64,000 nucleotides of DNA from Massilia rubra. GTDB taxonomy: Bacteria; Pseudomonadota; Gammaproteobacteria; Burkholderiales; Burkholderiaceae_D. Positions 1-64,000 of the stretch are shown here, piece by piece (position 1 is the stretch's first letter; every line of letters begins with the position of its first letter). Made by a program: the position numbers and the translations under genes. The stretch covers positions 124,001 through 188,000 of the forward strand of contig NZ_VUYU01000011.1 of NCBI RefSeq assembly GCF_011682065.1. The letters are read 5' to 3'. The notes below the pieces were generated by a model that worked only from the letters and a program-made list of their open reading frames with translations, had not been told where the DNA came from and ran no database searches.

Positions 1-1017
1 GCCGGCATCGATGGCTTGCGCCGCGCCGGTTTCGGCATCCTGGTCAAGGATGCTTCGCTCGGCGGCAAGTATCCGGTGATGAATGTGACCCTGGTGCATC
101 CGAAAGACCAGGGCGTGTTCTCCAGCTACGGCGCGCACCCGCGCTTCGAGATCGCGCTGGAACGCGCCATGACCGAATTGCTGCAGGGCCGCGCGCTCGA
201 TTCGCTGGAAGGCTTCCCGGAACCCGGTTTCGACATGAGCGAGATCAACGCCGTGGCTAACCTGGAAATCCATTTCGTCGATTCGAGCGGTGTGATCAGC
301 TGGAATTTCATGGGCGACACGCCGGATTACCCGTTTGTCGACTGGAACTTCAGCACCACCACGGAAGAAGATTACAACTGGCTGGTCGATTGCATCCATG
401 GCGAAGGCAAGGATATCTACGTGGCCGATTTCAGCGAGCAGGGCGCGTACAGCTGCCGCATCCTGGTGCCGGGCTTCTCCGAAATTTATCCGGTGGAAGA
501 CCTGGAGTGGGAAAACAACAGTATCGGCAACCTGATCCGTCCAAAGCTGGTGCGCCTCGATACCCTGAGCGCGGAAGAATGCGCAGCCTTGCTGGAAGAC
601 TTGCAGACCATGAACGTGAACGACGAGCGTCCGCTGTGGGAAATCCTGGGCCTGGCCATTCCGCTCGGCACGCCGTGGAAGCAGTTGCGCATCGGCGAAC
701 TGAAAACGCTGCTGGCGCTGGCGGTGGGCGATCAGGACGGCATCCTCGAAGGTTGCGACTGGATCCACCACTTCAAGGACCTGGCCCCGGCGCGCCGCCT
801 CGTGTACCGCTGCATCGAGAGCATGCTCAACGTGGAAGACGTGGATAACTACCGCCGTTCGATGGTCTTGCTGTACGGCGAAGACACCGTGCGCCAGGCC
901 GCGGCCTTGCTCGACCGTAGCGAGCGTTTCTTCGGGCTGGACACGCTCGGCGCCGACATGCAGGGCAGCGCCATGCACCAGACTTTGCTGGCCGCCTACG
1001 ACAAGCTGTTCGTGTAA
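1..1017 (+). CDS. ycaO: YcaO protein, C-terminal part (5' end outside window)
   Basis: The reading frame is open from base 1, so the start lies upstream of the window. The visible ~338 residues closely resemble the second half of E. coli YcaO: an SLGGKYPV stretch, then GAHPRFEIALERAMTELLQG, the HFVDSSGVISW and YPFVDWNFS motifs, and the helical C-terminal region ending near the AHQ/LLAAYDKL-like tail. E. coli YcaO is described as an ATP-using accessory factor for beta-methylthiolation of ribosomal protein S12 together with RimO. This is the stand-alone YcaO class, not a RiPP cyclodehydratase. The gene ends just before a strong terminator. Family assignment is secure; the N-terminal ATP-grasp part cannot be seen. 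Confidence 0.92.
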   Translation, partial: AGIDGLRRAGFGILVKDASLGGKYPVMNVTLVHPKDQGVFSSYGAHPRFEIALERAMTELLQGRALDSLEGFPEPGFDMSEINAVANLEIHFVDSSGVISWNFMGDTPDYPFVDWNFSTTTEEDYNWLVDCIHGEGKDIYVADFSEQGAYSCRILVPGFSEIYPVEDLEWENNSIGNLIRPKLVRLDTLSAEECAALLEDLQTMNVNDERPLWEILGLAIPLGTPWKQLRIGELKTLLALAVGDQDGILEGCDWIHHFKDLAPARRLVYRCIESMLNVEDVDNYRRSMVLLYGEDTVRQAAALLDRSERFFGLDTLGADMQGSAMHQTLLAAYDKLFV

Positions 1018-1033
1018 ATCGTCAGCGCCAACG

Positions 1034-1073
1034 AAAAACGCCGCCGGGTTGATCGCCCGGCGGCGTTTTTTTT
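1034..1073. terminator. Rho-independent terminator after ycaO
   Basis: There is a perfect 10-bp stem, CGCCGCCGGG (1039-1048) with CCCGGCGGCG (1056-1065). It is preceded by five A and followed by an eight-base T run, so it can work in both directions. It begins 16 bases after the ycaO stop codon. Confidence 0.92.
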
Positions 1074-1107
1074 CGTCCTGGGATGAGCGGGACCGCAGTC
1101 CCGTCTG

Positions 1108-1269
1108 GCAGCCTGTCGGACTTGGGGAGTCGAAGCGAAAAAAGAGCTGGGCGAGGCAAGATTTTGACAATTTCGCAGTGCCAATAGCGAGCTATTGGCC
1201 GAGAAAGTGGCGAAATATGGACCGTCCCAGGTATTTTTGCAGCCGACGATCCCAAGTTCGACAGGCTGC
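1108..1269. repeat. 162-bp long imperfect palindrome, MITE/REP-like
   Basis: The two ~80-base arms are imperfect reverse complements along their whole length. The outer ends match nearly exactly (GCAGCCTGTCGGACTTGGG against the reverse complement of CCCAAGTTCGACAGGCTGC). The centre is the stem GCCAATAG-CGAG-CTATTGGC around 1180-1199. It lies between the 3' ends of ycaO and the convergent DUF3597 gene. It contains no convincing gene. The structure suggests a non-autonomous mobile repeat or a transcription-ending cruciform; only a genome-wide copy search could decide. Confidence 0.7.
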
Positions 1270-1275
1270 TAGTCA

Positions 1276-1677
1276 TCAGTCCTTCAGGTCGGCCGGCACC
1301 TTGCCGCCGTTAGCCGCCAGCTTGTTCATGACCTGGCGGTGCAGCCAGATATTCATCGACGCCGAATCGCTGGTGTCGCCGGTGAAGTGGAGCTCGGCCG
1401 CCAGTTGCTTGCGCGACTGCAGGCTGCTGTCCAGGTTCAACAGTTTCAGCAGGTCGACGATGGAGGTGCGCCAGTTCAGGCTCTGGCTCTGTGGCATGCC
1501 GTTGAGAATGGCTTCCACATCGACCTGGTCCAATGCCGCCGCCGGTGCGGCAGCTGGCGCCGCTGCGGGTGCGGCCGGGGCCGCGCCTGCGGCTGGTGCC
1601 GCCGGGTTGGCGCCAGGCTGGACGGCCGGGTGCGACGAAGGGAAGATTTTGTGGAAAATATTGCTGAGAATGCCCAT
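1276..1677 (-). CDS. DUF3597 domain-containing protein
   Basis: The protein has 133 residues. The N-terminus MGILSNIFHKIFPS is typical of DUF3597 proteins. It is followed by an Ala/Pro-rich low-complexity linker (about residues 22-48) and a folded C-terminal helical domain containing VDVEAILNGM, SIVDLLKLL and a KLAANGGKVPADL ending. The molecular function of the family is unknown. It ends six bases from the long palindrome, converges on ycaO, and the start has an AGG-type ribosome site a few bases upstream. Cytoplasmic location is inferred from the lack of a signal peptide. Confidence 0.85.
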   Translation of the reverse strand: MGILSNIFHKIFPSSHPAVQPGANPAAPAAGAAPAAPAAAPAAAPAAALDQVDVEAILNGMPQSQSLNWRTSIVDLLKLLNLDSSLQSRKQLAAELHFTGDTSDSASMNIWLHRQVMNKLAANGGKVPADLKD

Positions 1678-1875
1678 GTAATACCTCTTTTTTTGTTGGT
1701 GAATGAATCGAAACGGATTAAGTAAGTGTGCAGAAATTATTGTGATTTATAGCGAACAGAAGCGGATGCCTTGCAAGGCGCACGCCGCGACGCAGTGCGA
1801 GCACTGCTAGCGGTGGGCAACACAGCAAGGCGCCGCTTGTGGAAGCTGGAAATGACAAGAATTTATGCGCACTTA

Positions 1876-2397
1876 CTAATGCTTCATGCCTTCGGCCATG
1901 CGGCCGAGCACGATTGCCAGCGCCGCGCCGCCGATGGTCTTGACCAGGGTCGGATGCTCGGCGTAAAAGTCGCCCATGCGGTCGACGATGCTTGGGTTGT
2001 TGCGTTCGGCGTCTTCCGCGATCTGCTGGACTTGCTCGGGCGTGAGCTGGGCCGCTTGTTCCGGCGTAATCGCGGCCGGCGTCTCGCCGCCACGGAACAG
2101 GTTGCCGAGAGCGCCGCCCGCGATCGAGCTGAGCAGGCCAGGGCCGACGTTGCTGATCAGCTGGTTGAGCATGCCGGCGCGCTGGTTGGCGTCGCTGTGG
2201 CCGAACAGTTGGCCGATCATTTGCGGGAACGGCGGCGTCTGGTCGGAACGCAATGCCTCCGACACGCCCTGAGCCACCGTGCTACGCGGCGCGTTCTGCG
2301 CGACCTGGTCGAAGTCGTCGTCCACGGCACGCCCGCCATTGTTGCCGGCAGCGCCGCCCAGGTATTGCTGTAACAGATTGCCTAGATCGAAAGCCAT
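1876..2397 (-). CDS. Conserved hypothetical protein (DUF937/YidB-like character)
   Basis: The start chosen at 2397 has a good ribosome site (GGAGG, 7 bases upstream), giving 173 residues that begin MAFDLGNLLQQYLGG. A longer open frame upstream has no such signal. The Gly-rich, helical N-terminus (LGNLLQQYLGGAAG), central repeats of hydrophobic helices and a C-terminal hydrophobic helix (TIGGAALAIVLGRMAEG) recall DUF937/YidB-type proteins, but the match is by appearance only. No catalytic motif is visible. It is transcribed in the same direction as the DUF3597 gene, about 200 bases upstream of it, with no obvious terminator between them. Confidence 0.65.
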   Translation of the reverse strand: MAFDLGNLLQQYLGGAAGNNGGRAVDDDFDQVAQNAPRSTVAQGVSEALRSDQTPPFPQMIGQLFGHSDANQRAGMLNQLISNVGPGLLSSIAGGALGNLFRGGETPAAITPEQAAQLTPEQVQQIAEDAERNNPSIVDRMGDFYAEHPTLVKTIGGAALAIVLGRMAEGMKH

Positions 2398-2605
2398 ATA
2401 ACCTCCACTGAAATTGAGAAGACCAGCGCTGACAGTGAGCGCGAAGCCGATGCCGGAGCTTAGGCCGGCGCGTCCATGGCATCTGTACGCCAGCGCACCG
2501 TTGGAGGCTGAAATTTGCTTATCGGGCAAGTTTACTCTATTTACGGGAAATGGTTGCGTGGCAAGCCGGCGCACTCTAAGCTGGCGCTTTTTCACGCTCC
2601 TGCCG

Positions 2606-2956
2606 ATGCCCTATTTGTCGATCCTGTTGTTTGGCGCCGTGTTCGCGGGCGCCGTGCTCGCCTGGCATGTTCCGCTGTGGGCGGGCGCGCTGTACCTGCC
2701 CGCCAGCGTCGTTTGCTTCGTCGTCTACGCGCGCGACAAGGCGGCGGCGCGCGCCGCACAGCGCCGTACCCCGGAACGGACCCTTCTGCTGCTCGGACTG
2801 CTGTGCGGCTGGCCGGGCGCGGTGCTGGCCCAGCAGTGGCTGCGGCACAAGTCGTCCAAGCGGCCGTTTCAAATGGCGTTCTGGGCGACGGTGCTGTGCA
2901 ATATGGCCGCCTTTGTTTATCTCGTTTCGCCGCTGTCGTTCGTGCGCATGCTGTAA
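2606..2956 (+). CDS. DUF1294 family small membrane protein
   Basis: The protein has 116 residues with two N-terminal membrane helices (about residues 4-24 and 26-40). They are followed by the DUF1294 signature: an ARDKAAARAAQRRTPE segment, then LLLLGLLCGWPGAVLAQQ, HKSSKRPFQMAFW and a last membrane helix. The frame is open further upstream, but MPYLSILLFG at 2606 starts directly at the first membrane helix, so this start is preferred. Longer relatives carry an N-terminal cold-shock domain, which is absent here. Function is unknown. The 3' end converges on the DJ-1/PfpI gene 19 bases away. Confidence 0.8.
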   Translation: MPYLSILLFGAVFAGAVLAWHVPLWAGALYLPASVVCFVVYARDKAAARAAQRRTPERTLLLLGLLCGWPGAVLAQQWLRHKSSKRPFQMAFWATVLCNMAAFVYLVSPLSFVRML

Positions 2957-2975
2957 GCGGCACGCTGGCGCACGT

Positions 2976-3638
2976 TCAGAACGGGATCACCCGTGCCGCC
3001 AGCCGCGCGGCGCCGTGCTGCTCCACGCGGCGAACCAGGTCTTTGGCCCGCTGCGGCTGCTCGTCCGGCGTGCCATTGCCGAAGGGTGGGGCGGGATAGT
3101 ATTCGATGCCGAGCTGAATTGTTCGGGCCAGTTGTTCGCCGCCAATCAAGGCCGCGAGGAAGAGGGCGGCATCGATGCTGGCCGATACGCCCGCGCCGGT
3201 AATGAGCTTGCCATCGCGCTGGTAGCGTTCGGTGCCGACCAGCGCGCCATACGCGGCGACATGTTCGCGCGCGAACCAGTTGGTGGTCACCTTCTTGCCC
3301 TTGAGTAGCCCGGCGGCGCCTAGGATTTCGGCGCCGTTGCAGATGCTGAGCGTCCAGGTGGTGGTCGGGTGCAGGCGCCGCACGCAGGCCATCAGCGCCG
3401 CGTTGCCGAGCGCGGCGGCCACGCCGGGGCCGCCCGGCACGTACAGGATGTCGGTCGAATCGAGCTGGTCGAAGCTGCGGTAGGCGGCCATGCCGAGGCG
3501 GCCGGTGTCGCTGGCGACCAGTCCGCGATGGTTGGAGACGAACTCGACTTCCATGGCGGGCATGTTCGCCAGCACTTCATAGCCGCCCACCACGTCCAGC
3601 GCGGTAAAGCCGTCGAACAGCAAAATCGATAATCGCAT
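2976..3638 (-). CDS. DJ-1/PfpI family protein (class I glutamine amidotransferase-like)
   Basis: The start at 3638 has an AGGAG ribosome site. The 220-residue protein has the DJ-1/PfpI fold pattern: FDGFTALDVVGGYEVL at the N-terminus, YVPGGPG, and the nucleophile elbow LSICNGAEILGAAGLL with the expected Cys, then TTNWF and the GAGVSASIDAAL stretch. These features match the isonitrile-hydratase/PfpI-like subgroup without an added DNA-binding domain. The substrate is unknown. It is transcribed divergently from a GlxA-type regulator that carries the same fold, which suggests the pair respond to or act on one signal. Confidence 0.85.
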   Translation of the reverse strand: MRLSILLFDGFTALDVVGGYEVLANMPAMEVEFVSNHRGLVASDTGRLGMAAYRSFDQLDSTDILYVPGGPGVAAALGNAALMACVRRLHPTTTWTLSICNGAEILGAAGLLKGKKVTTNWFAREHVAAYGALVGTERYQRDGKLITGAGVSASIDAALFLAALIGGEQLARTIQLGIEYYPAPPFGNGTPDEQPQRAKDLVRRVEQHGAARLAARVIPF

Positions 3639-3728
3639 AAGTTTCTCCTGTCGTGAGTCCTCATTGTCGGCTTGCGCGCCAGCGCGCGGAAGTGGCGATA
3701 TCGCCATCTTTCATGGCATACTCGCCAA

Positions 3729-4739
3729 ATGAAAACCAAGCGCATCGCGATGTTGGCGTACCACGGCTGCATGGGCATGGAAGTGTTCGGCCTGTGCGAT
3801 ACCTTGTTGCTGGCCAACCGGGTCGGCGCCGCGCTCGACGCGGCCGCGCCGCCCCTGTTCGAGGTCATCGTTACCAGCCTCGGCGGTGGACAGGTCAGGG
3901 CGGCGGGCGGCATTCCGATCGGCACGCGCAAACCGGTCGCCGCGCCGGACTTGCTGGTGGTGCCGGGCATGGAGCTGGCCGACCGTCATGGCTGCATGGC
4001 GACGATCGATGCGCTGGCCCCCGAGGTTGCCTATCTCGCCAGGGCGTTCGCGCGCGGCACGCCGGTGGCCGCCGTGTGCGTGGGCGCATTCCTGCTGGGC
4101 GATGCCGGCTTGCTGGACGGGCGCCGCGCCACCACCTCATGGCTGTTCGCGCCCGACCTTGCGCGGCGCTTTCCGGCGGCCAGGGTCGATCCGGCGGCCA
4201 TGCTGGTCGACGATGGCGGGGTGACCACGACCGGCTCGTTTACCGCCACCTTCGACCTGGCGCTGCACCTGGTCAGGCAGAGCGCGAGCGCCAGGGTGCA
4301 GCGGGCCGTGGTGCGCATGGGTTTGCTGGACGAGGGGCGCACCAGCCAGGCGCCCTTCGTCGATACGCGCATGCTGGCGCGGCCCGAAGGCACGTTCGCC
4401 GCCAGCGTATGCGCCTGGCTCGATCAGCGCCTGGCCGCGCCGTACGACCTCAAGGGGATCGCGGCGGCGTTTCACGTCAGCGACCGCACCTTGCTGCGCC
4501 GGGTGAAGGACGAAACGGGGCAAACGCCGCTGGCGTATTTGCAGCAGGCCCGCGTCGGCAAGGCCAAGGTGCTGCTGGAGTCGACCTCGCTGAGCGTGGC
4601 GCAGGTGACGGAACGGGTCGGTTACGCCGATGCGGCTACCTTCGGCGCGCTGTTCAAGCGCCACGTCGGGCAGTCGCCGGCCGGGTACCGGCGCCGTTTT
4701 TGCGCGGCCAAGGGGGACGGCGGCAAATCAACCCAATAA
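3729..4739 (+). CDS. GlxA-type transcriptional regulator (DJ-1/PfpI + AraC HTH)
   Basis: This is a 336-residue protein starting at MKTKRIAMLAYHG. Residues about 1-200 form a DJ-1/PfpI-like sensor domain with a conserved elbow AAVCVGAFLLGDAGLLDGR. The C-terminal ~100 residues are an AraC-type double helix-turn-helix: FHVSDRTLLRRVKDETGQTP, then VGKAKVLLESTSLSVAQV and the ending VGYADAATFGALFKRHVGQS. Such regulators control amine, arginine or carnitine catabolism genes in other bacteria; the effector here is unknown. It lies back-to-back with the DJ-1/PfpI gene over a 90-base gap that must hold both promoters. The start lacks a strong ribosome site. Confidence 0.88.
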   Translation: MKTKRIAMLAYHGCMGMEVFGLCDTLLLANRVGAALDAAAPPLFEVIVTSLGGGQVRAAGGIPIGTRKPVAAPDLLVVPGMELADRHGCMATIDALAPEVAYLARAFARGTPVAAVCVGAFLLGDAGLLDGRRATTSWLFAPDLARRFPAARVDPAAMLVDDGGVTTTGSFTATFDLALHLVRQSASARVQRAVVRMGLLDEGRTSQAPFVDTRMLARPEGTFAASVCAWLDQRLAAPYDLKGIAAAFHVSDRTLLRRVKDETGQTPLAYLQQARVGKAKVLLESTSLSVAQVTERVGYADAATFGALFKRHVGQSPAGYRRRFCAAKGDGGKSTQ

Positions 4740-4763
4740 AATGCTTTATGATAAGGTGCACCT

Positions 4764-5516
4764 ATGTGGAACTACCCCAAATTCCTGGCCCATCGCGGCG
4801 GCGGCAAGCTGGCGCCTGAAAATACCATCGCCGGCCTGCGTTGCGGCTTCGCGCACGGCTTTCGTGCGGTCGAGTTCGATGTCATGCTGGCGCGCGACGG
4901 CGTGCCCGTCGTCATGCACGACCCCTACCTCGGGCGCACCGTCGCCGGCTCCGGCAATGTGTTCGATTACGACGCCGCCGAGCTGGTCGCCATGGACGCT
5001 GGCAACTGGTTCGGCGCCGGGTTTCGTGGCGAAACGGTGCCGCTGTTCACCCAGGTCGTCCAGTTCTGCAAGGACCACGGCATCTGGATGAATATCGAGA
5101 TCAAGCCCGCCCCCGGCTTCGAGGAGCAAACGGGCAGGGTGGTTGCCAGCCTCACGCGCGCCCTGTTCGGACTCGAGATCGCCCAGGACAACCCGCGCCG
5201 GGTGCCGTTGCTGTCGTCTTTCAGCCCGGTGGCGCTGGCGGCCGCCATGCAGGCCGCGCCCGACCTGCCGCGCGCCTTGCTGCTCGACCGCCTCGAGCAA
5301 GGCTGGCAAGACCAGGCCGGCGCGCTGCGGGCGCTGGCGATCCACACCAACCACAAGCACTTGACCCAAGCGCTGGCGCAGCAGGTCAAGGATGCCGGCT
5401 ACGGCCTGTTTTGCTACACCGTCAACGATGCGGCGCGCGCGCGCGAGATCCTGGGGTGGGGGGTGGACGCCTTCTGCACCGACCGGATCGACCTGATCGG
5501 GCCCGATTTCGCGTAA
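4764..5516 (+). CDS. ugpQ: Glycerophosphodiester phosphodiesterase
   Basis: The enzyme hydrolyses glycerophosphodiesters to glycerol 3-phosphate and an alcohol. The 250-residue protein has the family's catalytic signatures in order: AHRGG (His10, Arg11), APENT (Glu/Asn), VEFDV (Glu/Asp), VVMHD (second His), NIEIKP, and the C-terminal CYTVND and DAFCTDRID. There is no signal peptide, so it is predicted to be cytoplasmic like E. coli UgpQ rather than periplasmic GlpQ. It begins 24 bases after the GlxA-type gene, but a functional link is not evident. Confidence 0.92.
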   Translation: MWNYPKFLAHRGGGKLAPENTIAGLRCGFAHGFRAVEFDVMLARDGVPVVMHDPYLGRTVAGSGNVFDYDAAELVAMDAGNWFGAGFRGETVPLFTQVVQFCKDHGIWMNIEIKPAPGFEEQTGRVVASLTRALFGLEIAQDNPRRVPLLSSFSPVALAAAMQAAPDLPRALLLDRLEQGWQDQAGALRALAIHTNHKHLTQALAQQVKDAGYGLFCYTVNDAARAREILGWGVDAFCTDRIDLIGPDFA

Positions 5517-5564
5517 GCCACGGCCGGCATAGCCTGGCCCGGTGTTTACTCCGGTTCCATACGC

Positions 5565-5570
5565 TATAAT
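5565..5570 (+). promoter_or_regulatory. Candidate -10 box upstream of alaS
   Basis: A perfect TATAAT lies 40 bases before the alaS start, followed by a short T run. No good -35 hexamer is seen at the standard distance, so only the -10 element is claimed. Confidence 0.5.
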
Positions 5571-5610
5571 CGTTTTTTTATAGCATGCTGCCTTCTTACG
5601 CCCATACGAC

Positions 5611-8217
5611 ATGAAATCATCCGAAATCCGCGACAAATTCCTGAAGTTCTTCGAATCCAAAGGCCATACGATTGTCCGTTCGAGTTCACTCGTACCGGGC
5701 AACGATCCGACCCTGATGCTGACCAACAGCGGCATGGTGCAGTTCAAGGATGTGTTTACCGGCACCGACAGCCGTCCGTACACCCGCGCCACCTCGGTGC
5801 AGCGCTGCGTGCGCGCCGGCGGCAAGCACAATGACCTGGAAAACGTCGGCTACACCGCGCGTCACCACACCTTCTTCGAAATGCTGGGTAACTTCAGCTT
5901 CGGCGACTACTTCAAGCGCGACGCCATCAACTACGCGTGGGAGCTGCTGACCAAGGTGTACGGCCTGCCGTCCGAGAAGCTGACCGTCACCGTCTACATG
6001 GAAGACGATGAAGCCTACGACATCTGGGCCAACGAAGTGGGTGTGCCGAAAGAGCGCATCATCCGCATCGGCGACAACAAGGGCGCGCGCTACGCGTCGG
6101 ACAATTTCTGGCAGATGGCCGACACCGGCCCGTGCGGCCCGTGCACCGAGATCTTCTACGACCATGGCGCCGACATTCCCGGCGGCCCGCCAGGCTCGCC
6201 CGACGAAGACGGCGACCGCTTCATCGAAATCTGGAACCTGGTGTTCATGCAGTTCAACCGCGACGAAGCGGGCGTCATGCACAAGCTGCCGAAACCGTGC
6301 GTCGATACCGGCATGGGCATGGAGCGCCTGGCCGCCGTGCTGCAGCACGTGCATTCGAACTACGAGATCGACCTGTTCCAGGCATTGATCAAGGCGGCCG
6401 CGCGCGAAACCGGCGCCACCGACCTCGAAAACAAATCGCTGCGCGTGATCGCGGACCACATCCGCGCGTCGGCCTTCATGATCGTCGACGGCGTCATTCC
6501 GGGCAGCGAGGGGCGTGCCTACGTCCTGCGCCGCATCATCCGCCGCGCGCTGCGCCACGGCCACAAGCTCGGCCAGGCCAAGCCGTTCTTCTTCAAGTTG
6601 GTGGAAGACCTGAACATCGAGATGGGCGCGGCCTATCCGGAACTGGCCGCGGTCAAGAAGCGCGTCGCCGACATGATCGAAGCCGAAGAAATCAATTTCG
6701 GCCGGACGCTCGAAAACGGCATGAAAGTGCTGGAAGCGCAGCTGGCCAAGAACCCCGGCAAGCTCGATGGCGCCACCGGCTTCCTGTTGTACGGCACCTA
6801 TGGCTTCCCGCTCGACCTGACCGCCGACATCTGCCGCGAGCGCGGCATCGACTTCGATGAAGCGGGCTTCCACGAATCCATGAAGCGTGACAAGGAAAAC
6901 GGCGGCGGCATCGCTGGCGTCAAGCAGAAAAACGTCGAATACACGGGCGAGAAAAACAAGTTCGTCGGTTACGACAGCCTGGCGCACGCCAGCCGCGTGG
7001 TGGCCCTGTACGCCGACGGCAGCGCGGTGCGGGAACTGGCGGCCGGCCAGAGCGGCATCGTGGTGCTCGACACCACCCCGTTCTACGCCGAATCGGGCGG
7101 CCAGGTGGGCGACCAGGGCGTGCTCGCGTCCGATGGCGCCACGTTCGCCGTGCAGGACACCCTCAAGGTGCAGGCCGACGTCTTCGGTCACCACGGCGTG
7201 CTGACGACCGGCGTGCTCAAAGTGGGCGATGCGGTCAACGCCAACGTGGACGAAGCCAGGCGCGCGCGCACCATCCGCAATCACTCGGCAACGCACCTGA
7301 TGCACAAGGCGCTGCGCGAAGTGCTGGGCGAGCATGTGGCGCAAAAAGGCTCGGTGGTCGATCCGGACCGTACCCGTTTCGACTTTTCGCACAACGCGCC
7401 GCTGACGGTGGACCAGATTGCGCAGGTCGAAGTCATCGTCAACCGCGAGATCCTCGAAAACCACGCCACCGCCGCGCATAACATGACGTTTGACGACGCC
7501 GTCAAGCATGGCGCGATGGCGCTGTTCGGCGAAAAATACGGCGACGAAGTGCGCGTGCTCGACATCGGCTCGTCCAAAGAGTTGTGCGGTGGCGTCCACG
7601 TGGGCCGTACCGGCGACATCGGTCTTTTCAAGATCATCGGTGAAGGCGGCGTCGCCGCCGGCATCCGCCGCGTCGAAGCGGTCACCGGCGAAGGCGCGCT
7701 GGCGCTGGTGCAGTCGCTCAACCGCCGCGTGCAGGAAGCGGCCGGCGCGCTGAAAACCACCCCGGACGAACTGAGCAGCCGCATCGCGCAGGTGCAGGAT
7801 CATGTCAAGTCGCTGGAAAAAGAACTGGCCGCCCTCAAGTCGAAACTGGCGGCAGGGCAGGGCGATGAGCTGGTGACCAAGGCAGTCGATGTGAACGGCA
7901 TCAAGGTCGTCGCAGCGGTGCTGGAAGGCGCCGACTCGGCACGCCTGCTCGAAACGCTGGACAAGCTGAAAGACAAGCTGAAAACGGCGGCCATCGTGCT
8001 GGCCAGCGTGGCCGACGGCAAGGTGAGCCTGATTGCCGGCGTGACGGCCGATGCGACGTCCAAGGTCAAGGCGGGCGAGCTGGTGAACTTTGTCGCGCAA
8101 CAGGTGGGCGGCAAGGGCGGCGGACGTCCGGACATGGCGCGTGCCGGCGGCACCGATCCGAGCGGCCTGGGTGCGGCCCTGGCTGGCGTGACGGCGTGGG
8201 TGGCCGAGCGCGCGTAA
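5611..8217 (+). CDS. alaS: Alanine--tRNA ligase
   Basis: This is a class II aminoacyl-tRNA synthetase that charges tRNA-Ala. It has 868 residues, the usual length. The N-terminus [20 protein letters not shown] and the catalytic-core stretches [26 protein letters not shown] and [18 protein letters not shown] are diagnostic. The editing domain has HSATH (zinc-binding HxxxH) and the later CGGVH pair. The C-terminal part has a coiled-coil and a glycine-rich DHHA1-type domain ([18 protein letters not shown]). Antisense frames of similar length exist but are GC-rich shadows. The gene is followed by a REP-like palindrome that could end its transcript. Confidence 0.98.
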
Positions 8218-8240
8218 GCGTTAGCCGCTGCGCTCACATC

Positions 8241-8323
8241 CGTCTCCCCCGCGAAGGCGGGGGTCCATAGCACATCACCTATGAGTAGATGTGCTATGGG
8301 CCCCCGCCTTCGCGGGGGAGACG
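8241..8323. repeat. REP-like inverted repeat after alaS
   Basis: Two 36-base arms (8241-8276 and 8288-8323) are reverse complements with a single mismatch. The outer sequence, GTCTCCCCCGCGAAGGCGGG, belongs to the same family as the palindromes near 12.7, 20.3 and 25.2 kb. The remainder of the 353-base gap (to 8570) holds no gene that can be supported. Confidence 0.85.
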
Positions 8324-8570
8324 ACGGACGCGTCGGCCGGCGGTGGATGCGCGCCGGCGCCGTAGCTAACCATACGTCACAGTACGGCGTCTACCGGCTG
8401 ACAAAGTCCTTCAGACGATTCTTACACGCAGCTTACAACTTCAGTTGCAGTTCCGTTATTGTCGTTGTGACCATGCAACAAGCAATTTTAATATTGGTGC
8501 GGTGCGTCAAATTTGCGGATTTGGAGTATATTTGTTGGGTGAGTAGTCTAATCCACCCTAAGAGCAAGCG

Positions 8571-8828
8571 ATGAGCGATACAACTTTCGACAGCGAGATC
8601 ATGGAATACCAGAAGGAACTCGACGCACGGGGACTCAATTGCCCACTGCCGATCCTGAAGGCCAAGAAGGCGCTCGCGGAAATGGAAACCGGCGAAGTGC
8701 TGCGCATCGTTGCCACCGATACCGGCTCCGTGCGTGACTTCCAGGCCTTTGCCAAGCAGACCGGCAATGCACTCGTTTCCCACACCCAGAACGGCCGCGA
8801 ATTCATCTTTTTGATGCGCCGCAAATAA
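8571..8828 (+). CDS. tusA: TusA family sulfurtransferase
   Basis: The protein has 85 residues. After a short N-terminal extension it shows the SirA/TusA signature LDARGLNCPLPILKAKKAL, with the CPxP motif at residues 24-27. Cys24 would carry a persulfide passed to partners in sulfur relay, for example tRNA thiolation or molybdenum-cofactor metabolism. The rest (GEVLRIVATDTGSVRDF, then a final strand FIFLMRRK) fits the alpha-beta two-layer fold. It stands alone between alaS and etfB, so the pathway it serves is not shown by neighbours. Confidence 0.93.
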   Translation: MSDTTFDSEIMEYQKELDARGLNCPLPILKAKKALAEMETGEVLRIVATDTGSVRDFQAFAKQTGNALVSHTQNGREFIFLMRRK

Positions 8829-8977
8829 GTGCCCGGACGGGGCAGCGCACCGGCACGCCCCGAGATTTTCCTCAGACAATTTCCCAATTTCATGACAAAG
8901 ACCGATGATTAGGTGTTTTCCTCTAGTTAAAAATCGCACGATCGTGCTTAAATTTAGCGGGAAAACGGTTTTTCTCT

Positions 8978-8983
8978 TATAAT
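8978..8983 (+). promoter_or_regulatory. Candidate -10 box upstream of etfB
   Basis: A perfect TATAAT lies 50 bases before the etfB start in an AT-rich stretch. The -35 region is weak, so the promoter call rests on the -10 box and its position. Confidence 0.5.
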
Positions 8984-9033
8984 CTAGGCCACTTTAGTCA
9001 AGTCACCCTATTCATTCTTCCAAAGGCACCCCT

Positions 9034-9783
9034 ATGAAAGTCCTGGTTCCCGTCAAACGCGTGGTCGACTACAACGTCAAAGTGCGCGTGAAATCCGACG
9101 GCAGCGGCGTCGATATCGCCAATGTCAAAATGTCGATGAATCCTTTCGACGAGATCGCGCTGGAAGAAGCGATGCGCCTGAAAGAAGCCGGCAAGGTCAC
9201 CGAAGTGGTGGCCGTGTCCTGCGGCGTGACGCAGTGCCAGGAAACCCTGCGCACCGGCATGGCCATTGGCGCCGACCGCGGCATCCTGGTCGAAACGAGC
9301 GCCGAGCTCGAACCGCTGGCCGTGGCCAAGCTGCTCAAGGCGCTGGCCGACAAGGAGCAACCGCAGCTGATCATCCTGGGCAAGCAAGCCATCGATGACG
9401 ACTCGAACCAGACCGGCCAGATGCTGGCCGCCCTGCTGGGCTGGCCGCAAGCGACGTTCGCCTCGAAAGTCGTGCTGGAAGACGGCAAAGTGACCGTCAC
9501 GCGCGAAGTCGACGGCGGCCTGGAAACGCTGTCGCTCACCCTGCCGGCGATCGTCACGACCGACCTGCGCCTGAACGAGCCGCGTTATGTCACGCTGCCG
9601 AACATCATGAAGGCCAAGAAAAAGCCGCTCGACGTGGTCAAGCCGGAAGAGCTGGGCGTCGATATCGCCCCGCGCCTGAAGACCCTGAAAGTCGTCGAGC
9701 CAGCCAAGCGTTCGGCCGGCATCAAGGTGCCGGATGCGGCGACCCTGGTCGCCAAGCTGCGCACCGAAGCCAAAGTTATCTGA
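9034..9783 (+). CDS. etfB: Electron transfer flavoprotein subunit beta
   Basis: The ETF alpha-beta heterodimer accepts electrons from acyl-CoA and related dehydrogenases and passes them to ETF:quinone oxidoreductase. The 249-residue sequence begins [19 protein letters not shown] and contains [17 protein letters not shown], the CGV...[14 protein letters not shown] region, [15 protein letters not shown], and the conserved signature [20 protein letters not shown] with MKAKKKP downstream. It is followed 40 bases later by etfA and then an acyl-CoA dehydrogenase, an arrangement consistent with one electron-transfer unit. Confidence 0.97.
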
Positions 9784-9823
9784 TCGCGGCCTGGCCGTCT
9801 CACCTAAAAATACAGGAAAAATC

Positions 9824-10756
9824 ATGGTCGCATTAGTCATTGCTGAACACGACAACGCCTCCCTCAAGGGAAGCACCCACCACACCGTCACCGCTGCCAT
9901 CCAATGCGGCGGCGAAGTGCACATCCTCGTTGCTGGCAGCAACTGCGGCGGCGCAGCGGCGCAAGCGGCCGCCATCGCCGGCGTGACCAAGGTATTGGTC
10001 GCCGACGCCCCTCACCACGCCGACGGCCTGGCCGAAAACGTGGCCGAGCAGGTCCTGGGCCTGGCGGCGTCGTACTCGCACATCCTGGCGCCGGCAACCG
10101 CGTACGGCAAAAACATTTTGCCGCGCGTGGCCGCCAAGCTGGACGTGGCGCAGATCTCCGAGATCACCAAGGTCGATTCGCCGGACACCTTCGAGCGTCC
10201 TATCTACGCCGGCAACGCCATCGCCACCGTGCAGTCGTCGGACAAGATCAAGGTCATCACCGTGCGCACCACCGGTTTCGATTCGGCTGCGGCCGAAGGC
10301 GGCTCGGCTGCCACCGAAGCCATCGGCGCGGTTGCCGATTCGGGCAAGTCGACCTTTGTGGGCCGCGAACTGGCCAAGTCGGATCGTCCTGAACTGACCG
10401 CCGCGAAAATCATCGTTTCCGGTGGCCGCGGCATGGGCTCGGGCGACAACTTCAAGATCCTCGAGCCGCTGGCCGACAAGCTCAATGCCGCCATGGGCGC
10501 CTCGCGCGCAGCGGTCGACGCCGGCTTCGTGCCGAACGACTGGCAGGTTGGCCAGACCGGCAAGATCGTCGCGCCATCGCTGTACATCGCGGTCGGCATC
10601 TCCGGCGCCATCCAGCATCTGGCCGGCATGAAGGATTCGAAGACCATCGTCGCGATCAACAAGGATCCGGAAGCGCCGATCTTCTCGGTAGCCGACTACG
10701 GCATCGTGGGCGATCTGTTCGAGGTCGTGCCTGACCTGGTCAAGCAACTCGGCTAA
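9824..10756 (+). CDS. etfA: Electron transfer flavoprotein subunit alpha
   Basis: This FAD-binding subunit of ETF has 310 residues. The start at 9824 has an AGGA ribosome site and gives the usual [12 protein letters not shown]-terminus. The C-terminal FAD domain is clear: [20 protein letters not shown], then [41 protein letters not shown] and [20 protein letters not shown]. It is co-transcribed with etfB. A 13-bp perfect hairpin downstream separates it from the acyl-CoA dehydrogenase gene, which may nevertheless be co-regulated. Confidence 0.97.
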
Positions 10757-10798
10757 CGCCGCGTCGGCTAAGCCGCAAAGCATCCGCAGTAAACACCT

Positions 10799-10833
10799 GT
10801 AGGGTGGGCACGGGAACCCTGTGCCCACCCTAC
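10799..10833. repeat. Intergenic hairpin repeat after etfA
   Basis: There is a perfect 13-bp stem, GTAGGGTGGGCAC (10799-10811) with GTGCCCACCCTAC (10821-10833), around a GGGAACCCT loop that can pair further. There is no T run. It differs in sequence from the REP-like family elsewhere in the window and resembles GTAGGGTGGGC-type dispersed repeats. Confidence 0.75.
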
Positions 10834-10867
10834 ACGTCCATTGGAAGTGCAATTTTAGGAGATCAAG

Positions 10868-12658
10868 GTGACTTACAAAGCCCCGCTGAAAGACATGCTG
10901 TTCGTGATGAACGAACTGGCCGGACTGTCCACCGTCAACACGCTGCCCGGTTGCGAAGACGCCACCGCCGACACGGTCGAAGCAGTCCTCGAAGAAAACG
11001 CGAAATTCTGCGCCAACGTGGTCGCGCCGCTGAACCATGCCAGCGACAAGGAGCCGAGCTTCTGGCACGACGGCCAGGTAACGACCTCCAAGGGCTTCAA
11101 AGAGGCCTTCAAGGGCTTTGCCGAAGCCGGCTGGCAGGGTGTGCAGCATCCGGTCGATTTCGGCGGCCAGGGCTTGCCCAAGCTGGTGGCCACGCCCTGC
11201 ATCGAGATGCTCAACGCGTCGAGCATTTCGTTCGCGCTGGTGGCCTTGCTGTCGGACGGCGCGATCGAAGCGCTGCTGACCGCTGGTTCGGACGAGCAGA
11301 AGGCGACCTACCTGGAGCCGCTGGTGTCGGGCAAATGGACCGGCACCATGAACCTGACCGAGCCGCAGGCCGGCTCCGACCTGGCCGCCGTGCGCACGCG
11401 CGCCGTGCCGCAGGGCGACGGCACCTACAAGGTGTTCGGCACCAAGATCTTCATCACCTACGGTGAGCACGACCTGACCGAGAACATCGTGCACCTGGTG
11501 CTGGCGCGCACGCCGGACGCGCCAGCGGGCGTGAAGGGCATTTCGCTGTTCATCGTGCCGAAGTTCCTGGTCAACGCCGACGGCTCGCTGGGCGCGCGCA
11601 ACGACGCGCACTGCGTCTCGATCGAGCACAAGCTCGGCATCAAGGCCAGCCCCACCGCGGTGCTGCAGTTCGGCGACAACGGCGGCGCGATCGGCACCCT
11701 GGTCGGCGAAGAAAATCGCGGCCTCGAATACATGTTCATCATGATGAACGCGGCGCGCTTCGGCGTGGGCTTGCAGGGCATTGGCCTGGCCGAGCGTTCG
11801 TACCAGCAGGCCGTGGCCTTCGCCAAGGACCGCGTGCAGTCGCGCGACCTTGCCGGTTCGGCCGGCCCGGTATCGATCATCCACCACCCTGACGTGCGCC
11901 GCATGCTGATGTCGATGCGCTCGCAGGTCGAGGCGGCGCGCGCGCTGGCGTATGTGGGCGCGGGCATCAGCGACGTCGCTCACCACCACCAAGACGCGGC
12001 CGTGCGCGCGTCCAACCTGGCGGTGTACGAGTACCTGGTGCCGATCATCAAAGGCTGGTCGACCGAAATGTCGCAGGACGTCACGCGCGACGGCGTGCAG
12101 GTTCACGGCGGCATGGGCTTCATCGAAGAAACCGGCGCGGCGCAGCACTACCGCGACGCCAAGATCCTGACGATCTACGAAGGCACGACCGCGATCCAGG
12201 CGAACGACCTGGTGGGCCGCAAGACGGTGCGCGACGGCGGCGCCGTGGCCAAGTCGATCATCGGCCAGGTGCGCGAGACCGAGGCGCTGCTGGCGGCGCA
12301 AGAGGGCGCCGACTTCAAGGCGATCCATCGCGCGCTGGTCGACGGCAGCGTGGCGCTCGAAGCGGTGGTGGAGTACGTCGCCGCGAACATGAAGAGCGAC
12401 ATCAAGGGCGTGTTTTCGGGCAGCGTGCTGTATCTGAAGCTGGCCGGGATTGTGCTCGGTGGCTGGGTGATGGCGCGCGCGGCGTTGGTGGCGCAGGCCA
12501 AAATCGACGGCGGCGCTGGCGACGCGGGCTTTTACAAGGCCAAGATCGCCACGGCGCGCTTCTTTGCGGATCATATCCTGACCCAAGCGTCGGGATTGCG
12601 CATCGCGATTGTGGAAGGTAGCGCAGGGGTGCTGGCGCTGACGGAAGACCAGTTCTAA
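10868..12658 (+). CDS. Acyl-CoA dehydrogenase with extended C-terminal domain (DmdC/AcdA-like)
   Basis: This flavoenzyme oxidises an acyl-CoA at the alpha-beta position and hands electrons to ETF. The start is GTG at 10868, with AGGAG about 8 bases upstream; the protein has 596 residues. The core motifs are GTMNLTEPQAGSDLAAVRT (FAD/substrate region), KVFGTKIFITYGEHD, and the C-terminal catalytic segment IYEGTTAIQANDLVGRKT with the base Glu. The last ~120 residues form the extra acyl-CoA-dehydrogenase C-terminal domain found in long members such as 3-methylmercaptopropionyl-CoA dehydrogenase. The substrate cannot be told from sequence alone. Its place directly after etfBA supports use of that ETF. 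Confidence 0.93.
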   Translation: MTYKAPLKDMLFVMNELAGLSTVNTLPGCEDATADTVEAVLEENAKFCANVVAPLNHASDKEPSFWHDGQVTTSKGFKEAFKGFAEAGWQGVQHPVDFGGQGLPKLVATPCIEMLNASSISFALVALLSDGAIEALLTAGSDEQKATYLEPLVSGKWTGTMNLTEPQAGSDLAAVRTRAVPQGDGTYKVFGTKIFITYGEHDLTENIVHLVLARTPDAPAGVKGISLFIVPKFLVNADGSLGARNDAHCVSIEHKLGIKASPTAVLQFGDNGGAIGTLVGEENRGLEYMFIMMNAARFGVGLQGIGLAERSYQQAVAFAKDRVQSRDLAGSAGPVSIIHHPDVRRMLMSMRSQVEAARALAYVGAGISDVAHHHQDAAVRASNLAVYEYLVPIIKGWSTEMSQDVTRDGVQVHGGMGFIEETGAAQHYRDAKILTIYEGTTAIQANDLVGRKTVRDGGAVAKSIIGQVRETEALLAAQEGADFKAIHRALVDGSVALEAVVEYVAANMKSDIKGVFSGSVLYLKLAGIVLGGWVMARAALVAQAKIDGGAGDAGFYKAKIATARFFADHILTQASGLRIAIVEGSAGVLALTEDQF

Positions 12659-12691
12659 GCAAGCCGCACCACTAGCTCGTCGTCTCCACCA

Positions 12692-12809
12692 CCCCGTCGT
12701 TCCCGGCCTCGGCGGCCCCCTTGGCGGGAACCCAAGTTCGTGCTGCTAAAGGCGGATCAGCAAAATTGGGTTCCCGCCGAGGGCCGCCTTGGCGCGGGAA
12801 CGACGGGGG
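12692..12809. repeat. REP-like inverted repeat after acyl-CoA dehydrogenase
   Basis: The outer arms CCCCGTCGTTCCC (12692-12704) and GGGAACGACGGGG pair, and inner GGCGGGAACCCAA pairs with TTGGGTTCCCGCC. The loop shares GTGCTG and GGATCA with the element at 20311-20399, which shows that they are the same family. Confidence 0.82.
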
Positions 12810-12823
12810 TAGGGATTTGGTCT

Positions 12824-13408
12824 TTATGAGCGCCGAATCGAATTACCCGCATTGCGCACGCGATCCCCGCGCTGCATCCCCGGCTGGTTGTTGAACCTGA
12901 ACGAGCGGCGCTGGCCGTTGTCGTACTGGACATCCACCGTCCACACCGTGCGCGCATTGGCGCGTTCCTGGATCTTCTTGCCCGCATACGCACCACCGAT
13001 CGCACCGGCCACGGTGGCAACCGTGCGTCCCGAACCGCTGCCGACCTGATTGCCCAGCAGCCCGCCCACGGCGCCGCCGCCAACCACGCCCAGCGCATTG
13101 GCCTGGCCATTCTGGCGCGCGCTGTGCACCGCCGTCACCTTGCCGCAGTCGCGGCATACCGCCCGCGCGTCATTGCGACGGTCGTCACGGTCGCCGCCGC
13201 GTGCCGCCGCCAGCGCGCGGTTGTTCTCGGCCTTCGCCGCGCGCAGGCATTTCATGCGCTGGCCGTCGTTGCGCTCGTCGTTGCAGATCTCGCGGTCCTG
13301 CGCGTACTGCGTATCGGCGGCACGCAACTGCGCCGACGACGCCTGCGCCGAGCCCGTCACGCTGCCCAGCGCCAGTACCAGCGCCAGCGTCAAATTGAGT
13401 TTCATCAT
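12824..13408 (-). CDS. Secreted glycine-zipper 2TM domain protein
   Basis: The start at 13408 has AGGAG upstream and gives 194 residues. An N-terminal signal peptide (MMKLNLTLALVLALGSVTG, cleaved after about SAQA) has no lipobox. Residues ~30-95 are charged, with four Cys (ICNDERND, KCLRAAKAE, AVCRDCGKV). They are followed by a glycine zipper, GVVGGGAVGGLLGNQVGSG...GAIGGAYAGKKIQ, of the 17-kDa-antigen type, and a C-terminal beta domain (TVDVQYDNGQRRSFRF). Relatives are periplasmic or outer-membrane-associated envelope proteins of unknown exact role. The gene ends 15 bases from a REP-like repeat. Confidence 0.82.
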   Translation of the reverse strand: MMKLNLTLALVLALGSVTGSAQASSAQLRAADTQYAQDREICNDERNDGQRMKCLRAAKAENNRALAAARGGDRDDRRNDARAVCRDCGKVTAVHSARQNGQANALGVVGGGAVGGLLGNQVGSGSGRTVATVAGAIGGAYAGKKIQERANARTVWTVDVQYDNGQRRSFRFNNQPGMQRGDRVRNAGNSIRRS

Positions 13409-13522
13409 TTTCTTCTCCTGATCGGTTTGTCGTGCTCGCCAACGAGCGGCATGCCGCATTGTAGATCACTTGGAACAGCAATTATTCGCGGCAAGGATGT
13501 GCTTCGCCCGCGCCCATCTGTT

Positions 13523-13528
13523 TATAAT
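13523..13528 (+). promoter_or_regulatory. Candidate -10 box for the HExxH lipoprotein gene
   Basis: A TATAAT box lies 50 bases before the TTG start at 13579. It supports transcription starting in the gap between this gene and the divergent glycine-zipper gene. The -35 element is unclear. Confidence 0.45.
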
Positions 13529-13578
13529 CGCAAGATAGTCTTTACATCCCACGCTCGCCTTATCCAACAGGACATATC

Positions 13579-15597
13579 TTGAACATTCATCAATACGCAG
13601 TGCGCCTTCCGGCAGCCCTGGCCATCGCTACCCTGTTCGCCGCCTGCGGCGGCGGCGGCGGCAATCCGAGCAACGTCCCCGGCAAGGTCGACACCCCGAC
13701 GCCGACACCGACGCCCACTCCCACGCCCACGCCGGGCGATGTCAAGCCAGATGGCTGCAAGGCCTATATCGTGGCCGACAAAACCGTCGCTGCCGGCAAG
13801 GCCGGCGGCGCCAGCGTGCTCTCGTGCGGCGGCCCGCTGGCCGATGTGAGCTGGAGCCAGGTGAGCGGTCCGGCGGTCACGCTGCAAGCGGCGCGCAGCC
13901 CGACCGTGTCGTTCGAAACGCGCGAGAAGGGCGTGATCGTCCTGCGCGCAGATGTCACCCTGGCCGACGGCGCGCGCCTGTCGCTCTCGACCGAGGTGAC
14001 CGTGGGCGACGCCCCGGCCGGCAGCTTCATCAACCTGCGCGCCGACCATTCCGTGCGTCCCAACGTGCAAACCTCGGTGCGCGCCTGGCCGACCCTGACC
14101 GGCGGCGACACCATCGCCAGCATCGTCTGGACCCAGGTCAGCGGCCCGGCCGTGACGATGGACGCCAAGGACCAGTTGCTGATGTTCAAGGCGCCCGCCT
14201 CCGGCACCGACGTGGCGCTGCGTTTCCGCGCCACCATGACCACCAGCAGCGGCCTGAAGGACAGCGACGACGTGTTGATCAGCCTCGACCAGCAGGTGCC
14301 CGGCAACCCCGACACCCTGTTCAGCACGCCCACCGCGCGCGTGCATCCGTACCGCCAGGCCAGCGCCTACGCCGGCGTGCTGGTCAAGTGTACTTACGAC
14401 GTCAAGGTGTACTACGATACGTCGTCCAACAACACCCTGTGCCGCGCGCAGGAGCTGCCGCCGCTGCAGACCGAAGCGGGCGTGGGCGTGGTGCCGAGCG
14501 TGGCCCAGATCATGGGCCGGGTGCTGGTGTCGCATGACTTCCTGGGCGCCAATTTCGAGCAGTTCCTGCTGACCCAGGACCCCAACAGCGACTTCCGCCG
14601 CCTGCTGGCGAGCACGTCCGCCATCGTGATCGGCTCGCATGTGCGGCCGAGTTTCTACAGCGCCGGCACCGGGGCGATTTACCTGGACGCCAACAACCTG
14701 TGGCTGAGCGCCGAGCAGCGCGACGTGGTCACCGAGGTGCCCGATTACCGCTCCGCCTTCGACGACGACCTGAACTTCATTCCGCTGGGCCGTTCGGTGA
14801 AAAACAACGAGCAGGCGCGCCGCAGCTATCCATCGACCACGCGCGTGACGCGCACCACGGAAGACTTGCTGTACGACCTGGGCCGCTTGCTGTACCACGA
14901 GCTGGCGCACGCCAACGACTTCCTGCCGTCGGTCAACCGCGCCGTCAATCCGCAGCGCTCGATCTGGGAAAACATCGCCGAGCGCGTCGGCAGCCGCACG
15001 CTGCCGTCGGACGCGCTGGCGATGCAGTATCCGCTGCAGTCGGCCGAAATGCTGGCCATGGGGCAGGTGCTGTACCAGGGTGAGACGGCCACGGCGGTGC
15101 AGAAGTCCTACACGGCGGCCGAGATCGGCGGTTTCTTCGGCGCCGACCGCGCATCGGACGACTACGCCTACTCGGTCAACAAGGGCGACAGTTCGCGCGA
15201 GGACCTGGCGATGCTGTTCGAGGAATTCATGATGAGCTACCGCCATAACGTGCGCTACGACGTGGCCTATGCCAACCAGACCACCGGCAGCGAGCCGATC
15301 ATCGGCTGGGGCCAGCGCGGACGCATCGGCGAGGCGGCCATCAGGCCGCGCGTCAAGCTGGTGTTGGAGCGCATTGCGCCGTGGATCGACGTGACCGCCG
15401 TGGACCGCCTGCCGGCGCCCCTCATGATGAGGCCGGGCGCGAGCTGGGAAGCGAATCTGGTGCTCAATCCATCGAGCATGGCCAAGCGCTCCGCCTTGCG
15501 GATCGAGTCAAGCGAGGAGCGTGCGGCGCGCCTGAAAGGCGACATCAAGCGGCGCGAGCGGCACGGCAAGATGACGCCGGATGCGCGTCAGCCGTAG
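13579..15597 (+). CDS. Putative zinc-metallopeptidase-like lipoprotein with PKD/Ig-like modules
   Basis: The start is TTG at 13579, with AGGA 8 bases upstream; no ATG fits the signal peptide. The signal peptide ends in a lipobox, LFAAC (lipidated Cys23), followed by GGGGG and a Thr-Pro repeat linker (about residues 38-53). Two tandem Ig/PKD-like modules follow, each carrying a WSQVSGPAVT or WTQVSGPAVT motif. The C-terminal half contains an HExxH zinc motif, YHELAHANDF (His440-Glu441, His444), and a later EDLAMLFEEFMMSY helix that could give a third ligand. It would be anchored in the outer membrane or exposed at the surface. Peptidase activity is inferred from the motif alone; no known peptidase family was recognised. 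The 3' end overlaps the convergent neighbour by 10 bases. Confidence 0.75.
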   Translation: MNIHQYAVRLPAALAIATLFAACGGGGGNPSNVPGKVDTPTPTPTPTPTPTPGDVKPDGCKAYIVADKTVAAGKAGGASVLSCGGPLADVSWSQVSGPAVTLQAARSPTVSFETREKGVIVLRADVTLADGARLSLSTEVTVGDAPAGSFINLRADHSVRPNVQTSVRAWPTLTGGDTIASIVWTQVSGPAVTMDAKDQLLMFKAPASGTDVALRFRATMTTSSGLKDSDDVLISLDQQVPGNPDTLFSTPTARVHPYRQASAYAGVLVKCTYDVKVYYDTSSNNTLCRAQELPPLQTEAGVGVVPSVAQIMGRVLVSHDFLGANFEQFLLTQDPNSDFRRLLASTSAIVIGSHVRPSFYSAGTGAIYLDANNLWLSAEQRDVVTEVPDYRSAFDDDLNFIPLGRSVKNNEQARRSYPSTTRVTRTTEDLLYDLGRLLYHELAHANDFLPSVNRAVNPQRSIWENIAERVGSRTLPSDALAMQYPLQSAEMLAMGQVLYQGETATAVQKSYTAAEIGGFFGADRASDDYAYSVNKGDSSREDLAMLFEEFMMSYRHNVRYDVAYANQTTGSEPIIGWGQRGRIGEAAIRPRVKLVLERIAPWIDVTAVDRLPAPLMMRPGASWEANLVLNPSSMAKRSALRIESSEERAARLKGDIKRRERHGKMTPDARQP

Positions 15598-16004
15598 GCG
15601 CCGCCGGTGCTGATCAGGTCGAACAGGCGGGCGAGGGTGGAGATGCCCATCGTCGCCGCCACCAGCATTGTGCAAACCAACAACACTGCCAGTGGCCAGT
15701 TCGATTCCGACTTGCGGCCTGAGCCGGCGTTGAAGGCGGCGTCGAACTTCTCGTCGGGCATCAGGCCGATCACCAGCGCTTCGATGCAGCCGACGATGGC
15801 CGAGACGACCAGCGGCAGGATCTTGAAGAACCAGTTGGCCTCGGGCACGAGGCCAATGACCAGCCCGGCAACGGGCAGGCTGGCCACGTGCAGCAGGCCC
15901 AGCTTGTCGAGGCTGCCGCGCAGGTAAAAGCGGTGCGCGCCGAGGGCGCCCAGGATCAGGGCGAGGAAGCTGGCGAAGGTTTTGTTTTTGTGCGATGGGG
16001 ACAT
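15588..16004 (-). CDS. TM2-type small membrane protein
   Basis: The predicted protein has 138 residues from MSPSHKNKTFASFLALIL. The N-terminal pattern LALILGALGAHRFYLRGSLDKLG is the TM2 (NINE) signature: a membrane helix, GAHRFYLG-like turn, second helix. A further membrane helix near the C-terminus (WPLAVLLVCTMLVAATMG) follows a soluble segment. Family function is unknown. The start is uncertain because no ribosome site precedes it and the frame is open upstream. The last 10 bases overlap the convergent lipoprotein gene. Confidence 0.75.
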   Translation of the reverse strand: MSPSHKNKTFASFLALILGALGAHRFYLRGSLDKLGLLHVASLPVAGLVIGLVPEANWFFKILPLVVSAIVGCIEALVIGLMPDEKFDAAFNAGSGRKSESNWPLAVLLVCTMLVAATMGISTLARLFDLISTGGAYG

Positions 16005-16177
16005 GAGGCGGTCGAGGGATGCGGGAAAGCTGGCAGTATCGGTCAATTCCGCAAGGAACGCACGGCCCGATGCCCGATGGTTCCGACGATACCCCCACGA
16101 TGCAGTTGGCGGTTCGCCCCAAAATAAGCGATAATCTTCAATTCGCCCCGAAGTGCGCGCCCTGTTGTCACTAACGC

Positions 16178-16207
16178 TTGCTGCTGCGCGGCATTGCGCG
16201 CTATAAT
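16178..16207 (+). promoter_or_regulatory. Sigma70-type promoter of the rpsP operon
   Basis: A TTGCTG -35 box (16178-16183) and a perfect TATAAT -10 box (16202-16207) are separated by 18 bases. They lie about 40 bases before rpsP, as expected for a highly expressed ribosomal operon. Confidence 0.75.
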
Positions 16208-16247
16208 TGTCGGCTTTTTCCGCCCAGCACAACTTTTTGGAATTATT

Positions 16248-16508
16248 ATGGTCGTTATTCGTTTAGCTCGTGGAGGCGCCAAGAAGCGCCCGTTCTTCAA
16301 CATCGTTGCAACGGACTCGCGCAATCGCCGCGACGGCCGCTTCATCGAGCGCATCGGTTTCTATAACCCGATGGCAGCTGGTGGCGAAGTCGGCCTGCGT
16401 ATCACCGCAGACCGTCTGGCTTACTGGCAAGGCGTTGGCGCACAATTGTCGCCAACCGTTGCACGTCTGGTGAACAGCCAGCCAGCAGCGCCAGTAGCAG
16501 CAGCCTAA
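16248..16508 (+). CDS. rpsP: 30S ribosomal protein S16
   Basis: This small-subunit protein is needed for 30S assembly. It has 86 residues starting [20 protein letters not shown], then [21 protein letters not shown] and [16 protein letters not shown], all typical of bS16, with a short Ala/Pro-rich tail. It is first in the conserved rpsP-rimM-trmD-rplS operon. Confidence 0.98.
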
Positions 16509-16520
16509 GCAGGTCCGGGT

Positions 16521-17072
16521 TTGAGCGGTACAGCATCCGGGGTGCAAGTCCCTGACGACCTGACGCAAGTCGGGTACGTATCTGGCGCTTTTGGCGTCAC
16601 CGGTTCGATTCGGGTCACCCCGTTTTCCACCGACGCGGATGGGTTGCTGAGCGTGAAAACCTGGTGGCTGGATAAACCCAGCCTGCAATCCGTCTCCGTA
16701 CGGACTGCGAAAATGCACGGCGGCGACGTCGTGGCCCAGTTGGCAGGTACGCTCGGGCGGGATGCCGCGGAGGCGCTGAAAGGCGCCGCTGTTTCCATCC
16801 CGCGCAGCCAATTCCCGCAACTGTCGGCCGATGAATTTTATTGGTCCGATCTGATCGGGCTGAATGTAGTGAACCTGCAAGGCGAGGCCTTGGGGCTGGT
16901 GTCCGACATGATGCATAACGGCGCGCAATCGATTTTGCGCATTACGCCGGTGCCGGATGTCACAGACGATGCAAAGGCGCCCGAGCGCCTGATTCCGTTT
17001 GTGGACCAGTTTGTCAAAACAGTTGACCAGGCAAGCAAGACCATCACGGTGGACTGGGGTCTGGATTATTAA
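16521..17072 (+). CDS. rimM: Ribosome maturation factor RimM
   Basis: RimM assists late 30S maturation around S19 and the 16S 3' domain. The N-terminal RimM barrel shows [17 protein letters not shown]; the C-terminal PRC-barrel shows [17 protein letters not shown]...[12 protein letters not shown] and [11 protein letters not shown]. The start is doubtful. TTG at 16521 gives 183 residues, while GTG at 16542 would give [12 protein letters not shown] and is equally reasonable. It lies 12 bases after rpsP in the conserved operon. Confidence 0.96.
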
Positions 17073-17095
17073 GACCGCAACAAGGCGGGAGCGCC

Positions 17096-17842
17096 ATGCA
17101 ATTTGATGTCGTGACCTTGTTTCCCGAGATGTTTGCCGCGCTGACGCAGTCGGGAGTGACCCGCCGCGCGTTCGAGCAAAAACGCTGGGGCCTGTCGACC
17201 TGGAATCCACGCGATTTCACGACCGATAACCACCGTACCGTCGACGACCGCCCGTATGGTGGCGGACCGGGCATGGTGATGCTGGCCAAGCCGCTGGAAG
17301 CGGCCATTGGCGCCGCCAGGCAGCGCCAGGTGATGCTCGAGCTGCCGGTGCCGCGCGTGGTGTTCATGTCGCCGCAGGGCAGGGCGCTGACGCACGACCG
17401 GGTGATGGATTTAAAGGATGAAGCGGGCTTGATCGTGCTGTGCGGACGCTATGAAGCGGTCGACCAGCGCTTGCTGGACCGCTGCGTCGACGAGGAAATC
17501 AGCCTCGGCGACTTCGTGCTGTCGGGCGGCGAACTGCCGGCGATGGCGCTGATGGATGCGGTGGTGCGGCAGTTGCCGGGCGTACTGAACGACGACGCCT
17601 CGGCGCTCGAAGACAGTTTCGTCAACGGCCTGCTCGATTCGCCCCATTACACCCGTCCCGATACGTATGAAGGCGTGGCGGTGCCGCCAGTCCTGATGGG
17701 CGGCAACCACGCCGAGATTATCAAGTGGCGGCGCGAGCGCATGCTCGAAGCGACCGCCCAGAAACGGCCCGATCTGCTGGCCCGTGCGCGCAGCGCCGGA
17801 TTGCTGAGCAAGGCCGATGAAAAGTTTCTGGCAGGTTTGTAA
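17096..17842 (+). CDS. trmD: tRNA (guanine37-N1)-methyltransferase
   Basis: This SpoU-TrmD-class knotted enzyme methylates G37 next to the anticodon using S-adenosylmethionine. It has 248 residues. Diagnostic segments are [79 protein letters not shown] (knot/SAM loop) and [15 protein letters not shown]. It is the third gene of the rpsP operon. Confidence 0.98.
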
Positions 17843-17959
17843 ATCTGCTATTGCAGTACCACTGCAGTACCACTGTGCAGGCAATGTCGCCCGCATCAGT
17901 AACCCCATCCTCTACTGGGCGAATGCAGCGCCAGCAAGATGGTTATCGGAGTCCTAAAA

Positions 17960-18346
17960 ATGAATTTGATTCAGCAACTTGAGCAAGAAGAAATTGCCCG
18001 TCTGGGCAAGACTATTCCTGATTTCGCACCTGGCGATACCGTTATCGTCAACGTCAACGTAGTCGAAGGCACCCGCAAGCGCGCCCAGGCATACGAAGGC
18101 GTCGTGATCTCCCGTCGTAACCGTGGCCTGAACTCGAACTTCATCGTTCGCAAGATCTCGTCCGGCGAAGGCGTCGAGCGTACGTTCCAGCTGTATTCCC
18201 CGCTGATCGCATCGATCGAAGTCAAGCGTCGTGGTGATGTTCGCCGCGCCAAGCTGTACTACCTGCGTGAGCGTTCGGGTAAATCGGCACGTATCAAAGA
18301 AAAACTGCCAAACCGTCGCGCTGCAACTCCAGCCGCTGCCAAGTAA
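17960..18346 (+). CDS. rplS: 50S ribosomal protein L19
   Basis: This large-subunit protein sits at the subunit interface. It has 128 residues: [20 protein letters not shown], then [40 protein letters not shown] and [19 protein letters not shown]. The Ala-rich C-terminal tail is common in this group. It is last in the operon, preceded by a 117-base gap with a GGAG ribosome site and followed by a strong terminator. Confidence 0.98.
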
Positions 18347-18362
18347 TCGGCATCTGCGTTGC

Positions 18363-18393
18363 AAAAAAGGCATCCTGTCCGGATGCCTTTTTT
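18363..18393 (+). terminator. Rho-independent terminator after rplS
   Basis: The stem GGCATCC (18369-18375) pairs with GGATGCC (18381-18387) around a five-base loop. It is preceded by six A and followed by six T. It starts 17 bases after the rplS stop. Confidence 0.93.
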
Positions 18394-18413
18394 CGTTTTG
18401 AAGGACAATACCC

Positions 18414-19079
18414 TTGCCCAAGATTATTTTCGATCCAGAAAAATTACCTGTTGAAGCCCTCGGTGGCGAAGCGGCGCTCGACCCCGAGCGCCTCACGCCG
18501 GCGTGGCTGCGCCAGCGCTTCGCCAGTCCGCCCGACTGGCAACCTGAGCCGCCGGGCGAATCCTGGGGCGGGCGCAAGGAATTGATGCCGGCCTCGGTGC
18601 TGCTGCCGCTGGTGCAGCGCCCCGCCGGGCTGAGCATGTTGCTGACCGTGCGCACCGCGCATCTGTCGGCGCACGCGGGCCAGATCAGCTTTCCGGGCGG
18701 ACGCGCCGAAAGTTATGATGCCTCGGCCATCGCCACGGCGCTGCGCGAGAGCGAGGAAGAAATCGGCCTGCAACGCCGCCTTGTGGAGGTGATCGGCACC
18801 TTGCCCGACTATATTACCGGCACCGGTTACCGGGTCACGCCCGTGGTGGGCCTGATCGCGCCGCCATTCGAGCTGGCCGCCGACGCCAACGAAGTGGCTG
18901 AAATCTTCGAAGTGCCCTTGCACTTCCTGATGGACGGCATGAACCACCAGCGCCTCTCGCTGGAACTGCCGGAAGGGGCGGGACAGCGCAGCTTCTACGC
19001 CATGCCGTATGATCGCTTCTTTATCTGGGGCGCCACCGCCGGCATGCTGCGCAATCTGTTTCACTTCCTGCGTGCCTGA
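18414..19079 (+). CDS. CoA pyrophosphatase-like Nudix hydrolase
   Basis: The start is TTG at 18414 with AAGGA eight bases upstream; the protein has 221 residues. A UPF0035/CoA-pyrophosphatase-type segment (LLTVRTAHLSAHAGQISFPG) runs directly into the Nudix box GGRAESYDASAIATALRESE with EEIGL. The metal-binding Glu residues are intact. This arrangement is that of E. coli NudL (YeaB), proposed to cleave CoA or related dinucleotides. The N-terminal ~55 residues are a less conserved extension. It follows the rplS terminator closely, so it needs its own promoter or read-through. Confidence 0.9.
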   Translation: MPKIIFDPEKLPVEALGGEAALDPERLTPAWLRQRFASPPDWQPEPPGESWGGRKELMPASVLLPLVQRPAGLSMLLTVRTAHLSAHAGQISFPGGRAESYDASAIATALRESEEEIGLQRRLVEVIGTLPDYITGTGYRVTPVVGLIAPPFELAADANEVAEIFEVPLHFLMDGMNHQRLSLELPEGAGQRSFYAMPYDRFFIWGATAGMLRNLFHFLRA

Positions 19080-19121
19080 ACGGAGCAAGGCTTTTATGCT
19101 CACTTCTCGCCAAAAAATGTA

Positions 19122-19153
19122 GAGCCGTCATTCCCGCGCAGGAATGACGGCTC
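19122..19153. terminator. Hairpin after the Nudix gene
   Basis: There is a perfect 13-bp stem, GAGCCGTCATTCC (19122-19134) with GGAATGACGGCTC (19141-19153), around a six-base loop. It lacks a T run, so it is either a weak terminator or a short REP-type palindrome; its inner sequence resembles the other REP arms. Confidence 0.5.
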
Positions 19154-19304
19154 CGAATTTAGCGCTACTGCGTGGGTCTGGGAGCAATCCCCTGGCCGGC
19201 TCGCAGCGCCAATATGTTTGATTCCATCGGTGCTCTGCGCTATCGTAGCGGGCATTGATGAATTGCTCTGCTGCTTCATTTCAAAAAGTACAAAAGGACC
19301 GTCG

Positions 19305-20282
19305 ATGACATTTCTCTCCATTCTCTGCGCGCTGCTGATCGAACAGCTCAAGCCGCTGCGGGCAGACAATCTGATTTATGCGGAGATCAAGAGTTTTGCG
19401 ATGCGCATGGAGGGCTGGTTCAACGCGGGCGACGCCAGCAATGGACGCATGGGCTGGGTGCTGGTCATCCTGCTGCTAGTCGGCCCGACCGCCCTGATTT
19501 CCTGGCTGCTGTACAACTACCAGCTGGTGTTCATCGCGTTTGCGTGGAATGTGCTGATTGTGTACCTGACCCTGGGTTTCCGTCATTACAGCCATTATTT
19601 CAGTTCAATCCAGGCAGCGCTGAGCGGCGGCGACGAGGCCGGCGCGCGGGCGCTGCTGGCGGAGTGGGCGCGCATCGACACGGTCGGCATGGAAGCGTCG
19701 GAAGTGGCCCGCATCGCGGTCGAAAAGTCGCTGCTGACCACGCACCGCAATGTGTTCGGGGTGTTTTTCTGGTTCTTGATCCTGGGGCCGGCCGGTGCGG
19801 TGATGTACCGCGTGTCGGAATACCTGGCGCGCGCGTGGAACGAACCGGATCACATGCGCAATGAAGCGTTCGGCCAGTTCGCCGCGCGCGCGTTTTACTG
19901 GATCGACTGGCTGCCGGTGCGCTTGACGGCGGTCGCGTTCGCGGTGGTGGGCAATTTTGAAGATGCCATTTATGCATGGCGCAATTTCGCGCATCGCTGG
20001 AGCGACGAAGCGCGCGGGATTATCTTGTCGGCCGGCGGCGGCGCCATGGGCGTGCGCCTGGGCACGCCGAACGAGAATGCCTCCAAGGTCTTGCCGCCGG
20101 ATGCGGCGACCGTGGACAGCACCTATAGCGAGGTGGAAGTGATGCCGGGGGAAGAGCCGAACGCGCGTGCGCTGCAAAGCACGGTCGGATTGGTGTGGCG
20201 GGCGTTGCTTTTATGGATGCTGCTGCTGTTGCTGTTGTCGGGTGCGGTTGGTTTGGCTAATATTGGGCAAGTGGCGACGTAA
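19305..20282 (+). CDS. CobD/CbiB family membrane protein
   Basis: The start at 19305 has AAAGGA upstream; the protein has 325 residues. The CobD/CbiB-like pattern is visible: N-terminal LSILCALLIEQLKPLRADN, a membrane helix, LGFRHYSHYFSSIQAAL, the segment ASEVARIAVEKSLLTTHRNVFGVFFWFLILGPAGAVMYR, and WIDWLPVRLTAVAFAVVGNFEDA. CbiB joins aminopropanol to cobyric acid, but no cobalamin genes are near. Betaproteobacteria commonly have this stand-alone paralog, whose role is unproven. Four or more membrane segments place it in the inner membrane. Confidence 0.85.
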   Translation: MTFLSILCALLIEQLKPLRADNLIYAEIKSFAMRMEGWFNAGDASNGRMGWVLVILLLVGPTALISWLLYNYQLVFIAFAWNVLIVYLTLGFRHYSHYFSSIQAALSGGDEAGARALLAEWARIDTVGMEASEVARIAVEKSLLTTHRNVFGVFFWFLILGPAGAVMYRVSEYLARAWNEPDHMRNEAFGQFAARAFYWIDWLPVRLTAVAFAVVGNFEDAIYAWRNFAHRWSDEARGIILSAGGGAMGVRLGTPNENASKVLPPDAATVDSTYSEVEVMPGEEPNARALQSTVGLVWRALLLWMLLLLLLSGAVGLANIGQVAT

Positions 20283-20310
20283 GTGGTGGCCTGTCGGCCC
20301 TCCGATCCGT

Positions 20311-20399
20311 CGTCGTTCCCGCGCAGGCGGGAACCCAATGTCGTGCTGACGCCAACAGGGGATCAACCAACTTGGGTTCCCGCCTGCGCGGGAACGACG
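20311..20399. repeat. REP-like inverted repeat after the CobD-like gene
   Basis: Two perfect 28-base arms (20311-20338 and 20372-20399) have the core CGTCGTTCCCGCGCAGGCGG. The loop contains GTGCTG and GGATCA, as in the repeat at 12692-12809. Confidence 0.88.
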
Positions 20400-20574
20400 T
20401 GGTGATGGTGGGGGGGCGACATTGGAGGGCGCCTCCCGCATCCAGGCTGCATCATTCTGCAAGTTCAACTCTTCTATAAGATATAATACTCGCGTTGCAC
20501 AGCAGCACCTGATTCACTGGCCCGGCGCTTGCGCCTTCGTCTCCACGCATCTTCTTGTTCCCACGACCCGCCCT

Positions 20575-20919
20575 ATGGCCGAGTTATCCGAAAGCAAGAA
20601 AAAACTCGCCGACGAGTTTTTCATTCTTGGCCTCACCAGCGATGGCAGGCAGTTCCGCCCCAGCGACTGGGCCGAGCGGCTGTGCGGCGTCATGTCCTGC
20701 TTTCGCCCGGAAGGCTCGGGCGGCCGCAATGCCCACCTCCAGTTCTCGCCCTACGTACGCCCGACCATGCTCGACGGCGTCAAGGCCGTGGTGGTCAACA
20801 ACGACCTCCAGAAACTCGAACCGCTGGCCTACCACTTCGTCCTCAATTTCGCCAAGGACAATGATCTCCAGATCATCGACGCCTGTATCCTGCCCGAACC
20901 GGGCGAGCTTAAAATCTGA
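20575..20919 (+). CDS. DUF3579 domain-containing protein
   Basis: The protein has 114 residues from MAELSESKKKLADEFFILGL. The DUF3579 pattern is clear: TSDGRQFRPSDWAERLCGVM, then FRPEGSGG, FSPYVRPTMLDGVKAVVVN and LAYHFVLNFAKDNDLQIIDA. This small family is largely restricted to betaproteobacteria and has no known function. A TATAAT box at 20482-20487 lies 88 bases upstream and is a plausible promoter. There is no signal peptide. Confidence 0.88.
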   Translation: MAELSESKKKLADEFFILGLTSDGRQFRPSDWAERLCGVMSCFRPEGSGGRNAHLQFSPYVRPTMLDGVKAVVVNNDLQKLEPLAYHFVLNFAKDNDLQIIDACILPEPGELKI

Positions 20920-21043
20920 AAAGCATCACCGGTGTTTTGAGCAAGATCAAACCGGCAATAGAAAGAGCGCGTTAGTTTAAGTCTTTTGCGCGCCCATCTG
21001 TGCGCGCGCAAGTCACGAGCGCCGAGCCGCTCAGGAGAACATC

Positions 21044-21493
21044 ATGCGCATAGGCGAAATCTGCACTGTTCAAACCAGTTACTGCAAGGGCGACGACACG
21101 GTCCAGGCCGCAGCCTTGTTGATGCGCAAGCATCACGTTGGCGACCTTGTTGTCATTGATCAAATCAACGACGAACGCATTCCGGTCGGCATCCTTACCG
21201 ACCGCGACATCGTGGTGTCCGTCATCGCGCTCGGGCTCGATCCGGCCAGCCTGCTGGTGGGCGACATCATGAGCGCCGACCTCCTGACCGCGTCGGAAGA
21301 CGACGACGTCTACGAAACGATCGAACGGATGCGTTTTCGCGGCATCCGGCGCGTCCCCGTGGTCAACAACGCCGGCGGCCTGACCGGCATTGTCAGCGTC
21401 GACGACCTGCTCGAATTCCTGGCCGAGGAAATGGGCGAACTGTCGCGTATCTGCTCGCACCAGCAAAGCCACGAGAAACGCGCGCGCCAGTAG
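21044..21493 (+). CDS. CBS-domain protein
   Basis: The 149-residue protein is made of two CBS domains only: VQAAALLMRKHHVGDLVVID...VGILTDRDIV, and VYETIERMRFRGIRRVPVVN followed by LTGIVSVDDLLEFLAEEM. CBS pairs bind adenine nucleotides and act as energy or redox sensors. No catalytic domain is attached, so the partner is unknown. The start has AGGAG seven bases upstream. Confidence 0.92.
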   Translation: MRIGEICTVQTSYCKGDDTVQAAALLMRKHHVGDLVVIDQINDERIPVGILTDRDIVVSVIALGLDPASLLVGDIMSADLLTASEDDDVYETIERMRFRGIRRVPVVNNAGGLTGIVSVDDLLEFLAEEMGELSRICSHQQSHEKRARQ

Positions 21494-21575
21494 CCCGGCT
21501 GCGCGATTGGCGGCCTCTGGTATGATGGCTCGCGCCGGGGACGGCAAACCGTGTCCACTCTATCAAAAAGACCTC

Positions 21576-24281
21576 ATGACTCACATTCGCTGGATCTGCG
21601 CTGCCGCTTACCTCGTTACGGGCGCCGCGCTCGCCCTGCCGTTGCCGAAAGGCGTGGTGCAGGGCCCTTCCGTCGAAGGCATCACCGAGTATCGCCTGCC
21701 GAACGGCCTGAAGGTGCTGCTGTTCCCCGACTCGTCCAAGCCGACCGTCACCGTCAACGTGACTTACCTGGTCGGCTCGCGCCACGAGAATTACGGCGAA
21801 ACCGGCATGGCCCACCTGCTCGAACACCTGATGTTCAAGGGCGCGCCCAACAACCGCAATATCGCGCAGCAGTTCTCGCAGCGCGGCATGCAGTTCAACG
21901 GCACCACGGCGCTCGACCGCACCAATTACTACGAAGTGTTCCAGGCCGGCGACGACAACCTGAAATGGGCGTTGCAGATGGAAGCGGACCGCATGGTCCA
22001 TTCCTACATCGCCAAAAAAGACCTCGACTCCGAAATGACGGTGGTGCGCAACGAGTACGAAAGCGGCGAAAATTCGCCCGCCGAAGTGCTGATGAAGCGC
22101 ATGCAGAGCCTCGGCTACGACTGGCACAGCTACGGCCGTTCGACCATCGGCAACCGCAGCGACATCGAGAACGTCAAAATCGAAAACCTGCAAGCGTTCT
22201 ACCGCACCTGGTACCAGCCCGATAACGCGGTGCTGCTGGTGGCCGGCAAATTCGATCCGGCCCGCGCGCTGGGCTGGATCAGCAAGAGCTTCGGCGCCAT
22301 CCCCAGGCCGAAGCGCGCCTTGCCGCAGTTCTGGACGGTGGAGCCGACCCAGGACGGCGAGCGCAGTTTTACCGTGCGCCGCCAGGGCGACGTGCAGATG
22401 ATCGCGGTCGGCTACAAGGTGCCGGCGGCCCTGCATGACGACAGCGACGCCCTCAGTTTCGCCTCCGAAGTGCTGGGTGCGGCGAGCACCGGGCGCCTGC
22501 ACAAGCTGCTGGTCGAGCCCGGCAAGGCCAGCGACGTCTTCGCCTACGCCGAAACCGGCTACGCGCCCGGCATGCTGTACTTCGGCGCCGTGGTGAAGAA
22601 GGGCGACCCGATCGAGCCGGTACGCGAGGCCCTCACGGCCGCCGTCGAAGATTTCGTCAAGACCCCGCCCAGCGAAGCGGAGATCGAGCGGGTGCGGCGT
22701 AACTACACCAACAGCATCGAGAAAAGCCTGAACGACCCGCAGCAGGTCGGGGTGGCCTTGTCCGAAGTGATCGCGCTGGGCGACTGGCGCCTGTTCTTCG
22801 TCGGGCGCGAACGCATCGCCAGCATGACCCCGGCCGAAGTGGCCGAAGCGGCGGGGCGCTACCTGCGCCGCGACAACCGCGTCACCGGTCACTTTTTGCC
22901 GGACGACGCCCCGCGCCGCGCCGAGATTCCCCCTGCGCCCACCCTGGCCAGCGTGATGAAAGACTTCAAGCCGAAAGAAGCGAGCCAGAAGTCGGAAGAC
23001 TTCGACCCGAGCCAGGCCAACATCATGAAGCGCACCACCCTGGCCACCGTGGGTGGCGTGAAACTGGCGCTGCTGCCCAAGAAGAACCGCGGCGAAGCGG
23101 TGTCGGTCGACCTGAACCTGCACTGGGGCGACGAGAAAACCCTGTTCGGCAAAGGCGTGCTGCCGGCCATGACCGGCGCCATGCTCACGCGCGGCACCAC
23201 CAAATACACGCGCGAGCAGTTGTCGGACGCCTTCGATAAACTCAAGATCAGCGGTGGCCTGATGGAGTTCGAAACCACGCGCACCCACTTGAACGAGGCG
23301 CTGCGCCTGATGGCGCACGTGCTCAAGGAGCCAACCTTTCCGGAAGCCGAATTCGAGCAGCTGCGCCAGCAATGGCTGGTCAGCCTGGAGTCGGGCCGCA
23401 GCGAGCCGCAATCGGTGGCCGCGCGCACGCTCTCCGAACACTTCGACCATTATCCGAAGGGTGACGTGCGCGCCACCCGCACGCTCGACGAGCAGATCGC
23501 CGATGTCAAGGCGGTGCGCCGGGACGATGTGAAGGCTTACTACCGCGATTTCTACGGCGCCTCGCATGGCGAACTGGCGATCGTGGGCGACTTCGACGCC
23601 GCGCCGGTCGCGCCGCTGGTCGAGGAATTGTTCGGCAAGTGGCAGAGCCGCGCCGGCTACGCGCCGGTGCTGCGCACCAACGCCCCGGTCGCGCCCCTGA
23701 AAAAAACCGTCAACCTCGCGGACAAGGAAAACGGCGTCGTCATGGCGCGCCTGAACCTGGACCTGCAGGTCGACGATCCGGCGTATCCGGCGCTGATGCT
23801 GGCCAATTACATTTTCGGCGACGGCGGCCTGGAATCGCGCCTGATGAACCGCATCCGCCAGAAAGACGGCTTGTCCTACGGCGGCGGCTCGCAACTGGGC
23901 GCGGGCGACCTTGACCGTGCCGGCGGCCTGACCATGAGCGCCATCGCCGCGCCGCAGAACCTGGCCAAGCTCGATGTGGCGATGCGCGAAGAATTGGCGC
24001 GCGCGGTCACCAAGGGGTTTACCGCCGGCGAACTGGCGGCGGCCAAATCGGGCCTGCTGCAACAGCGCGCGCAAAACCGCGCCGAAGACAGCGTGCTGGC
24101 GAGCGGCTGGACCTCGCTCCTGTACCTCGGCAAAACATTCGAATGGAGCGAGCGCTTCGAGCAAAAGCTCGCCGCCGTGTCGCTGGAACAACTAAACGCC
24201 GCCTTCCTCAAGGCCATCGACCCGGCCGCGCTGAGCGTCGTCATAGCGGGTGACCAGGAAAAAGCCAAGCCCAAGAAGTAA
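21576..24281 (+). CDS. M16 family metallopeptidase (pitrilysin-like), secreted
   Basis: The protein has 901 residues starting at MTHIRWICAAAYLVTG, which with the next ~10 residues is a signal peptide ending near LALP. The first M16 domain holds the inverted zinc motif HLLEH (His80, Glu83, His84) in GMAHLLEHLMFKG, with the downstream VVRNEYESGENSP segment carrying the third ligand Glu. The second, catalytically silent M16 repeat begins around residue 490 and ends with the RIRQKDGLSYGGGSQ and SALSVVIAGD-type segments. It would degrade peptides in the periplasm. Full length and intact. Confidence 0.93.
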   Translation: MTHIRWICAAAYLVTGAALALPLPKGVVQGPSVEGITEYRLPNGLKVLLFPDSSKPTVTVNVTYLVGSRHENYGETGMAHLLEHLMFKGAPNNRNIAQQFSQRGMQFNGTTALDRTNYYEVFQAGDDNLKWALQMEADRMVHSYIAKKDLDSEMTVVRNEYESGENSPAEVLMKRMQSLGYDWHSYGRSTIGNRSDIENVKIENLQAFYRTWYQPDNAVLLVAGKFDPARALGWISKSFGAIPRPKRALPQFWTVEPTQDGERSFTVRRQGDVQMIAVGYKVPAALHDDSDALSFASEVLGAASTGRLHKLLVEPGKASDVFAYAETGYAPGMLYFGAVVKKGDPIEPVREALTAAVEDFVKTPPSEAEIERVRRNYTNSIEKSLNDPQQVGVALSEVIALGDWRLFFVGRERIASMTPAEVAEAAGRYLRRDNRVTGHFLPDDAPRRAEIPPAPTLASVMKDFKPKEASQKSEDFDPSQANIMKRTTLATVGGVKLALLPKKNRGEAVSVDLNLHWGDEKTLFGKGVLPAMTGAMLTRGTTKYTREQLSDAFDKLKISGGLMEFETTRTHLNEALRLMAHVLKEPTFPEAEFEQLRQQWLVSLESGRSEPQSVAARTLSEHFDHYPKGDVRATRTLDEQIADVKAVRRDDVKAYYRDFYGASHGELAIVGDFDAAPVAPLVEELFGKWQSRAGYAPVLRTNAPVAPLKKTVNLADKENGVVMARLNLDLQVDDPAYPALMLANYIFGDGGLESRLMNRIRQKDGLSYGGGSQLGAGDLDRAGGLTMSAIAAPQNLAKLDVAMREELARAVTKGFTAGELAAAKSGLLQQRAQNRAEDSVLASGWTSLLYLGKTFEWSERFEQKLAAVSLEQLNAAFLKAIDPAALSVVIAGDQEKAKPKK

Positions 24282-24380
24282 GGAGAACAATACTTGCTGG
24301 CGGGATAGCAACGTTTACGGTATTCTGTTGCTTGGAGGAAGTATTTGCTTCTTCTGTAGAACATACGGAGATGTTGCATC

Positions 24381-25160
24381 ATGGCCAGGGAGAAGCAGAA
24401 GGAGTCCTCGTTCGAGGGTAAGGTTGTTCTCGTGACGGGCGCGGCGGGCGGTATCGGACGCGCCGCTGCGGTCGCATTCGGGCGCGCGGGTGCGTGCGTG
24501 GTGGTGGCCGATACGTCGGTCGACGGCGGGCATGCGACGGCGGCGATGATCGTCGAACATGGCGGCAAGGCGCTGTTCGTGCAGTGTAACGTGACGCGCG
24601 CGTCGGAAGTCGAGGCGCTGATCGACAAGACGGTGGCCTATTACGGCAAGCTCGATTGCGCGTTCAACAATGCGGGGATCGAAGAAGAGCATTTGCCGCT
24701 GGCGGACGCCGACGAAGCGCTGTTCGACCGCATCATGAACGTCAACGTCAAAGGCACCTGGCTGTGCATGAAGTACGAAATCCGCCAGATGCTCAAGCAG
24801 GGTGGCGGGACGATCGTCAACACCGCCTCGGTGGCCGGCCTGGTCGGCGCGCCGACGCAGTCGATTTACGCGGCCAGCAAGCACGCGGTGGTGGGCATGA
24901 CCAAGACCGCGGCGGCCGAGTATGCGCGCGAGGGGATTCGTATTAATAGTGTGTGCCCTGGCGTGGTCAATACGCCGATGATGGGCCGCGCACTGGAACG
25001 CGAACCGCTGCGCGAGAAAAAGCTGCGCAATGTGCATCCGATGGGCCGCTTCGCCGAGCCGGTCGAGATTGCCAATGCGGCGATGTGGCTGTGTTCCGAA
25101 CAGAGTTCGTTCGTGACCGGGCATCAGTTGGCGGTCGATGGCGGCTTGACGGCGATTTAA
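24381..25160 (+). CDS. SDR family NAD(P)-dependent oxidoreductase
   Basis: This classical short-chain dehydrogenase has 259 residues. The nucleotide-binding motif is TGAAGGIG (about residues 19-26), NNAG follows near residue 95, and the catalytic Ser and YxxxK are in TASVAGLVG and IYAASKHAVVG. The PG motif and the C-terminal SSFVTGHQLAVDGGLTAI are intact. The substrate is unknown. It follows the M16 gene by 100 bases with its own AT-rich upstream region and is followed by a REP-like repeat. Confidence 0.92.
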   Translation: MAREKQKESSFEGKVVLVTGAAGGIGRAAAVAFGRAGACVVVADTSVDGGHATAAMIVEHGGKALFVQCNVTRASEVEALIDKTVAYYGKLDCAFNNAGIEEEHLPLADADEALFDRIMNVNVKGTWLCMKYEIRQMLKQGGGTIVNTASVAGLVGAPTQSIYAASKHAVVGMTKTAAAEYAREGIRINSVCPGVVNTPMMGRALEREPLREKKLRNVHPMGRFAEPVEIANAAMWLCSEQSSFVTGHQLAVDGGLTAI

Positions 25161-25217
25161 CTAACGGCGCATGGCCCGACTGCTATCTCGTCGTCTCCGG
25201 CATTGCCGAAACCGACT

Positions 25218-25298
25218 TCCCGCGAAGGCGGGAACCCAAGTTTGTGGAGCCGCCAACTGTGCAGCACACTTGGGCTCCCGCCTTCGCGGGAGCGACGG
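25218..25298. repeat. REP-like inverted repeat after the SDR gene
   Basis: Arms TCCCGCGAAGGCGGGAACCC (25218-25237, continuing AAG) and their near-perfect reverse complement at 25269-25291 flank a 28-base loop. It is a fourth member of the family at 8.2, 12.7 and 20.3 kb. Confidence 0.82.
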
Positions 25299-25356
25299 TG
25301 GTACAGGCCGGAATGACATGAATTGGATGAGTGACCTTGGGCCGATATAAACGCAG

Positions 25357-26097
25357 CTAGGCCGTACTCAACTCCGCCACGAAATCATACATATCCCCCC
25401 TGAAGTACGAGCGGCAAAACTCGACCGCCCGGCCGTCCCGCAAGAACGCCAGCCGTTCCACGCACAATCCCGCATCGCCTTCCTTCGACTGCAGCAGCTT
25501 GGCCTGTTCCGCGTTGAGCAGCAGCGCCGATAAGCGTTGCAGCGCGCGCGTGGGCCGGTTGCCGGCCGCTTCCAGCGCCTCGTACATCGACACGCCCACC
25601 ACATCGAGCGAGGGCAGGCAGGACGCCACGATGGTCGCGTACTCCAGGCACATCGGCAGTTCGTCCGCGTAGCGGATCCGGTTGAAGCGGTACACCGGCG
25701 CGCCCGGCGACAAGCGCAGGCGCAACGCTTCTTCCGGCGTCACCGTGCCCTCCGAGCGTTTGAGCCACACGCTGCGCGGCGTGCGTCCGCGTGCCCGCAT
25801 ATCCTCCGAAAACGAGGTCAGCTTGGCAAAATTCTTTTCGATCCGCGTATTGATGAAGTTGCCCGAGCCCGGCCGCTTGACCAGCAAGCCCTCGCTCACC
25901 AGCCCGTCAATCGCCTTGCGCACCGTGATGCGCGAGATCGACAGGTCCAGCGCCAGCTGGCGCTCCGCCGGCAAGGCTTCGTCCGGCCCGAACAGGCGCT
26001 GGTCGATCGCTTCGCGCAAGGCGCGCTGTAATTGCTGGTACAGCGGCTGCGAGCTGGTCTGGGCCAGCGTCTGCATGATTTGGGCGAGCGATGTCAT
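25357..26097 (-). CDS. GntR/HutC-family transcriptional regulator
   Basis: This is a 246-residue regulator. The N-terminal winged helix includes LYQQLQRALREAIDQRLFGP, ALPAERQLALDLSISRITVR and LVKRPGSGNFI. The C-terminal UTRA ligand domain runs from about KLTSFSEDMRARGRTP to the end, with VYRFNRIRYADELPMCLEY and EFCRSYFRGDMYDFV. It is clearly related to the GntR inside the GlcNAc operon (shared LTSFSE, IR/VT-ARKAID, RxYF/YEFVAE-type motifs), so an amino-sugar phosphate ligand is likely. Start 26097 fits the homologous N-terminus; an in-frame start at 26154 adds 19 residues. It is divergent from the TonB receptor gene. Confidence 0.9.
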   Translation of the reverse strand: MTSLAQIMQTLAQTSSQPLYQQLQRALREAIDQRLFGPDEALPAERQLALDLSISRITVRKAIDGLVSEGLLVKRPGSGNFINTRIEKNFAKLTSFSEDMRARGRTPRSVWLKRSEGTVTPEEALRLRLSPGAPVYRFNRIRYADELPMCLEYATIVASCLPSLDVVGVSMYEALEAAGNRPTRALQRLSALLLNAEQAKLLQSKEGDAGLCVERLAFLRDGRAVEFCRSYFRGDMYDFVAELSTA

Positions 26098-26192
26098 ACC
26101 AATGGCGCTTTCTTTTGTAAGGATGGGACCACTTTTCCCGGTCAATGGCGTCATTTCGCCACATCATGCAGTTGTCGTATTTGCATATAACG

Positions 26193-26364
26193 ATAATACC
26201 AAAAAAAGACCGGCGCAATACCCCTCCCTCTTGCAACTAGGCCAAATTCCCCGTCAATGACCAGACCACTTACCCAAAATGCCAGTCCACCCGTGTATTA
26301 ACGAAACAACATATGAAAAAAATCACATAACTGGTAGTGTTCTGGTATTAAAGAGGAGTATATT
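26193..26364. promoter_or_regulatory. Candidate GntR operator/promoter region before the TonB receptor
   Basis: This AT-rich gap between the divergent GntR and TonB receptor genes holds ATAATACCAAA (26193-26203) and a tandem CTGGTAGTGTTCTGGTATTA (26331-26350), just before a possible -10 box TATATT (26359-26364). These match the GGTATT/AATACC operator of the GlcNAc operon. The leader from 26365 to 26466 has no other gene that can be supported. Confidence 0.5.
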
Positions 26365-26466
26365 GGCGTTAGATTGGTTTTAGACGTGGTGGTACCCGTA
26401 GCACATAAAAAGTCGTTGTTAAAAATGAACTGGCTTACTCACGGAGCCAACATCAAGGGGGAAGTA

Positions 26467-29268
26467 ATGAAGCGCAATCAGTCAGTAGTGAATAAGAACG
26501 CAGAGCGTCCTGTATCGACCAGCCTGACGCCGGTAGCGTCGGCGGCAGCTATTCTGGTGTTGAGTATCGCGATGTCGGCCCAGGCGCAAGCCCAGGCGAC
26601 CGCCGCCGCAACCGTGCCGGCCGTGGACCCGGACGCCAAGACCGAAGTGGTGGTCGTGACCGGTATTCGCGCGGCCATGCAGCAGTCGCTGAACCAGAAA
26701 CGCAATTCGGACACGATGGTCGAAGTCATTACTGCTGAAGACGTGGGCAAGATGCCCGACAAGAACGTCGCCGACTCCCTGCAACGCTTGCCGGGCGTGA
26801 GCGTGGCCGCGGCCGGCGGCTCGGAAGGCAGCTTCGGCGAGAACGACCGCGTGGCCCTGCGCGGCACCCCGTTCGGCCTGACCCTTACCACCTTGAACAG
26901 CCACACCGTCTCGAGCGGCGACTGGTTTGCCGATAACATCATCGGCGGTGGCCGCAGCGTCAGCTTCTCCCTGTTCCCGTCCGAACTGATCGGCCGCGTG
27001 ACGGTACACAAAGGTTCGCAGGCCAACCTGCTCGAAGGCGGCGCGGTCGGTGTGGTGGACATCGAAACGCGCAAACCGCTGGACTTCAAGAAGGGCATCA
27101 GCGCACAGGTCAGCCTGGGCGCCGTCAATTCGCAAAACTCGGGCAAGAACGATGGCCAGTTCAACGGCCTGGTGAACTGGAAGAACGAAGCCGGCAACCT
27201 GGCGGTGATGGTCCAGGGCTTCCATGAAAAACGCACCCTGAGCCGGGTCGGCCAGGAAAACGGCCTCTGGTACGATCCGGTCGACGCCGGCTCGTCCATC
27301 GACAAGGGCGTGCCTGGTTCCTCGACCGCCATCAAGACCGATCCGGTCAAGGGCGCCAAGGCCAACTACCTGGGCGGCACCGCCTGGTTCGAACAGGAGC
27401 GCACCCGCAAGGGCGGCCTGATCGACGTGCAGTTCAAGCCGACCAGCGACATCATGCTCGACCTTTCCGTGTTCCGTTCGCACCTCGACGCACCGAACAT
27501 CAACCACAACTTCATGCAGTCGCTGGGGCGCTTCCTGGCGCCGAACTGGACGGCCAAGGATTTCCCGGCCGGTAACGTGAGCGGTACTGTCAACAACGGC
27601 GTGCTGACCCAGCTGACCGGCACCGTGCCGGCGAACTGCGGCGCGGTCTGCGGCACCATGTCGAGTGCGGTGCAGGAAGAATTCAGCCGTCCGGTGGCCG
27701 AAAGCCAATCCAAGTTCGTCAACCTGGACGGCAAATGGCGCGTCAACGACAAGCTGACCCTGGCCGGCAAGGTCGGCTCGACCAAAGGCCTGGGCAATAC
27801 CAAAAGCGGCGCGCTGGGCGTCTGGATGCCGTACACCGGCGGCAGCTACACCATGAATGGCGTCGACAAGGCAGTCACCTACGTGATCCCGGGCGCGGAC
27901 AAGTTCTCGATCGGTGGCGGCCCTGACGGCAGCGGCAATGTGCCTTACACCTATGGTTCGCACGTGACCGCGATCGACAAGGAAGTCTACGGCCAGGTCG
28001 ACGGTACCTACAAACTGGACCTGGCCAGCGTGCAGTCGATCCAGTTCGGCGTGCGCGGTGCGGAGCACAAGCGCGACCTGACCGCCATCGGCATCAACGC
28101 CTTGCCAAGCCTGTCCCTGGTCAGCAACCTGCCGATGGGCGGCCTGACCTCGTTCCCGACCGAGTTCAACGACCTCGACGCCAACGGCGCCGGCTGGTGG
28201 ACGTTCTCGCGCGAAGCGGTCAACAACTGGCTGAGCACCCATGCCAAGTACGAAGGCCACTTGAAGCAAAACGAATTCAAGATCAAGGAGCCGACCCGTT
28301 CGGCCTACGTGATGGCGAACTTCGGCGCCGAAGGCATTTCGGGCAATATCGGCGTGCGCGTGGTGCACACCAAGGAATCGGTCGAGCGTAACGAAATCGC
28401 GCCGTCCGGCACTTTCGAGCCGCGCCTGTACACCAATACCTACCTCGACTTCCTGCCAAGCGCAAACTTCCGCATGGACCTGTCGAAGAACCTGGTGGCG
28501 CGCTTCTCGACCAGCCGCACCATGGCGCGTCCGGAACTGGGCCAGATGGCCGGTACCGACCTGCTCGATGTGCAGGGCACCGGCAAAGCGGGTAATCCGA
28601 ACCTGCGTCCAATCCGCGCAAACAACTTCGACCTGGGCGTGGAGTGGTATTTTGCCGAGAAGTCGCTGCTGGCGGCCGGCGCGTTCTACTCGGCGCTGGA
28701 CGGCTACGTGACCTACGGTTCGGGCACGGCGACCTTCTACAACCAGCTGCAGAAGAAGAACACCGAGTACAAGATCGACACCCCGCTCAACACCACGGCG
28801 GAAGTGAAGGGCCTGGAGTTCTCGTATCAGCAGGCGCTGCCGGCAGGCTTCGGCGTGAATGCGAATTACACCTACACCCTGGGTAAAGAAACCGGCAAGG
28901 CGCCGGGTTCGATGTGCGGCGCGCTCACGTATGCCGATTGCACCCTGATCGGAACGTCCAAGAACGCGTATAACGTCGGCGCTTTCTATGAGCAGAACAA
29001 GATCAGCGCGCGTTTGACTTACAGCTGGCGCTCGGGCTTCCTGAATGGCACGAGCCGCAGTTCGGCCTCGTACCAGGCCTCGGTCGGTTCGCTGTCGGCG
29101 TCGCTGGCCTACCAGATCAACGAGAACTTCAGCGTGACCCTCGATGGCAAGGACCTGAACAATCCGATGGTGCGTTCGGTGATCCACACCGCCGGTGCGA
29201 TGGATGTGCCAGGCTCGCTGTACAAGAACGGTCGCCAGATCTACCTGGCGCTGCACGGCAAATACTAA
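26467..29268 (+). CDS. TonB-dependent receptor (Xanthomonas/Caulobacter type)
   Basis: This 933-residue outer-membrane barrel takes up a bulky substrate using TonB energy. The start at 26467 has AGGGGG upstream. After an unusually long N-terminal signal region ending near AQAQA, the TonB box is EVVVVTG. The plug domain contains RAAMQQSLNQKRNSDTMVEV, DKNVADSLQRLPGVSV and RGTPFGLTLTTLNSHTVSSG. The C-terminal strand ends YLALHGKY with a terminal aromatic. The MVEVITAEDVGKMPDKNVAD style is typical of TIGR01782 receptors used for sugars. The adjacent GntR and shared operator-like sites suggest GlcNAc or chitooligosaccharide uptake; this is inference. Confidence 0.92.
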   Translation: MKRNQSVVNKNAERPVSTSLTPVASAAAILVLSIAMSAQAQAQATAAATVPAVDPDAKTEVVVVTGIRAAMQQSLNQKRNSDTMVEVITAEDVGKMPDKNVADSLQRLPGVSVAAAGGSEGSFGENDRVALRGTPFGLTLTTLNSHTVSSGDWFADNIIGGGRSVSFSLFPSELIGRVTVHKGSQANLLEGGAVGVVDIETRKPLDFKKGISAQVSLGAVNSQNSGKNDGQFNGLVNWKNEAGNLAVMVQGFHEKRTLSRVGQENGLWYDPVDAGSSIDKGVPGSSTAIKTDPVKGAKANYLGGTAWFEQERTRKGGLIDVQFKPTSDIMLDLSVFRSHLDAPNINHNFMQSLGRFLAPNWTAKDFPAGNVSGTVNNGVLTQLTGTVPANCGAVCGTMSSAVQEEFSRPVAESQSKFVNLDGKWRVNDKLTLAGKVGSTKGLGNTKSGALGVWMPYTGGSYTMNGVDKAVTYVIPGADKFSIGGGPDGSGNVPYTYGSHVTAIDKEVYGQVDGTYKLDLASVQSIQFGVRGAEHKRDLTAIGINALPSLSLVSNLPMGGLTSFPTEFNDLDANGAGWWTFSREAVNNWLSTHAKYEGHLKQNEFKIKEPTRSAYVMANFGAEGISGNIGVRVVHTKESVERNEIAPSGTFEPRLYTNTYLDFLPSANFRMDLSKNLVARFSTSRTMARPELGQMAGTDLLDVQGTGKAGNPNLRPIRANNFDLGVEWYFAEKSLLAAGAFYSALDGYVTYGSGTATFYNQLQKKNTEYKIDTPLNTTAEVKGLEFSYQQALPAGFGVNANYTYTLGKETGKAPGSMCGALTYADCTLIGTSKNAYNVGAFYEQNKISARLTYSWRSGFLNGTSRSSASYQASVGSLSASLAYQINENFSVTLDGKDLNNPMVRSVIHTAGAMDVPGSLYKNGRQIYLALHGKY

Positions 29269-29304
29269 GCCGATGATGGAGGGACTTCGGTCCCTTTGAG
29301 AAAG

Positions 29305-29336
29305 AACGGGACGCTGCTGCGTCCCGTTAGTTTTTT
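29305..29336 (+). terminator. Rho-independent terminator after the TonB receptor
   Basis: A perfect 10-bp stem AACGGGACGC (29305-29314) with GCGTCCCGTT (29319-29328) and a four-base loop is followed by a six-T run at 29331. A smaller hairpin AGGGAC-TTCG-GTCCCT lies just before it, within 29279-29294. Confidence 0.93.
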
Positions 29337-29518
29337 GGGAGACCATTGTGCTTCATCCTTACCGGACTGCATTGCTCCCCAGTCCGGGAGTTGCATGGTC
29401 CTGTCGGCGAAGGCACGACTTGCGTTGCCGGATTACGAGGTGAGCGTAATGATTGGACCGGAGCCGCAGGATTGAATTGTGCGATCCGCTGAGGTGAGTC
29501 GCCGGGTGTTGCATAATC

Positions 29519-30229
29519 ATGCACATGGGACGCAAAACGTCACCGCTTACCGGCCACGAGTTTGATTGGAAGAAAATGAAATTTACCGATGAAATGGCAG
29601 CCGCGTTTCCAAAACGGAATCCACTGCCGGACGTGCTGCGGCAAGCCCTGCAATTCATGGAAGAACTCGGCTGCGTCCGGACGCGCCGCGATGGGAGCCG
29701 GTATATGACCGTGTACCCTGATCCCGAACATGACAACGTTACGGCAAACGCCTTCCACGTGCCGGACCCGGCCGATACCGCCGGCTGGACCCACTGTAAC
29801 GATCCCGAGGTGAACGACCGCCTGGTGATATTCCTGAGAACCGGCGGCGATGGATCCTGGGCCGGGCTTTGGCTGGACGACGATGGGCAACAGCGGATCG
29901 TGCATTTGGGCTCGGGGTCCGGGTCGGTGATGCTTTGTGTGCTGACAGAAAATATGGAAGACCTGTTGCGCCTGCTTGCAATTGGTTATACCGAACTCTG
30001 TTGGCCCGATGATTTTGAGCGAACGCCAGATGAGGTATTTGAGGAGCAATGCGACGACGATGACGATGACACTCCACCACCTCTGCTGTTTCAAGACTAT
30101 GTTAAAGAGAAACTACGACTAAGCATTCCAGAGCGCGCGTCGGAGATCGTGTCAAGTACCGTCAGCATGGACGAAGTGGAATCGCGTGACCCATTCTGGA
30201 ACTGGATCAAGCGCCTTAACGATCAGTGA
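29519..30229 (+). CDS. SUKH/SMI1-KNR4-like hypothetical protein
   Basis: This is a 236-residue acidic protein with no signal peptide. The stretch WAGLWLDDDGQQRIVHLGSG followed by SVMLCVLTENMEDLLRLLAI-GYTEL resembles the core of SUKH-superfamily (SMI1/KNR4) proteins, many of which act as immunity proteins against secreted toxins. An Asp-rich run (CDDDDDD near residue 180) precedes a helical C-terminus ending in FWNWIKRLNDQ. No toxin gene lies beside it except the unrelated RelE/ParE pair downstream. Codon use looks a little less GC-biased than its neighbours, which may hint at recent gain. The start could be 29519 or 29525. Confidence 0.65.
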   Translation: MHMGRKTSPLTGHEFDWKKMKFTDEMAAAFPKRNPLPDVLRQALQFMEELGCVRTRRDGSRYMTVYPDPEHDNVTANAFHVPDPADTAGWTHCNDPEVNDRLVIFLRTGGDGSWAGLWLDDDGQQRIVHLGSGSGSVMLCVLTENMEDLLRLLAIGYTELCWPDDFERTPDEVFEEQCDDDDDDTPPPLLFQDYVKEKLRLSIPERASEIVSSTVSMDEVESRDPFWNWIKRLNDQ

Positions 30230-30351
30230 TGGGCCGCCATGTGCGTGCAAATCGTTGGCGGTTTGCCGGCAAGCGGCGTATCCGGCCCCGATCGCGCGCA
30301 TGTCCGCCTGCTTCTCAAGCGAGTCCAGAGTTGTTAAGTTTGCTGAATGAA

Positions 30352-30642
30352 CTACGTCCGGAAGCCCACTTCGCGTTGATGCCTGATGGATAAAATTTGA
30401 ATGAGGTCATGATGCGCATCGTAGTTGTACAGCGCGAGGTAGCCGCTCTTTCCTTGTGAAATGACCAGTTCATGCATCCCCGTTTCGGCTGGCCGGCCAA
30501 CGAAAGGATGACGACCAAGAATACTGATGGCTTCGTCAATCAAATCGAGCGTCCCGGAAACGTCTACATTATTTGTGACAAGAAAATCACTGATACGTTC
30601 AAGGTCGGCAATGGCGCGGTTCGTGTAACTTACTTTCGCCAT
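30352..30642 (-). CDS. RelE/ParE family toxin
   Basis: The 96-residue protein has the RelE/ParE layout: VSYTNRAIADLERISDFLVT, IDEAISILGRHPFVGRPAET, then HELVISQGKSGYLALYNYDA and the C-terminal IQILSIRHQREVGF. It would be an mRNA interferase or a gyrase poison; family members of either type share this fold. Its start lies inside the 3' end of the antitoxin gene (13-base overlap), the usual translational coupling. The antitoxin is immediately upstream on the same strand. Confidence 0.88.
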   Translation of the reverse strand: MAKVSYTNRAIADLERISDFLVTNNVDVSGTLDLIDEAISILGRHPFVGRPAETGMHELVISQGKSGYLALYNYDAHHDLIQILSIRHQREVGFRT

Positions 30643-30914
30643 GGCTTGGCCTCGGGCCTGGCTGTGTCAGGATTGCTAAGGCGCTCCCGCAGGTAGGTGC
30701 GTACGTCGTCGGCATCGTAGCCCATTCCTGTTTCCCGCATGTCGGCGAGCGCAGCTTGAGCCTGAGCAACGAACTCCGCTCGTTGCTCAGCCGCATCTGC
30801 AGCCTGGCTGATCGCCCCGATCATGAACGCGTGGGTGCTTATTCCCAATTCCTCGGCTGCCGCGACGGCGCGCTCTTTGAGTTCCGTAGAAAGTTTTAGT
30901 GAGGTGGTTGACAT
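30630..30914 (-). CDS. Ribbon-helix-helix antitoxin (CopG/ParD-like)
   Basis: The start at 30914 with a GGAG ribosome site gives 94 residues. The N-terminus TTSLKLSTELKERAVAAAEE with LGISTHAFMIGAI is a ribbon-helix-helix DNA-binding motif. The C-terminal part (ADMRETGMGYDADDVRTYLR) is the disordered toxin-binding tail. It would neutralise the downstream RelE/ParE-type toxin and repress the operon. An inverted repeat sits immediately upstream. Upstream in-frame starts (30926, 30965) are possible. Confidence 0.87.
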   Translation of the reverse strand: MSTTSLKLSTELKERAVAAAEELGISTHAFMIGAISQAADAAEQRAEFVAQAQAALADMRETGMGYDADDVRTYLRERLSNPDTARPEAKPWRK

Positions 30915-30929
30915 GATCAAAGACTCCAT

Positions 30930-30957
30930 AAAAGGTGTCACTAGAGTAGCACCTTTT
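30930..30957 (-). promoter_or_regulatory. Candidate toxin-antitoxin operator
   Basis: The inverted repeat AAAAGGTG (30930-30937) and CACCTTTT (30950-30957) lies 16 bases upstream of the antitoxin start, where the operon promoter should be. It is the right size and place for autoregulation by the ribbon-helix-helix antitoxin. Confidence 0.55.
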
Positions 30958-31096
30958 TTACCCACGAGTTTACCCCGCTTCGAGGACCGCGATGAGCAAG
31001 GCGGCGATCAAGGTCAGACGGCGCCAACATGCAATTGGTTCAACACATCTTCATCCTGTTTGACTTCGATTAAGCTCTGGCTGCGTTAACGACAAA

Positions 31097-31127
31097 GGGC
31101 GGGCCCAGCCTGCGCCGGAACCCGCCC
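31097..31127 (-). terminator. Weak hairpin after the secreted repeat-protein gene
   Basis: GGGCGGG (31097-31103) pairs with CCCGCCC (31121-31127). On the minus strand it is followed by only three T, so termination would be weak. It lies 23 bases past the stop codon at 31150. Confidence 0.4.
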
Positions 31128-31149
31128 CATCAAACGGCCATGCCGCGAA

Positions 31150-32481
31150 TTACTTGGCTACTGGCGCTGCCGCCGCTGCCGCCGCTGCCGTATCGGCAGG
31201 ACGCTTCAGCCACATCACCCAGTAACGCGCCAGGTCGCCGATGCCATCGGTGCCCTTGATGCCTTCGAAGGTCTTGATCGCATCATCCTTGCGGCCGCCC
31301 TTGGCCAGCGCCATGCCCAGCTTGAGCTTGGCTTCTTCCGGACGCTTCAGGCCGCCTTTGGCGATGCCTTTTTCGATCAGGTCGATACCCTTGGCGTGCT
31401 CGTCCATGGTCGAGTACGCGTAACCGAGGTTGACCAGGCCGGTGCCGTCTTTCAGCTTGGACGCACTGGCTTCGCCCGAAGCGATGTTCTTGACGTCGTC
31501 CGCGGCGTTCTTGTTGGCGCGCTCGCGCAGCGACTTGTGCTTGGAAGCGTTCGCGCCGGTGCCCAGTACATTCGCGGCGAAACCGGCGTCAACCGCCTTT
31601 TTCGCTTCGATCGGGAAACCGGCCAACAGCGCCAGTTCGGCCATCTCGACATACTGTTCCGCTTCCATTTGCTTGAGCACGGTCGTCTCGAGACGGTACG
31701 CGTCCAGCTGCAGTTTGCTGTTGAAGCTGGTCTTGCCGTACATGCGGTGCAGCAGGTCGGCCCACAGTTCTTCGGTCGGATACGAGGCCACCAGCTTCTC
31801 GACGGTGGCGGTGTAGGTCGCCATGTCCTTCTGCTTGCCGGCGATCGTGGCCAGCAGGCGCAGGTCGTCCGCTGGCGGCACCTTGCCGGCTTTTTCGGAT
31901 TCGGCCAGCATGGCTGTCACTTCGGTCTTGGCCGCTGCGAAATCGTTGTTCAGGAAGTAGGCACGCACGATCGAGCCGCGCACGCGCGTCGGCGAGCCGC
32001 CGTCGCTGATGTAGCGCTTCATCCATTCAATCGCCTTCGGATAGTTCTTGGCGTTGAACTGCATGTTGCCCATCGCCAGGATGAATTCCGGCTTGTCGGC
32101 CGCCGGCGTGCTTGGCGAGTTGATGATCGCTTCGAGCGAGCTCATGGCCAAGGCATCGTTGCCGCTGGCCGAGGCCAGCGCGAACTTCATGCGTTCGATG
32201 ACGTAGGTTTCGTACGGGGTACGGTTGGCAAAGGCTTCGGCGGCGGTGACTTTTTCCTGGACTTCGGCGAATTTCTTACCGTCGATCAGGCCTTTGATCA
32301 TGCCTGGCTCGAGCAGCTTGTACAGATCCGGACGAACGGTGTCGGGTTTGGTCGGCGCGGCGCTGGTCGCAGGCGTTGCCGGGGCGGTTTGTGCGCTGGC
32401 GCTGGTCATCAGGGCGGGGGCGGCGTTGAGGCCAATGGCGGCCAAGATCAGGCTGATACGAGCGAGACGAAACTGGGACAT
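31150..32481 (-). CDS. Secreted TPR-like repeat protein
   Basis: The start at 32481 (MSQFRLARISLILAAIG) with AAGGA upstream gives 443 residues and a clear signal peptide ending near SASAQ. The mature protein is Ala/Lys-rich and alpha-helical, with TPR-like helix pairs such as ILAMGNMQFNAKNYPKAIEW and AKLKLGMALAKGGRKDDAIK-TFEGIKG near the C-terminus, and an Ala run before the end (ADTAAAAAAAAPVAK). No catalytic motif is seen. Predicted periplasmic scaffold; function unknown. It lies between the toxin-antitoxin pair and the GlcNAc operon, with its own promoter region. Confidence 0.78.
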   Translation of the reverse strand: MSQFRLARISLILAAIGLNAAPALMTSASAQTAPATPATSAAPTKPDTVRPDLYKLLEPGMIKGLIDGKKFAEVQEKVTAAEAFANRTPYETYVIERMKFALASASGNDALAMSSLEAIINSPSTPAADKPEFILAMGNMQFNAKNYPKAIEWMKRYISDGGSPTRVRGSIVRAYFLNNDFAAAKTEVTAMLAESEKAGKVPPADDLRLLATIAGKQKDMATYTATVEKLVASYPTEELWADLLHRMYGKTSFNSKLQLDAYRLETTVLKQMEAEQYVEMAELALLAGFPIEAKKAVDAGFAANVLGTGANASKHKSLRERANKNAADDVKNIASGEASASKLKDGTGLVNLGYAYSTMDEHAKGIDLIEKGIAKGGLKRPEEAKLKLGMALAKGGRKDDAIKTFEGIKGTDGIGDLARYWVMWLKRPADTAAAAAAAAPVAK

Positions 32482-32655
32482 GGAGAATCCTTCAATCAAA
32501 GACATAAAGACAGCCTGACGCTATAACGCATCAGAGCGCCGAACCGTGGACACGTGACTTACATACGCGACATCCGAATGTGATGCGAATTTCGGACGAA
32601 GCGCATATTGTTACATAAACTTTATCTTTGCACGCTGATTTCCGTGCGGACCGGT

Positions 32656-33762
<1,107 letters not shown>

Positions 33763-33763
33763 G

Positions 33764-35080
33764 TCAGCTCGCCGTCGATGGCCGGGCGGCCGCCAGGTCG
33801 GCCTGCTGGCGTTCGCTCGCGCTCATCGGAATGATCTGCGACAGGATCGCCACCGGCACCGCGGCCGCCAGCACCCACAGGAAGAAGTTGTGGTAGCCGA
33901 GCGCGATCTGGATATCGCCGCTGACCCACTTGAACAGCGAAAAACCGAGCTGCATGATCCCGGTCGCAAACGCGTAGTGCGCGGTCTGGTATTTGCCCGG
34001 CGCGACCACCTGCATCATGTACAGGATCAGGCCCACGAAGCCGAAGCCGTAGCCGAACATCTCCACCGCCAGCGCCGCGCCGATCAGGGTCAGGTCGGTC
34101 GGCAGGGTGGTCGACAAGAAGTAGAACACCAGGTTGGGCAGGTTCACCGCCAGGATCAGCACCAGGATGGCGCGCTTGAGGCCCAGCCACGAGGTGAAGT
34201 AGCCGCCGGCGATGCTGCCGATGACAAAAGCGACAGTGCCCGCCGTGCCGTACACGGCGCCCACTTCGATGGTCGTCAATCCCAGTCCGCCCAGGTTGCG
34301 CGCCTCGCGCAGGAACAGCGGGCCGATGGTCTGCACCTGCGCTTCGCCGGCGCGAAACAGAATGATGAACAGGACCGAGACCCAGATACCGGGTTTTTTG
34401 AAGAAGTCGATGATGACTTCCTTGAGCGTGCGCGCAATCGATGCCGCCGTGACGTCGGCGCCGACCGGATTTTTTGCCAGCGGCAGCGCCCAGCTGTTAT
34501 ACAGGCCAAGTGCGGCCATCGCGGCAGCCAGGATGCAGAACACGATGGTCCAGGCCGAGACTACGCCCATGGTCTTTTCAAAATACCCGGCCAGCAGCAG
34601 CAGGCCGCCGGACGAAATGAAGCGCCCGGCGTTGAAAAAGGTGCCGGTCCAGCCGGCGTAGGCTGCCTGTTCTTTTTGCGTCAGGCTCGAGATATACAGG
34701 CCGTCGCAGGCCACGTCGTGCGTGGCCGATGAAATGGCGACCAGGGTGAGCATGACCACGCAGGCGGCGAACCAGAACGGCATGTGCAGCGCCAGCGCCA
34801 CCAGCCCGAGGCAGGCGCCGCCGATCAGCTGGAAGCTGACTACGACGATCTTTTTGCTGCTCGCCAGTTCCAGGAAGGGACTCCAGAGCGGCTTGAAGAT
34901 CCAGGCCGACATGATGGCGGCGGTCCAGTGGGCGATGTCGTCGTTGGCCACGCCCATGCTCTTGAACATCTGGCCGGCCACCATGGCGACTGCGAAGAAG
35001 GGCAGGCCCTGCGCCAGGTACAGGCTGGGGACCCAGGCCAGTGGGCTGCGTTCTTTTTTCGTTGTTTTAGTCAGTTCCAT
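33764..35080 (-). CDS. AmpG-like MFS transporter in the GlcNAc operon
   Basis: The start MELTKTTKKERSP at 35080 is preferred because AAGG lies six bases upstream; ATG at 35086 is nearly on top of the ribosome site. The 438-residue protein has about 12 membrane segments and MFS/AmpG-like sequence (SLYLAQGLPFFAVAMVAGQM, IFKPLWSPFLELASSKK, ATHDVACDGLYISSL, AGWTGTFFNAGRFISSGG). AmpG imports GlcNAc-anhydroMurNAc muropeptides, and related MFS permeases in amino-sugar clusters import GlcNAc. Either substrate fits. It sits between the ABC permeases and the ATPase gene, so the operon has two uptake routes. Confidence 0.85.
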   Translation of the reverse strand: MELTKTTKKERSPLAWVPSLYLAQGLPFFAVAMVAGQMFKSMGVANDDIAHWTAAIMSAWIFKPLWSPFLELASSKKIVVVSFQLIGGACLGLVALALHMPFWFAACVVMLTLVAISSATHDVACDGLYISSLTQKEQAAYAGWTGTFFNAGRFISSGGLLLLAGYFEKTMGVVSAWTIVFCILAAAMAALGLYNSWALPLAKNPVGADVTAASIARTLKEVIIDFFKKPGIWVSVLFIILFRAGEAQVQTIGPLFLREARNLGGLGLTTIEVGAVYGTAGTVAFVIGSIAGGYFTSWLGLKRAILVLILAVNLPNLVFYFLSTTLPTDLTLIGAALAVEMFGYGFGFVGLILYMMQVVAPGKYQTAHYAFATGIMQLGFSLFKWVSGDIQIALGYHNFFLWVLAAAVPVAILSQIIPMSASERQQADLAAARPSTAS

Positions 35081-35097
35081 CGACATCCTTGGGTAGG

Positions 35098-35916
35098 TTA
35101 CTTCACTGCGCCGTCCATGCCGCGCATGAAGAAGCGCTGCGTGAACAGAAAGGCGGCCAGCGTGGGCAGGATCGTCAGCACGGTGCCGGCGGCGATCACG
35201 CGGGTGCTGCTGCCGAAGGTGCCGCGCAAATACAGCACGCCCACCGACAGCGGAAATTCATCCGGTTTGCTCATCACGATCGACGGCCAGATGTACTCGT
35301 TCCAGGCTTCGACCGCGGTCAGGATGCCGACCGTGGCCAGCCACGGCGCGATCAGCGGCAGCATGATCTTGCTGAAGATGATCCACTCCGAGGCGCCGTC
35401 CACGCGCGCGGCGTCGATCAGGTCTTGCGGCACTTCCTCGAAGGCTTGCTTGAGCAGCAGGATGGCGACCGCCGTCACCACGTTCGGCAAAATCACGCCG
35501 GTGTAGGTGTCCACCAGCGACAGCTTGGTGACGGTGATGAAGTTCACCAAAAAATTCACTTCCGACGGCAGCACCAAGGTGGCGAGGATGATCCCGAACA
35601 CCAGTTTGCGGCCACGGAAGTGCATGCGCGCCAGCGGATAGGCGGCCAGGGAACACAATGCCAGCTTCCAGAACACGGTGCAGACGGCGATCAGCACCGA
35701 GTTCTTGAAAAACGCCAGGATCGGAATCGCGCGGAACACCTCCGCAAAGTTCTCCAGCGACGGCTTGCGCGGCCAGAAGGTGGGCGGAAAGGCGAACACA
35801 TTGCCTTCGGTGGAAATCGCCGTGACCAGGGTCCACCAGAACGGGAACACGCACACCACTGCGAGCACGCACAGGATCAGGTAATGGCCGAACGTGGCCA
35901 GCGCACGGGCGCGCAT
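35098..35916 (-). CDS. Carbohydrate ABC transporter permease, MalG type
   Basis: This 272-residue inner-membrane permease has six predicted membrane helices and the EAA loop DAARVDGASEWIIFSKIMLP that docks the ATPase. The N-terminus GHYLILCVLAVVCVFPFWWT and the C-terminal FTQRFFMRGMDGAVK are typical of MalG-type subunits. Its start codon overlaps the stop of the MalF-type gene by one base (TGATG), which indicates coupled translation. Confidence 0.94.
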   Translation of the reverse strand: MRARALATFGHYLILCVLAVVCVFPFWWTLVTAISTEGNVFAFPPTFWPRKPSLENFAEVFRAIPILAFFKNSVLIAVCTVFWKLALCSLAAYPLARMHFRGRKLVFGIILATLVLPSEVNFLVNFITVTKLSLVDTYTGVILPNVVTAVAILLLKQAFEEVPQDLIDAARVDGASEWIIFSKIMLPLIAPWLATVGILTAVEAWNEYIWPSIVMSKPDEFPLSVGVLYLRGTFGSSTRVIAAGTVLTILPTLAAFLFTQRFFMRGMDGAVK

Positions 35917-36782
35917 CAACGATGCTTCGGCTTGAGGTAGCGCAGGCACACCAGCGCGATGCCGATGCAGATGCTCGACACCACCAGGCTGGCGGCCAGC
36001 GCGCGCGGCAGCTTGAGGTGCTTGAGGCCCTGGTCGTAGGCATAGTACAGGGCGGTGAAGGTCGAATTCATCGGCCCGCCCTGGGTCAGTACGTCCACTT
36101 CCTGGTAAGCCTTGAGCGCGGCCAGCACCGACAGGATCGTGCACACGGCGATCGTGGGCCTGAGCATCGGCACGGTGATCTTCCAGAATTGCTGCCAGCG
36201 GTTGGCGCCATCGAGCATGGCCGCTTCCTGCATGTCGGCCGGGATCGATTGCAGCGCGGCCAGGTACATCACCATGTACCAGCCAAGCCCGCGCCAGAGC
36301 GTGACGAACATCACCGCGAACAGGGCCAGGGTGTCGTCAGTCAGCCAGCCGATGGGCGCGTTCGCCAGGCGCAGTTGCATGAAGACGTAATTGAGCGTGC
36401 CCTGTTCATGGAACATGAAGCCCCACATGATGCCCACCACCGACACGGTCGTCACCACCGGCACATAGAAGGCGGCGCGGAACCAGCGGATGCCGGGCAA
36501 CTGGTTATTGACCAGCACCGCCAGCGCCACCGCGCCGACCTGCACGAATGGCACCATCACCAGAAACAGGAGTGAATTCTTGAGCCCCGTGACGAACATC
36601 TCGTTGTCGAAGATGTAGCGGAAATTATCCAGTCCGACGAACGAGGTTGGCCGGATCAGGGAATAGTCGGTGAACGCGAGGAACGAGCCGTAAGCCACCG
36701 GCCAGAACGAAAACACGGCCAGCAGCACCAGTGCCGGTGCCAGGAACAGCCATGCTTGCAGGGTATGGCGCCGTGTCTTCAT
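35916..36782 (-). CDS. Carbohydrate ABC transporter permease, MalF type
   Basis: The protein has 288 residues with six membrane helices. The N-terminus AWLFLAPALVLLAVFSFWPV and DNFRYIFDNEMF are typical of MalF/UgpA permeases. The EAA loop is EAAMLDGANRWQQFWKITVP. It pairs with the MalG-type subunit downstream. Its start overlaps the stop of the binding-protein gene by one base. Confidence 0.94.
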   Translation of the reverse strand: MKTRRHTLQAWLFLAPALVLLAVFSFWPVAYGSFLAFTDYSLIRPTSFVGLDNFRYIFDNEMFVTGLKNSLLFLVMVPFVQVGAVALAVLVNNQLPGIRWFRAAFYVPVVTTVSVVGIMWGFMFHEQGTLNYVFMQLRLANAPIGWLTDDTLALFAVMFVTLWRGLGWYMVMYLAALQSIPADMQEAAMLDGANRWQQFWKITVPMLRPTIAVCTILSVLAALKAYQEVDVLTQGGPMNSTFTALYYAYDQGLKHLKLPRALAASLVVSSICIGIALVCLRYLKPKHR

Positions 36783-38038
36783 CAGTGCAGCCTCTGTTTG
36801 GAGAGCTTCTTGTTCCAGATCGCGACCGCCTGGTCAAGCGCTTGTTGCACGTCCTGCTTGCCGGTGACGCCCGCTTCGACCGCCTTGACCAGCGAGCGAC
36901 GCAGTTCGTCGTAGTCGTCGATGCCGGCCACGTACAAGGTGTGCGAGTGCGCCATCGAGCGTGCTCCCGCTTCCACGGCTTTTTCGGCGGCGCCGGCGTT
37001 ACTTGGGTGCGCCAGAAAATACGGATCGGCGGCCGCCTTGACGGCGGTGGGGAACACGCTAGCCTGTTTGGCAAAGGCGAGTTGGTTGGCGTCGCTGGTC
37101 AGGTACAGCGCGAACTTGCCGACCGCCGGCAGCAGCCTGGTGTCGACACCCTTGGGGATCGCGAAGTGAATCAGCCAGCCGCCGTCGGCGATGCCGGTGG
37201 GGCCGAGCGGCGCCGGCGCCACGCCGGTGACGGCGTAGATATCCTTGGCGTCGCCCTGGATGCGTTTCAAGGCTGTCGGCGGGGCGAGCAGCATGCCGAG
37301 GCGTCCGCCCTTGTAGGCGTCGATCACGGCCGGGAAGTTATCTTCGGCGAACAGGCTTTCTTTCAGCAGCCCGCCGGCCTTGTAGGTCGCGGCGAGTTTT
37401 TGCACCAGCGCCACGTGCTGCGCCGAATTGAACACCGCCTTGCCATCCTTGATGACGGCCAGGCCCTGCCACATGAACAGGCCATCGATTTTCGACAGCG
37501 CCGGGGCAATGCCGGCCTTGCCGGTGCGCGCCGCGATCTGGCGCGCGAACGCCAGTTGCTCGTCGAAGCTTTGCGGGCCGCGCGTCAACCCCGCATCCTT
37601 GAAAATGAGCTGGTTGTAGGCGATCACGGCGACGTTGCTGTACATCGGGAAGCCGTAGGTCTTGCCCTTGAAGCGCAGGTCTTCCAGGGTGCTGGGAATG
37701 TAGCTGGCCCTGGACGCGCCGAGCAGGGCGTCGACGGGCGTGAGCAGTTCGTCGCGCGCGTATTCGTCGGCCCAGGGCACGTTCAGGTTGACCAGCGCCG
37801 GCGGCGTGCCGGCCACGATGCGCGTGACCAGCTTGGTCTGGATGACATCCCACGGAAAATCGATCCACTCGATCTTCACGCCCGGATTGGCCGCCTCGTA
37901 ATTGCGCGCCACCGAGTCGAAGAAGGGCGTGAACTTGGGCTTCATGCTGAAGGTCCAGAATTCGATTTTCGTCTCGGCGGCGGCGGCGGGAGCGGCCAGT
38001 CCAAGTGCCATCAATGCCGTCAGCAGTATCGTTTTCAT
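36782..38038 (-). CDS. Extracellular sugar-binding protein (ABC, family 1)
   Basis: The protein has 418 residues with a signal peptide (MKTILLTALMALGLAAPAAA) and no lipobox, so it is soluble in the periplasm. The family-1 solute-binding pattern is seen: IEFWTFSMKPKFTPFFDSVA, ANPGVKIEWIDFPWDVIQTK, TPPALVNLNVPW and YGFPMYSNVAVIAYN. The context with nagA, kinase and deaminase genes suggests GlcNAc or chitobiose as ligand (NgcE-like role); this is inference. It overlaps the MalF-type gene by one base and is followed upstream by the SIS-domain gene. Confidence 0.93.
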   Translation of the reverse strand: MKTILLTALMALGLAAPAAAAETKIEFWTFSMKPKFTPFFDSVARNYEAANPGVKIEWIDFPWDVIQTKLVTRIVAGTPPALVNLNVPWADEYARDELLTPVDALLGASRASYIPSTLEDLRFKGKTYGFPMYSNVAVIAYNQLIFKDAGLTRGPQSFDEQLAFARQIAARTGKAGIAPALSKIDGLFMWQGLAVIKDGKAVFNSAQHVALVQKLAATYKAGGLLKESLFAEDNFPAVIDAYKGGRLGMLLAPPTALKRIQGDAKDIYAVTGVAPAPLGPTGIADGGWLIHFAIPKGVDTRLLPAVGKFALYLTSDANQLAFAKQASVFPTAVKAAADPYFLAHPSNAGAAEKAVEAGARSMAHSHTLYVAGIDDYDELRRSLVKAVEAGVTGKQDVQQALDQAVAIWNKKLSKQRLH

Positions 38039-38054
38039 CGATGGCGGGGCCGGG

Positions 38055-39077
38055 TCAGTTGGTCTTGGTGACTTTGCTGAGGTGGCGCGGACGGTCCGGG
38101 TCCATGCCGCGCGCTTTCGACAGGTGCGCCGCCATCACGTAGAACGCCTGCACCGCGACGATCGGGTCCAGGTCCGGCGTGGCGGCAATCGGCAGGGTCA
38201 GGTCGCGCTCCGCTACGTCTGCGGGAGCGGCCAGCAGCACGCGCGCGCCACGGGTGCGCATCTCGGCGGCGAGCGCGATCAGGCCGGCCTGGGTCGGTCC
38301 GCGCGTGGCGAAGATGAGCAGCGGGTAGCCGTCTTCGATCAGGGCCATCGGGCCGTGCTTGATTTCGGCGCCGCTGAAGGCTTCGGCCTGCAAGGCCGAG
38401 GTTTCCTTGAACTTGAGCGCAGATTCGAGCGCGATCGGAAAACTGATGCCGCGTCCGACCACCATGATGTTGCGCGCCGGCGTGAGCACGTCCAGCGCCG
38501 CCGACCAGTCCAACTCGGTGGCGCTGCGCAATGCATCGGGCAGGGCGGCCAGGCCTTCGGTCAGTTCCGGGTCGTTCTGCCACTGCGCCACCAGGCGCGC
38601 ACCGGCCACCAGGCTCGTAATGAAGCTCTTGGTGGCGGCCACGCTTTGCTCTTTACCTGCGCGCAGCGGCATGGCCCACTCGGCGGCGGCGGCCAGCGGC
38701 GAATCGATATCGTTGACCAGTGCGATGGTGGTGGCGCCGCCGTCGCGGAAGTACTTGATCGGTTCGACCACGTCCGGGCTCTGGCCCGATTGCGAAATGG
38801 CGATGGTCAGCGTGTCGCGCGTGACCAGCGGCGACTTGTACAAGGTCACCAGCGACATCGGCAGGGAGGCCACGATGCGCCCCATGCGCGCCATGATCAG
38901 GTAGGCGCAGTAGTTGGCGGCGTGGTCGGAGCTGCCGCGCGCCACCGTCAGCGCGGTGTTGAAGGTGGTGGTCCTCAGCTTGCGGCCCAGTTCCGCATAG
39001 CGTTCGACGTCGTTTTCCAGTTGCAGGGCGACGCAGTCGGCGGCGGACAGGGCTTCTTTAAGCATCAGTGAGGTCAC
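38055..39077 (-). CDS. nagB-II: SIS-domain glucosamine-6-phosphate deaminase (NagB-II type)
   Basis: The 340-residue protein has two SIS sugar-isomerase domains like the isomerase half of GlmS but no glutaminase domain. Motifs: ARGSSDHAANYCAYLIM, AISQSGQSPDVVEPIKYF, then VVGRGISFPIALESALKFKE with TSALQAEAFSGAEIKHGPMA. In this context it should convert glucosamine 6-phosphate to fructose 6-phosphate and ammonia, replacing a classical NagB, which is absent from the window. The start is GTG at 39077 with AGGAG seven bases upstream, overlapping the nagA end by 20 bases; ATG at 39065 is an alternative. Confidence 0.9.
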   Translation of the reverse strand: MTSLMLKEALSAADCVALQLENDVERYAELGRKLRTTTFNTALTVARGSSDHAANYCAYLIMARMGRIVASLPMSLVTLYKSPLVTRDTLTIAISQSGQSPDVVEPIKYFRDGGATTIALVNDIDSPLAAAAEWAMPLRAGKEQSVAATKSFITSLVAGARLVAQWQNDPELTEGLAALPDALRSATELDWSAALDVLTPARNIMVVGRGISFPIALESALKFKETSALQAEAFSGAEIKHGPMALIEDGYPLLIFATRGPTQAGLIALAAEMRTRGARVLLAAPADVAERDLTLPIAATPDLDPIVAVQAFYVMAAHLSKARGMDPDRPRHLSKVTKTN

Positions 39078-40170
39078 ACTTTTCTCCTTCGATATAGACA
39101 GCTTTGATTTTCAAATCGCGGTCCAGCACCACCATGTCGGCAAAGGCGCCGATCGCCAGGCGTCCGCGTTCGGTTTCGCCGAGGTAGTCGGCGGCATACG
39201 TCGAGACCCGGTGCGACGCGTCTTCCAGGCTCAGGCCCAGGCTCACCAGGTTGCGCAGCGCCTGGTCCATGGTCAGGGTGCTGCCGGCCAGGGTGCCGTC
39301 GGGCAGGCGCACGCCGCCCATGCATTTCTGCACGCTGTGGCGGCCAAGCTTGTAGTCGCCGTCGGGCATGCCGGTGGCGGCGGTCGAATCGGTAACGCAG
39401 TACAGGTGCGGGATCGCGCGCAGCGCCACCTTGATGGCGCCCGGGTGCACGTGCAGCAGGTCGGGAATCAGTTCGGCGTACTGCGCATGCGCCAGCGCCG
39501 CGCCGACCATGCCCGGCTCGCGGTGATGCAGGCCGCTCATGGCGTTGAACAGGTGCGTAAAACCGGCCGCGCCGTGCTCCAGCGCGGCCACGCCATCTTC
39601 GTAGGAACCGAGCGTATGCCCGATCTGCACGCGGATGCCGGCGTTGCTCAGTTCCCTGACTAAATTGAGGTGGCCGGCGATTTCGGGCGCCACGGTAATG
39701 AGGCGCATCGGCGCCAGGGTGCCCAGTTGCTGCACTTCGGCCAGGGTGGCGGCGCGTGCGTAGTTCGGCTGCGCCCCCAGCTTGCCGGAGTTGATGTACG
39801 GGCCTTCCAGGTGCACCCCGAGGATGCGCGCCGCGCCCGGACGGCGGTCGGCGCAGGCCGCGCCGATGGCCTTGAGCGCACGCGTGATTTCGTGCGGCGG
39901 CGCCGTCATGGTGGTGGCCAGCAGGCAGGTGGTGCCGTGCCTGGCGTGCATGGCCGCGATGATATGGGGCGCGTCGCCGGCCTCCATGATGTCCTTGCCG
40001 CCGCCGCCGTGCACGTGCAGGTCGATGAAGCCGGGGATGACGTAGTCGTCGCCGTTGACCGCCGGATCGACCGCGCCGCCATGCATGCCGGTGACGCGTT
40101 GGCCGAAGCTGATCGCGCCGTTGATCCAGCCGCTGCTGGTCAGGATATTGCCCTTGATTGCATCGCTCAT
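39058..40170 (-). CDS. nagA: N-acetylglucosamine-6-phosphate deacetylase
   Basis: This enzyme removes acetate from GlcNAc 6-phosphate. It has 370 residues. The metal-binding pattern is FIDLHVHGGGGKDIMEA (His52, His54), then GVHLEGPYINSGKLGAQ, IGHTLGSYEDGVAAL, FTHLFNAMSGLHHREPGMVG and CVTDSTAATGMPDG with the catalytic Asp. The C-terminal IGAFADMVVLD is typical. Its start overlaps the stop of the GntR gene by four bases (ATGA), so the two are translationally coupled. Confidence 0.97.
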   Translation of the reverse strand: MSDAIKGNILTSSGWINGAISFGQRVTGMHGGAVDPAVNGDDYVIPGFIDLHVHGGGGKDIMEAGDAPHIIAAMHARHGTTCLLATTMTAPPHEITRALKAIGAACADRRPGAARILGVHLEGPYINSGKLGAQPNYARAATLAEVQQLGTLAPMRLITVAPEIAGHLNLVRELSNAGIRVQIGHTLGSYEDGVAALEHGAAGFTHLFNAMSGLHHREPGMVGAALAHAQYAELIPDLLHVHPGAIKVALRAIPHLYCVTDSTAATGMPDGDYKLGRHSVQKCMGGVRLPDGTLAGSTLTMDQALRNLVSLGLSLEDASHRVSTYAADYLGETERGRLAIGAFADMVVLDRDLKIKAVYIEGEKCDLTDA

Positions 40171-40901
40171 CGGCGCGACTCCGCTACAAATTCATAATAA
40201 TCACTGCGGCAGAACGAGTGGGTCAGTTCCACCGCCGCGCCGCTGTCCAGGTAACTCACACGGGTAATGTGCAGCATCGCCGCACCCGGCGCCAGGCCGG
40301 CCAGGCGCGCCTGCTCCGCATTGGCGTTGACGGCGCGGATATGCTGCAGCGCGCGCATCGGAATGGCGCCGCGCGCCTCAAGGTAGCCGTACAGCGAATC
40401 GGTCACGCCGTGCGGGTCGGGCATGTGGATGGCCGGGATGGTGGTCGTTTCGATCGCCATCACCACATCGTCGGCGGTGCGCAGGCGGCGCAGGCGCGCC
40501 ACCGGCATGTTGGGCGAGAGCCCGAGCGAGAGCAGTTCCAGGGGCGCGGCCACGCCGATCTCGCGTTCCAGCCAGCGCGAGCCGGCGGTAAAGCCGCGCT
40601 GGCTCAGTTCTTCCGAAAAGCTGGTCAGGCGCGAGAGCGGCTGTTCCAGCTTGGGCGTGATGTAGGTGCCGGAGCCGCGCCGGCGCGTCAGCATGCCGCG
40701 CTCGCACAGCATGTCGATGGCTTTGCGCGCGGTCACGCGCGAGATGTCGAGCATGTCCGAGAGCATGCGCTCGGACGGCAGCGCTTCGTTGGCGCGCCAG
40801 TCGCCGCTGGTGATGCCGGCCGAAAGCTTGTTCGCCAGCTGCATATACAGTGGGGTGACGCTGTCGGCGTCGGGCTTGAAATCGCTGAGCTGCGCAAGCA
40901 T
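40167..40901 (-). CDS. GntR/HutC-family regulator of the GlcNAc operon
   Basis: The start at 40901 with GAGGA upstream gives 244 residues. The winged helix shows LYMQLANKLSAGITSGDWRA, ALPSERMLSDMLDISRVTAR and LTRRRGSGTYI. The UTRA domain begins near LTSFSEELSQRGFTAGSRWL and ends FCRSYYEFVAESRR-like. NagR/YvoA-type members bind amino-sugar phosphates and release a TGGTAT-type operator; the same role is inferred here. The gene is inside the operon it would control, between the kinase (2-base gap) and nagA (4-base overlap). Confidence 0.93.
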   Translation of the reverse strand: MLAQLSDFKPDADSVTPLYMQLANKLSAGITSGDWRANEALPSERMLSDMLDISRVTARKAIDMLCERGMLTRRRGSGTYITPKLEQPLSRLTSFSEELSQRGFTAGSRWLEREIGVAAPLELLSLGLSPNMPVARLRRLRTADDVVMAIETTTIPAIHMPDPHGVTDSLYGYLEARGAIPMRALQHIRAVNANAEQARLAGLAPGAAMLHITRVSYLDSGAAVELTHSFCRSDYYEFVAESRR

Positions 40902-40903
40902 GG

Positions 40904-41776
40904 TTAGTGTCCTCTCACGTGGAGTTCGATCATGCGCAGCGCGCCGCTGGCGGAGTCGCCCAGGGGAGCGACGCTGCGTGCCAGCAGGTCTGGCGGCAGG
41001 TAGGCGCGCAGCGGCGCGCCAAGGCCGCCGCACAGGGCCAGCGGCAGTTGGCCGGTGGGGTCGAGCGCGTGCGCCATCAAGGCCACTTCGCGCCCGGCGT
41101 CGGCCAGGATGGCGCGCGCGGTGTCGCACGTGTCCGCATGCGCCACCACCAGTGGCGCCAGCGAGGCGAACACGGTCTGGGTGGCGCCGCCGATCCAGAC
41201 CTGGATCGCATTGCGTTCGCCGCCGCAGGCGTCGATCACCGCTTGCGCAAAGGCGCTGTGCGGCGCGCGGCCGTCGATGACTTTTTCGATATGGGCGATG
41301 GCGCGCAGGCCCATCCAGCCGCCGCCGGCTTCGTCGCCGGTCGGAAAACCCCAGCCGCCCACTTCGCGAAAGCTGCCGTCGGCCAGCAGGGCCTGGCCCA
41401 CGCTGCCGGTGCCGATGGCGACGATGGTGCCGGGATTGCCGCCATGCGCGCCGATCAGGGTGGTGTGGCCGTCGTTCTCGAGGCGCATGCCGCCGAAGCC
41501 CGGATCGGCGCTGATAAATTGTTCGGCCCACAGCGGATTGTGCACGCCGGCCATGCCGAGCCCAATGCCGATGGCGGCGTTGGGCGGCTGCGCGATGCCG
41601 GCCGCGCCGAAGGCCGAGGCGATCGCTTCGGCGACCGAATTCCACGCCTGCGCAATGCCGAGCGAGAGACCGGACGGTCCGCCCTGGCCTTGTGCCAACT
41701 GGCAGCCGTCGGCGCGCGCCAGGCGCACTCTGGTACCGGTTCCACCGCCATCGACGCCGATGAGATATTCGATCAT
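40904..41776 (-). CDS. nagK: BadF/BcrAD-type N-acetylglucosamine kinase
   Basis: This is a 290-residue ASKHA-fold kinase. The phosphate-1 motif is IGVDGGGTGTRVRLA, followed by GLGMAGVHNPLWAEQ, an adenosine/phosphate-2 segment VAIGTGSVGQALL, GWGFPTGDEAGGGWMGLRAI and the C-terminal LALCGGLGAPLRAYLP. In this operon it would phosphorylate imported GlcNAc to GlcNAc 6-phosphate. This fits uptake by ABC or MFS transport rather than a phosphotransferase system. It is the promoter-proximal gene, 34 bases from the inferred transcription start. Confidence 0.93.
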   Translation of the reverse strand: MIEYLIGVDGGGTGTRVRLARADGCQLAQGQGGPSGLSLGIAQAWNSVAEAIASAFGAAGIAQPPNAAIGIGLGMAGVHNPLWAEQFISADPGFGGMRLENDGHTTLIGAHGGNPGTIVAIGTGSVGQALLADGSFREVGGWGFPTGDEAGGGWMGLRAIAHIEKVIDGRAPHSAFAQAVIDACGGERNAIQVWIGGATQTVFASLAPLVVAHADTCDTARAILADAGREVALMAHALDPTGQLPLALCGGLGAPLRAYLPPDLLARSVAPLGDSASGALRMIELHVRGH

Positions 41777-41817
41777 GTTTGCTGTTGTCCGGGTTCTGAA
41801 GTGGGGAAGGTGTGGGC

Positions 41818-41846
41818 ACTATATGATCGCCTAACCACCTTGTCAA
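41818..41846 (-). promoter_or_regulatory. Sigma70 promoter of the GlcNAc operon
   Basis: Read on the minus strand, TTGACA (41846-41841) and TATAGT (41823-41818) are separated by exactly 17 bases, a near-consensus promoter 42 bases before the kinase start. Such a strong promoter implies repression when the sugar is absent. Confidence 0.85.
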
Positions 41847-41848
41847 CA

Positions 41849-41875
41849 GGTATTTAAGTGGTATTATAAAATACC
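41849..41875. promoter_or_regulatory. Candidate GntR operator of the GlcNAc operon
   Basis: The inverted repeat GGTATTATAAAATACC (41860-41875) has perfect six-base arms. A further GGTATT half site at 41849-41854 abuts the -35 box. The sequence resembles the TGGTAT-type sites of NagR/YvoA regulators, so binding by one or both GntR proteins here is likely. Confidence 0.65.
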
Positions 41876-41950
41876 GAATTGGCATGGTGTCAGAATCCCT
41901 CGATATCATCATAAGCCGTTGTTTAATAACGGTTTATAAAACGCGGGCAA

Positions 41951-41991
41951 TGGTATTGATCTGGCTTTGGTTTAGTGCCAATTTGGTATGG
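41951..41991. promoter_or_regulatory. Additional GGTAT half sites upstream of the GlcNAc operon
   Basis: TGGTATTGA (41951-41959) and TTGGTATGG (41983-41991) repeat the operator half site 80-130 bases further upstream. They could serve DNA looping or a plus-strand transcript. The rest of the 452-base gap (41777-42228) holds no gene that can be supported. Confidence 0.35.
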
Positions 41992-42228
41992 AAGAGAATG
42001 CCGCCGGGAGCGTGGGATGCGTTGTGGCCGGCGCCGCGCAAGGAGGGGGAAAGCGCTGGCGGTATTGCTGGGAGGACGGCAATCCCTCATCATGAGGGGG
42101 CGACAGGGATGGCGCCGCAAAAGGTGTCAGTCGGATTGCGTTGATGGTAAGCTATGCAAGTTCCCGCATCGAAATACTGCGGGCAACGTCCCAATCCAGA
42201 TATCCCTGTCCTTTTTCCGTAGGCTTCA

Positions 42229-42528
42229 ATGACTTGCCCAGTTTGCAATGCCCAAAATTCCGCAATGAGTGTCCGTTGCCTCGACTGTGGAGCCACGCTG
42301 ATTCACGAAGCATTTCCACGTTCTAAAGAAGCGCAGCGCGCCTTGCGCGTGATCGACTATCGTACGTATACGGGCTTTGGCAGCCTGGCCGGCTGCGTCC
42401 TTGGCTTCGTAGGCTGGTTTGTCGTTTCCAGGAACGAGAGTGACTTCAAAAACTGCTTAGTCGTGTGTTCCTTGATCGGGACGGCACTGGGCGCCGTGCT
42501 TGCATGGCGTGAACGCAACACGCTTTGA
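42229..42528 (+). CDS. Small zinc-ribbon membrane protein, hypothetical
   Basis: The protein has 99 residues. The N-terminus MTCPVCNAQNSAMSVRCLDC is a four-Cys zinc ribbon (two CxxC pairs). It is followed by two predicted membrane helices (SLAGCVLGFVGWFVV and CLVVCSLIGTALGAVLAW). No named family beyond zinc-ribbon was recognised. The start has no strong ribosome site. It is the first plus-strand gene after the GlcNAc operon and is followed by a hairpin. Confidence 0.7.
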   Translation: MTCPVCNAQNSAMSVRCLDCGATLIHEAFPRSKEAQRALRVIDYRTYTGFGSLAGCVLGFVGWFVVSRNESDFKNCLVVCSLIGTALGAVLAWRERNTL

Positions 42529-42538
42529 CGCCACTACA

Positions 42539-42558
42539 GGGGCGGGCAATCCCGCCCC
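42539..42558. terminator. Hairpin between convergent genes
   Basis: There is a perfect 8-bp stem GGGGCGGG / CCCGCCCC with a CAAT loop, lying between the convergent zinc-ribbon and DUF2807 genes. There is no T run, so it is a weak terminator candidate. Confidence 0.45.
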
Positions 42559-42571
42559 CAGGGAAGGTGCA

Positions 42572-43474
42572 TCAGCCGCGCGACGCTTTGGCGCCTTTGC
42601 GGTCATAGCGCATCAGTTGCGCGGCGCCGTTGCCGGCCGCTTTGACGCGCAGTTCCACGTTGCCCGAGCCGCGCACGGTCACGTTGGGCTGTTGCACCAC
42701 CAGCTCTTCGGCGTCGATGCTGCCCGAACCATTCAGGTCGGCGACGAGCGTGCCGACCGCGCCGTCGATGTCGATCTCGCCGGAACCGGTCACCACCAGG
42801 CGCGCCTTGTCGGCCTGCAGTTGCTTGACAGTCAGCTCGCCCGAGCCATGCAACTCACCCAGGAATTCCTCGCTGCCGCCGGGGACGCAGACTTCTCCCG
42901 ATCCGCGCAGCACGGCGCTGGCGCGCTTGAGGTTCATGCTGCAGGCGTCGAAGCTGCCTGAGCCGTTCACATTGGCCTGCAAAACGCCGACGTCGCCGCC
43001 GAGGTCGACGTCGCCCGAGCCTTGCATGGTCACGTTCAGCTTCTCGGTTTTCAGTTGGAACATTTCCACATCGCCCGAGCCGCTCACGTTCAGTGCGAAT
43101 TGCGCGCTCTCGACATCGCGTGCCGACACGTCGGCGCTGCCGGCATTGGACAGGCTGCGCAGGCCGGGCGCCCTGATCTTGATGGTGACGCGTTCCTTGC
43201 GGTTGAAGCGGATGTTGATGCCGCCGGGCGAACGCGGGCGCACGATCAGGGTATCGCCCTTGACGATGGTTTCGATGTCGTCGAGTTCCTTGCGCGGGCC
43301 CGACAGGGCGAGTTCTTGCTGGCCCAAGCCTTTGATCTCGACTGTATAAGGGCCGGATACTTCGATCGCGTGGAAGGGCGCGACCTTGCGCACATCGTAG
43401 ATGTCCTCGGCATGGGCGGTCGCGACGGCGCACAGGAGGGTGGCGCAGGTGACGTAGTTGAATAAGGTGGTCAT
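42572..43474 (-). CDS. DUF2807 (head GIN) domain secreted protein
   Basis: The 300-residue protein has a signal peptide (MTTLFNYVTCATLLCAVATA, then HA). The mature part is a repeated beta-strand array with GSG turns about every 20 residues (VSGSGDVEMFQL, MQGSGDVDLGG, VNGSGSFDAC, LRGSGEVCVP, LHGSGELTV, VTGSGEIDI, LNGSGSIDA, VRGSGNVELR), the DUF2807 right-handed helix pattern. The N-terminal VRKVAPFHAIEVSGPYTVEI is typical. Exported; function unknown, with surface or polymer binding often suggested for the fold. Confidence 0.85.
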   Translation of the reverse strand: MTTLFNYVTCATLLCAVATAHAEDIYDVRKVAPFHAIEVSGPYTVEIKGLGQQELALSGPRKELDDIETIVKGDTLIVRPRSPGGINIRFNRKERVTIKIRAPGLRSLSNAGSADVSARDVESAQFALNVSGSGDVEMFQLKTEKLNVTMQGSGDVDLGGDVGVLQANVNGSGSFDACSMNLKRASAVLRGSGEVCVPGGSEEFLGELHGSGELTVKQLQADKARLVVTGSGEIDIDGAVGTLVADLNGSGSIDAEELVVQQPNVTVRGSGNVELRVKAAGNGAAQLMRYDRKGAKASRG

Positions 43475-43773
43475 GGCATGTGGCCGCTGGGCGGCGTTGA
43501 GTACGGAGCATGAACAATACGGCCATCCGGGTAGGCGCGCGAGTACCAGGCGACGAACGGACGAATCGGCGGCGTGAACGGTCGGGAAGCGGCTGTGCGC
43601 GGGCCGGCACTAGGGCAACGGGATGCGGGATGCGGGCACGAAAAAACGGGGGAGGGGAGGTCGGAAAACCCGAGGGGGCGTCGGGTTTTCCGGTGTGAAC
43701 TGTGCTGCGAGGGTGCTGCGCGCGTGCGGCCGGGGGGCTGGCCGCCGCGCTTTGATGCTTGCGTCGTGCTTGA

Positions 43774-44019
43774 TTAGTTCTTGTACTGTTCCAGCTGGAT
43801 GGCGAAAGCGGTCTTGTAGTTCTTGACGAATTCAACAGCTTCGGCGCTCACGTCGGCGCGGTTACGGCTGGTCGACTGGCTGATGGTGACAGCTGGCACG
43901 CTCAGGCTCGATGCGGCGGCAGCGGAAACAGCGGTGCTGGCGGCAGGGGCGTCGGCGGCAAAGGCCGAACCACTCAGGACCAGGGCTGCTACGGCGGTAA
44001 ACAAGGTCGATGCTTTCAT
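43774..44019 (-). CDS. Small secreted protein, paralog 1
   Basis: The protein has 81 residues with a signal peptide (MKASTLFTAVAALVLSGSAF, cleaved after AFA) and a short Ala/Ser-rich mature part ending SRNRADVSAEAVEFVKNYKT. The SR-x-RADVSAEA segment matches SRAEVRAEA in the next gene, so the two are tandem paralogs. The motif recalls the TRAEVRAEL signature of DUF4148-type secreted proteins. Function unknown. The 299-base gap downstream (43475-43773) contains no supported gene. Confidence 0.72.
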   Translation of the reverse strand: MKASTLFTAVAALVLSGSAFAADAPAASTAVSAAAASSLSVPAVTISQSTSRNRADVSAEAVEFVKNYKTAFAIQLEQYKN

Positions 44020-44177
44020 AATATTTCTCCAGTATTAATTCAACGTCGCATTTGTCTGCGGCGGCAAGAGCGGTGCTCTTTGATTAAGGTCAGTGTATTC
44101 CATCTGATTGATTCGAAAAAGACCGAATGACGCAATGCACAATTGCTAAATTCGGAATAATCGATGTCAATCCGCGC

Positions 44178-44438
44178 TTAGTTCGCGCTCAGGTCGAGCT
44201 GGGTATTGAGGGTTGGACGGGCATTCTTGGCCGCCGCCAGCGCTTCGGCGCGCACCTCGGCGCGGCTGCGGGTCGACGATACGGCCAGTTCCGGCACGTT
44301 CAGGCGGGTGGCGGTGATGCTGCTCGCCGCCGCACTGACGCTTGCGCTGGCCACGGTGACATCGGCCGCAACAGCGGTACCAGCGAAGTTTCCAACAGCA
44401 AACACGGCAACAGCAGCAATGAAGGACAGTGATTTCAT
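44178..44438 (-). CDS. Small secreted protein, paralog 2
   Basis: The protein has 86 residues with a signal peptide (MKSLSFIAAVAVFAVGNFAG, cleaved after VAA). The mature part contains NVPELAVSSTRSRAEVRAEA and LAAAKNARPTLNTQ. It is a DUF4148-like paralog of the preceding small secreted protein. The order and spacing (158-base gap) suggest a local duplication. The divergent LysR gene 175 bases away may regulate the pair. Confidence 0.72.
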   Translation of the reverse strand: MKSLSFIAAVAVFAVGNFAGTAVAADVTVASASVSAAASSITATRLNVPELAVSSTRSRAEVRAEALAAAKNARPTLNTQLDLSAN

Positions 44439-44613
44439 GGTGTTTCTCCAGTAATTGAGTGGACGTCGCTGTGACCTGGCGGCGCTGACGAGTTGTTTGT
44501 TTGCGTTTGCTCGTCCATGTGAAGCAGTCTATACGTTGCGGTATCCGCAAAAAAGGCGAATACTCGCAATGCAACGTTGCGCAATTTGGGATAATCCACA
44601 GTCGGAGGCGGGG

Positions 44614-45531
44614 ATGGACAGGCTTCAATCAATGCGTGTGTTTGCCAAAGTGGTCGAGCAGGGCAGCTTTGCCCGCGCGGCGGAGGCGATGGAGATGTCG
44701 AACACCGTGGTGACGCGCAACATCGCCGACCTGGAAGCCCACCTCGGCACGCGCTTGCTCAACCGCACCACGCGCAAGCTCTCGCTCACCGAAACCGGCC
44801 GCCAATACCTGGAGCGGGTACGCCAGATCCTGGCCGATATCGACGATGCCGACGCGGTCGCGTCCTCGTCGTCGCGCAAGGCCAGTGGGACCTTGCGGAT
44901 GTATTGCCATCCCGGCTTCGGCCAGTACCAGCTGGCCAAGCTGCTACCGCTGTACGCCGCCACCGTGCCGGAGGTGGTGCTCGACGTCACCCTGGCCGAC
45001 CACGCGGTCGATATCGTCGAAGAAGGTTTCGATGTCGGCATCTTCATGGGTTTGCAAAAATTCGACGCCAGCCTGATCGCGCGCCGCCTGGCCACTTCCA
45101 ACGTGGTGCTGTGCGCCTCGCCCGACTACGTTGCGCGGCGCGGCGAACCGCTCACGCCGGTCGACGTGTCGTCCCATGATTGCCTCAATTTCGCCTTCGA
45201 GCAGTTGCGTCACAGCTGGCCGGTGACGTGGGAGAACAAGCGGGTCGATGTACCGATCACCCCACGCGTGATATCGAACAATATCTCGGTGCTGCGCCAG
45301 GCGGCCATCGCCGGCATGGGCATCATGGTGCGTTCCTCGCTGACCCTGGAAGACGACCTGAGCAGTGGACGGCTGGTGCAGCTGCTCAAGGGCCATCACC
45401 TGGGCCGCCTGGAAGTGTCGCTGGTCTATCCGAGCCGGCGTTTGCTGTCGTACAAGGTGCGCAGCTTTGTCGATTTCATGACGGCCCAGTTTCCCCGTCC
45501 GGAAAGCGACCCCTGGCTGGCCCATGTCTGA
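44614..45531 (+). CDS. LysR family transcriptional regulator
   Basis: The start at 44614 with GGAGG upstream gives 305 residues. The helix-turn-helix is MRVFAKVVEQGSFARAAEAM, then VTRNIADLEAHLGTRLLNRT and TRKLSLTETGRQYLERV. A periplasmic-binding-like effector domain follows (DVGIFMGLQ, ASPDYVARRGEP, VLRQAAIAGMGIMV), of the CrgA/DsdC-like broad group. The target and ligand are unknown. Its divergent neighbours are the two small secreted proteins. Confidence 0.92.
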   Translation: MDRLQSMRVFAKVVEQGSFARAAEAMEMSNTVVTRNIADLEAHLGTRLLNRTTRKLSLTETGRQYLERVRQILADIDDADAVASSSSRKASGTLRMYCHPGFGQYQLAKLLPLYAATVPEVVLDVTLADHAVDIVEEGFDVGIFMGLQKFDASLIARRLATSNVVLCASPDYVARRGEPLTPVDVSSHDCLNFAFEQLRHSWPVTWENKRVDVPITPRVISNNISVLRQAAIAGMGIMVRSSLTLEDDLSSGRLVQLLKGHHLGRLEVSLVYPSRRLLSYKVRSFVDFMTAQFPRPESDPWLAHV

Positions 45532-45591
45532 GGCGTTTCTTTCTCGCCACACTCGCTGACATTTTGTTCATGTCATGTCAATGTCATGTGC

Positions 45592-45727
45592 TATATTTCT
45601 AGTCGGAATTTAGTGATTCCAGAGTGGCATCAGGGATGTGCTTTCTGGCAAATTTTACAAAAGCAAGAAGTTTCACGGGCACTAGCGGCCCATCTCGAAA
45701 GCCCGCCTCCGCGCGGGCTTTTTTTCG
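45592..45727 (+). ncRNA. Candidate small RNA with its own terminator
   Basis: In the 305-base gap after the LysR gene, a possible -10 box TATATT (45592-45597) is followed by ~100 bases without a supported reading frame. These end in a strong terminator hairpin AAAGCCCGC / GCGGGCTTT and seven T. Direct repeats TGTCATG (45570-45590) lie just upstream. The arrangement would also fit a LysR transcript 3' end, so the RNA call is tentative. Confidence 0.3.
45698..45727 (+). terminator. Rho-independent terminator
   Basis: The stem AAAGCCCGC (45698-45706) pairs with GCGGGCTTT (45713-45721), followed by five more T. It ends either the LysR transcript or a separate small RNA. Confidence 0.9.
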
Positions 45728-45836
45728 TCCGCGATTTCCGCCCCGGGTAGCGAAATTGCGCCGGGCAGTGTCATAATGTGGCGATGTGAGACAACAGAGG
45801 TTTATTCGCTCCGCTCACGGATTAACAGGAGGAATA

Positions 45837-46022
45837 ATGATTCGCTATATGGGCACACGGCAGACTGACGACGGTGCCGTCGTATATGTGTTTATTATCA
45901 ACGGTTTGCAGAAAGAAATCCGCGAGCACGCGCTCAAGCAGTATCCCGGCTGTTACGAGATGCTGCCGGCGTCGGCCAAGCAGAAAATCGCTGCCAACCG
46001 CAATTGGCTGTCCAAGCTATAA
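45837..46022 (+). CDS. Small hypothetical protein, 61 residues
   Basis: The ribosome site AGGAGG lies five bases before the ATG. The sequence MIRYMGTRQTDDGAVVYVFI followed by NGLQKEIREHALKQYPGCYE has no recognised domain. There is no signal peptide or membrane segment. It forms a likely two-gene unit with the Lys-rich peptide gene 20 bases downstream. Confidence 0.7.
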   Translation: MIRYMGTRQTDDGAVVYVFIINGLQKEIREHALKQYPGCYEMLPASAKQKIAANRNWLSKL

Positions 46023-46042
46023 ATCGTTATCAGGAGCCCGCA

Positions 46043-46153
46043 ATGAGTAAAGCGCAAGACAACAAGAAAGAAACCAAAAAAGAGCCCGCCAAGTCGGTGA
46101 AAGAGAAAAAAGAAGCCAAGAAGGTCAAGAAGGAAGAGCGCGCGCGTCAGTAA
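46043..46153 (+). CDS. Very small Lys-rich peptide, 36 residues
   Basis: The ATG is preceded by CAGGAG at 46031-46036. The encoded peptide starts MSKAQDNKKETKKEPAKSVK and continues Lys/Glu-rich to the end (..KKVKKEERARQ). About 14 of 36 residues are Lys. No family recognised; low-complexity sequence limits confidence, but the ribosome site, frame and tight spacing to its neighbour support translation. It resembles small nucleic-acid-binding or linker-histone-like tails in composition only. Confidence 0.55.
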   Translation: MSKAQDNKKETKKEPAKSVKEKKEAKKVKKEERARQ

Positions 46154-46176
46154 GCACGTTCTCCCGCGGAGGTCGG

Positions 46177-46707
46177 ATGCGCCTGGCGATCGGTTCGAAG
46201 CAGGTTTTACCTGGTGCTGCCCGCTTGCGCGCACTGCCCGGGCGAAGCTGCGCCATGGCCCTGCTGGCGCTGGCCGCCGCCGCGCCGCTGGCCGCGCGGG
46301 CGGCGCCGTCGACCTTCGGCCCCGTGATCGGCAGCGCCATCCTGTGCCGCAGCCATCTCGACAATGCTTACTTCCACGATTACCTGGTGAGCGCCTTCGG
46401 CCCGTCCTACAAGCATGAGGGCGGCGCCTACTGGTTCAAGGCCGAGGGCACCTTGTGGGGCGCGCCGGTGACCGACATCATGATCAGCGACGATACCAGC
46501 GAACTGGTGTTCGTGGCCGCCGTGGCCGACACCACGCCCGACAAGCTCGAAGAATCGATCCGCAACGCCGTGGGCGTGCGGCACCTGTCAATGGACAACT
46601 CGCCTTATCCGGTGCGCGCGTCCAATCCCGGCAGTAAAATCGTCTACTTCAAGACCAAGTCCAAGATTTACTGCGCCAAATACAAGCCGCTGCCCGTCGG
46701 CCGCTAG
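46177..46707 (+). CDS. Secreted hypothetical protein
   Basis: The start with GGAGG six bases upstream gives 176 residues. The signal segment is long (hydrophobic core ALLALAAAAPLAARA around residues 28-42). The mature part contains two Cys (SAILCRSHLDNAYFHDYL and the C-terminal KIYCAKYKP) that may form a disulfide. No known family was recognised. It lies just upstream of gspA, but the different function of those genes makes a shared operon only possible. Confidence 0.65.
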   Translation: MRLAIGSKQVLPGAARLRALPGRSCAMALLALAAAAPLAARAAPSTFGPVIGSAILCRSHLDNAYFHDYLVSAFGPSYKHEGGAYWFKAEGTLWGAPVTDIMISDDTSELVFVAAVADTTPDKLEESIRNAVGVRHLSMDNSPYPVRASNPGSKIVYFKTKSKIYCAKYKPLPVGR

Positions 46708-46734
46708 CGCGGGTGATGCACTTCCAGGGAATCC

Positions 46735-48357
46735 ATGTACAAGCAATTCTTCAGCCTGAAGCAATCACCGTTTTCCATCGCCCCCGATCCCCGTTACCTG
46801 TTCATGAGCGAACGCCACCGCGAGGCGCTGGCGCACCTGCTGTACGGGGTCGGCAGCGGCGGCGGTTTCGTGCTGCTGACCGGCGAAATCGGCGCCGGCA
46901 AGACCACCGTGTGCCGCTGCTTCATCGAGCAGATTCCCCCCGACTGCCGCCTGGCCTACATCTTCAATCCCAAGCTGACGGTCGAGGAACTGTTGCTGTC
47001 GATCTGCGATGAATTCCGCATCGACCTGCCGCCGGCGCCGGCCGGCGCGGTCAGCGTCAAGAGTTATGTGGACGCCATCAACCGCTACCTGTTGCAGAGC
47101 CACGCGCAGGGCAAGAACAATGTGCTGATCATCGACGAGGCCCAGAACCTGTCGGCCGACGTGCTCGAACAGTTGCGCCTGCTGACCAACCTGGAAACCA
47201 GCGAGCGCAAGCTGCTGCAAATTATCCTGATCGGCCAGCCGGAGCTGCGCGCGATCCTGGCCCGGCCCGAACTCGAACAGCTGGCCCAGCGCGTCATCGC
47301 GCGCTATCACCTCGGCTCGCTCACCGAAGCCGAAACCGCCAGCTACGTCGCGCACCGGCTGGCGGTGGCCGGGGGCGGGGCGTCGCGGCCGTTTCCGCGT
47401 TCGCTGATGGGGCAGGTGTTCCAGTTGTCGCAGGGCGTGCCGCGCCGCATCAACCTGCTGTGCGACCGCGCGCTGCTGGGAGCGTATGTCGAAAACAGCC
47501 GCGAAGTGACGCGCCAGATCCTGCGCCGCGCCGGCAGCGAAGTGTTTTCGGGCGGCGCCACGGCGGCCGCGTCCAGGATGCGCTGGCAGTATGTTGCGGC
47601 CGGCGTGCTGGCGAGCGCCGCGATCGGCGCGGCGGCGGCATGGCAGTTGCGCCCGGCCGCCAGGGCCGTGGCGGTGCAGGCGGCGGCGCCAGCGCCGCTC
47701 AAGGCCGTGGCCGCCGTCCCGGTGCCGACGCCGACGCTGGCGCCGCGTGCGCCCGTCGCGCCGCTCACCCACGCCAGCGAAGCGGCTGCGCTGCACGCTT
47801 TGTCGGCGCTCTGGGGCGTGGCGCTGCCCGCCGGCGCGACCTGCGACGATGCATTGAAACTGAACCTGCGCTGCCATCAGGGCAAGGGCGGACTGTACGA
47901 ACTGCGCCTGCTCGACCGTCCGGCCGTGCTGACCTTGCGCGACGGGCCGGTGGTGAGCTACGCGCTGGTGACCGGCATGGACGAGAGCACCGTGCGCCTG
48001 AACGTGGACGGCAGCGAGCAGACGCTCGACCTCGGCGCGCTCGCCACCCGTTCGGACGGCAGCTTCGTGACCTTCTGGGTCATGCCGCGTTACTTCCGCG
48101 ACCAGGTCAGCGCGGGCGAGCAGGGGGCCGATGTGGACTGGATCGCGTCGCGCCTGGCCAAGGTCAACGGGCTGGCCCCGCCGCCGGCCGATCGCCCGCT
48201 GGGCGCGCCGACCCTGGAACTGCTGCGCGCGTTCCAGGCCCGTCAAAACCTCAAGGCGGACGGCGTGGCCGGTCCGCGCACCTACATGCGCCTGAACCAG
48301 CTGACCGGCGTGGCCGAACCGCGCCTGCTGGCGGCCGCCGCAACGGGGAAACCATAA
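46735..48357 (+). CDS. gspA: GspA-type AAA ATPase with peptidoglycan-binding domain
   Basis: The protein has 540 residues. The N-terminal ExeA-type ATPase begins MYKQFFSLKQSPFSIAPDPR and has Walker A TGEIGAGKTT (about 49-58), Walker B VLIIDEAQNLS, and ILIGQPELRAIL. After a membrane segment near residue 285 (VAAGVLASAAIGAAAAW) comes a periplasmic part ending in a peptidoglycan-binding domain (LELLRAFQARQNLKADGVAG, then PRTYMRLNQL). With GspB, GspA (ExeA) helps place the type II secretion secretin through the cell wall. The gspB gene starts one base after its stop. Confidence 0.93.
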   Translation: MYKQFFSLKQSPFSIAPDPRYLFMSERHREALAHLLYGVGSGGGFVLLTGEIGAGKTTVCRCFIEQIPPDCRLAYIFNPKLTVEELLLSICDEFRIDLPPAPAGAVSVKSYVDAINRYLLQSHAQGKNNVLIIDEAQNLSADVLEQLRLLTNLETSERKLLQIILIGQPELRAILARPELEQLAQRVIARYHLGSLTEAETASYVAHRLAVAGGGASRPFPRSLMGQVFQLSQGVPRRINLLCDRALLGAYVENSREVTRQILRRAGSEVFSGGATAAASRMRWQYVAAGVLASAAIGAAAAWQLRPAARAVAVQAAAPAPLKAVAAVPVPTPTLAPRAPVAPLTHASEAAALHALSALWGVALPAGATCDDALKLNLRCHQGKGGLYELRLLDRPAVLTLRDGPVVSYALVTGMDESTVRLNVDGSEQTLDLGALATRSDGSFVTFWVMPRYFRDQVSAGEQGADVDWIASRLAKVNGLAPPPADRPLGAPTLELLRAFQARQNLKADGVAGPRTYMRLNQLTGVAEPRLLAAAATGKP

Positions 48358-48358
48358 G

Positions 48359-49171
48359 ATGTCCTATATTCTCGAAGCACTGAAAAAGGCGCAGGCCGAA
48401 CGCCAGCTCGGCAACGCTCCGACCATCCACGCGACCCCGATGCATGTCGCCGAGCCGGAACGGGCCGGCGCCGGCGCCAGCCCGGTCGTGATCGGGCTGG
48501 CGCTGCTGGCATTGGGCGCCACCGGGGCTGCCGTGTATGCGTGGAAGCAATCGGCAACGCCGCCGGCGCCGCTGGTGCAGGCTACCGCGTCGGCTACCGC
48601 GCCGGCTACCGCGTCGGCTACCGCGCCGGTCGCGCCGGCGGCGCCTGCACCCTTGCCTGTACCGGTCGCGCCGGCTACCGTGCCGGCTCCGCCGCCGGCG
48701 CCAGTGGTGCAAGCCGCGCCGCCGCCCAAGGCCGAGCCGGTCAAGGTCGATCCGCTCAAAGTGGCCGAGGTCAAGCTTCAGCCGGTCAAGAAGGAAGAGC
48801 CGGTGAAGAAGGAAACGCCGGTCAAGAAAGAAGAGCCGGTGAAGAAGGAAGCGCCGCTCAAGAAGGAAACGCCGCCTAAGAACGATGAGCCGGCCAGGAC
48901 CGACACGGTCAAGGCCGACAAGCCTGTTCCCGCTCCGGAAGAGGCCCTGCGCACCCTGCGCGAACTGCCCGAGGCGCTGCGCAGCGAGATTCCGCCGATC
49001 GCGGTGGGCGGCTATATCTATTCCAAGAATCCGGCCGATCGCCTCTTGCTCATCGATAAAGTCTTGCGCCGCGAAGGCGAGGAAGTGGCGCCCGGCCTGG
49101 TGCTGGAAAAATTGCTGCCCAAGTCTGCGGTGATGAGCTACAAGGGCCAGCGTTACCGCCATCCGTATTGA
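48359..49171 (+). CDS. gspB: GspB-type general secretion protein
   Basis: The 270-residue protein begins MSYILEALKKAQAERQLGNA, the GspB/ExeB hallmark. It has one membrane helix (PVVIGLALLALGATGAAVYA), then a long Ala/Pro/Val- and Lys/Glu-rich linker with repeats such as VKKEEPVKKETP. The C-terminal GspB domain (IPPIAVGGYIYSKNPADRLL...GLVLEKLLPKSAVMSY) is intact. It is the partner of GspA in secretin assembly. No other gsp genes are in the window, so the structural T2SS genes must be elsewhere or absent. Confidence 0.92.
   Translation: MSYILEALKKAQAERQLGNAPTIHATPMHVAEPERAGAGASPVVIGLALLALGATGAAVYAWKQSATPPAPLVQATASATAPATASATAPVAPAAPAPLPVPVAPATVPAPPPAPVVQAAPPPKAEPVKVDPLKVAEVKLQPVKKEEPVKKETPVKKEEPVKKEAPLKKETPPKNDEPARTDTVKADKPVPAPEEALRTLRELPEALRSEIPPIAVGGYIYSKNPADRLLLIDKVLRREGEEVAPGLVLEKLLPKSAVMSYKGQRYRHPY
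48577..48880 (+). repeat. Tandem coding repeats in the gspB linker
   Basis: Two repeat blocks encode the low-complexity linker. The first, near 48577-48630, is four copies of GGCTACCGCGTC-type 12-mers. The second, near 48786-48880, is alternating AAGAAGGAA-type units that encode KKE-x-P repeats. Such blocks can change length by slippage without breaking the frame. Confidence 0.6.
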
Positions 49172-49224
49172 TGGCGATGACCTTTGTATAATTGCGATCT
49201 CACTTCACGGCGGAAAGGCCGCGC

Positions 49225-49740
49225 ATGCACAACATACTCGGTGTAATCGGCTGGTCCGGCAGCGGCAAGACGACCTTGCTCGAAACGCTGGTCCGCCAGC
49301 TGGCCGCCGATGGCCTGCGCATCAATGTCGTCAAGCACAGCCATCACGACGTGATGCTCGAACCGCCCCACAAGGACAGCGCGCGCCTGCGCATGGCCGG
49401 GGCGGCGCAGGTGATGATCGCCTCGCCGTTCCGCGTGGCAGTCATTCGCGAGCTGCGCGGCGAGCCGGAACCGACCCTGGCCGAGCAGTTGGCGTTGCTG
49501 GGCCAGGCCGACCTGACCCTGGTCGAAGGCTACAAATGGGAAGCCATCCCCAAGCTGGAGGTGCAGCGACCGTCGCTGGGGCATCCGTCGCTGTATCCGA
49601 ACGATCCGCATATTGTCGCTGTGGCATCGGATGCGCCGCCGCCAGATGATCTGCCCGACAATCTCGCCTGGCTCGACCTGAACGACCCGGCCAGCGTGCT
49701 GGCATGGCTCAAGGCCAGAATTAATCCGGCGCCAGCCTAA
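49225..49740 (+). CDS. mobB: Molybdopterin-guanine dinucleotide biosynthesis protein B
   Basis: This 171-residue P-loop protein is an accessory factor for adding GMP to molybdopterin. The P-loop is [20 protein letters not shown], followed by [20 protein letters not shown] and [20 protein letters not shown], all typical of MobB. No other molybdenum-cofactor gene is close. It is a cofactor protein, not a plasmid mobilisation protein of the same name. Confidence 0.94.
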
Positions 49741-49798
49741 AGTTCGGGCGCGCCGTGTCGTTACCATCCCTGATAGCCAATCAAACGGGAGGACTCTC

Positions 49799-49990
49799 AT
49801 GGACGTTTCATCAATTGCATCACTGGCCACCAGCATGGCCGAAACGGGTATCAAGCAGGAAGTGGGCTACGCCGTGTTAAAGAAAGCGCAACAGATGGAG
49901 GGCCAGGTTGCTGCCCAGCTGATCGACGCGCTGCCGCAACCGCAGCGCCTGCCGGCCAATCTCGGCAACAGGATCAATACGACTGCCTGA
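49799..49990 (+). CDS. YjfB-like putative motility protein
   Basis: The 63-residue protein MDVSSIASLATSMAETGIKQ plus VGYAVLKKAQQMEG matches the YjfB family of small proteins linked to motility genes. GGAGG lies seven bases upstream. No flagellar genes are adjacent, but fliT lies about 9 kb downstream. Followed by a strong terminator. Confidence 0.8.
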   Translation: MDVSSIASLATSMAETGIKQEVGYAVLKKAQQMEGQVAAQLIDALPQPQRLPANLGNRINTTA

Positions 49991-50016
49991 TCCGGCGCCC
50001 AGGACGCGCCCGCGCC

Positions 50017-50056
50017 GCCCGGTGACCTCCCATCGATGGAGGAGCCGGGCTTTTTT
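50017..50056 (+). terminator. Rho-independent terminator after the YjfB-like gene
   Basis: GCCCGG (50017-50022) pairs with CCGGGC (50045-50050), and an inner CCTCCCATCGATGGAGG extends the stem. Six T follow at 50051-50056. Confidence 0.9.
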
Positions 50057-50086
50057 ACGTTAAAATTGGCGCCGCACGGGACAAGT

Positions 50087-50136
50087 TGTAAGGAACTGAA
50101 AGGCACGCCGGACAATCGCGTGGGCCGCTTTACAAT
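50087..50136 (+). promoter_or_regulatory. Candidate promoter of the bufferin operon
   Basis: TGTAAGGAAC (50087-50096) looks like the GTAA-type -35 box of ECF sigma factors, about 96 bases before bufA. TACAAT (50131-50136) could be a sigma70 -10 box. Neither has an unmistakable partner element, so the promoter type is open. The region starts after the YjfB terminator, so bufA needs its own promoter. Confidence 0.35.
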
Positions 50137-50191
50137 CGCCTTCAACCCGGCAGTTCCTGTTCCACTTCCATCATACTCAAGGAGATCCACG

Positions 50192-50470
50192 ATGAACAAA
50201 CGTCAAGCACTGATCGCAGCCGCCCTCGCCGGCGTGTGCGCTGTTTCCTCCGGCATGGCTGCCGCGCACGATGCGCCCATGTCCAAGGGCGACAAGGCCG
50301 ACAAGGAGAAGTGCTACGGCATCGCCAAGGCCGGCCAGAACGATTGCGCCAGCGCGACCGGTTCGCATGGCTGCGCCGGGGCATCGACCGTCGACAAGGC
50401 CCCGGAAGAGTGGAAATGGGTGGCCAAGGGCACCTGTGAAAAATCCGGCGGCAAACTGTCCGGCAAGTAA
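50192..50470 (+). CDS. bufA1: DUF2282 family bufferin-type precursor (BufA1-like)
   Basis: The start at 50192 with AAGGAG upstream gives 92 residues. A signal peptide ([20 protein letters not shown], cleaved near AAAHD) targets the periplasm. The mature part has the DUF2282 pattern with four Cys (41, 52, 61, 82): [28 protein letters not shown] and [13 protein letters not shown]. Published bufferins of this family are ribosomally made, modified at Cys by DUF692 MNIO enzymes to thiooxazoles, exported, and help tolerate copper. That the downstream fusion protein modifies this peptide is inferred from gene order: its ORF begins 13 bases after the bufA stop. No DoxX-type BufD gene is adjacent. Confidence 0.88.
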
Positions 50471-50482
50471 GCCAGCTATTTC

Positions 50483-52153
50483 ATGAGGGGCGGGGCCTTA
50501 CCGGTCGATCCTGTTGCCGGTTCCGGAACCGGTCCCGCCTCGCCGGGCGCCGGGGTCGGCTTGCGCGCCCCCCATTACCGCCAGTTTCTCGCGCAACGGC
50601 CCGCAGTCGGCTGGCTTGAAGTCCACACCGAAAACTTTCTCGACCGCGCTGGCTGGGACTGGCATGTATTGCAGGAACTGCGCCGCGATTATCCCATCAG
50701 CCTGCACGGCGTCGGCCTCGGCCTCGGCTCGGCGCGCGGGTTTTCGACGTCCCATCTGGACCGTGTCTGCGCGCTGGTCGAGCGGGTCGAGCCCATGCTC
50801 GTGTCCGAACACCTGTGCTGGGGCGCCGTCGCCGACCGTCAACTGAACGATTTATTGCCGATGCCGCTCAGCGGCGCCGCGCTCGATTTGCTGTGCGCAC
50901 GGGTGGAGCAAGTGCAAGACCGGCTGCATCGGCGCATTTTGCTGGAAAATGTCTCCACGTACGTGCGTTTTAACGACGATACCATGAGCGAAGCCGAGTT
51001 CATGGCCGAGCTGGCCAGCCGCACCGGCTGCGCCTTGCTGCTCGATGTGAACAATCTCTACGTCAACCAGTGCAATCACGGCGAAGACGCGCTGGCGGCG
51101 ATCGCGGCGATCGCCCCCGGCAGCGTGGGCGAGATCCACCTGGCCGGCCATCTGGTCACGCCGCAGGCAGTGGTCGATCATCATGGCGACGTGGTGGCCG
51201 CGCCCGTGTGGGCCCTGTATGAAGCGGCGCTGGCGCGCTTCGGCCGCCTGCCGACCCTGATCGAATGGGATACCGACGTGCCCGCGCTCGACGTGCTGCT
51301 GGGCGAAGCGCGCAAGGCGCAGCGCATCGCCAGTGCTTACCCGGTGATCAACGTCGCCAACCCCTGGCGCGGCCGCCACGGCCAAGTGCTGGCAGCGGAC
51401 GCCCTGGCCGATACCCAGCAATGTTTCGCGCAAGCCCTGTTCGACTACGACCGCGAAGCCGAGGCGCTGGCGCAGTTCAAGGGCGGCGCCAATGCCGACC
51501 GCTTCGGCCTGTACCGGGGCAACCTCGGCGTAACCTGGAACAAAGCCCTGTCGGCCGCCTGCCCGGTGCTGCGCCAACTGGTCGGCGAGGAGTTTTTCGG
51601 CGCGCTGGCGCGGGCCTACGGCATGGCCCATCCCTCGCTCGACGCCGACCTGAACCGTTTTGGCGCCAGTTTTGCCCGCTTCCTCGACGGTTTTCCCCAT
51701 ATCGCCGATTATCCTTACCTGCCGGATATGGCGCGACTCGAGTGGGCGGTGCACCGCGCCCATTACGCGCCTGACGCCGAACCCATCGGCGCCGACGCGC
51801 TGGCCGCCCTCACGCCAGACCAGTTCGAACAGGCGCGCTACGCCCTGCATCCGGCCTGCAGCCTGATTGCGTCATGCTGGGCGGTGGTGCCCCTGTGGCA
51901 AGCGCACCAGCCCGACAGCGGCGTCGACTTTCCGGCAGCCATGGGTCGCCCCAGCGCAGCCCTGGTCGCCCGCCCGCGCTGGAAGATCGAACTGCTCGCG
52001 CTCACCCCCGCGCACGCAGGCGCGCTCGCCACGCTGGCCGGGGGATATACAATGGGTGAGGCGCTCGATGCCGCCTTCGCTCTCGATGAGCAATTCGACA
52101 TCGGGGCGCATCTGGCGCAGTGGATTGCGCTCGGCATCCTGCTGGCGCCCTGA
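50483..52153 (+). CDS. bufBC: Fused DUF692 (MNIO, BufB) - DUF2063 (BufC) bufferin maturation protein
   Basis: This is one uninterrupted 556-residue frame. Residues ~25-285 form a DUF692 multinuclear iron oxygenase domain with the expected metal-ligand segments: EVHTENFLD (48-51), SLHGVG (His75), SEHLCW (Glu109, His110), LLENVSTY (Glu155, Asn156), [10 protein letters not shown] (Asp188), EIHLAGH (His219, His223) and IEWDTD (Glu261, Asp263). Residues ~312-556 match DUF2063: [40 protein letters not shown] and [18 protein letters not shown]. These two families are normally separate adjacent genes (bufB, bufC). No stop or frameshift lies at the junction. It should oxidise the Cys of the BufA1-type peptide. 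The start has no clear ribosome site; ATG 50483 follows bufA by 12 bases. Confidence 0.87.
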
Positions 52154-52240
52154 ATCGCGGACTGCCTGTCTTTCTGTGCGGAAGCTGGTCATTTTTCCAG
52201 GGCGCGGCCCTCGTGCAAAAGGCTTGCGTTTTACTCACGC

Positions 52241-52246
52241 TATAAT
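52241..52246 (+). promoter_or_regulatory. Candidate -10 box
   Basis: A perfect TATAAT lies 29 bases before the start of the following hypothetical gene, close to the ideal distance for a short leader. No good -35 box is seen. Confidence 0.45.
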
Positions 52247-52269
52247 CATTCTTTATATCGATTTCATTC

Positions 52270-52791
52270 ATGTCAATGAGCGCTGATCAAGTTATCGCCG
52301 AGTACCAGAGCAATGGCAATGCTGTTTCCCCCGCAGTCGCAACAGCGCTGCTCGCGCCGGAAGTGCGGCGGGCGATCTACAAGCAACTGGTCGGTGCGAC
52401 CCTGGCGCCGTACCGCGCACTGCTGATCGAGTTGCTCGACGAGGAAATCAACCTGCGCACAGCCCTCTGGGACCACATCGTGCAAGACGATATGGATTAC
52501 TACGAAGGCATCTACCAGTGCGCTTTCCTGTTGTACCGCGCCGGCGACGTGGCCGACAGCTTGCTGCTGTGGAAAGCCAAGCACATCAACATGGATGTCG
52601 GAACCTTGCTGGGGGCCGAGTATTTCGTCGGCGCCGGGCTGGACGTCACCATGGCCTACCTGTCGAACTCGCCGATGCCCGAAGCGGCCGAGCTCGCCGA
52701 TTACCTCCAGCAATGGTTCGAAAAGCCGGGCGCCATTGCCTGGCAGGAAGCGTGGGAGCAGGAGCGCGCCTCCGCCATCGCCAACGCCTGA
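52270..52791 (+). CDS. Hypothetical protein, possible partner of the LRR-NTF2 protein
   Basis: This 173-residue acidic, mostly helical protein (for example AIYKQLVGATLAPYRALLIE, LLDEEINLRTALWDHIVQDD, YYEGIYQCAFLLYRAGDVAD) has no recognised domain, signal peptide or membrane segment. A TATAAT box sits 29 bases upstream and the next gene begins seven bases after its stop, so the pair form a small operon. The size and acidic helical character fit immunity-type proteins, which is only a resemblance. Confidence 0.65.
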   Translation: MSMSADQVIAEYQSNGNAVSPAVATALLAPEVRRAIYKQLVGATLAPYRALLIELLDEEINLRTALWDHIVQDDMDYYEGIYQCAFLLYRAGDVADSLLLWKAKHINMDVGTLLGAEYFVGAGLDVTMAYLSNSPMPEAAELADYLQQWFEKPGAIAWQEAWEQERASAIANA

Positions 52792-52798
52792 GCGGGCC

Positions 52799-53743
52799 AT
52801 GCTCGATCTTCCCGTACGGCCAACTTTTCTGGACTTCCATGAGCGCGCGTTCAGCGCCGACGACATTGCGTTCCTGCTCACCAAGCCATCGATCCGCGGC
52901 CTGACCTTTACCGGCTGCGCCATCGGCGATGAGGAAATCGGCGCCCTGTGCGCCTTGCCCAGGCTGGAACGCCTGTGGCTCGCCGGCAGCGCGGTCACGG
53001 ACGCCGTCCTGCCCGCCATCGCCCGCGTTCCCGCCCTGAACTGGCTGGTGCTGGACAACACCGGCATCACCGGCGCCGGCCTCGCGGCCCTGGCCGGACA
53101 CGTCACATTGCGCAATTTGTCGCTGCGCAACACCCGGGCCGACGATGCCTGCGTCCCGTACATTGCCCGCATCGCGCCCCTGTCGAATGTGGACCTGGCG
53201 GGCAGCGCGATCACCCGCGACGGCCTGCTGGCGCTGGCTGCCCATCCGGCCGTGGGCTTGTGTGCGGACGACGCCCTGGCGCCCGGCCTGGCGGAAGAGT
53301 TCGTGCGCGAACAGCGCCGCCTGGCCAGTCGCACGCCGCCCGGCTTCGTCGCCGGCGCGGGCGAGGAGACGGCCGCGCTTGCCGCGCTGCGCGGTTTCTG
53401 GGACGGAATCAGCGCCTGGGAAACCCAGCTCGCGCTCGACAAGGCGACAGACCCGCTCTTCACCGACTGGCGCCAGCCGGTCCGCAGCGCCATTTTTGCG
53501 CAATATTGCACGCCCAGGCACAGCACCTCGGGGCAGGCTGTCGCGTCCAGTTTCGGCATGCCGCCCACGTATGCGCGGCACAGCGTCATCGATGTCGAAT
53601 GGCTGACGGCGCGCAAGGTGTGCGTGTACACCACCCACCACGCTCACTTGCAGTGCCGCTTCGTGCTCATGAAAAAAGGCAACACCTGGTTGCTCGATCA
53701 CATGCAAAACTTGTTCGATGGATGGAAGAAGGGGTATTTGTAG
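52799..53743 (+). CDS. LRR and NTF2-fold immunity-like protein
   Basis: The protein has 314 residues from MLDLPVRPTFLDFHERAFSA. Residues ~30-150 contain leucine-rich-repeat-like units (IRGLTFTGCAIGDEEIGALC, LERLWLAGSAVTDAVLPAIA, LNWLVLDNTGITGAGLAALA, LRNLSLRNTRADDACVPYIA, LSNVDLAGSAITRDGLLALA). The C-terminal ~110 residues (from LFTDWRQPVRS) end VEWLTARKVCVYTT...FVLMKKGNTWLLDHMQN, the beta-sheet ending of NTF2-fold immunity proteins. No toxin gene is adjacent. It lies seven bases after the preceding hypothetical gene. Confidence 0.7.
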   Translation: MLDLPVRPTFLDFHERAFSADDIAFLLTKPSIRGLTFTGCAIGDEEIGALCALPRLERLWLAGSAVTDAVLPAIARVPALNWLVLDNTGITGAGLAALAGHVTLRNLSLRNTRADDACVPYIARIAPLSNVDLAGSAITRDGLLALAAHPAVGLCADDALAPGLAEEFVREQRRLASRTPPGFVAGAGEETAALAALRGFWDGISAWETQLALDKATDPLFTDWRQPVRSAIFAQYCTPRHSTSGQAVASSFGMPPTYARHSVIDVEWLTARKVCVYTTHHAHLQCRFVLMKKGNTWLLDHMQNLFDGWKKGYL

Positions 53744-53809
53744 CAGCCCGATGAAGCGCGCGGGCGAGGACTGAAGCAGCGGCGCGCGGGGAAGACGCCG
53801 CTGGCTTGC

Positions 53810-54094
53810 TTAATTGAAAGCACGCATGATGCGCGCTTCGCCGGACAGGTCGGCATTGTCCGCATTGGCGGTTTTGCTCGCTTCGATCATGCGTCCGAGT
53901 TGCTCGTCCTCGAATCGGGCCAGTTCTTCGGTGGCCGCGTTCAGCGCCAGCGCCAGCTTGGCGCGGGCACTGCGGTATAACACGCTGGTGTACTGGTCCG
54001 TGTTCTTCAGCAACTCTTCCGCATTTTCGATGACGAGCCGCAGGTCGCCGATCAATCGTTCCTGGGTTTGCTGGTTTTCTTCAGGGTTATCCAT
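53810..54094 (-). CDS. DUF883/ElaB-like protein without membrane anchor
   Basis: The start at 54094 with AAGGTGG upstream gives 94 residues: ERLIGDLRLVIENAEELLKN, then YRSARAKLALALNAATEELA. This resembles the N-terminal helical half of ElaB/YqjD/DUF883 ribosome-associated proteins, but the usual C-terminal membrane helix is missing. It could be a shortened relative. A longer frame to 54121 is open. Confidence 0.6.
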   Translation of the reverse strand: MDNPEENQQTQERLIGDLRLVIENAEELLKNTDQYTSVLYRSARAKLALALNAATEELARFEDEQLGRMIEASKTANADNADLSGEARIMRAFN

Positions 54095-54252
54095 GGTGGC
54101 CACCTTGAATCGGTTAATCACGTCTTAGAATATATACAAAACATGCAATTTTGTGTTTGTCGCCGCGCAAGAACGCCCGTGCCGCCGCCGTCCTTACTCA
54201 GCATATTTCTAATATTGCCCGATTACAAGGTGTTTATACTGCGCTGGCGCAA

Positions 54253-54486
54253 TCAGGCGCCGTCAGTCCCGCTGCTGCGCACGCTGATGCGCACATCGCC
54301 GATGCCGACCACTTGGCCATCGCGGATCTTGGCGGTCTTGCGCAATTCCTTTTTGCCATCGACCGATACCACGCCCGTGGCGACCAGGTTCTTGCCCGCG
54401 CCGCCGCTGTCGCACAAGCCCGACAGTTTCAATAATTGGTTCAGTTCGACGAACTCGCCTGTGAGGTCAAAAGTGACTTTCTGCAT
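54253..54486 (-). CDS. RNA-binding S4 domain protein (YbcJ-like)
   Basis: The protein has 77 residues, essentially one S4 domain: FVELNQLLKLSGLCDSGGAG, then VSVDGKKELRKTAKIRDGQV and VGIGDVRI. It matches the YbcJ family. It probably binds structured RNA or ribosomal components; the target is unknown. It lies about 90 bases downstream of fumC on the same strand. Confidence 0.9.
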   Translation of the reverse strand: MQKVTFDLTGEFVELNQLLKLSGLCDSGGAGKNLVATGVVSVDGKKELRKTAKIRDGQVVGIGDVRISVRSSGTDGA

Positions 54487-54577
54487 TTACCGCTCGTCCT
54501 AAAATAGATGAAAGAAGCGCAGTGTGGCGGCATCGGCGCGGCGCGTCAACGTTGCCCGCGCCGCGCCGCGCCGTGTC

Positions 54578-55969
54578 TTACAAGCCGGGCCGGGTCATCT
54601 CGAGCGGCACGATCCACTCCTCGAACTGTTGTTCCGTCACAAATCCGAGCGCCAGCGCCGCCTGCTTGAGGGTGGTGCCCTCGTGCTGCGCCTTCTTGGC
54701 GATCTGGGCCGCGCGGTCGTAGCCGATGTGCGGCGCCAGGGCCGTCACCAGCATCAGCGAGCGTTCCATCAGTTCGCCGATGCGTTCGCGGTTCGGCTCG
54801 ATGCCGTGCGCGCAATGCTCGTTAAACGAGCGCATGCCGTCGGCCAGCAGGCGCGCACTTTGCAAAAAGTTATGGACGATCATCGGCTTGAATACGTTCA
54901 GCTCGAAGTTGCCGGACGCGCCGCCCATGGTAATGGCGACATCGTTGCCGAACACCTGGCAGCACAGCATGGTCAGCGCTTCGCACTGGGTCGGATTGAC
55001 CTTGCCCGGCATGATTGAGCTGCCCGGCTCATTTTCGGGAATGCTGATTTCGCCCAGGCCCGAGCGCGGGCCGGACGCCATCCAGCGCACGTCGTTGGCG
55101 ATTTTCATCAAGGCCGTGGCCAGGGTTTTCAGGGCGCCGTGGGTGCCGACCAGCGCGTCGTGCCCGGCCAGGGCCGCGAACTTGTTGGGCGCGGTCTTGA
55201 AGCTGAGCGCCGTGCGCGAGCCGATTTCGGCCGCGATGCGGGCCGCAAAATCCGGGTGCGTGTTCAGGCCGGTGCCGACCGCCGTGCCGCCGGCGGCCAG
55301 TTGCAGCAGGCCGGGCAGGGTGGACTTGATCGCGTGCTCGGAGTATTCCAGATGGGCCACATAGCCCGAGAATTCCTGGCCCAGGGTCAGCGGGGTCGCG
55401 TCCTGCAAGTGGGTGCGCCCGATCTTGACGATGTCGGCGAACTCGCGCGACTTGATCTCGAACGTGCCGCGCAGGCGCGCCAGGGCCGGCAGCAGCGACT
55501 GCACCACGGCCTGGGCCGCTGCAACGTGCATCGCGGTCGGGAAAATATCGTTGGACGACTGGCCCAGGTTCACATGGTCGTTCGGATGCAGCAGGCGGCC
55601 TTCGCCGCGCGCGCCGCCGCTCAGTTCGGAAGCGCGGTTGGCCAGCACCTCGTTCATGTTCATATTGCTTTGCGTGCCCGAGCCGGTCTGCCACACGACC
55701 AGCGGAAATTCGTCGGGATGTTTGCTGTCGAGCACCTCGTCGGCGGCCTTGACGATGGCGTCGGCCTTCTCGGCCGGCAGCAGGCCGAGCGAGCGGTTGA
55801 CAGCGGCGGCGGCGCGCTTGACCTGGGCCAGCGCGGCCACCAGCTCGGGCGCCATGCGCTCGCTCGAGATGGCAAAGTGTTCCAGCGAGCGTTGCGTCTG
55901 CGCCCCCCACAAGCGCTCGGACGGGACCGCGATCGGGCCAAAACTGTCCTTTTCGATTCTTGTTTCCAT
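54578..55969 (-). CDS. fumC: Fumarate hydratase class II
   Basis: The enzyme interconverts fumarate and malate in the TCA cycle without an iron-sulfur cluster. It has 463 residues. The signature [16 protein letters not shown] is intact, with [35 protein letters not shown] and [18 protein letters not shown]. It is divergent from the FimV-like gene with a ~115-base shared upstream region. Confidence 0.97.
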
Positions 55970-56085
55970 TTCGTTACCTGTTTATTTGGGATTGCGATTA
56001 AAGAGTTTATCTCGGCGTACGTTAATTACGGTAGGGCTACAGATTTCTCCGCTCCTTCGTCACTAGCTGGACAACATTACCATAT

Positions 56086-57231
56086 ATGCACCATTCGCGA
56101 ATCGCCCGGCTGGCCCGGTCCGGCATTATCTTGATTTTCGGCCTGATACTGGCCGGCGCGCTGGCCAGCGCCCATGCCGCCGAGCTGGGCGAGGCCCAGG
56201 TGCGTTCCTACATCGGGCAGCCGCTGGTGGCCGATGTGGAACTGACGGCGCTGGCCGAATCGCCCGAGCGCGCCGCCAGCGTGCAGGTGCGCCTGGCCGA
56301 CGCCGATGTGTGGCGCGGCGCGAATGTGCGCATGCATCCGGTGCTGTCGAACCTGACCTTGTCGGTGATGCGGCGCGACGGTCGCCATTTTCTGCACATC
56401 ACCTCGGTCAAGCCGGTCGAGAGCGATTATGTGCATCTGTTCCTCATGCTCGGCGAAGGCGGCAAGCGCGAAGTGCGCGCAGTGACCTTGTGGCTCAGCC
56501 ATGATCCGCAGCCGGCGCCGCCGCCCGCGCCGGTTCCGCTTACTGTTCCTGTTCCTGTTCCGGACCCGGTTCCGGTCCCGGTCCGGGTTCCTGCGTCGTT
56601 GCCTGCCGCGCCCGCCAGGGTTGCGCCAGCGCCAGCGCCGCGCCCGGTGCGGGTCTTGCAACTGCCATCGGCCGCGTCGTCATCCTGCCCCCAGATCAGT
56701 GAGGATCAACTCAAGACGTGCGTCGATCTCGACCGCAAGAATGGCGTGCTGTCGGCCCGGATTGTGGAGCTCGAAGAAAAGGTCAAACTGCTGCAACGGG
56801 CCATCGAGGGCAAAAGTGCCGCCGCCAGCCATGCGGCGGCATCGGCCGGGCATGACGCGGCTTCCGCCAGCCATGCGGCCGAGGCGGCCAGCCATGCGGC
56901 CGCGCCGGCAAGTCATGCGGCCGAGCCGGCCGCGCCGCCGCCGATCCTCTCGCGCGCGGCCCTCGCCAAAAAGAACGCCGCCAAGAAAGGGGAGGAGTTC
57001 CCCTGGATGCTGATCGGCGCCGCGGCGGGCGCGACCCTCGTGACCGCCCTGGCCGTCTGGTTCCTGCTACGCCGGCGCAAGCGCAAGGCCGCGCTGTCCA
57101 CCGAGGGCGCCGCACCTGCCGACGCGCCGGCAGCGGCCAAAACGGGCATGTTCGCCGGACTTGCCGCGCGCTTCAAACGCAAGCCGAAAACGCCCGCGCC
57201 GGCGCTTCACGTCGCGCCCGATGCGAGCTGA
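56086..57231 (+). CDS. FimV-like envelope protein with SHAA repeats
   Basis: The 381-residue protein has a signal peptide (IILIFGLILAGALASAHAA). The N-terminal domain ELGEAQVRSYIGQPLVADVE with LSVMRRDGRHFLHITSVKPV and YVHLFLML is the FimV N-terminal module. A Pro/Val-rich linker follows, then a short coiled coil (KNGVLSARIVELEEKVKLLQ), an Ala-Ser-His repeat block (ASHAA units, about residues 247-285), a membrane helix (WMLIGAAAGATLVTALAVWF) and a basic cytoplasmic tail. It probably organises cell-wall-linked structures; the LysM and TPR parts of full FimV are absent. Confidence 0.8.
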   Translation: MHHSRIARLARSGIILIFGLILAGALASAHAAELGEAQVRSYIGQPLVADVELTALAESPERAASVQVRLADADVWRGANVRMHPVLSNLTLSVMRRDGRHFLHITSVKPVESDYVHLFLMLGEGGKREVRAVTLWLSHDPQPAPPPAPVPLTVPVPVPDPVPVPVRVPASLPAAPARVAPAPAPRPVRVLQLPSAASSSCPQISEDQLKTCVDLDRKNGVLSARIVELEEKVKLLQRAIEGKSAAASHAAASAGHDAASASHAAEAASHAAAPASHAAEPAAPPPILSRAALAKKNAAKKGEEFPWMLIGAAAGATLVTALAVWFLLRRRKRKAALSTEGAAPADAPAAAKTGMFAGLAARFKRKPKTPAPALHVAPDAS

Positions 57232-57308
57232 TTTCGTTGTATATATAAAAATGTTGAAAAAAGGTGAGCACGCGCACAAAGTCGTCTACACAACTTTTAA
57301 AACTGCGC

Positions 57309-57560
57309 TATACTGGTTTCCGTGGTCCTGCGGGACTGCAAAAACGGGCCCAGGATCTGGCGCAGCCACCAACGATAGCGTGGCGCGGCAAGCAGATAAT
57401 CGTTGAAGAAACGCCTGTCCCCGGAAGCGGTCCGCCAGCCAACGATGCGCCAGCGGACGCCGGATGCAACCGGCAAGAGGCGACACCAGGAGATACCTGG
57501 TGATCGCTCTCCAGAATTCTTTCCTCCCCCAGCGATCAATTTGCCTTCAAGCTATACTCT
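57309..57560 (+). promoter_or_regulatory. Structured leader upstream of aspartate aminotransferase
   Basis: This 359-base gap starts with a -10-like TATACT (57309-57314). It is followed by several strong hairpins: CCAG-GAT-CTGG, GCCAC...GTGGC, GTCCGC...GCGGAC, GCCGG-ATGCAA-CCGGC and CACCAGG-AGATA-CCTGGTG. A second TATACT (57553-57558) lies just before the gene. No reading frame in it looks like a real protein. It could be an independent small RNA or a regulatory leader. Confidence 0.4.
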
Positions 57561-57590
57561 TCGGTGACCCTAATCACTGAAGGCAAGCAC

Positions 57591-58811
57591 ATGACGACGG
57601 CAACAAACCAAGCACAAGCGCAATACGAGCTGTTCCTGCAACGCGGACTCAAGCTCGACATGTCGCGCGGCAAACCATCTCCCGAACAACTTGACCTGTC
57701 CAACGACCTGCTCGACGCCTTGCCGGGCTTTAGCGCGGCCGATGGCGCCGACGCCCGCAATTATGGCCTGGGCGTGGGCCTGCCCGAAGCGCGCGCGCTG
57801 TTCGGCAGCCTGCTCGACGTCCCAAGCGCCCAGGTCGTGGTCGACAGCAGCGCCAGCCTGTCGCTGATGCATGATGTGATCGTGTTTGCGCTGTTGAACG
57901 GCGTGCCCGGCGGCCAGCCCTGGGTTGGCCAGCAGAGCGTGTTCTTGTGCCCGGTGCCGGGCTACGACCGCCATTTTTCGATCTGCGAAGCGCGCGGCAT
58001 CAAGATGATCAATGTGCCGCTCAACGACGACGGTCCGGATATGGATATCGTCGAGCGCCTGGTGGCCAATGACGCCAGCATCAAGGGCATGTGGTGCGTG
58101 CCGAAGTACAGCAATCCGTCCGGCGCGGTCTACTCGGACCAGGTGGTGCGCCGCCTCGCCGCCATGAAAACCGCCGCGCCGGACTTCCGGCTGATGTGGG
58201 ACGACGCCTATCGTTTCCATCACCTCAACGAAGAAAACGTGCGTGTCGCCGAGATCATTGGCGAATGCGCCAGGGCGGGCAACCCGGACCGGGCGATCGT
58301 GTTCGCATCGACGTCGAAGGTGAGCTGGGCCGGGTCCGGCATTGCCGCGCTGGCGTCGTCGCCGGCCAATATCGCCTGGTGGACCAGGCATGCGGGCATC
58401 CGCAGCATCGGCCCGGACAAGATCAACCAGCTGCGCCACGTGCGCCTCTTGAAGGACCGCGCAACCGTGGAAGCGCTCATGCGGCGCCACGCGGCGCTGC
58501 TCAAGCCCAAGTTCGACGCCGTGCTGGCGCAGTTCGCGGCACACCTGGGCGATGTGCCGGGCGTGTCGTGGACGGTGCCGAAGGGCGGGTATTTTATCGA
58601 CCTGGTGACGCCGCCGGGTGCGGCCAAGAAGACGATTGCGCTGGCCAGGGAAGCCGGGATTACGCTCACGCCGGCTGGCGCCGCGTATCCGTACGGGGTC
58701 GACCCGGACGACAGCCATATCCGCATCGCCCCGAGTTTTCCGTCGCTGCCGGAGATTACCCAGGCGGCCGAGGGGATTGCGCTGGCGTTGAAGGTGGCTG
58801 TAGCGGGGTAA
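57591..58811 (+). CDS. Aspartate aminotransferase, type Ic
   Basis: This PLP enzyme transfers amino groups between aspartate and 2-oxoglutarate. It has 406 residues. LDMSRGKPSPEQLDLSNDLL is the hallmark of the PF12897 type Ic family. The PLP-binding segments are DDAYRFHHL, FASTSKVSWAGSGIA with the catalytic Lys, and the C-terminal VPKGGYFIDL and SHIRIAPSFPSL. The ATG at 57591 has AAGGC upstream; an earlier in-frame start at 57564 is less likely. A structured leader precedes it and a terminator follows. Confidence 0.93.
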   Translation: MTTATNQAQAQYELFLQRGLKLDMSRGKPSPEQLDLSNDLLDALPGFSAADGADARNYGLGVGLPEARALFGSLLDVPSAQVVVDSSASLSLMHDVIVFALLNGVPGGQPWVGQQSVFLCPVPGYDRHFSICEARGIKMINVPLNDDGPDMDIVERLVANDASIKGMWCVPKYSNPSGAVYSDQVVRRLAAMKTAAPDFRLMWDDAYRFHHLNEENVRVAEIIGECARAGNPDRAIVFASTSKVSWAGSGIAALASSPANIAWWTRHAGIRSIGPDKINQLRHVRLLKDRATVEALMRRHAALLKPKFDAVLAQFAAHLGDVPGVSWTVPKGGYFIDLVTPPGAAKKTIALAREAGITLTPAGAAYPYGVDPDDSHIRIAPSFPSLPEITQAAEGIALALKVAVAG

Positions 58812-58841
58812 AGGCGGTAATGACCGGAGCGATCCAACAAA

Positions 58842-58861
58842 AAAGCGCCCTCGGGCGCTTT
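58842..58861. terminator. Rho-independent terminator between convergent genes
   Basis: The stem AAAGCGCCC (58842-58850) pairs with GGGCGCTTT (58853-58861) around a two-base loop. A and T runs on both sides make it bidirectional, suiting the convergent aminotransferase and fliT genes. Confidence 0.8.
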
Positions 58862-58886
58862 CGTTCACATCTTTTCGTTCACATTG

Positions 58887-59174
58887 TTAAGCGGCTAAGT
58901 GCGTCGCGCACATCACATCGGACAACTGCCACGGTTCGGTAATCTCGCGCACCGCGCGGTCATTGGCCATGATCTGCTTGAGCAAGTCGATCTTGCGCAT
59001 GCGGGGCGCGCCATCGAGTGCGGGCACGCCGGTCTTGACCGCCGCCGCATGTTGCTTGCACTGCGTTTCCAGGTTGGCCATGCCATTCCAGTCGCCTGCT
59101 TTTGCCGCAACCGCCATCTTGCCAGTCAGGCCAGCAATATTTTCGTACATCGAGAGAACTTCGTTGGAGGTCAT
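58887..59174 (-). CDS. fliT: Flagellar protein FliT
   Basis: The 95-residue helical protein MTSNEVLSMYENIAGLTGKM with DWNGMANLETQCKQHAAAVK and RKIDLLKQIMANDRAVREIT matches FliT, the export chaperone of the filament cap FliD. The other flagellar genes are not in the window. The preceding gene upstream on the same strand is the HDOD protein. Confidence 0.85.
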   Translation of the reverse strand: MTSNEVLSMYENIAGLTGKMAVAAKAGDWNGMANLETQCKQHAAAVKTGVPALDGAPRMRKIDLLKQIMANDRAVREITEPWQLSDVMCATHLAA

Positions 59175-59299
59175 GCGCTCACCTGGCCAAAAAATTTATA
59201 AAGATTACCGCGTGTCCTTCCATAACGTCGGGATTGCGCGGAACTTTAGGTTTTTTTCAAAAAAACCTGAAAATATTTTTAGCCAGGTTGAAAAAATGC

Positions 59300-60127
59300 T
59301 TAATTGATAAGCTCTTCCAGCCCGCCACTGAGCTCCCCGAGCGGCGGAATCCCCGCGAACAAGTCCTCCGGCGCCACGCCCAGCCCGGTCGCCAGCGCTT
59401 GGGTGAAGCATGCCGCCAGTTCCTCGTCGTTTGGCTGGCGCTCTTCATAACGCGCGCGCAGCACGGCCAGGTGAATCACCGACGCCATCCGGTACGAGGG
59501 CGACTCCGGGGTCGGCTCGGGAAAATGGCGCAAGGTCTGGTGAAACAGGTCGGGGAATTTCCAGCGCAGCGCCAGTTCCGCCCCCACCATGCCGAAATCG
59601 TAGCCGAACAGCGCCCGCTCGGCCGCGATCCGGCCGTTGTCGTACGGCCCGACCGTTTGATCGAGCTCGCGCGCCTGCTGCGCCACGCCCGCGTGCATCA
59701 CCAGCTGCCCGATCCCGTGCATCATCCCGATCGTGAAGGCCAGGTCGGTATTGGCGCCGATCTGCTTGGCGATCCACTTGGCCGCCACCGCCGTGTGCAG
59801 GCTGTAGCGCCAGAAGCGCTTCAGGTCGAGTCCCGGCACCGTCTTGAAACTGCCCACCAGGCCCGAACTGATGACCAGTGTGCGCACCGTCACAAACCCG
59901 AGCATGCGCACCGCGTCGCCCACATTGCCGATCCGGCGCGAGACGTGATAGTAGGCCGAGTTGGCCAGCCGCAGCAGCTTGGCGCTCAGGACCGGGTCAA
60001 GCGAGAGCTTGCGCGCGACTTCTTCGACCGCCACATCCGGGTCGTCGAAACTGCTGATCAGTTCCGCGACCACTTTCGGCGCGGAGGGCAGGGCGTTGGG
60101 ATTTTGCAGCAGGGCTTCAAGGGTCAT
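59300..60127 (-). CDS. HDOD domain signalling protein
   Basis: The 275-residue protein is an HDOD domain: LPSAPKVVAELISSFDDPDV, LDPVLSAKLLRLANSAYYHV, then FVTVRTLVISSG and AFTIGMMHGIGQLVMH, with the HD metal residues replaced (HG-IGQ). HDOD proteins act in two-component and cyclic-di-GMP-linked control, including motility. It lies upstream of fliT on the same strand with a 125-base gap. Confidence 0.92.
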   Translation of the reverse strand: MTLEALLQNPNALPSAPKVVAELISSFDDPDVAVEEVARKLSLDPVLSAKLLRLANSAYYHVSRRIGNVGDAVRMLGFVTVRTLVISSGLVGSFKTVPGLDLKRFWRYSLHTAVAAKWIAKQIGANTDLAFTIGMMHGIGQLVMHAGVAQQARELDQTVGPYDNGRIAAERALFGYDFGMVGAELALRWKFPDLFHQTLRHFPEPTPESPSYRMASVIHLAVLRARYEERQPNDEELAACFTQALATGLGVAPEDLFAGIPPLGELSGGLEELIN

Positions 60128-60214
60128 TCTGTCTCCAGTTGATTGCGTAGCGCGAGGCAGGGTGACTATATAGCGATTCCTGCTGACACGCCACCACCGC
60201 GCCGACCGCGCCGC

Positions 60215-61120
60215 TCACACCTCGTCGAGCTGGGCGAAGCGCGCCGCCAGGAAATCGATCAGGGTCCGCACGGCCGGGCGCAGCCAGCGCCGCGACGAAT
60301 AGGTGGCGTGAATGATCCCGCCCCGGGGAAACCAGTCCGGCATCAAGATGACCAGCGTCCCCTGGCGCAGTTCTTCTGCGATCATCATCAGCGGCAACTG
60401 CACCACGCCCACACCCGCCAGCGCCGCCGCCCTCAGGGCGATCATGTCGTCGGTCACCAGGCGCGGCGTGTGGCGGATACTGGCTACCGCGCCGTCCGGG
60501 CCATCGAGGTGCCAGGTCGGTTGCGCCATGGGGCTGCCCCAGTCCAGGGTCGGCACGCCGCCCAGGTCGGCGGGCAGGTGGAGCGCGGGGTGGCGCGCCA
60601 GGAAGGCCGGGCTGGCCGCGACACACCAGCGCCGCGTGCTCAGCACCTTCATCACCAGGTCGCTGTCCTGCAAGGGCGGCACCCGGACCCGGATGGCGAC
60701 GTCGGTCCCCTCGGCCACCAGGTCGATGCGCCGGTTGCTGGCCTCCAGGTGCAGGGTCACCATGGGGTGCGCCGCCATGAATTCGGCCAGCATGGCCCCG
60801 ACCCGCACATGCAGCAGCGCAATCGGACAAGCGATGCGCACCACGCCGCTCGGCTCGGCCCGGGTGCGGTCGACCGCATCCTGGGCCGCCTGGGCTTCGA
60901 CCAGCATCGCCTTGCAATGCAAAAAATAGCTGGTGCCGATCTCCGTGACGGAAAACTGGCGCGTCGAGCGCTGCAGCAAACGCACGCCGAGCCGTTCTTC
61001 GAGCATGCAAATCCGCCGGCTCAGTTTGGATTTTGGAACCCCGATCGCCCGACTGGCCGGGGCGAACCCCTCGTGTTCGACCACCTGCACAAAGTAAAAC
61101 AGATCGTTCAAGTCCTGCAC
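60215..61120 (-). CDS. LysR family transcriptional regulator
   Basis: The start appears to be GTG at 61120 (MQDLNDLFYFVQVVEHEGFA), giving 301 residues. The helix-turn-helix is FAPASRAIGVPKSKLSRRIC with MLEERLGVRLLQRSTRQF, followed by a substrate-binding domain (RRIDLVAEGTDVAIRV, LRAAALAGVGVVQLPLMMI). It is divergent from the isochorismatase-family hydrolase gene, a common regulator-target arrangement. Confidence 0.92.
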   Translation of the reverse strand: MQDLNDLFYFVQVVEHEGFAPASRAIGVPKSKLSRRICMLEERLGVRLLQRSTRQFSVTEIGTSYFLHCKAMLVEAQAAQDAVDRTRAEPSGVVRIACPIALLHVRVGAMLAEFMAAHPMVTLHLEASNRRIDLVAEGTDVAIRVRVPPLQDSDLVMKVLSTRRWCVAASPAFLARHPALHLPADLGGVPTLDWGSPMAQPTWHLDGPDGAVASIRHTPRLVTDDMIALRAAALAGVGVVQLPLMMIAEELRQGTLVILMPDWFPRGGIIHATYSSRRWLRPAVRTLIDFLAARFAQLDEV

Positions 61121-61261
61121 ATCGGTGTCCAGTGTTCCATTGATAGGACGCAGAGTATAGATATCGGCAGCTACCGGCGCAACCGTGTAAAGACTACGAT
61201 GCGGGTCCGCCGTCGGGCACTGTCCCGGCGCCCGCTCTTTTTACTTATCCAGGGAACCAGC

Positions 61262-61900
61262 ATGACCAGTGAAACCATCCGCGACACCAGCACCGACCAT
61301 TTGCTTACCCCCGACAATGCGGCCTTGATCGTGATCGACTACCAGCCGGTGCAAGTCAATTCGATCGCCTCGATGGACCGCCAGCTCCTGATCAACAATA
61401 TCGTCGGCGTATCGAAAGCGGCCATCGCCTTCGGCCTGCCGATCGTGCATTCCACGGTCAACGTCAAGACTGGCCTGAACAAGCCGCCGATCCCGCAGCT
61501 GCGCAAGGTACTCGAAGGCATTCCGACCTATGACCGCACCACCATCAATTCGTGGGAAGACGTCGAGTTCCAGGCCGCCGTAACGGCGACCGGCAGGAAG
61601 AAATTGATCATGACGGCGCTCTGGACCGAGGCTTGCCTGACCTTTCCGGCGCTGGACGCCCTGCGCGACGGTTATGACGTCTACGTTGTCGTCGACGCCG
61701 TCGGCGGCACCTCCGGCGCGGCGCACGAAGCTGCGTTGCGCCGCATCGAGCAGGCCGGCGGGAAGATGATCAGCGTGGTGCAGATGTTCTGCGAACTGCA
61801 GCGCGACTGGGCGCGCCATGACACCGTGCCGGCGTTCATCAAGCTGTTTATCGAGACCGGCGGCACGGCGGGGATTCAATTCTCGTACGACCAGGCCTGA
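61262..61900 (+). CDS. Isochorismatase family hydrolase (YcaC-like)
   Basis: The start at 61262 with AGGGAA upstream gives 212 residues. The cysteine-hydrolase triad is visible: catalytic Asp in ALIVIDYQPVQVNSI, Lys in ATGRKKLIMTALWTE, and Cys125 in EACLTFPALDA. The order of motifs and VVDAVGGTSGAAHEAALRRI resemble E. coli YcaC. The natural substrate is unknown. The LysR gene is divergent with a 141-base shared promoter region. Confidence 0.9.
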   Translation: MTSETIRDTSTDHLLTPDNAALIVIDYQPVQVNSIASMDRQLLINNIVGVSKAAIAFGLPIVHSTVNVKTGLNKPPIPQLRKVLEGIPTYDRTTINSWEDVEFQAAVTATGRKKLIMTALWTEACLTFPALDALRDGYDVYVVVDAVGGTSGAAHEAALRRIEQAGGKMISVVQMFCELQRDWARHDTVPAFIKLFIETGGTAGIQFSYDQA

Positions 61901-62109
61901 GCATCGGACCAGGCGATGCGCTGAGCCCGAGGATCAGGCAGCGCGCATGGCATGCTGGCGGCGGCCTGCGCGCCATTCCGGCTTTTCGCTACTCTGGCGG
62001 CCTATCGTGCAGTTTATCGCATTTGATCAGCATTTCTCCCCGCGCTCGATTAAAGTGCAGGCTGGGAAAAATGCGCCGGCCCCGGCGCCGCCACGAAAAG
62101 AAAACACAG

Positions 62110-64000
62110 ATGACATTATTGAAACAGCGCCGCTTCGCCGCCGCCCTCGCGCTCGCCTGCACCGCCTTTGCCGCCCACGCCGAAGCCCCGTACGCCTTCG
62201 CCACCACGCCGGGCAAGCTGCCCAAGGATATCGTGCCGGTGCAGTACGCCGCCCACCTGATCCCCGACCTGGCCGCCAACACCTTCCTCGGCTCCCAGAC
62301 GGTCGAAATCGAAGTCCTCAAGACCACCTCGCGCATCATGCTCAACGCGGTCGACATCGAGATCGACGCCGCCAGCCTGTCCGGCAAAAACATCGGCGCG
62401 CTCAAACTGACGCCGGTCGTCGACAAGGAACAGGAAACGCTCAGCTTCGCGCTCGCGCAGCCGCTTGCGCCGGGCCGCTACAACCTGGCGCTCAAATTCC
62501 ATGGCCTGATCAACCGCGAAGCGCGCGGCATGTTCCACATGAAGTACAAGGCCGGCAGCGCCGCCCGCACCATGATCGCCACCAACATGGAGCCGACCGA
62601 CACGCGCCGCCTGCTGCCGACCTGGGACGAACCGGCCTTCCGCGCCGCCTTCAAGCTCACCGTCGACCTGCCGGCCAGCTTCAAGGCTTACTCGAACACC
62701 CCGCTCGAGCGCCAGGAAAAGCTCGATGGCGGCCTGCAGCGCTTCCATTTCGGCGTCACCCCCAAGATGCCGAGCTACCTGTTGGTGCTGGTCGCGGGCC
62801 AGCTGGAACGGGTCAGCGCAAAGCAGGACGGGGTGGAGATCGGCATCGTCACCACCGAAGGCAAGCTGCCCTCGGCCGCCTACGCGCTGGGCGCCACCAA
62901 GGACCTGCTGCGCTACTACAACAACTACTTCGGCGTCCCTTACCCGCTGGCGAAACTGGACCAGATCGCGATCCCCGGCGGCTTTAACGGCGCCATGGAA
63001 AACTGGGGCGGCATCGTCTACAACGAATCGACCCTGCTGGTCGACCCGCAAAAGAGTCCCGACAGCGTGCGCCAGACCTCGTTCGGCATCAATGCCCACG
63101 AAGTGGCGCACCAGTGGTTCGGCAACCTGGTGACCATGGGCTGGTGGGACAACCTGTGGCTCAACGAAGGCTTCGCCTCGTGGATGGCGAGCAAGGCCAC
63201 CGACCATTTCCATCCCGAGTGGCGCGTGCAGCTGGGCGCCCTGGCCGAGCGCGAAAGCGTCATGAACCTCGACGCGCGCAAAACCACGCACCCGATCCAG
63301 ACCCCGGTGCTGACCGAAGCGCAGGCCGCCGACGCCTTCGACGCCATCACCTACGCCAAGGGCCAGGCCTTCCTGCGCATGCTCGAAGCCTACCTGGGCG
63401 AAGAGCCCTTCCGCAAGGGCATCCGCGCCTACATGGCCAAGCACCAGTACGGCAACACCACCACCGCCGACCTCTGGGCCGCGCTCGAAAAAGCCTCCGG
63501 CAAACCGGTCGAAAAGCTGGCCTCCGACTGGACCACCCAGCCCGGCTTCCCGCTGCTGAAGGTCGAGCAAAGCTGCGTCGACGGCAAACGCAAGGTGACG
63601 CTCTCGCAGGAACAGTTCCGCCTGGACGAACCGGCGCTTGAAAAACGCCTGTGGAATGTGCCGGTGCAAGTGGGCACCGTGGGCGGCAAGGCCAGTTACG
63701 CCTTGTTCTCGGGCGCCAGCACCACCATCACGCAGCCATCGTGCGACGGTACGCTGGTGATCGACCCGGCCAGCGTCGGCTACTTCCGCGTCCAGTACGA
63801 CCAGGCCGGCTTCGACGCGCTGGCGGGGCAGGCCGCCAAACTGCCCGACACCACCCGCCTCAAGCTGCTGGGCGACACCTGGAGCCTGGTCCAGGCCGAC
63901 CGCCTGCAGCTGGGCAGCTACATCAAACTGGCATCGGCCTACGCCGACGAACCGCGGCTGGCGGTATGGAACGCCATGCTCGAGAACCTCGCCACGCTCG
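62110..64000 (+). CDS. M1 family aminopeptidase, secreted (3' end outside window)
   Basis: The frame runs open from ATG 62110 past the window end; 630 residues are visible. A signal peptide (FAAALALACTAFAAHA) predicts export. The M1 motifs are complete: GAMENWGG (294-298 for GAMEN) and zinc site HEVAHQWFGN (His330, Glu331, His334), with the third ligand in LWLNEGFASW. The ERAP1/PepN-like C-terminal domain begins near the end of the window. It would remove N-terminal residues from peptides in the periplasm. The start has no strong ribosome site. Confidence 0.94.
   Translation, partial: MTLLKQRRFAAALALACTAFAAHAEAPYAFATTPGKLPKDIVPVQYAAHLIPDLAANTFLGSQTVEIEVLKTTSRIMLNAVDIEIDAASLSGKNIGALKLTPVVDKEQETLSFALAQPLAPGRYNLALKFHGLINREARGMFHMKYKAGSAARTMIATNMEPTDTRRLLPTWDEPAFRAAFKLTVDLPASFKAYSNTPLERQEKLDGGLQRFHFGVTPKMPSYLLVLVAGQLERVSAKQDGVEIGIVTTEGKLPSAAYALGATKDLLRYYNNYFGVPYPLAKLDQIAIPGGFNGAMENWGGIVYNESTLLVDPQKSPDSVRQTSFGINAHEVAHQWFGNLVTMGWWDNLWLNEGFASWMASKATDHFHPEWRVQLGALAERESVMNLDARKTTHPIQTPVLTEAQAADAFDAITYAKGQAFLRMLEAYLGEEPFRKGIRAYMAKHQYGNTTTADLWAALEKASGKPVEKLASDWTTQPGFPLLKVEQSCVDGKRKVTLSQEQFRLDEPALEKRLWNVPVQVGTVGGKASYALFSGASTTITQPSCDGTLVIDPASVGYFRVQYDQAGFDALAGQAAKLPDTTRLKLLGDTWSLVQADRLQLGSYIKLASAYADEPRLAVWNAMLENLATL

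Follow-up and report, generated by a model that had tools for sequence, protein, structure and literature searches.

A predicted two-gene bufferin operon with BufB and BufC fused into a single maturase

Two adjacent genes in the window, the stretch of 64,000 nucleotides of Massilia rubra DNA analysed here, very probably constitute a bufferin (captophorin-type) operon consisting of bufA and a natural bufB-bufC fusion, which would encode a self-contained 1:1 maturase for a copper-chelating peptide. This reading is based on the domains of both proteins, the conservation of the MNIO motif, purifying selection on both halves of the fused protein, the recurrence of the fusion in other genomes and the match of the two halves by fold to the two chains of TglHI, all of which were computed in this study. 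The locus can be regarded as a useful natural variant of the known bufferin system, and on the basis of its sequence its function is predicted with good confidence.

Precursor, fused maturase and proposed mechanism

The original prediction described a DUF2282 precursor with a signal peptide and four mature cysteines 12 bases ahead of the fused gene. This description proved exact down to the coordinates (Table 1), and both ORFs lie in the same frame. The precursor (P0001) is the one match to PF10048 in the whole genome at E ≤ 0.001, and its N terminus appeared signal-peptide-like by eye. In addition to the mature Cys 41, 52, 61 and 82, a further residue, Cys 16, is located inside the signal peptide. 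No NCBIfam model scored over its cut-off with P0001, and the sole match up to E = 1 was BufA2 with 22.7 bits (cut-off 60). By eye, no obvious ribosome-binding site was seen ahead of the ATG of the fusion. Downstream of the fusion, an ORF of 173 aa (window 52270-52791) without a Pfam match is kept beside the fusion in four relatives (L035, L036, L037 and L068), and the ORF after it (52913-53743) contains an Imm-NTF2 domain, an NTF2-fold immunity-protein domain (50.6 bits).

Table 1. Positions of the features in the window and the evidence for each of them
Feature	Position	Strand	Evidence
ECF-like two-block motif: TGTAAGGA (50087-50094), 15-base spacer, GGACAA (50110-50115)	50087..50115	+	score 12/14; putative promoter
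TACAAT, sigma-70 -10-like hexamer in invariant block	50131..50136	+	8 aligned rows (6 distinct); putative function
AGGAG, likely ribosome-binding site of bufA	50180..50184	+	sequence; invariant in 8 aligned upstream rows
bufA, DUF2282 (Buf1-type) bufferin precursor, 92 aa, signal-peptide-like N terminus, core Cys 41/52/61/82	50192..50470	+	Pfam DUF2282 (PF10048), 80.5 bits (cut-off 22.4)
bufBC, single MNIO-DUF2063-RRE-like fusion, 556 aa	50483..52153	+	Pfam, NCBIfam; AlphaFold2 mean pLDDT 89.1, pTM 0.87
MNIO (BufB) domain, residues 22-283	50546..51331	+	PF05114, 330.8 bits (cut-off 25); NCBIfam MNIO_BufB (NF050167), 355.9 bits (cut-off 310); conserved residues
variable linker, residues 284-306 (limits set by us)	51332..51400	+	low pLDDT, high dN/dS, variable length and letters
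DUF2063 domain, residues 311-401	51413..51685	+	PF09836, 68.7 bits (cut-off 27.2)
RRE-like C-terminal domain, residues 402-556	51686..52150	+	fold match; no Pfam match

The first half of the fused protein (P0002) contains a complete MNIO (DUF692) domain that scores over the cut-off of the MNIO_BufB model, in agreement with the predicted BufB type. In 153 aligned MNIO domains, D188, N191, H219, D232, H234 and E261 have a frequency of 1.00 (to two decimals), and H75 and N190 one of 0.99; the iron-binding residues are presumably among these motif positions, as in the family generally. The genome contains two MNIO matches and one match to PF09836 at E ≤ 0.001, the latter being the fusion itself. 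The presence of DUF2063 in the second half, which had been named as a point of possible failure, is supported by the PF09836 score, which rises to 70.3 bits when the C half is searched alone. The prediction had extended DUF2063 over residues 312-556, however, and this applies to residues 311-401 only, as the Pfam search left residues 402-556 without a hit up to E = 1, and these residues resemble an RRE domain by fold. The RRE-like assignment is one by fold, since no PDB chain was retrieved up to E = 1 with a sequence profile built from the C half. An AlphaFold2 model of residues 305-556, calculated with 59 relatives (mean pLDDT 93.1), was compared with the PDB by Foldseek and matched only three chains at E ≤ 0.001, namely TglI (8hi7_A and 8hci_A) and NGO1945 (3dee), with E 1.1e-5 and TM 0.60 by target for 8hi7_A and E 1.1e-4 and TM 0.67 by target for 3dee. 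NGO1945 has been described as a typical DUF2063 + RRE partner (PMC12452194). Judged by this model, the C half is a whole partner protein composed of DUF2063 and an RRE-like domain.

Structure prediction of the fusion alone, as had been proposed, yielded a confident full-length model (Table 1) whose best fold matches were TglH, 3bww and MbnB, with the TglI chains further down the list. The model is weakest at residues 1-17 and approximately 291-300, the latter having the lowest pLDDT within the chain. The pTM of 0.87 suggests a defined arrangement of the two halves, although a single-chain model is blind to docking on the own versus another molecule. Membership in two related systems was rejected. 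For the HvfBC/oxazolin type, the HvfB and HvfC models of NCBIfam reached 211.5 and 34.6 bits with P0002 (cut-offs 360 and 142), and P0001 contains no EGKCG repeat; for methanobactin MbnBC, the MbnB model reached 37.7 bits (cut-off 325) and MbnC gave no match up to E = 1. Compared with the Buf1 operon, the locus has the four-Cys DUF2282 precursor, the bufferin-type MNIO and the DUF2063 + RRE partner (RRE by fold). It has one ORF instead of separate bufB and bufC genes, which is a variant feature and not a functional criterion, and it lacks the gene for DoxX (BufD), which is frequent but not universal in such operons.

In bufferins, copper is bound in the periplasm by thiooxazoles derived from cysteines, and in the Buf1 class the central cysteines are modified, whereas the outer two form a disulphide (PMC12452194). 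Modification of the related fontiphorin costs 4 H per Cys (PMC13097082). By analogy to these characterised relatives, from which the chemistry, the choice of cysteines, export, copper binding and docking as in two-chain complexes are transferred, we propose that the bufferin operon has been reduced to two genes, bufA and fused bufBC, and that BufBC would work as a self-contained maturase in the cytoplasm. The C half of BufBC, DUF2063 together with the RRE-like domain, would bind the N-terminal signal region of the precursor and dock on its own MNIO domain, which would hold the iron cluster. According to a preliminary result, the signal peptide is part of the recognition by BufB-BufC (PMC12452194). 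The MNIO domain would then convert the two central cysteines of BufA, Cys 52 and Cys 61, to 5-thiooxazoles, each conversion removing 4 H, Cys 41 and Cys 82 would pair as a disulphide, and the modified peptide would be exported by Sec to chelate copper in the periplasm. The fusion would set the enzyme:partner ratio at 1:1, and two chains would no longer have to find each other.

For HvfBC, it was reported that the active mixed-valent iron state depends on the partner and that the two proteins bind weakly, while an engineered HvfB-HvfC fusion without linker gave markedly more product than the co-expressed pair (PMC13419390). A natural fusion would give this benefit by itself. The original prediction held that the fusion directly supports a BufB-BufC complex; it corroborates such a complex but does not reveal it, as enzyme-partner complexes were previously shown for FonBC, a stable heterodimer by native MS, and NgoBC (PMC13097082) as well as for HvfBC (PMC13419390). 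Among the alternatives to our proposal, the one that survives best is a system with the same bufferin-like make-up whose target is a metal or stress other than copper; it differs from the proposed mechanism in the last step only. Although related gig operons and bufferin-MerC fusions suggest other metals, we consider this unlikely, as a four-Cys DUF2282 precursor is characteristic of Buf1, a class with demonstrated copper binding in Caulobacter (PMC12452194).

Comparison with six close orthologues (three named Massilia species and three more genomes of the genus) and three more distant ones yielded dN/dS values of 0.060-0.089 and 0.10-0.17, respectively, for the MNIO half, 0.119-0.309 and 0.32-0.41 for DUF2063, and 0.098-0.196 and 0.37-0.46 for the C-terminal domain. 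For the 23-residue linker, values of 0.27-1.66 and 0.69-1.80 were obtained, which are rough ratios because the linker is short. Both halves are under purifying selection, whereas the linker is constrained weakly if at all. Among relatives, the linker varies in its letters and ranges from approximately 10 to approximately 80 residues by profile limits, and no shared sequence motif was seen by eye in the linkers compared. The existence of linkers of about 10 residues, this lack of a common motif and the activity of the engineered HvfBC fusion as a single chain (PMC13419390) make it very improbable that the fused chain is cut in the linker into BufB and BufC, with two chains as the working enzyme, even though a variable, weakly constrained segment modelled with low confidence would suit a cleavage site.

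DoxX and the region upstream of bufA

When a collection holding a single genome for each species was scanned, 158 relatives of P0002 were found, of which the best 80 were kept; as these were ranked by their match to the whole fusion, the set is biased towards full-length fusions. At E 1e-5, the BufD-type DoxX of the relatives has no match among the ORFs of the window, and the one PF07681 match of the genome lies on another contig. Among the best 80 of the 158 loci, DoxX is encoded close downstream of the fusion in 32 (Pfam-confirmed for four examples), whereas it was not found in the other 48 within the at least 1.9 kb of downstream sequence searched. The designation of the locus as a minimal variant was thus correct with respect to the absence of DoxX, but this absence is shared with 48 of the 80 relatives and reads as a loss.

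Upstream of bufA, the two-block pattern TGTAAGGN-N14/15-CGACTA reached a score of at least 12/14 in 36 of the 80 loci compared to about 0.1 per 80 in single-base shuffles, a score flattered by the derivation of the consensus from the same 80 loci. By its sequence, the motif looks like a promoter for an ECF sigma factor. In the window, the first block is intact and GGACAA is a degenerate form of CGACTA, from which the close relatives likewise depart. All 8 upstream rows that were aligned, of which 6 are distinct, share an unchanged TTTACAAT block. A motif score of at least 12 was found in all 32 loci with DoxX and in 4 loci without it, three of which have two mismatches in the second block; in 44 of the 80 loci, DoxX is missing and the motif score stays below 12. 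The association between DoxX and the motif is strong (Fisher p ~3e-18), with the restriction that related species are not independent, and ties DoxX to a possible stress-regulated form of the operon. Before other MNIO genes, scores of at least 12 occurred in 25 of 113 rows (22 split and the fused L206, L215 and L216), as compared to 0.8 in shuffles. Read most simply, this would go back to an ancestral arrangement in which an ECF promoter was followed by bufA, bufBC and doxX; DoxX and the promoter would then have been lost together in several lineages, and the promoter in the window would be an intermediate of this joint loss.

In the genome itself, the ECF-like pattern was found at 2 sites versus 1 in a reversed control, and for this reason no regulon is claimed. 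The only other genome match to TGTAAGGA-N14/16-SGWCWA, at window positions 26116-26145, may be due to chance, as one match was also found in the reversed control. In L214, ORFs that appear by eye to encode a sigma factor and an anti-sigma factor lie upstream of bufA and are followed by a DUF2282-like precursor and a fused maturase. This sigma factor has no relative in any of the best 80 of the 158 loci or among the ORFs of the window, and none of the 4 neighbours checked on Pfam is a sigma-factor gene. ORFs similar to the L214 sigma factor occur near L008, L167, L170, L171, L184, L188 and L196.

The lack of DoxX and the degenerate second block, here and in close relatives, could also be taken as signs of a decaying operon whose other genes are on the way out. 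We judge this to be very improbable, because both halves have dN/dS values far below 1 in the comparisons with close relatives, the upstream block and the ribosome-binding site are conserved, and precursor and fusion persist in the 44 relatives that lack DoxX and score below 12 for the motif.

Distribution and origin of the fused form

In all of the best 80 of the 158 loci, both halves are encoded in a single ORF and a DUF2282 homologue lies upstream on the same strand; its four-Cys core was detected by motif search in 77 and the same four cysteines were seen by eye in the other 3. According to the record titles, 75 of these loci belong to Oxalobacteraceae and 2 to Burkholderiaceae, 2 are without family, and one is a MAG titled Bifidobacterium breve. 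This last record (L107) contains a fusion of the Oxalobacteraceae type and is probably mislabelled or a contaminated bin; a stretch of its precursor ORF (LAAC) resembles that of a lipoprotein. In a GTDB sample of the family, at least 150 of 392 genomes have a fused-type match among the matches listed. In 143 of them the match is near full length with an open frame free of stops, 6 have one stop in the matched stretch and one reaches residue 432 only. One of the six (L141 in genome G070) was looked at and is fused, with 544 aa. As a lower bound, the search of family genomes suggested at the outset therefore yields at least 143 of 392 genomes with an open full-length frame, and the implied peculiarity of the fusion to this locus has to be abandoned. 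Within the Massilia/Duganella/Rugamonas/Janthinobacterium/Pseudoduganella group the fusion is common, and it also occurs elsewhere. An artefact, that is, a frameshift or missed stop joining two genes, was rejected and has a negligible probability: one indel could in principle join bufB and bufC where they overlap in different frames, as in the split sisters L152, L155 and L156, but the open frame recurs in 80 of 80 loci from many species and assemblies and in at least 143 of 392 family genomes, with purifying selection over both halves.

Outside the family, both Pfam domains score over cut-off in one frame in L185, L201, L203, L206, L207, L212, L214, L215 and L216, and in L186, L204 and L205, likewise from other families, both halves were detected by our own profile. 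These 12 loci, 7 from an order sample (399 genomes) and 5 from a class sample (369 genomes), give no frequency because they were examined for their long frames. Similarly, 9 of 20 regions chosen for long frames or full-length matches are fused, which is not a prevalence. Most other MNIO genes examined are split, and a Burkholderia glumae plasmid carries a typical split operon with DoxX. In L183, L202, L210 and L222, bufB and bufC are in the same frame and 0-3 bases apart, so that a stop-codon change could fuse them; as ORF starts were taken as the earliest possible, overlaps and gaps are approximate.

Two trees of MNIO domains were calculated, one with 153 rows (56 fused, 86 split, 11 unlabelled) and a more careful one with 96 of these rows picked by hand (24 fused, 67 split, 5 unlabelled). 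Rows were left unlabelled when no partner gene was seen in the available flank, and L206, with a DUF2063 match of 37.8 bits, was labelled fused by hand. The 153-row tree includes 38 of the best 80 loci and leaves out L001-L004 as well as MNIO matches below 200 bits. By parsimony, the fused/split label changes at least 8 times on both trees, a count that does not separate gain from loss; starred branches force 5 changes in the 153-row tree and 6 in the 96-row tree, and shuffled labels need 44 and 21-22, respectively. One single change for all fusions was rejected, since 8 are needed and 0% of 200 bootstrap trees with 96 rows, a bootstrap that had not settled, have 1. From these trees, the fused form seems to have arisen several times.

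The fusions of the Oxalobacteraceae type form one clade in both trees (44 rows with SH-aLRT 93 in the 153-row tree; 13 rows with 98/88 in the 96-row tree). Besides this clade, the starred group around it comprises L152, L155 and L156, which are split, and L214, which is fused; as L214 lies in an open fork beside the clade, a separate origin of its fusion cannot be claimed. Long branches in the 153-row tree lead to L214, L215, L216, L206 and the split L197. By eye, DUF2282-like four-Cys peptides were recognised upstream of the fusion in L185, L186, L201, L212, L214, L215 and L216, and six-Cys peptides resembling Buf2 in L203, L205, L206 and L207, while neither kind was seen upstream of L204. 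With both peptides preceding fusions, the fusion seems to have occurred in Buf1-like as well as Buf2-like systems. In L186 and L201, two DUF2282-like precursor ORFs were seen by eye before one fused maturase, the farther one being longer and containing 6 Cys.

The second MNIO of the genome is encoded on the minus strand of contig C24 of G000 (147366-148793; L002 844-2274) in an ORF of 476 aa, with a match of 131 bits. Behind the MNIO domain, the same ORF shows weak similarity to DUF2063 (17.6 bits, cut-off 27.2), and the protein is perhaps a second, divergent MNIO-partner fusion. Of 43 other relatives searched, 6 encode it at 82-92% identity. The gene is preceded by an ATP-grasp (R2K) gene and by a small ORF that contains GCPACTSG and lacks an obvious signal peptide, and this MNIO may be related to the adjamnio-1 family of PMC12452194.

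Relation to known systems

Taken together, these observations permit a wider and more tentative reading, which we put forward as possible but less likely than not to hold in full: MNIO-partner fusion would be a recurrent route, taken several times in Buf1-like systems and in six-Cys Buf2-like systems and also by the divergent second MNIO, and single-chain maturases would be self-sufficient because the partner would be more than an adaptor for the substrate and would have to sit permanently on the MNIO domain to hold the iron cluster active. In Oxalobacteraceae, the fused enzyme would have been uncoupled from an ancestral ECF-type stress promoter along with the loss of DoxX. Repeated fusion provides comparative evidence for the 1:1 complex as the working unit. 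The weak binding between HvfB and HvfC hampered work on these proteins and was overcome by an artificial fusion (PMC13419390). Natural fusions represent ready-made, evolution-tested single-chain maturases with fixed stoichiometry, their linkers ranging from about 10 to about 80 residues. With them, it can be examined directly how the partner affects the iron cluster and whether it is needed in cis.

The statement that known operons encode BufB and BufC separately fits the literature seen, apart from one DUF692-DUF2063 protein that was counted in 2009 (PMC2954202). This protein has the same domain order with the MNIO domain N-terminal, and it was listed as one of 216 DUF2063 proteins, with neither organism nor interpretation in the portion available. 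The available sections of PMC12452194 describe precursor fusions and an MNIO-nitroreductase fusion and contain no MNIO-DUF2063 fusion; the available part of PMC13419390 lists MovX and ChrH as exceptions without mentioning any natural fusion of HvfBC or BufBC. The abundance of the fusion, its repeated origin and its tie to bufferin precursors were not found in the literature searched, as far as accessible, while the fusion as such had been glimpsed before (PMC2954202).

Among characterised systems, the Buf1 operon bufABC(D) of Caulobacter vibrioides and others (PMC12452194) shares with the locus the Sec-type four-Cys DUF2282 precursor, the MNIO_BufB family, the DUF2063 + RRE partner and the order A-B-C; in the window, BufB and BufC are one protein, DoxX is missing and no sigma-factor gene was seen. 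The TglHI and MbnBC holoenzymes (8HI7, 8HCI, 7FC0, 7TCR) likewise combine a catalytic MNIO with a substrate-binding partner, and the halves of the fusion match TglH and TglI by fold, but these enzymes consist of two chains, differ in substrates and chemistry, and have 12-24% identity to the fusion in fold alignments. MovX, ChrH and MNIO-nitroreductase proteins also carry an extra domain in the same chain as the MNIO, which is an RRE or winged-helix domain in MovX, an unknown domain in ChrH and a nitroreductase in the others, DUF2063 not being named in the available parts of these reports (PMC13419390, PMC12452194, PMC13060819). Another counterpart in architecture is the engineered HvfB-HvfC fusion (PMC13419390, a preprint of July 2026), in which the C terminus of the MNIO was joined to the N terminus of the partner in the same order; it is lab-made, without linker and acts on an oxazolin (EGKCG) precursor, whereas the fusion described here is natural, has a variable linker and is preceded by a DUF2282 precursor.
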